Assembly (NCBI GenBank): GCA_002701765.1
Contig: NZXB01000002.1
Location: forward strand, 1 to 11,864
Length of the DNA: 11,864 bases
Direction: 5' to 3'
Source: Porticoccaceae bacterium
GTDB taxonomy: Bacteria; Pseudomonadota; Gammaproteobacteria; Pseudomonadales; Porticoccaceae
Every line of letters starts with the position of its first letter. Position 1 is the stretch's first letter. Positions 1-11,864 of this stretch are shown piece by piece. Below the pieces are notes generated by a model, which was given only the letters and a program-made list of their open reading frames with translations, did not search any database and was not told the origin of the DNA. Both the position numbers and the translations under genes were made by a program.

Positions 1-77
1 CAACCAGTGGTACAACAAGATGCTTGTTATTGATTTAGCGTCAAAAAAGTCATTAAAAACAGTATGATATAAAGTTG

Positions 78-100
78 TTCGACTCCTACCTCTTCCGCCA
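78..100 (+). other. tRNA 3'-end remnant (serine-like), possible integration site core
   Basis: The bases read in order as a T-loop (TTCGACT, 78-84), the 3' half of a T-stem (CCTAC, 85-89), the 3' half of an acceptor stem (CTCTTCC, 90-96), a discriminator G (97) and an encoded CCA (98-100). That is exactly the geometry of the last 23 bases of a tRNA gene, and a G discriminator fits tRNA-Ser. The 5' partner strands are absent: no GTAGG precedes the T-loop and no GGAAGAG acceptor lies upstream in the window, so this is not a working tRNA. Fragments of this kind are typically left where tyrosine recombinases insert elements into tRNA genes. The final 14 bases recur at 10279-10292. No integrase is visible, so the attachment-site role is inference. 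Confidence 0.5.
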
Positions 101-283
101 TATTTTATGCATTATGTGTGAAATCAATAGCTTATATTGACTGTCATTTGCCAAGTAGTAGTAATATTCATGTTATTATCACTGATGAAGGAGATTATGC
201 GATCGCATATCGAGTCATCGTTAAGTGAATTTGAAAACCGTTTATTGGATTCATGTTTTAACAGTACTTTAGGGTTATCAGTT

Positions 284-315
284 TTGGGAAATTGTTAAAA
301 ATAATTTAATATAAT
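284..315 (+). promoter_or_regulatory. Candidate promoter of the GAPDH operon
   Basis: A perfect sigma-70 type -10 hexamer, TATAAT, lies at 310-315, about 69 bases before the first ATG. The best -35 match is TTGGGA at 284-289, but the 20-base spacing is longer than the usual 16-18, so only the -10 box is persuasive. The local sequence is very AT-rich, which makes chance matches common. Confidence 0.3.
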
Positions 316-383
316 CTTTCCCAGTTTGTCTTGTCGTGGGTTCTCCATTGGGCAATATATTGATTAGTAAGGAGGTTTTTTAA

Positions 384-1400
384 ATGCAGCCAATTCGGTT
401 GGGGATAATGGGCTTTGGACGCGTTGGGCGTCAGCTATATCAGTTGGCGGTTCAGGATGAGAGGTTTGACGTTGTGGCAATATCTGATATCGGTATTGCT
501 GGGATATTACACAACCTTCTAACTAAAACCGATCATGACCTTGATGTAAATCTGGAAAATAACTACCTAGTGAGTGAAAGAGGTCGAACGCGTTTGATGT
601 CCATAAATAGGCCAACCGAAACTCCTTGGGATGTATTCGAAGTTGATGTCGTAATCGAAGCTACGGGACGTTTCTGTCAGCTAGCAGATTTGACTCCACA
701 CATAGAAAACGGTGCGGCCCGTGTGGTGCTCTCTGCGTTGCCAGAGGAGGAGATAGATCGGGTCATTCTCTATGGTGTTAACGAGGCAGATGCAAGTGCG
801 GCTGATCAAATTATTTCCGCTGGTTCTGCATCTACAACAGCGACCGCTTTAGCGTTGAAGATAATCACGGATGCATTTGCCGTTGAGCAAGCAACCATGA
901 CCTCGGTACACGCTTATACCAGTGACCAAAGTCTGCAAGATTACGCTGGTCCAGATTATCGGCGGAGTCGCTCGGGCGCTAAAAACATTATCCCAAACGT
1001 AACTCCTGCGCTGCACTGGGTCCAGAAAGTGCTTCCTGAATTGGACGGTAAATTGACCGCCTATGCCCTCAATGTCCCGGTTCAGGTAGGCTCGATGCTA
1101 GATCTTACGATAGCTTTCAGTGAACCTGATATTGACGAAGATGCTCTTAATCAACTATTTATCAATGCCGAAAAAGAGAGGCCTGAATTGTTTAAAACTA
1201 CGGATGACCCCATTGTCTCCTCAGATGTGAAAGGAATACACCAAAGTTTGCTAGTCGATTTGCTTGGAACGATGAAGGCGGGTGATCGAATGATGAAGAT
1301 GCTGGGGTGGCATGAAACACTGGGACACTCAAAGCGAATCTTGGATGTGGTTGGCGTCTATGCGGATCTGGGGTATCACTCAAAAAAGGAGACCTTCTAA
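384..1400 (+). CDS. GAPDH-fold protein lacking the catalytic cysteine (probable pseudoenzyme)
   Basis: This 338-residue protein aligns along its whole length with glyceraldehyde-3-phosphate dehydrogenase, including the NAD-binding GFGRVG loop (11-16), DQIIS (141-145), the VHAYT histidine motif (His176) and RRSRSGAKNIIP (193-204). The catalytic cysteine of SNASCTTN is replaced: the segment reads SAGSASTT, with Ala149 at the cysteine position. The phosphate-binding arginine of RVPVP is Asn230, the TG of STGAAKA is Thr207-Pro208, and the C-terminal NEWGYSN motif is degraded to ETLGHSK. It therefore cannot carry out the normal thioester chemistry. It is not a decaying pseudogene: the frame is intact, it has an excellent ribosome binding site, and it is the first gene of an operon with an active GAPDH one base downstream. 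Likely roles are a regulatory or structural partner in mixed tetramers, or binding of another ligand; both are inference. Confidence 0.93.
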   Translation: MQPIRLGIMGFGRVGRQLYQLAVQDERFDVVAISDIGIAGILHNLLTKTDHDLDVNLENNYLVSERGRTRLMSINRPTETPWDVFEVDVVIEATGRFCQLADLTPHIENGAARVVLSALPEEEIDRVILYGVNEADASAADQIISAGSASTTATALALKIITDAFAVEQATMTSVHAYTSDQSLQDYAGPDYRRSRSGAKNIIPNVTPALHWVQKVLPELDGKLTAYALNVPVQVGSMLDLTIAFSEPDIDEDALNQLFINAEKERPELFKTTDDPIVSSDVKGIHQSLLVDLLGTMKAGDRMMKMLGWHETLGHSKRILDVVGVYADLGYHSKKETF

Positions 1401-1401
1401 A

Positions 1402-2400
1402 ATGCGAATTGCTATAAATGGATTTGGTCGCATTGGGCGCGCAGTATTTAGAATTGCGGAGGTCGATGATGATATCGAGATTGTTGCCGTGAATGACTTA
1501 TTCGATAACGAGGCACTTCGCTATCTCCTTTTGTATGATACCGTGATGGGCCGGTTTGAAGGGGAAGTGAATATAGAGAATGATCAGTTGGTGACGTCAC
1601 GTTCAAGGGTGACTATGTTTGCGGAAAGAGATCCTGCAAATCTGCCATGGGGTGATTTGGGCATTGATGCGGTAGTGGAATCGACAGGCGTCTTTCGTAG
1701 TCGGGGTGAAGTTGGTAAGCATATTCAAGCAGGCGCCGCCCGCGCGCTGCTCACGGTTCCAGCAAAAGATGAGATTGACTACACAGTGGTTCTTGGAGTC
1801 AATGAGGACGGACTATGCTCGGATCACCAGATCATTTCAAATGCAAGTTGTACCACAAATTGCCTGGCGCCAGTGGCAAAGGTGCTGAATGATGAATTTG
1901 GGATTCGGGAAGGTGTCATCAATACTGTGCATGCTTACACGAACGATCAGAGCTTGGCAGATGTCCCTCACTCAGATTGGCGAAGGAGTCGAGCAGCGGC
2001 AGAAAACATTATCCCAACTTCAACTGGCGCTGCTAAAGCCGTCGGAGAGGTACTGCCTGAACTAAAGGGAAAGCTGGATGGTATTGCATCTCGTGTCCCA
2101 GTTCCAGACGGGTCAGTGGTTGACTTGTTTGTTGAATTAGAGACTGAAGTCGATGTCGTTAGAGTTCACGAAGTGATGCAAGCTGCGGCTGCTTCCGATA
2201 GAATGAAGGGTGTGCTTGAATTTACGCAAGAACCCATTGTTTCCTCCGACATTATCGGAAATTCCCACTCATCAATTTATGATGCATCCTTTACTCAGGT
2301 ATCGGGTAAAAAATTTCTCAAAGCACTGAGTTGGTACGATAACGAATGGGGTTATTCTAATCGTGTGTGTGATGTACTCAGAATGATGTCGGGTCTTTAG
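1402..2400 (+). CDS. gap: Type I glyceraldehyde-3-phosphate dehydrogenase
   Basis: A 332-residue cytoplasmic enzyme of normal family length. It oxidises glyceraldehyde 3-phosphate to 1,3-bisphosphoglycerate in glycolysis and gluconeogenesis. All key features are present: NGFGRIGR (6-13) for NAD, Asp32 in AVNDLFD pointing to NAD rather than NADP, SNASCTTN with catalytic Cys150, TVHAYTNDQ with His177, TSTGAAKAVG (206-215) and Arg231 of RVPVPDGS for phosphate binding, and WYDNEWGYSNR (311-321). The ATG at 1402 is chosen over an upstream in-frame one at 1312 because the first 30 codons of the longer frame overlap the preceding gene and are unlike GAPDH, whereas AAAAAGGAG sits 9 bases before 1402. 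It lies one base after the cysteine-less paralogue, so the two are translationally coupled. An erythrose-4-phosphate dehydrogenase is the main alternative, but the motifs favour GAPDH. Confidence 0.95.
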   Translation: MRIAINGFGRIGRAVFRIAEVDDDIEIVAVNDLFDNEALRYLLLYDTVMGRFEGEVNIENDQLVTSRSRVTMFAERDPANLPWGDLGIDAVVESTGVFRSRGEVGKHIQAGAARALLTVPAKDEIDYTVVLGVNEDGLCSDHQIISNASCTTNCLAPVAKVLNDEFGIREGVINTVHAYTNDQSLADVPHSDWRRSRAAAENIIPTSTGAAKAVGEVLPELKGKLDGIASRVPVPDGSVVDLFVELETEVDVVRVHEVMQAAAASDRMKGVLEFTQEPIVSSDIIGNSHSSIYDASFTQVSGKKFLKALSWYDNEWGYSNRVCDVLRMMSGL

Positions 2401-2701
2401 ATTTTATTTTAAGTCAATGTTTGACGGGAAGTCGGCGGTCTAACTGTTAAATATGCAGGTACACGACCCACTGGATCTAGAGGCCGATTGCGTTAAAAGC
2501 AAGCAATGAAAAGACTCGGAAAGAGATCCTACACCCGGCTGTTCCTCATTATTGGCTCTTACGATTGCCTGCAGAGCCGGTGAGGCCAAAACGTTGGAAT
2601 TTGGGTGCAAATTTCTTGATCTAAAATATTCGAAAGAATTTGCTGAATGTTTCGCGTTTTGTTTCCTCGAAAGGAGCCTTGAGAGAGGAGATTATCTAAA
2701 T
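2401..2701. other. Intergenic region downstream of the GAPDH operon
   Basis: No convincing gene is seen. A small hairpin, GTCAA-TGT-TTGAC (2413-2425), follows the gap stop codon but lacks the T-run of an intrinsic terminator. The overlapping inverted repeats at 2535-2585 are described separately. An open frame from a TTG at 2552 runs into the small ORF starting at 2702, but its first 50 codons have no start signal and no recognisable protein character. Confidence 0.5.
2535..2585 (+). promoter_or_regulatory. Overlapping inverted repeats (possible structured leader or attenuator)
   Basis: Three pairings compete for the same bases: CCGGCT (2535-2540) with AGCCGG (2575-2580), GGCTCT (2554-2559) with AGAGCC (2573-2578), and CCTCA (2544-2548) with TGAGG (2581-2585). 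Such mutually exclusive stems are typical of attenuators, but no T-run follows and the downstream gene is doubtful. The structure is seen; the regulatory role is speculation. Confidence 0.25.
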
Positions 2702-2881
2702 ATGAACTATACGATGTTCGTCTTCAAACAAGACGGTCCCACCAAAGTTCATGCGGAGTCAGACAAGCTGGAAAAGTTTACGGATATCGTTTTAGACGGG
2801 AGCTATTTGACTTTTAAAAGAAGTTTTAGGCAATTAGGGTTTTTTTTCTTTTTGGTACCGAATCGAACCGATGGCTATTGA
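2702..2881 (+). CDS. Possible small protein of unknown function (59 residues)
   Basis: The ATG at 2702 is preceded by GAGAGGAG (2683-2690), a good purine-rich site although spaced 11 bases away. The predicted 59-residue product is mixed charged and hydrophobic, with a phenylalanine-rich stretch encoded by an eight-T run (2840-2847) near the C-terminus, ending NRTDGY. No family is recognised. The T-run means the reading frame after residue 46 could be wrong if there is a sequencing slip or a frameshift, so the real C-terminus is uncertain. It stands alone between the GAPDH operon and the lipoprotein. It may be a chance ORF. Confidence 0.3.
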   Translation: MNYTMFVFKQDGPTKVHAESDKLEKFTDIVLDGSYLTFKRSFRQLGFFFFLVPNRTDGY

Positions 2882-3123
2882 AATGTTTGAGGTCAGCAGA
2901 TTTTTGATAGTAGGAGTTTTCTGATAGAAACTCGAAAAATAACGAAACAAATAGCTTAACTGATAAAAATAAAATCGTTGTAAACGAACTCAGTGCGCGC
3001 TCAATAAAACTAGTCGGACGTGCCGACGGATATCAATAGCATAACCCAAAAGAATCGCTTGGTTGGGCCCAGCGCAATTAACTCAATCATTTTCTGTAAG
3101 CGAATAATCGTTAGCTCAATGCG

Positions 3124-3339
3124 TCAAAAATGGCCAAGCATCTGAGATAATTGACGCTCTACATGGCGTTTGTCCATTACTTTGCATTCACGATGTTTAG
3201 GATGTCTGCCACTACAGACCTCCACGGTATTCCCCGTCGATTTCCTAAGCGCTTTTTCTAGCGTAGGCGAGTATTTCAAATTGTCTTGAGAAGCACATCC
3301 TGTAAGAATAATGCTTGCAAAAATCATTGGTTTATACAT
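3124..3339 (-). CDS. Small outer- or inner-membrane lipoprotein of unknown function
   Basis: A 71-residue protein with a short lipoprotein signal peptide: MYKPM start, hydrophobic IFASIIL, then the lipobox LTGC with lipidated Cys15. The mature part is about 56 residues, basic (GRHPKHRECK), with two further cysteines in VCSGRHPKHREC that could form a disulfide in the periplasm. The ATG at 3339 has GAGG placed 9 bases upstream on the minus strand, which supports the start. Similar small basic C-x(n)-C proteins are common and uncharacterised in gammaproteobacteria, but no named family can be assigned. It is transcribed away from the nuclease gene and forms no evident operon. Confidence 0.72.
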   Translation of the reverse strand: MYKPMIFASIILTGCASQDNLKYSPTLEKALRKSTGNTVEVCSGRHPKHRECKVMDKRHVERQLSQMLGHF

Positions 3340-3736
3340 CTTCGGTATCCTCGGTTCGCTTTGTGGTCAGCAAGTGAGACGCAAAACCCCTGCCACGCGA
3401 TAAGAGTATATGATGTTATATAGTTATGCGTATCATGCATGAATAAAATTGTTGGTTAAGGTCACGAAATAATTGAATTATTTTTGAATGAACAAGAGCA
3501 ATGCATATTTTGCAGCCACCAGCGCTTGGCATTGACCCGTAGAAAAGCCCATGCTGCTGTTAACGATATGCCCTAAGATGCGCGGATATGGCTGTCAAAT
3601 CGCGCACCATGCACTAGACCAGCACACATTTTTGAGCGCCCATAGGTCCGAGATAATTGGTTCTATAAAATTACTCTCTGCCAGCCGGTTGTCATTTTCG
3701 AAGCCTACAAACAATAAAAATAATCAACCAAGAACC
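3340..3736. other. Divergent intergenic region between lipoprotein and nuclease genes
   Basis: This should contain promoters for both flanking genes, but no strong -35/-10 pair was found. The sequence at 3408-3440 is AT-rich with TATA-like blocks on both strands. The nuclease reading frame stays open back to an ATG at 3551, but the 62 codons of that extension do not look like protein and have no ribosome binding site, so they are treated as non-coding here. Confidence 0.45.
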
Positions 3737-4255
3737 ATGAACAACTCTGCTCAGACGTGGTTCGCAACAGAGTTAAAACTGGCAATTAAAGATGCTAATG
3801 ACGTTATACAGTATGCTGCCAATAAAGAGGATTTGTTAGATGGACAAAAAATCATTATGCCACCATCTTCTTTTGTGCTGGAAAAACATCTTGAGGATTA
3901 CATCTGTAGGAACTGGGAAACCACAATTTTTGGTGGCGACTTCAACATTTATGAAAATGGAAGACAGTATCAAACAAATACTGGTCCACTTGATATTCTT
4001 GCGAAAAGAAAAGATGAAACGGAATTCCTGATTTTAGAACTTAAAAGGGACTTGGCCAGTGATGCAGTTGTTGGACAAACATTGAATTATATGGGTTATG
4101 TTAAGCAACATCTCGCGACTAACGGCGAAAAGGTCAGGGGTTGCATTATTGCAACAGATGCAGGCCAACGTTTGAGAAACGCACTGTCAACAGTCACTAA
4201 CATCGATTTTTATCAATACAAAATTAATTTTCAAATGAACCATGTTGAAATATGA
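3737..4255 (+). CDS. NucS/DUF91-like PD-(D/E)XK nuclease domain protein
   Basis: From the ATG at 3737 the product is 172 residues. Residues about 50-165 match the C-terminal nuclease domain of the NucS/DUF91 group: LEDYICRNW (52-60), a GR..T..G strand (75-83), then the catalytic set Asp86 in GPLDILA, Glu101-x-Lys103 in LILELKRD, and Gln114 in VGQTLNYMGYV. It probably cuts DNA, perhaps branched or mismatched; whether it acts in repair or defence cannot be told. The short helical N-terminus (1-50) is unlike the DNA-binding domain of full NucS, so this is a single-domain member. An upstream in-frame ATG at 3551 would give 234 residues, but the extra part looks non-coding; neither start has a strong ribosome binding site, so 5' truncation of a longer gene is possible. 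A truncated copy of the 57-bp repeat begins about 32 bases after the stop. Confidence 0.82.
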   Translation: MNNSAQTWFATELKLAIKDANDVIQYAANKEDLLDGQKIIMPPSSFVLEKHLEDYICRNWETTIFGGDFNIYENGRQYQTNTGPLDILAKRKDETEFLILELKRDLASDAVVGQTLNYMGYVKQHLATNGEKVRGCIIATDAGQRLRNALSTVTNIDFYQYKINFQMNHVEI

Positions 4256-4287
4256 CTTAACCTGACCCACTGAAAATTTAATCAAAT

Positions 4288-4326
4288 CCCTCTTTTTTGT
4301 ATCTGCCAAGTTACATACACATTAAC
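4288..4326 (+). repeat. Dispersed 57-bp repeat, copy A (3' truncated)
   Basis: The left 35 bases (4288-4322, from CCCTC plus T6 through the GTATCTGCCAAG and TTACATACACAT blocks) are identical to copy E at 10072-10106. Similarity stops at about 4326, where the element's ACAGGTGTC half should follow; instead the sequence continues as CTTCCGCCATATT (4326-4338), which is identical to 92-104, the tRNA-end remnant. It lies between the stop codons of the convergent nuclease and 86-residue ORF. Confidence 0.85.
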
Positions 4327-4358
4327 TTCCGCCATATTCGGGAGTTGACCCAAGGCCG

Positions 4359-4619
4359 TCAATCGCTTGTTTGGACCGCTCCAACTAGCGTTTTCTCATT
4401 GCTCTGACCCGAAACCTCGCGCTCTTTCCCAATGACTAGATCCGCTACTTCGTCAGTTGGTACCGCAAAGTCTACAACTTCATAACTGTCAAATTTTTCG
4501 CCTTTGGATTGAGCTATGATTTTATGTATTTCGAGTAATTCGATGCCAAATAAAGTTTCTAATTCGTTCGCCTTTACCTGGGACCCATATTTGCGACGCA
4601 TTTCGTTTTTTAAATTCAT
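4359..4619 (-). CDS. Hypothetical protein, 86 residues
   Basis: The product starts MNLKNEMRRKYGSQ, is charged, contains a probable helical first half (ELETLFGIELLEIHKIIAQ, about 20-38) and a more acidic second half, and has no signal peptide or membrane segment. No family is recognised. A weak GAG site lies about 9 bases upstream of the ATG on the minus strand. Amino acid use looks protein-like (balanced, few rare residues), which is the main reason to keep it. It converges on the nuclease gene with copy A of the repeat between them. It could be a remnant of a longer protein. Confidence 0.42.
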   Translation of the reverse strand: MNLKNEMRRKYGSQVKANELETLFGIELLEIHKIIAQSKGEKFDSYEVVDFAVPTDEVADLVIGKEREVSGQSNEKTLVGAVQTSD

Positions 4620-4760
4620 AAATGTAATCTCATTTAGCTATAATTTTTAAAAATATGAATGTTGGATTTCGCGTTTTTCTCAGCGGCTTGGCGAGATTAG
4701 ACCTTCTAGTTCGATTCAAATTACTTTAAATGTAAACACGTATATCTTAGTCCCTGCATT

Positions 4761-4806
4761 TCTCGTGCCAATGGTACGTCATCCTCACAACTAGTGTCTC
4801 CTTCAA
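4761..4806 (+). repeat. Possible degenerate sixth copy of the dispersed repeat
   Basis: The sequence has TGCCAAtGGTAC (4765-4776) against TGCCAAGGTAC of the repeat, and then keeps the exact 26-base spacing from GTAC to a terminal GTGTCT block, matching 16 of those 26 positions. It is in the same orientation as the other copies. The similarity is weak enough that chance cannot be excluded. Confidence 0.28.
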
Positions 4807-4874
4807 CATTGCAGCTATCAAAAGTGTTGTCTGTGTTTTAAATTCGTCCTTTTTTGGGGCAAGTCTCTTTTATT

Positions 4875-4904
4875 CGCCCTTCTTGAGGGCGCCATTATGC
4901 GCCC
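4875..4904 (+). promoter_or_regulatory. Two mutually exclusive hairpins in the antiporter leader
   Basis: CGCCCT (4875-4880) pairs with AGGGCG (4886-4891) over a TCTTG loop; GGGCGC (4887-4892) pairs with GCGCCC (4899-4904) over CATTAT. Both are perfect 6-bp, GC-rich stems and they share bases 4887-4891, so only one can form at a time. This is the arrangement used by attenuators and ion- or ligand-responsive leaders. There is no T-run after the second stem, so a translational or anti-termination role, if any, is inference. It sits about 155 bases before the chosen antiporter start. Confidence 0.35.
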
Positions 4905-5058
4905 GCAGCAATGACTGGAGTTTATCTATTTAAAAACACATTTCTTTTGCGGCTTTGGAGATATAATAGAAATCTTAACCCAATCATTGTCTAAATCTGA
5001 TCCATGTTATGCCGAACCTTTAAACCAGCTGTCCATTTTCCTGTACAAAGGCATGCCC

Positions 5059-6225
5059 ATGCATCATGAACTGATCCAAACTTTCTTTTATGTTTTTACC
5101 GGTGGCGCAGTGCTCGCATCGCTAGCACTTTTTGGAAGACAGCCCTTGCTTCTTGCCTACATTGGTCTTGGTGTATTGATTGGTCCTCATGGTATTGGCC
5201 TAGTATCGGATCAATCAATAATTTCGCAGGGAGCAGAAATTGGGATCATCTTTCTTCTTTTTTTATTAGGCCTTGAGATGCATCCGCATAAGCTGCTGAC
5301 GGTGCTTCGTGAAGTTACTCAAGTTTCTTTGGCGAGTTCTTTTTTATTTGGATTATTGGGCTTCTCAGTATCTTATGCGTTTGATTTTAAACTTTTGGAG
5401 AGCGCAATTATCGGATCTACTATGATGTTCTCGAGCACAATCATTGGTATAAAACTGTTGCCTGCAGATGAACTTCATCACAAACACTCGGGCGAATTGG
5501 TCATAGGCATTTTGTTGATTCAAGATTTTGTCGCAATATTTGTGCTGGTTGCTTTACTCGTCGATCCAGCGGACACCTCTTATTTTACGCAGTTCGCATA
5601 TTCTTTGCTTAGTTTACCGGTGCTAGTTGTATTTGCTGTAATTGTATTTCAGAAAATACTGCGGCCTCTCTTTTCTAAGTTTGAAAAAATTGGAGAATAT
5701 ATATTCCTTGTAGCCATTGGTTGGTGCCTAGGAATGGCTGAGGCTTCCGCCTCTCTTGGGCTGTCTCGAGAGATCGGGGCGTTTATAGCGGGGATATCGA
5801 TGGCGACCTCTAATTTTTCAGAACACATCGCGTTGAATTTGAAACCAGTTAGAGACTTCTTCCTTATATTATTCTTTTTTTCTCTAGGCAGCGGTTTTGA
5901 GCTTAATCTGATGGCGGAAATTTGGCTTATTTCTCTGGTCATGAGTGTGTTAGTGATGGCAGTGAAACCGGTTGTTTTGCACTATCTTTTGAGGTCAGAA
6001 AGAGAATCAAACAGCCTTTCTTGGGATATTGGTTTCCGATTGGGGCAAAACAGTGAATTTTCACTTTTGATCGCTTTTGTGGCATCTAATGCAGGTTTTA
6101 TAGACGAAAGAGCATCTCATGTTATTCAGGCAGTGACTATCATCACCTTTATAATATCAAGCTATATAATCATCTATAACTTTCCGAGTCCGATCTCTGC
6201 AGTTCAGGAGGTGCGTCACGATTGA
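5059..6225 (+). CDS. Kef-type (CPA2) cation:proton antiporter, membrane domain only
   Basis: A 388-residue inner-membrane protein with about 12 hydrophobic segments. It matches the monovalent cation:proton antiporter-2 family: GVLIGPHGIG (38-47), FLLFLLGLEM (65-74), the intramembrane Gln155-Asp156 pair in ILLIQDFVAIF typical of KefB/KefC, EIGAFIAGISMA (238-249), RDFFLILFFFSLG (265-277) and the NSEFSLLIAF helix (331-340). It likely exchanges K+ or Na+ for H+. KefB/KefC are about 600 residues with a C-terminal TrkA-N/RCK domain; here the protein ends soon after the last helix, so it lacks nucleotide or glutathione gating. The ATG at 5059 is preferred because AAAGG (5047-5051) lies 7 bases upstream; ATG 5053 and a TTG at 4987 in frame are alternatives that add only a hydrophilic stretch. 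No partner gene is adjacent. Confidence 0.92.
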   Translation: MHHELIQTFFYVFTGGAVLASLALFGRQPLLLAYIGLGVLIGPHGIGLVSDQSIISQGAEIGIIFLLFLLGLEMHPHKLLTVLREVTQVSLASSFLFGLLGFSVSYAFDFKLLESAIIGSTMMFSSTIIGIKLLPADELHHKHSGELVIGILLIQDFVAIFVLVALLVDPADTSYFTQFAYSLLSLPVLVVFAVIVFQKILRPLFSKFEKIGEYIFLVAIGWCLGMAEASASLGLSREIGAFIAGISMATSNFSEHIALNLKPVRDFFLILFFFSLGSGFELNLMAEIWLISLVMSVLVMAVKPVVLHYLLRSERESNSLSWDIGFRLGQNSEFSLLIAFVASNAGFIDERASHVIQAVTIITFIISSYIIIYNFPSPISAVQEVRHD

Positions 6226-6385
6226 AGAATTGGGGGGGCTGTGGCTTACTAACTCTTAAATTAGTGAAGTCCGCGGTAATCGTTATGCAAAGTGTTTCTT
6301 GGGCAGATTAGTGATTTCGAGGTTAATTTGAAAGTAAGAAACCTTTTTTACACGTTTGAGCGCAGAAAATTCGTTCTATTGCTCC

Positions 6386-6544
6386 ATGGAATCAGTTAAC
6401 CAAAGTATCATATCTGAGGATTACGCAAAGGAAACTACAGAACTCGCAAGAACCCAGATCATTCAACAAGCTGCTATGGCGATGTTAACTTAGGCTAATC
6501 AGCAAACAGAGCAAATACTGGAATTACTGAAGTCTGTCGATTAA
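6386..6544 (+). pseudogene. Flagellin C-terminal (D0 domain) remnant with in-frame amber codon
   Basis: The frame reads a typical flagellin C-terminus: DYAKETTELARTQ, IIQQAAMAMLT, then TAG (6491-6493), then ANQQTEQILELLKSVD and TAA (6542-6544). Flagellins have a glutamine at the TAG position (AMLAQANQ), so the stop is a single C-to-T change of CAG. Upstream of about 6386 the frame loses flagellin likeness and meets a stop at 6335, and the ATG at 6386 has no ribosome binding site. This is therefore the stranded 3' end of a flagellin gene, not a small gene. D0 normally packs in the filament core and carries the export/assembly region. Copy B of the dispersed repeat starts immediately after the TAA. 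Confidence 0.8.
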
Positions 6545-6546
6545 CC

Positions 6547-6597
6547 TTTTTTGTTTGTGCCGAGGTACATACGCATAGATACAGGTTGTCCCAGGGA
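6547..6597 (+). repeat. Dispersed repeat, copy B (most diverged)
   Basis: T6 run, GTTTGTGCCGAGG, TACATACGCAT, AGATACAGG, then TTGTCCC. It aligns with the other copies over its full length but lacks four bases (GTCT region: GGTGTCTTGTCCC reads GGTTGTCCC) and ends CCCAGGG instead of CCCATGG. It begins two bases after the flagellin remnant's stop codon and ends 43 bases beyond the 3' end of the minus-strand hydrolase gene. Confidence 0.85.
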
Positions 6598-6640
6598 GCA
6601 TGAGTTTTCACTCATTGAGCCCCACAGCATATGGAACAGG

Positions 6641-7600
6641 CTACTCTTCTATCCGGTGGGTGAGGCTCATAAACGCGCGATTTATAAATTGTTTGTTGTC
6701 GCCCAAACCGTCATCCCACTCTGCCGTGATACCCGCAGAGAGGACGTCCTCTAGCGAGGAGCCTGCTTTTATCATCCTGGTGATTCGGTCTCGAACTTTT
6801 TTTAACATCAAAACGTAGTCTACCAACTCATCGTAATTGCTAATTGGGCCATGTCCTGGAATTACGAGTGTGTCCTGATTTATTTCTTCGATTACTTTCG
6901 TTAAAAAATAAATAACGCCATCTATTGAGCCGCCATTGCGAGCATCAATGAATGGATAAAACCCTTTCATGTAGAGATCCCCTAAGTGGATGACGTTACT
7001 TTCTTGAAATAGAATTGCGGCATCGCCTGTTGTATGAGCAGCTCCAAAATGCATTAGACGAATGTCCTCATTGTTGAAGTGAAGTATCATTTCATCATCA
7101 AAAGTAATCTGTGGCAGTGCGTTAATGGGGTACGCAGGTTGTATGTAGGACATGTAAACTAAGTTAATCAAATTATCTGACTTCATCATATCGCGTGAGT
7201 TGGTATGGGAGATAATGACTGATTCAGTTTTGCCCAGTGCGATATTGCCGTCCGCATGATCCCAGTGCCAGTGCGTATTTATGACAAAGTCAATTTTTTC
7301 GCCACCTAAGTTTGTAATTTGGTCTAGAATCCGAGGGATTAGTTCCGATGCCTGATTATCTACGATCACCGTTCCATCAGACCCTATACTAGCGGCAACA
7401 TTGCCGCCAAATCCTTCTAGCATATACAGTCCATTGCGTAACTTCCGAGTCTTTATAGGAATATGGTAAGTCCAGCCAAGTTGCTTCAACATAGATGCTT
7501 TATCGATCGGCTTTGGTGTAGGTGAGCCGTCATGTGAAATCGCGCTGGGCATTGCTAAGATTAGTAAGAAGAACAAAGGGAAACGACTATTTTTGATCAT
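6641..7600 (-). CDS. Secreted metallo-beta-lactamase-fold hydrolase
   Basis: A 319-residue periplasmic protein with a Sec signal peptide (basic start, hydrophobic FPLFFLLILAMPSA, cleavage probably near residue 22). The metal-binding set of the MBL superfamily is complete: His110, His112, Asp114 and His115 in THWHWDHADGN, His189 in FGAAHTTGD, Asp208 in HLGDLYM, and His250 in IPGHGP. The arrangement resembles the periplasmic group related to subclass B3 beta-lactamases and QuiP/SoxH-type proteins rather than glyoxalase II. The substrate is unknown; lactone, ester or beta-lactam hydrolysis are options and none can be chosen from sequence. The C-terminal 65 residues are helical. AGG lies 8 bases before the ATG on the minus strand. 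It is the only reversed gene in the repeat-bounded block and stands alone between copies B and C. Confidence 0.92.
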   Translation of the reverse strand: MIKNSRFPLFFLLILAMPSAISHDGSPTPKPIDKASMLKQLGWTYHIPIKTRKLRNGLYMLEGFGGNVAASIGSDGTVIVDNQASELIPRILDQITNLGGEKIDFVINTHWHWDHADGNIALGKTESVIISHTNSRDMMKSDNLINLVYMSYIQPAYPINALPQITFDDEMILHFNNEDIRLMHFGAAHTTGDAAILFQESNVIHLGDLYMKGFYPFIDARNGGSIDGVIYFLTKVIEEINQDTLVIPGHGPISNYDELVDYVLMLKKVRDRITRMIKAGSSLEDVLSAGITAEWDDGLGDNKQFINRAFMSLTHRIEE

Positions 7601-7911
7601 TTATAAAACCTGTCGCTTTGGTGATTTAAAATTATTCAAAATTGATCTTTTCGGCAATACTACTGCATGTTGTTCAGATAGAGCAATCGCAAGAATCGGA
7701 TGTTTAACAATTCCGTAAAGTCGTTCAAACGAGAGTCCATTTTTTTGTATCTGCCAAGGTACATACATTTAAACAGAGGTGTCTTGTCCCATGGGGGGAA
7801 GAGCTGGCGTCAGCGACTGGTTTCTCGACGTCTTTCTTTCCAATTATTAGGTTTTTCTCATTTATTTCCGCATAATCGAATAACAAGTTAATTTAAAGAG
7901 GAGTAACTGAT
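7601..7911. other. Divergent intergenic region carrying repeat copy C
   Basis: It separates the start of the minus-strand hydrolase from the start of the ABM-like gene and must hold promoters for both. No strong consensus promoter was found; on the minus strand TTGCCG followed about 15-16 bases later by an AATAAT block is a weak candidate for the hydrolase. Copy C of the repeat occupies 7741-7797. A 63-codon open frame across it (7700-7891) has no protein character. Confidence 0.45.
7741..7797 (+). repeat. Dispersed repeat, copy C
   Basis: Full-length copy: T6, GTATCTGCCAAGGTACATAC (a 20-base near-palindrome), ATTTAAACAGAGG, TGTCTTGTCCC, ATGGGGG. It differs from copy D at about five positions. 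It is the only copy in a region between two gene starts rather than after a gene end on its own strand. Confidence 0.92.
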
Positions 7912-8211
7912 ATGACAGTTAGCGTTTTAGTCGAGGGAACATTGAAAGATGGCGAGAGAGACGGCTTTACAGCATCATCCAAGGAAAATTTTAAGGTAAC
8001 TCGCACTTTTGCTGGATTCCAGACGATAGACCTTACTTATAATGTAGAAGACCCAAACAACTGGGTGATCACCGAACTTTGGGATTCTAAAGAGGACTAC
8101 GAAAAATATCTTCAGTTTAGGCAAGAGGATGGAACCTTTGATGAGGTGGTATCCGTTTGCACCGAATTACCTTCAGTGAGGATTTTTGATATCGTGGATG
8201 CATCCTCCTAA
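7912..8211 (+). CDS. ABM-like (antibiotic biosynthesis monooxygenase superfamily) small protein
   Basis: A 99-residue cytoplasmic protein with the ferredoxin-like dimeric alpha/beta-barrel pattern: strand VSVLVEGTLK (3-12), helix ERDGFTASSKENFKVTRT (15-32), GFQTIDLTYN (35-44), WVITELWDSKEDYEKYLQFRQ (51-71) with the characteristic ELW-D-S-x-EDY-x-KY motif, and a final strand. Relatives include YgiN-type quinol monooxygenases and stress-induced monooxygenases, which act without cofactors; the reaction here cannot be told. AAAGAGGAG (7895-7903) lies 8 bases before the ATG. The stop codon overlaps the next start (TAATG), so the two genes form a coupled operon between repeat copies C and D. Confidence 0.85.
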   Translation: MTVSVLVEGTLKDGERDGFTASSKENFKVTRTFAGFQTIDLTYNVEDPNNWVITELWDSKEDYEKYLQFRQEDGTFDEVVSVCTELPSVRIFDIVDASS

Positions 8212-8606
8212 TGGGTAACTTCTTCGTACCGAATGAGGCTGAGTTCAGGACAATCGAAGAAATTGCCGCCAGTGATTCAGATTGCTCAGTTGTAATGATG
8301 AATCTCAATACATACTCTGAGGAAGCTGGATATCCAGATGGGCTGCCATACTCTGATTGGATGAAAGTGTTGGACGTATTGATTAAGCAAGCGGGGGGTA
8401 AGAAGTTATGGCAACTTCCAGTGATGGGTCAACCAATAGGTAATCAAGATTTAGATGAAATAATTGCTGTATGGTACCCGTCGCATCAAGCATTTCTATC
8501 AATTACTCAACAACCGGCTAGCGAGGAAAACTTTAGATTACGAAATTTATGCGTAAAGTATGCTGTGCTCCACAGATGTCCGGGTGACGTGATCGCTCTG
8601 AGTTGA
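8211..8606 (+). CDS. DUF1330-like small protein, coupled to the ABM-like gene
   Basis: A 131-residue cytoplasmic protein with the DUF1330 pattern of the same dimeric alpha/beta-barrel superfamily: VVMMNLNTYS (27-36), then YSDWMKVLDVLIKQAGGKKLW (47-67, corresponding to the family's Y-x(n)-GG-x-x-LW), IGNQDLDEIIAVWYPSHQAFLSI (76-98) with the YPS-x-x-AFL motif, and a C-terminal strand around AVLHRCPGDV. Function of the family is unknown. Its ATG overlaps the preceding TAA and there is no separate Shine-Dalgarno site, so it depends on translation of the ABM-like gene. Having two members of the same fold in one operon suggests a hetero-oligomer or two steps on one small-molecule substrate; this is inference. 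Confidence 0.83.
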   Translation: MGNFFVPNEAEFRTIEEIAASDSDCSVVMMNLNTYSEEAGYPDGLPYSDWMKVLDVLIKQAGGKKLWQLPVMGQPIGNQDLDEIIAVWYPSHQAFLSITQQPASEENFRLRNLCVKYAVLHRCPGDVIALS

Positions 8607-8909
8607 AATCCAGTTTAAACCGACTGTCAGAAACTGCTGCAACTGACGTCGATGGCAGGGTTACTTGATATTGTTTTTTGTATCTGCCGAGGTACATACA
8701 CATAAACACAGGTGTCTTGTCCCATGGAGGATAAATGCTTTAAAGTCATATTAGGACAACTCGGACAAAAGGCCTCGTTTTATCCTTTTTTATGTGGATA
8801 GTTTAGGGCTCGAACCGTTTAGTGTTTCACTCTAAACACCAGCACTGGAGATATGTATCTCTCACAAAACTTCAATTTTAAAAATATTTCTAGGGCTTAG
8901 GCACATTCA
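8607..8909. other. Intergenic region between the ABM/DUF1330 operon and the sugar dehydrogenase
   Basis: It contains repeat copy D (8674-8730) and an imperfect hairpin at 8817-8837: GTTTAG pairs with CTAAAC, then a T-T mismatch and an inner GT/AC pair over a TTC loop. There is no T-run after it, so it is not a clear intrinsic terminator. No promoter consensus stands out. No gene is seen. Confidence 0.5.
8674..8730 (+). repeat. Dispersed repeat, copy D
   Basis: Full-length copy: T6, GTATCTGCCGAGG, TACATACACATAAACACAGG, TGTCTTGTCCC, ATGGAGG. It differs from copy E at only three positions over 57 bases. It starts 68 bases after the DUF1330-like stop codon. Confidence 0.93.
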
Positions 8910-10061
8910 ATGATTAATTTGTCTCGAACTCTCGTGCTTCTTGCGCTAATTTTTTTTTCATTGACGCTATATTCAGAAGACAATGAACAGCCGTTTCTAG
9001 TTACCCCCACTGCACAATTCGATGCGCCGTGGGCGTTGGAGTTTTTACCAGACGGCAAAATGCTTATCAGTGAGATGGGTGGGACACTGAAACTGGTAGA
9101 CCAGAATGGAGTATTTCTGCATGAGATAACCGGAGTTCCAGACGTGGTTTTTAAAGGGCAAGGAGGTATGGGTGATATCAAAATACATCCTCGTTTTGAG
9201 CGAAACCGGCTGGTATATCTTAGTTATGCAGAAAAGGGTGAGAATGATTTGCTTGGCACTGCAGTAGCGCGCGCACGATTGGTAGTTGAAGACAACATCG
9301 GTCATTTAGAGCGACTAGAGGTAATCTGGAGACAGACTAAAGTCGAAGGATATGGTCACTATGGGCAACGTATAGTATTTGGGCCTGAAGGGTATCTGTG
9401 GATAAGTTCTGGTGATAGACAAAGAGCTGATCCAGCTCAAGATATGACATCAAACCTAGGCAAAATTGTTAGATTAAGTGACGACGGCTCACTGCCAGCC
9501 GGTAATCCATTCCCATCCTCACACGCGGTTACCTCTCAGGTTTGGTCGCTTGGTCACAGAAATCCGCTTGGCCTATCATTTGATAAATCCGGAAGGCTTT
9601 GGGTAGTGGAAATGGGACCTCGGGGTGGTGATGAATTGAATTTAGTTCGTCGAGGTGCGAATTATGGTTACCCAATCGTGTCAAATGGCTCTCACTATAG
9701 TTTTCTACCAATACCAGATCATGATACCAGGCATGAGTTTTATCCGCCGGAGATAACGTGGACTCCTGTTATTTCGCCTTCATCTATGATTTTTTATCAA
9801 GGCAGGGAGTTTCCGGAGTGGCAGCAGAATGCTCTGATTGGAGGGTTATCATCAAATGCCATTGTCAGAGTCGAGCTAAAAGGTGACAGAGCGAGAGAGG
9901 TTGAGCGATTTGAGATGGGCGAGAGAATCAGAGCAATCCGTCAAAGCACTGATGGAGTGATTTGGGTTCTGGAGGATGGCAGACCACCACAATTTGGAAA
10001 GGGGTGGGAACAAGGCGGTGGGCGTCTCCTGAAGTTAACTGCTGCTACTGAAAAAAATTGA
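8910..10061 (+). CDS. Secreted PQQ-dependent sugar dehydrogenase (glucose/sorbosone dehydrogenase family)
   Basis: A 383-residue periplasmic protein with a hydrophobic signal peptide (TLVLLALIFFSLTLYS, cleavage near 22) followed by a six-bladed propeller of the GSDH family. Family motifs in order: FDAPWALEFLPDGKMLISE (37-55), GQGGMGDIKIHP (84-94), GHYGQRIVFGPEGYLWISSGDR (149-170) with His150 at the position of the catalytic base and the SGDR of blade 3, NLGKIVRL (182-189), SLGHRNPLGLSF (213-224) with Arg217 expected to contact PQQ, and MGPRGGDELN (235-244). It would oxidise an aldose or related polyol to the lactone and pass electrons to the respiratory chain. The usual EHGPRGGDE has Met in place of the His. 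No PQQ synthesis gene is in the window. TTAGG (8897-8901) lies 8 bases before the ATG. Single gene between repeat copies D and E. Confidence 0.92.
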   Translation: MINLSRTLVLLALIFFSLTLYSEDNEQPFLVTPTAQFDAPWALEFLPDGKMLISEMGGTLKLVDQNGVFLHEITGVPDVVFKGQGGMGDIKIHPRFERNRLVYLSYAEKGENDLLGTAVARARLVVEDNIGHLERLEVIWRQTKVEGYGHYGQRIVFGPEGYLWISSGDRQRADPAQDMTSNLGKIVRLSDDGSLPAGNPFPSSHAVTSQVWSLGHRNPLGLSFDKSGRLWVVEMGPRGGDELNLVRRGANYGYPIVSNGSHYSFLPIPDHDTRHEFYPPEITWTPVISPSSMIFYQGREFPEWQQNALIGGLSSNAIVRVELKGDRAREVERFEMGERIRAIRQSTDGVIWVLEDGRPPQFGKGWEQGGGRLLKLTAATEKN

Positions 10062-10076
10062 TAAATGTAACCCCTC

Positions 10077-10133
10077 TTTTTTGTATCTGCCAAGTTACAT
10101 ACACATAAACACAGGTGTCTTGTCCCATGGGGG
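10077..10133 (+). repeat. Dispersed repeat, copy E
   Basis: Full-length copy: T6, GTATCTGCCAAGT, TACATACACATAAACACAGG, TGTCTTGTCCC, ATGGGGG. It shares a CCCTC extension on the left with copy A, giving 35 identical bases, so A and E form a subfamily distinguished by AAGTTAC instead of AGGTAC. It begins 15 bases after the sugar dehydrogenase stop codon. Confidence 0.93.
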
Positions 10134-10272
10134 GTGTTACTGTTGGTGTATTTGAGTCAACAAGGGCAGGGCAACCAGAGATATTACGGCACCAAAATTG
10201 GTACCTAAATTAGAATCTATTAGACTGTAAATTCGTAACATATTGCTTTAAACAATTATTATAATAAATCAA

Positions 10273-10292
10273 GGCGGATACCTCTTCCGCCA
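10273..10292 (+). repeat. Short copy of the tRNA 3' end inside an inverted repeat
   Basis: TACCTCTTCCGCCA (10279-10292) is identical to 87-100, the last 14 bases of the tRNA-end remnant, in the same orientation. In addition GGCGGA (10273-10278) pairs perfectly with TCCGCC (10286-10291) across a 7-base loop. A 14-base match is close to chance for a 12-kb window, so the pairing of the two sites as left and right junctions of an insertion is only a suggestion. Confidence 0.3.
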
Positions 10293-10416
10293 AACTCTAA
10301 TATTGGCGCGTCTAGTTTAGGCTAATATTAAAGTGCATGCGTCAGAATTACGGGGTTTTTTTGCACATCAATAGATCCCCCATTACATAACATAAAGTAA
10401 CAAAAAGGCGACCCAT

Positions 10417-11115
10417 ATGTGGTGTAAACTGCCCAAACGCGTCTCTGAAGAGCATGTTGATGCCCTCGTAACGAGAATAATGAAAAATGAATGCATCTCA
10501 CGAAAAGATGGCTTATTCAATAAAAAATTTTTCTCAAATTACACTCCCGCCCAATCAAACCTAGATCTATTGAAATTGATTCACTCTGATGTGTGGCCAC
10601 AATTAAGCTATGGCTCCACCTTTGAGCTACCAGTGATCGATCATGCAACTTTACTAATCAAAAAAAGAAATTCAGTCGCAACTGGGTTACATCAAGACAG
10701 GGTGTATTGGATCAATAAAGAACAAACAGCTACTCTTTTTTCAGTCTGGATTGCTTTGGAGGACATGACCTATGAAAACGGAGGGATAATGCTTTCCGAG
10801 GGAACAAGAAGTGAAATCGTTGATATGAATCAATTCAACACCGGATTGTTGCATGAACATACTAACGTGAAAACCTCTCTGGGTGAATTCCCACTTGTCA
10901 TGGCAAATCCACTGGCATCAAGACTCAAGCAATCAATCCGATGTGTAGAGTTAAAAAAGGGAGAGGCAATCGCCTTTGATAGTTTTGAACCACATATGTC
11001 GGGGAAAAACATCCAAAGCTCGCCCAGACTTGCCATGAAAATAACATATTGTGAGGGGAAAAAGCGGTCAAAATACCTGATTAAAATAGGACAGCTTAGA
11101 GATTATAAAAACTAA
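10417..11115 (+). CDS. Phytanoyl-CoA dioxygenase-like Fe(II)/2-oxoglutarate oxygenase
   Basis: A 232-residue cytoplasmic protein with the PhyH family iron site: His92-x-Asp94 in GLHQDRVYW and the distal His193 in FDSFEPHMSGKN, followed by Arg204 in SPRLAMKITY, which would bind 2-oxoglutarate. The segment SVWIALEDMTYENGGIMLSEGTR (109-131) is the typical W-x-A-L-x-D ... N-G-x-x-x-x-x-G-S/T strand pair of PhyH enzymes. It should hydroxylate a small molecule using O2 and 2-oxoglutarate; the substrate is unknown. AAAGG (10404-10408) lies 8 bases before the ATG. It is slightly shorter than most PhyH proteins (250-300). The gene ends 12 bases before the end of the convergent haloalkane dehalogenase. 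Confidence 0.84.
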   Translation: MWCKLPKRVSEEHVDALVTRIMKNECISRKDGLFNKKFFSNYTPAQSNLDLLKLIHSDVWPQLSYGSTFELPVIDHATLLIKKRNSVATGLHQDRVYWINKEQTATLFSVWIALEDMTYENGGIMLSEGTRSEIVDMNQFNTGLLHEHTNVKTSLGEFPLVMANPLASRLKQSIRCVELKKGEAIAFDSFEPHMSGKNIQSSPRLAMKITYCEGKKRSKYLIKIGQLRDYKN

Positions 11116-11127
11116 GTTCGACTGCTC

Positions 11128-11864
11128 TCAATCAAGAATAAGATTTACTATTTCTGAGGCATGGGTGTTTTGAAGAAAATGATTAGCGCCAGGAATTGGT
11201 GTAAAGGATCCATTCATCCTTCCAGCCCACTCTCTCCCCCAGAGCTCGGTGAATATGACATCTTCGATTCCCCAAATAAAGTCAACTTTCTTATCCCAAT
11301 TCAAAAGAAGGCGGTAATGCATCTGTTGAGCTGCGGCATTGCCATTTTGATAGTTTTTCAGTGGGATAGACAGCGGGAATCGCCTATAACCGTTATAGGC
11401 CTCATCAGGAAGACCTTTTAATGGAGCATGGTAACCATCATACATCCGCCGTGCATCTTCAGACAGATCGAGCTCTATTCCAAGGGCGATACTCTCATAG
11501 AGCTGTTTTCTGGTGATAAGCCCTCCATCCATAAGCGGTATCAGAGCAAGATCGGGTTGCTCATAGCAGTAAAAACCGTTTTCCTCCCAAGCTTCTGACC
11601 ACGTCCTAACGTTCTCACAATACTCATATCCATCGTGGTGCAACCAAGTATTCATTATGACCAGCCTGTCAAATCGATCAGGCATAGTTGCTGCCTGAGC
11701 CAATCCCGTGGGCCCACCCCAATCTTGGCAGACTAGAGTGATATTCTGCAGATCTAGAGACATAATCAGCGATGTCAAAACCTCAACATGCCCCGCGATT
11801 GTGTACCAATGAATGTCAGTCGGTTTGTCTGATCGACCAAATCCCAAGTGATCAGGAGCGATGC
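11128..11864 (-). CDS. Haloalkane dehalogenase (alpha/beta-hydrolase), 5' end outside the window
   Basis: The reading frame continues to the window edge as IAPDHLGFGRSDKPTD, the usual haloalkane dehalogenase sequence, so the apparent TTG start at 11847 is internal and the N-terminus (roughly 50-70 residues with the HG oxyanion motif) is missing. Counting from that TTG, the nucleophile is Asp42 in VCQDWGGP, with Trp43 as a halide-binding residue; the acid is probably Asp196 in IWGIEDVIF and the base His223 in PGANHFLQ. This gives the Asp-Asp-His arrangement of subfamily I. A variable helical cap spans about 70-180. The enzyme would cleave carbon-halogen bonds hydrolytically to an alcohol and halide. 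It converges on the PhyH-like gene with no visible terminator in the 12-base gap. An epoxide or other hydrolase is less likely given CQDWGG. Confidence 0.9.
   Translation of the reverse strand, partial: IAPDHLGFGRSDKPTDIHWYTIAGHVEVLTSLIMSLDLQNITLVCQDWGGPTGLAQAATMPDRFDRLVIMNTWLHHDGYEYCENVRTWSEAWEENGFYCYEQPDLALIPLMDGGLITRKQLYESIALGIELDLSEDARRMYDGYHAPLKGLPDEAYNGYRRFPLSIPLKNYQNGNAAAQQMHYRLLLNWDKKVDFIWGIEDVIFTELWGREWAGRMNGSFTPIPGANHFLQNTHASEIVNLILD

What the first reader, a model, noticed from the sequence alone, without database searches (positions are those of the whole stretch)
4288..10133. A five-copy, same-orientation intergenic repeat family of about 57 bp
Five copies (4288-4326, 6547-6597, 7741-7797, 8674-8730, 10077-10133) all lie on the plus strand, all outside genes. 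The architecture is constant: T6 run, near-palindrome, ACACAGG-TGTCTTGTCCC block, CCATGG-type end. D and E differ at 3 of 57 positions, C by about 5 more, B carries a 4-base deletion, A is cut short. The gradient of divergence means repeated dispersal over time, not one recent duplication. I do not recognise the family. Possible natures are a REP/RAYT-type element, a non-autonomous mobile element, or a recombination site.
Basis: seen in the sequence. Interest (0 to 1): 0.75.

Follow-up and report, generated by a model that had tools for sequence, protein, structure and literature searches.

The report
Cassette-junction repeat in marine tRNA islands
A 57-base DNA sequence marks the joints between swappable gene cassettes that pile up beside tRNA genes in some ocean bacteria; it looks like a recombination site that resembles integron sites in logic but not in structure.

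Summary
The five repeats are real, all on the + strand and outside genes. A profile finds 37 copies (two doubtful) in 13 stretches from four Porticoccaceae (SAR92-type) genomes. The element was found in 4 of 14 genus genomes and 4 of 112 family genomes; no phage or plasmid record matches most of its length.

It fails the tests made for REP and integron attC. Copies sit in cargo arrays at tRNA genes (Sec, Phe, two Leu; Met inferred), in the tRNA's orientation on 6 of 6 contigs. Six of six testable stray tRNA 3' ends with at most 2 mismatches (Sec, Met, Leu) lie 114-152 bases downstream of a copy; three weaker ones do too.

Each copy joins mostly unlinked sequences. Of 53 copy pairs with a related flank, 51 share one side only. 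Homology blocks end at elements 31 of 182 times (3.6 expected), and in close pairs linkage changes inside the element. Cargo recurs in arrays at different tRNAs.

Best reading: a polar cassette-exchange site at the distal end of tRNA-targeting units. Against it: 26 of 35 copies show no tRNA remnant, and no recombinase is identified.

The parts
4293..4326 (+). element copy A, positions 1-34 only, cut off
   Evidence: profile 27.2 bits, E 4.9e-7
4326..4338 (+). 13 bases equal to the tRNA-Sec 3' end plus its flank, directly at the end of truncated copy A; possible tRNA-Sec remnant
   Evidence: seen in sequence and compared by eye with tRNA-Sec and its flank; too short for the scan and not counted there
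6547..6597 (+). element copy B, 4-base internal deletion
   Evidence: profile 35.5 bits; upstream flank related to that of L033:12681
7741..7797 (+). element copy C
   Evidence: profile 64.3 bits; downstream flank shared with L035:10940, upstream flank not
8674..8730 (+). element copy D
   Evidence: profile 67.4 bits; upstream flank related to that of L035:11777
10077..10133 (+). element copy E, last before the tRNA-Sec remnant
   Evidence: profile 68.5 bits; the 18-nt remnant window starts 142 bases downstream
10279..10292 (+). tRNA-Sec 3'-end remnant, attR-like
   Evidence: 14 nt identical to the tRNA-Sec end; 3 mismatches over 18 nt
77..100 (+). tRNA-Sec 3'-end remnant, attR-like, 24 nt exact; the place where an element would lie is off the contig
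8910..10061 (+). cargo: glucose/sorbosone dehydrogenase (PF07995), in a block 94.7% identical to cargo of the tRNA-Leu(gag) array G009:C14
7912..8606 (+). cargo pair: ABM-domain protein and a protein without Pfam match, also behind an element at the tRNA-Leu(taa) array G009:C33
6641..7600 (-). cargo: metallo-beta-lactamase-fold protein (PF00753)
4987..6225 (+). cargo: sodium/hydrogen exchanger family (PF00999); part of it 78.9% identical to G009:C3 DNA beyond that contig's last listed element

Best explanation
The 57-bp element is a polar junction site of small cargo cassettes in tRNA-anchored additive islands of a SAR92-type genus. Units integrate at the 3' end of tRNA genes. The distal end of a unit carries element, then a right arm of about 110-150 bp, then a copy of the tRNA 3' end (shown as architecture for nine copies). 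Units accrete, and further exchange occurs within the element, which lets the same cargo be joined to different right arms and so turn up at different tRNA genes (exchange shown by flank mosaicism; retargeting inferred). I infer that a site-specific recombinase acts on the element in double-stranded form; it is not identified. Shown: positions, polarity, tRNA remnants, mosaic flanks, cargo shared between arrays at different tRNAs. Inferred: a circular intermediate, the enzyme and the exact crossover point.
For: On the 8 contigs with two or more copies all 33 copies at E 0.01 or less share one strand (31 on 7 contigs without the two doubtful copies). On 6 of 6 contigs with an intact tRNA at the array the element has the tRNA's orientation and lies 3' of it. 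Stray tRNA 3' ends with at most 2 mismatches in 18: seven, of which 6 of 6 testable (Sec 3, Met 2, Leu-gag 1) lie 114-152 bp downstream of a copy on the same strand; three rounds of shuffled sequence gave none that good. One-sided flank sharing: 34 upstream-only, 17 downstream-only, 2 both; 8 of 9 multi-copy upstream families join more than one downstream family, and 8 of 9 the reverse. Homology-block ends in elements: 31 of 182 against 3.6 expected, maximum 14 in 5000 rotations. In the closest pairs upstream linkage is best ended at position 23 (11-35 within 2 log units), downstream linkage begins at 44-48. A 7.8-kb cargo 97% identical at tRNA-Leu(taa) in G000:C22 and before a tRNA-Leu(gag) remnant in G007:C77 shows differences from element position 13 on.
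Against: 26 of 35 testable copies have no detectable tRNA remnant (mean score 8.65 against 8.44 shuffled), among them some of the best-conserved copies. No recombinase for the element is known; by the family search only one element-bearing contig (G009:C3) carries an integrase. The two linkage switches do not coincide, and the downstream linkage beats no linkage by only 3.9 log units over 12 pairs, so a fixed crossover point is not shown; over all pairs element halves show no clear linkage. All four genomes are drafts broken into contigs, and one junction (L031:1-99) may be an assembly end artefact. Below threshold (E 0.03-0.2) one of four further weak hits lies on the opposite strand, L032:9586.
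Confidence: 0.5

Rival explanations
1. The element is a cis signal used to move the units (packaging site of a helper phage, transfer origin or replication site). It is kept by selection, and mosaic flanks come from occasional illegitimate or homologous exchange, not from a dedicated recombinase.
For: The same element occurs at arrays of several tRNAs, while three integrases near tRNAs in these genomes have three different domain make-ups. It sits at the distal end near attR-like remnants. No recombinase of its own was found.
Against: No match in IMG/VR with three patterns and one chance hit with a fourth; none covering 80% of the query in phages or plasmids. Several well-conserved copies have no tRNA end behind them. 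Imperfect 57-bp repeats are short for homologous recombination (established knowledge). Relaxases and terminases were not searched for in these genomes.
Confidence: 0.27
2. The element is an arm-type or accessory binding site of the tRNA-specific integrases, part of attP.
For: Fixed side and fairly fixed distance from the attachment core (110-152 bp over nine remnants).
Against: The integrases differ in domain make-up: DUF6538 type at tRNA-Sec (G009:C3), Arm-DNA-bind_3 with Phage_int_M at tRNA-Met (G005:C66), and a short SAM-like type behind tRNA-Cys (G005:C37), where relatives have tRNA-Leu(taa). The Sec-type integrase has no full-length match among the 14 genus genomes besides itself. Many copies have no core nearby. 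Only the Sec integrase lies on an element-bearing contig, so the other two may serve other islands.
Confidence: 0.13
3. A REP/RAYT or MITE-like element that transposes on its own into intergenic DNA.
For: Short, repeated, intergenic, graded divergence.
Against: No Y1 transposase found in 4 of 4 genomes; no hairpin; one strand per contig; no copy in 13 other stretches, about 175 kb, of the same four genomes, chosen around integrases and array ends; one-sided flank sharing.
Confidence: 0.03
4. A divergent integron with attC-like sites.
For: Array logic: co-oriented sites with one or a few genes between them.
Against: 0 of 37 copies hold both attC boxes on one strand and none a GTTRRRY box (boxes recalled); no stem-loop; integron integrase model over cut-off in 0 of 4 genomes, with weak sub-cut-off hits in 2 and no over-cut-off control; ORFs of 120 aa or more in the 12 other stretches lie 23 with and 28 against the element.
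Confidence: 0.02

Closest known systems
tRNA/tmRNA-anchored additive islands with repeated RNA-gene 3' ends (Dehalococcoides ssrA islands, PMC3146451; Methylophilaceae fGI-2, PMC10872708; passages seen)
   Same: Islands next to an RNA gene with recurring copies of its end; in Dehalococcoides tandem modules downstream of ssrA, cargo and integration modules with discordant histories, and a further conserved 15-bp motif next to the repeat.
   Different: Here the conserved motif is 57 bp, lies 110-152 bp from the core, is common to arrays at several tRNAs, also occurs without a detectable tRNA remnant, and is itself the point where flanks change.
Tycheposons / VEIMEs (known here only from passages of PMC10872708 and PMC10803314; the primary papers were not held)
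   Same: Marine, tRNA-anchored, tyrosine recombinase beside the tRNA (here on one element-bearing contig), metabolic cargo.
   Different: No terminase or capsid family appeared among the 30 proteins scanned (three of them integrases, one with a helicase domain). I cannot say whether tycheposons carry such an element.
Integron cassette arrays (attC), PMC2727003, passages seen
   Same: Co-oriented sites between short cargo units; mix-and-match cassettes.
   Different: No attC boxes, no hairpin, no integron integrase over cut-off, no gene-orientation bias.
p-dif modules of Acinetobacter plasmids (recalled, no call)
   Same: Gene modules bounded by short recombination sites without a recombinase of their own.
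   Different: 28-bp Xer sites on plasmids (recalled); the element was not compared with Xer sites in any call.

Membership tests
tRNA-anchored additive island (tycheposon-like) | copies of the tRNA 3' end at unit boundaries | tested here: met
   seven stray tRNA 3' ends with at most 2 mismatches in the 13 element-bearing stretches, 6 of 6 testable behind an element; three weaker ones also
tRNA-anchored additive island (tycheposon-like) | tyrosine recombinase next to the tRNA | tested here: inconclusive
   met at tRNA-Sec in G009:C3; not on the other element-bearing contigs; G005:C66 has one beside tRNA-Met, but joining it to array contig C55 is inference
tRNA-anchored additive island (tycheposon-like) | excision, packaging or transfer of units | not testable with these tools
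   needs reads or experiments
integron | attC with R' and R'' boxes and a folded bottom strand | tested here: not met
   0 of 37 with both boxes; no consensus pair; DNA fold z -0.20 to 0.74 for two copies, both strands; RNA-parameter fold of 30 copies averaged z -0.87 and -1.19 against simple shuffles
integron | IntI integrase | tested here: not met
   0 of 4 genomes over cut-off; none of the 14 control genomes was over cut-off either
REP/RAYT | Y1 (RAYT) transposase in the genome | tested here: not met
   0 of 4 genomes, control positive in 5 of 14; genomes 68-92% complete
REP/RAYT | palindromic hairpin | tested here: not met
   no consensus pair in 29 copies; z from -0.20 to 0.74
MITE | both flanks of an insertion continuous at an empty site, target duplication | tested here: inconclusive
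   51 of 53 related pairs share one flank only, which speaks against it; empty sites and target duplications were not searched for
Xer/dif-type module | XerC and XerD binding arms around a 6-bp spacer | not tested
   no dif site of this genus was compared

The most novel reading that the evidence does not exclude
A cassette system distinct from integrons: a 57-bp double-stranded recombination site, unrelated to attC, by which small metabolic cassettes are exchanged between islands at different tRNA genes, so that cargo can be swapped onto a new right arm and retargeted to another tRNA.
Probability: 0.3. Interest if true: 0.85.

Novelty: new variant of a known kind. Interest (0 to 1): 0.6.

Why it matters
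Abundant ocean bacteria with small genomes are thought to carry few integrons (recalled), yet differ widely in metabolic cargo. A defined, searchable site that marks cassette joints and tRNA-island ends would let one count cassettes, find their boundaries in metagenomes and test how cargo moves between tRNA sites.

Tried and rejected
Rfam scan of the window: only a sub-threshold match taken as chance. RNA or ssDNA structure: none supported. Viral relatives: three patterns gave 0 hits; a relaxed pattern gave one contig that the profile does not support. Phage and plasmid BLAST: only short pieces, at most 41% of the query. Decayed tRNA ends behind the other 26 testable copies: not above shuffled level, so 'every copy once had one' is not shown. 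At 3-4 mismatches one search lists 34 distinct places outside intact tRNAs and the seven good remnants; I kept three (window 10292, L033:2026, L037:693) because they lie behind an element and dropped 31 as chance, none of which has an element within 400 bp upstream. Element-negative relatives: 8 tRNA-Sec stretches (42.7 kb, some very short) show no element and no extra tRNA-Sec end. A near-palindrome test was first run out of register and repeated. Position-wise identity over all one-sided pairs showed no clear linkage; only the closest pairs (8 of 34 upstream, 12 of 17 downstream, chosen by flank identity of at least 0.75 and 0.70) did. In one search a fifth genome (G029) had a 24-base match; it is not among the four and I do not count it. 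A tRNA-Met gene on G009:C14, about 11.6 kb beyond the far side of that array, was not counted as an array tRNA.
Full report
Observation. The window (contig C101 of a 2.07-Mb, 104-contig draft, 78.6% complete) holds five co-oriented copies of a 57-bp sequence. Relatives of the same genus carry it too. A profile built from copies C, D and E and iterated finds 37 copies at E of 0.01 or less in 13 stretches (12 contigs) from four genomes. Two of these (L028:7271 and L036:7749, about 19 bits, in one shared 7.8-kb block) are doubtful. Information averages 1.00 bit per position inside the 57 bp, 0.23 in the ten bases before, 0.15 in the 13 after, and 0.04-0.06 further out; the inside value is somewhat inflated because the profile chose the copies. 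By a sequence-only model 4 of 14 genus genomes have it: G009 15, G000 10, G005 6, G007 2 matches. By BLAST 4 of 112 family genomes have it. A scan of GTDB contigs with a 20-base pattern found two records, both titled Porticoccaceae: AG-905-B21 (its contig length equals that of G009:C3) and MAG SP98 92765 (that of G005:C48). That SAR92 belongs to this family, and that the AG- code suggests a single-cell genome, is recalled.

Setting. Elements cluster in arrays and were not found in 13 other stretches of these four genomes, about 175 kb, chosen around integrases and array ends. The 33 copies on the 8 contigs with two or more share one strand within each contig; random strands would do so with probability 2^-25 (2^-23 without the doubtful copies). 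Below threshold (E 0.03-0.2) four more weak hits occur, one on the opposite strand (L032:9586). Six contigs have an intact tRNA at the array: Sec (G000:C24, G009:C3), Leu-taa (G000:C22, G009:C33), Phe (G000:C13) and Leu-gag (G009:C14). In 6 of 6 the element has the tRNA's orientation and lies on its 3' side.

tRNA ends. Using 3' tails of tRNAs found on the fetched loci, one search finds seven stray tRNA 3' ends with at most 2 mismatches in 18: Sec four, Met two, Leu-gag one. Three rounds of simple shuffling gave none that good, 6 at 3 mismatches and 57 at 4. Six of these seven are testable, and 6 of 6 have an element 114-152 bp upstream on the same strand; the seventh (window 77-100) is too near the contig start. 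Among 34 further places at 3-4 mismatches, three lie 110-149 bp behind an element (window 10279-10292, L033:2026, L037:693, the last Phe-like) and 31 have no element within 400 bp. I take the three as remnants because of that position, so they are not independent evidence. In G009:C3 three ends (one of them weak) divide the array into segments, each ending with an element. The reverse does not hold: 26 of 35 testable copies have no detectable tRNA end, including strong ones such as L033:16156 and window C and D.

Mosaic joints. I compared 100-bp flanks of all 37 copies (666 pairs, not independent). 34 pairs share only the upstream flank, 17 only the downstream flank, 2 both, 613 neither. One of the two 'both' pairs is the doubtful pair. 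Flank families form a connected network holding 29 flank types; 8 of 9 multi-copy upstream families and 7 of 9 downstream families span more than one tRNA locus, counting loci that are only inferred. Ends of homology blocks of at least 150 bp fall in elements (with 10 bp either side) 31 of 182 times against 3.6 expected, maximum 14 in 5000 rotations; 25 of 37 copies have such an end. Because copies are alike, a block can run through the element before stopping, so the exact position of block ends says little. Position-wise identity over all one-sided pairs shows no clear linkage. In the closest pairs upstream linkage is best ended at position 23 (11-35 within 2 log units; gain 9.1 over no linkage, 21.8 over full linkage, 8 pairs) and downstream linkage begins at 44-48 (gain 3.9 over no linkage, 48.6 over full linkage, 12 pairs). 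This places the change within the element but does not fix one point.

Cargo. The same cargo recurs in arrays at different tRNAs (families): a 7.8-kb block with an AcrB-family pump (Leu-taa in G000, before a Leu-gag end in G007, 97%); peptidyl-arginine deiminase-like (Phe in G000, Sec in G009, 92%); glucose/sorbosone dehydrogenase (Sec in the window, Leu-gag in G009, 95%); ABM pair (Sec in the window, Leu-taa in G009, 90%); SMP-30/gluconolactonase-like (Met in G000, Sec in G009, 90%); a protein with a sub-cut-off PhoD match (Leu-taa in G000, Sec in G009, 88%). The window, G000:C66 and G007:C77 are assigned by tRNA remnants alone. In the 12 stretches other than the window, ORFs of at least 120 aa lie 23 with and 28 against the element.

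Recombinases. Three integrases near tRNAs have three different domain make-ups. By the family search only G009:C3 has one on an element-bearing contig. The Sec-type integrase has no full-length match in the 14 genus genomes besides itself. No integron integrase over cut-off was found in the four genomes (two have weak hits; no control genome was over cut-off either), and no Y1 transposase. The genomes are 68-92% complete.

Reading. The element works like a cassette-junction site: polar, at the distal end of tRNA-targeting units, and the place where unrelated flanks meet. It fails the tests made for integron and REP; MITE is disfavoured. It fits the general kind of tRNA/tmRNA-anchored additive islands. 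The nearest described case I saw is the Dehalococcoides ssrA islands, with a 15-bp motif beside each repeat and discordant cargo and integration modules (PMC3146451, passages). I did not find this element in print: searches for tycheposon, VEIME, additive flexible islands, SAR92 with genomic islands, and tandem accretion were seen as listings, with passages of PMC10872708, PMC10803314, PMC3146451 and PMC2727003. No search was made for the element's letters in papers. The primary tycheposon and VEIME papers were not held, so a similar feature there cannot be excluded.

Noticed in passing
L031:1-99 (G000:C24): The element at 100-156 is followed by 90 bases identical to the inside of the window's second GAPDH-like gene (window 2254-2343): a real junction or an assembly end artefact.
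   Followed up: partly
window 3551-4255: Protein matches PADLOC candidate defence family PDC-S02 (E 1.9e-52), inside the array.
   Followed up: no
window 384-2400: Two adjacent, diverged GAPDH-like genes inside the tRNA-Sec island (naming is my reading of the translations).
   Followed up: no
L034:4438-12687 (G009:C3): The unit next to tRNA-Sec carries the DUF6538 integrase, a Sel1-repeat protein and a helicase-domain protein, unlike the metabolic genes further out.
   Followed up: partly
downstream of elements, e.g. L033:16156, L030:9167, L033:12681: The first 50 bp or so after the element fall into a few families, some with a TTTAAC/GTTAAA-like pair; they may be arm sites.
   Followed up: no
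L034:8391-8881: Internal repeats within a Sel1-repeat gene.
   Followed up: no
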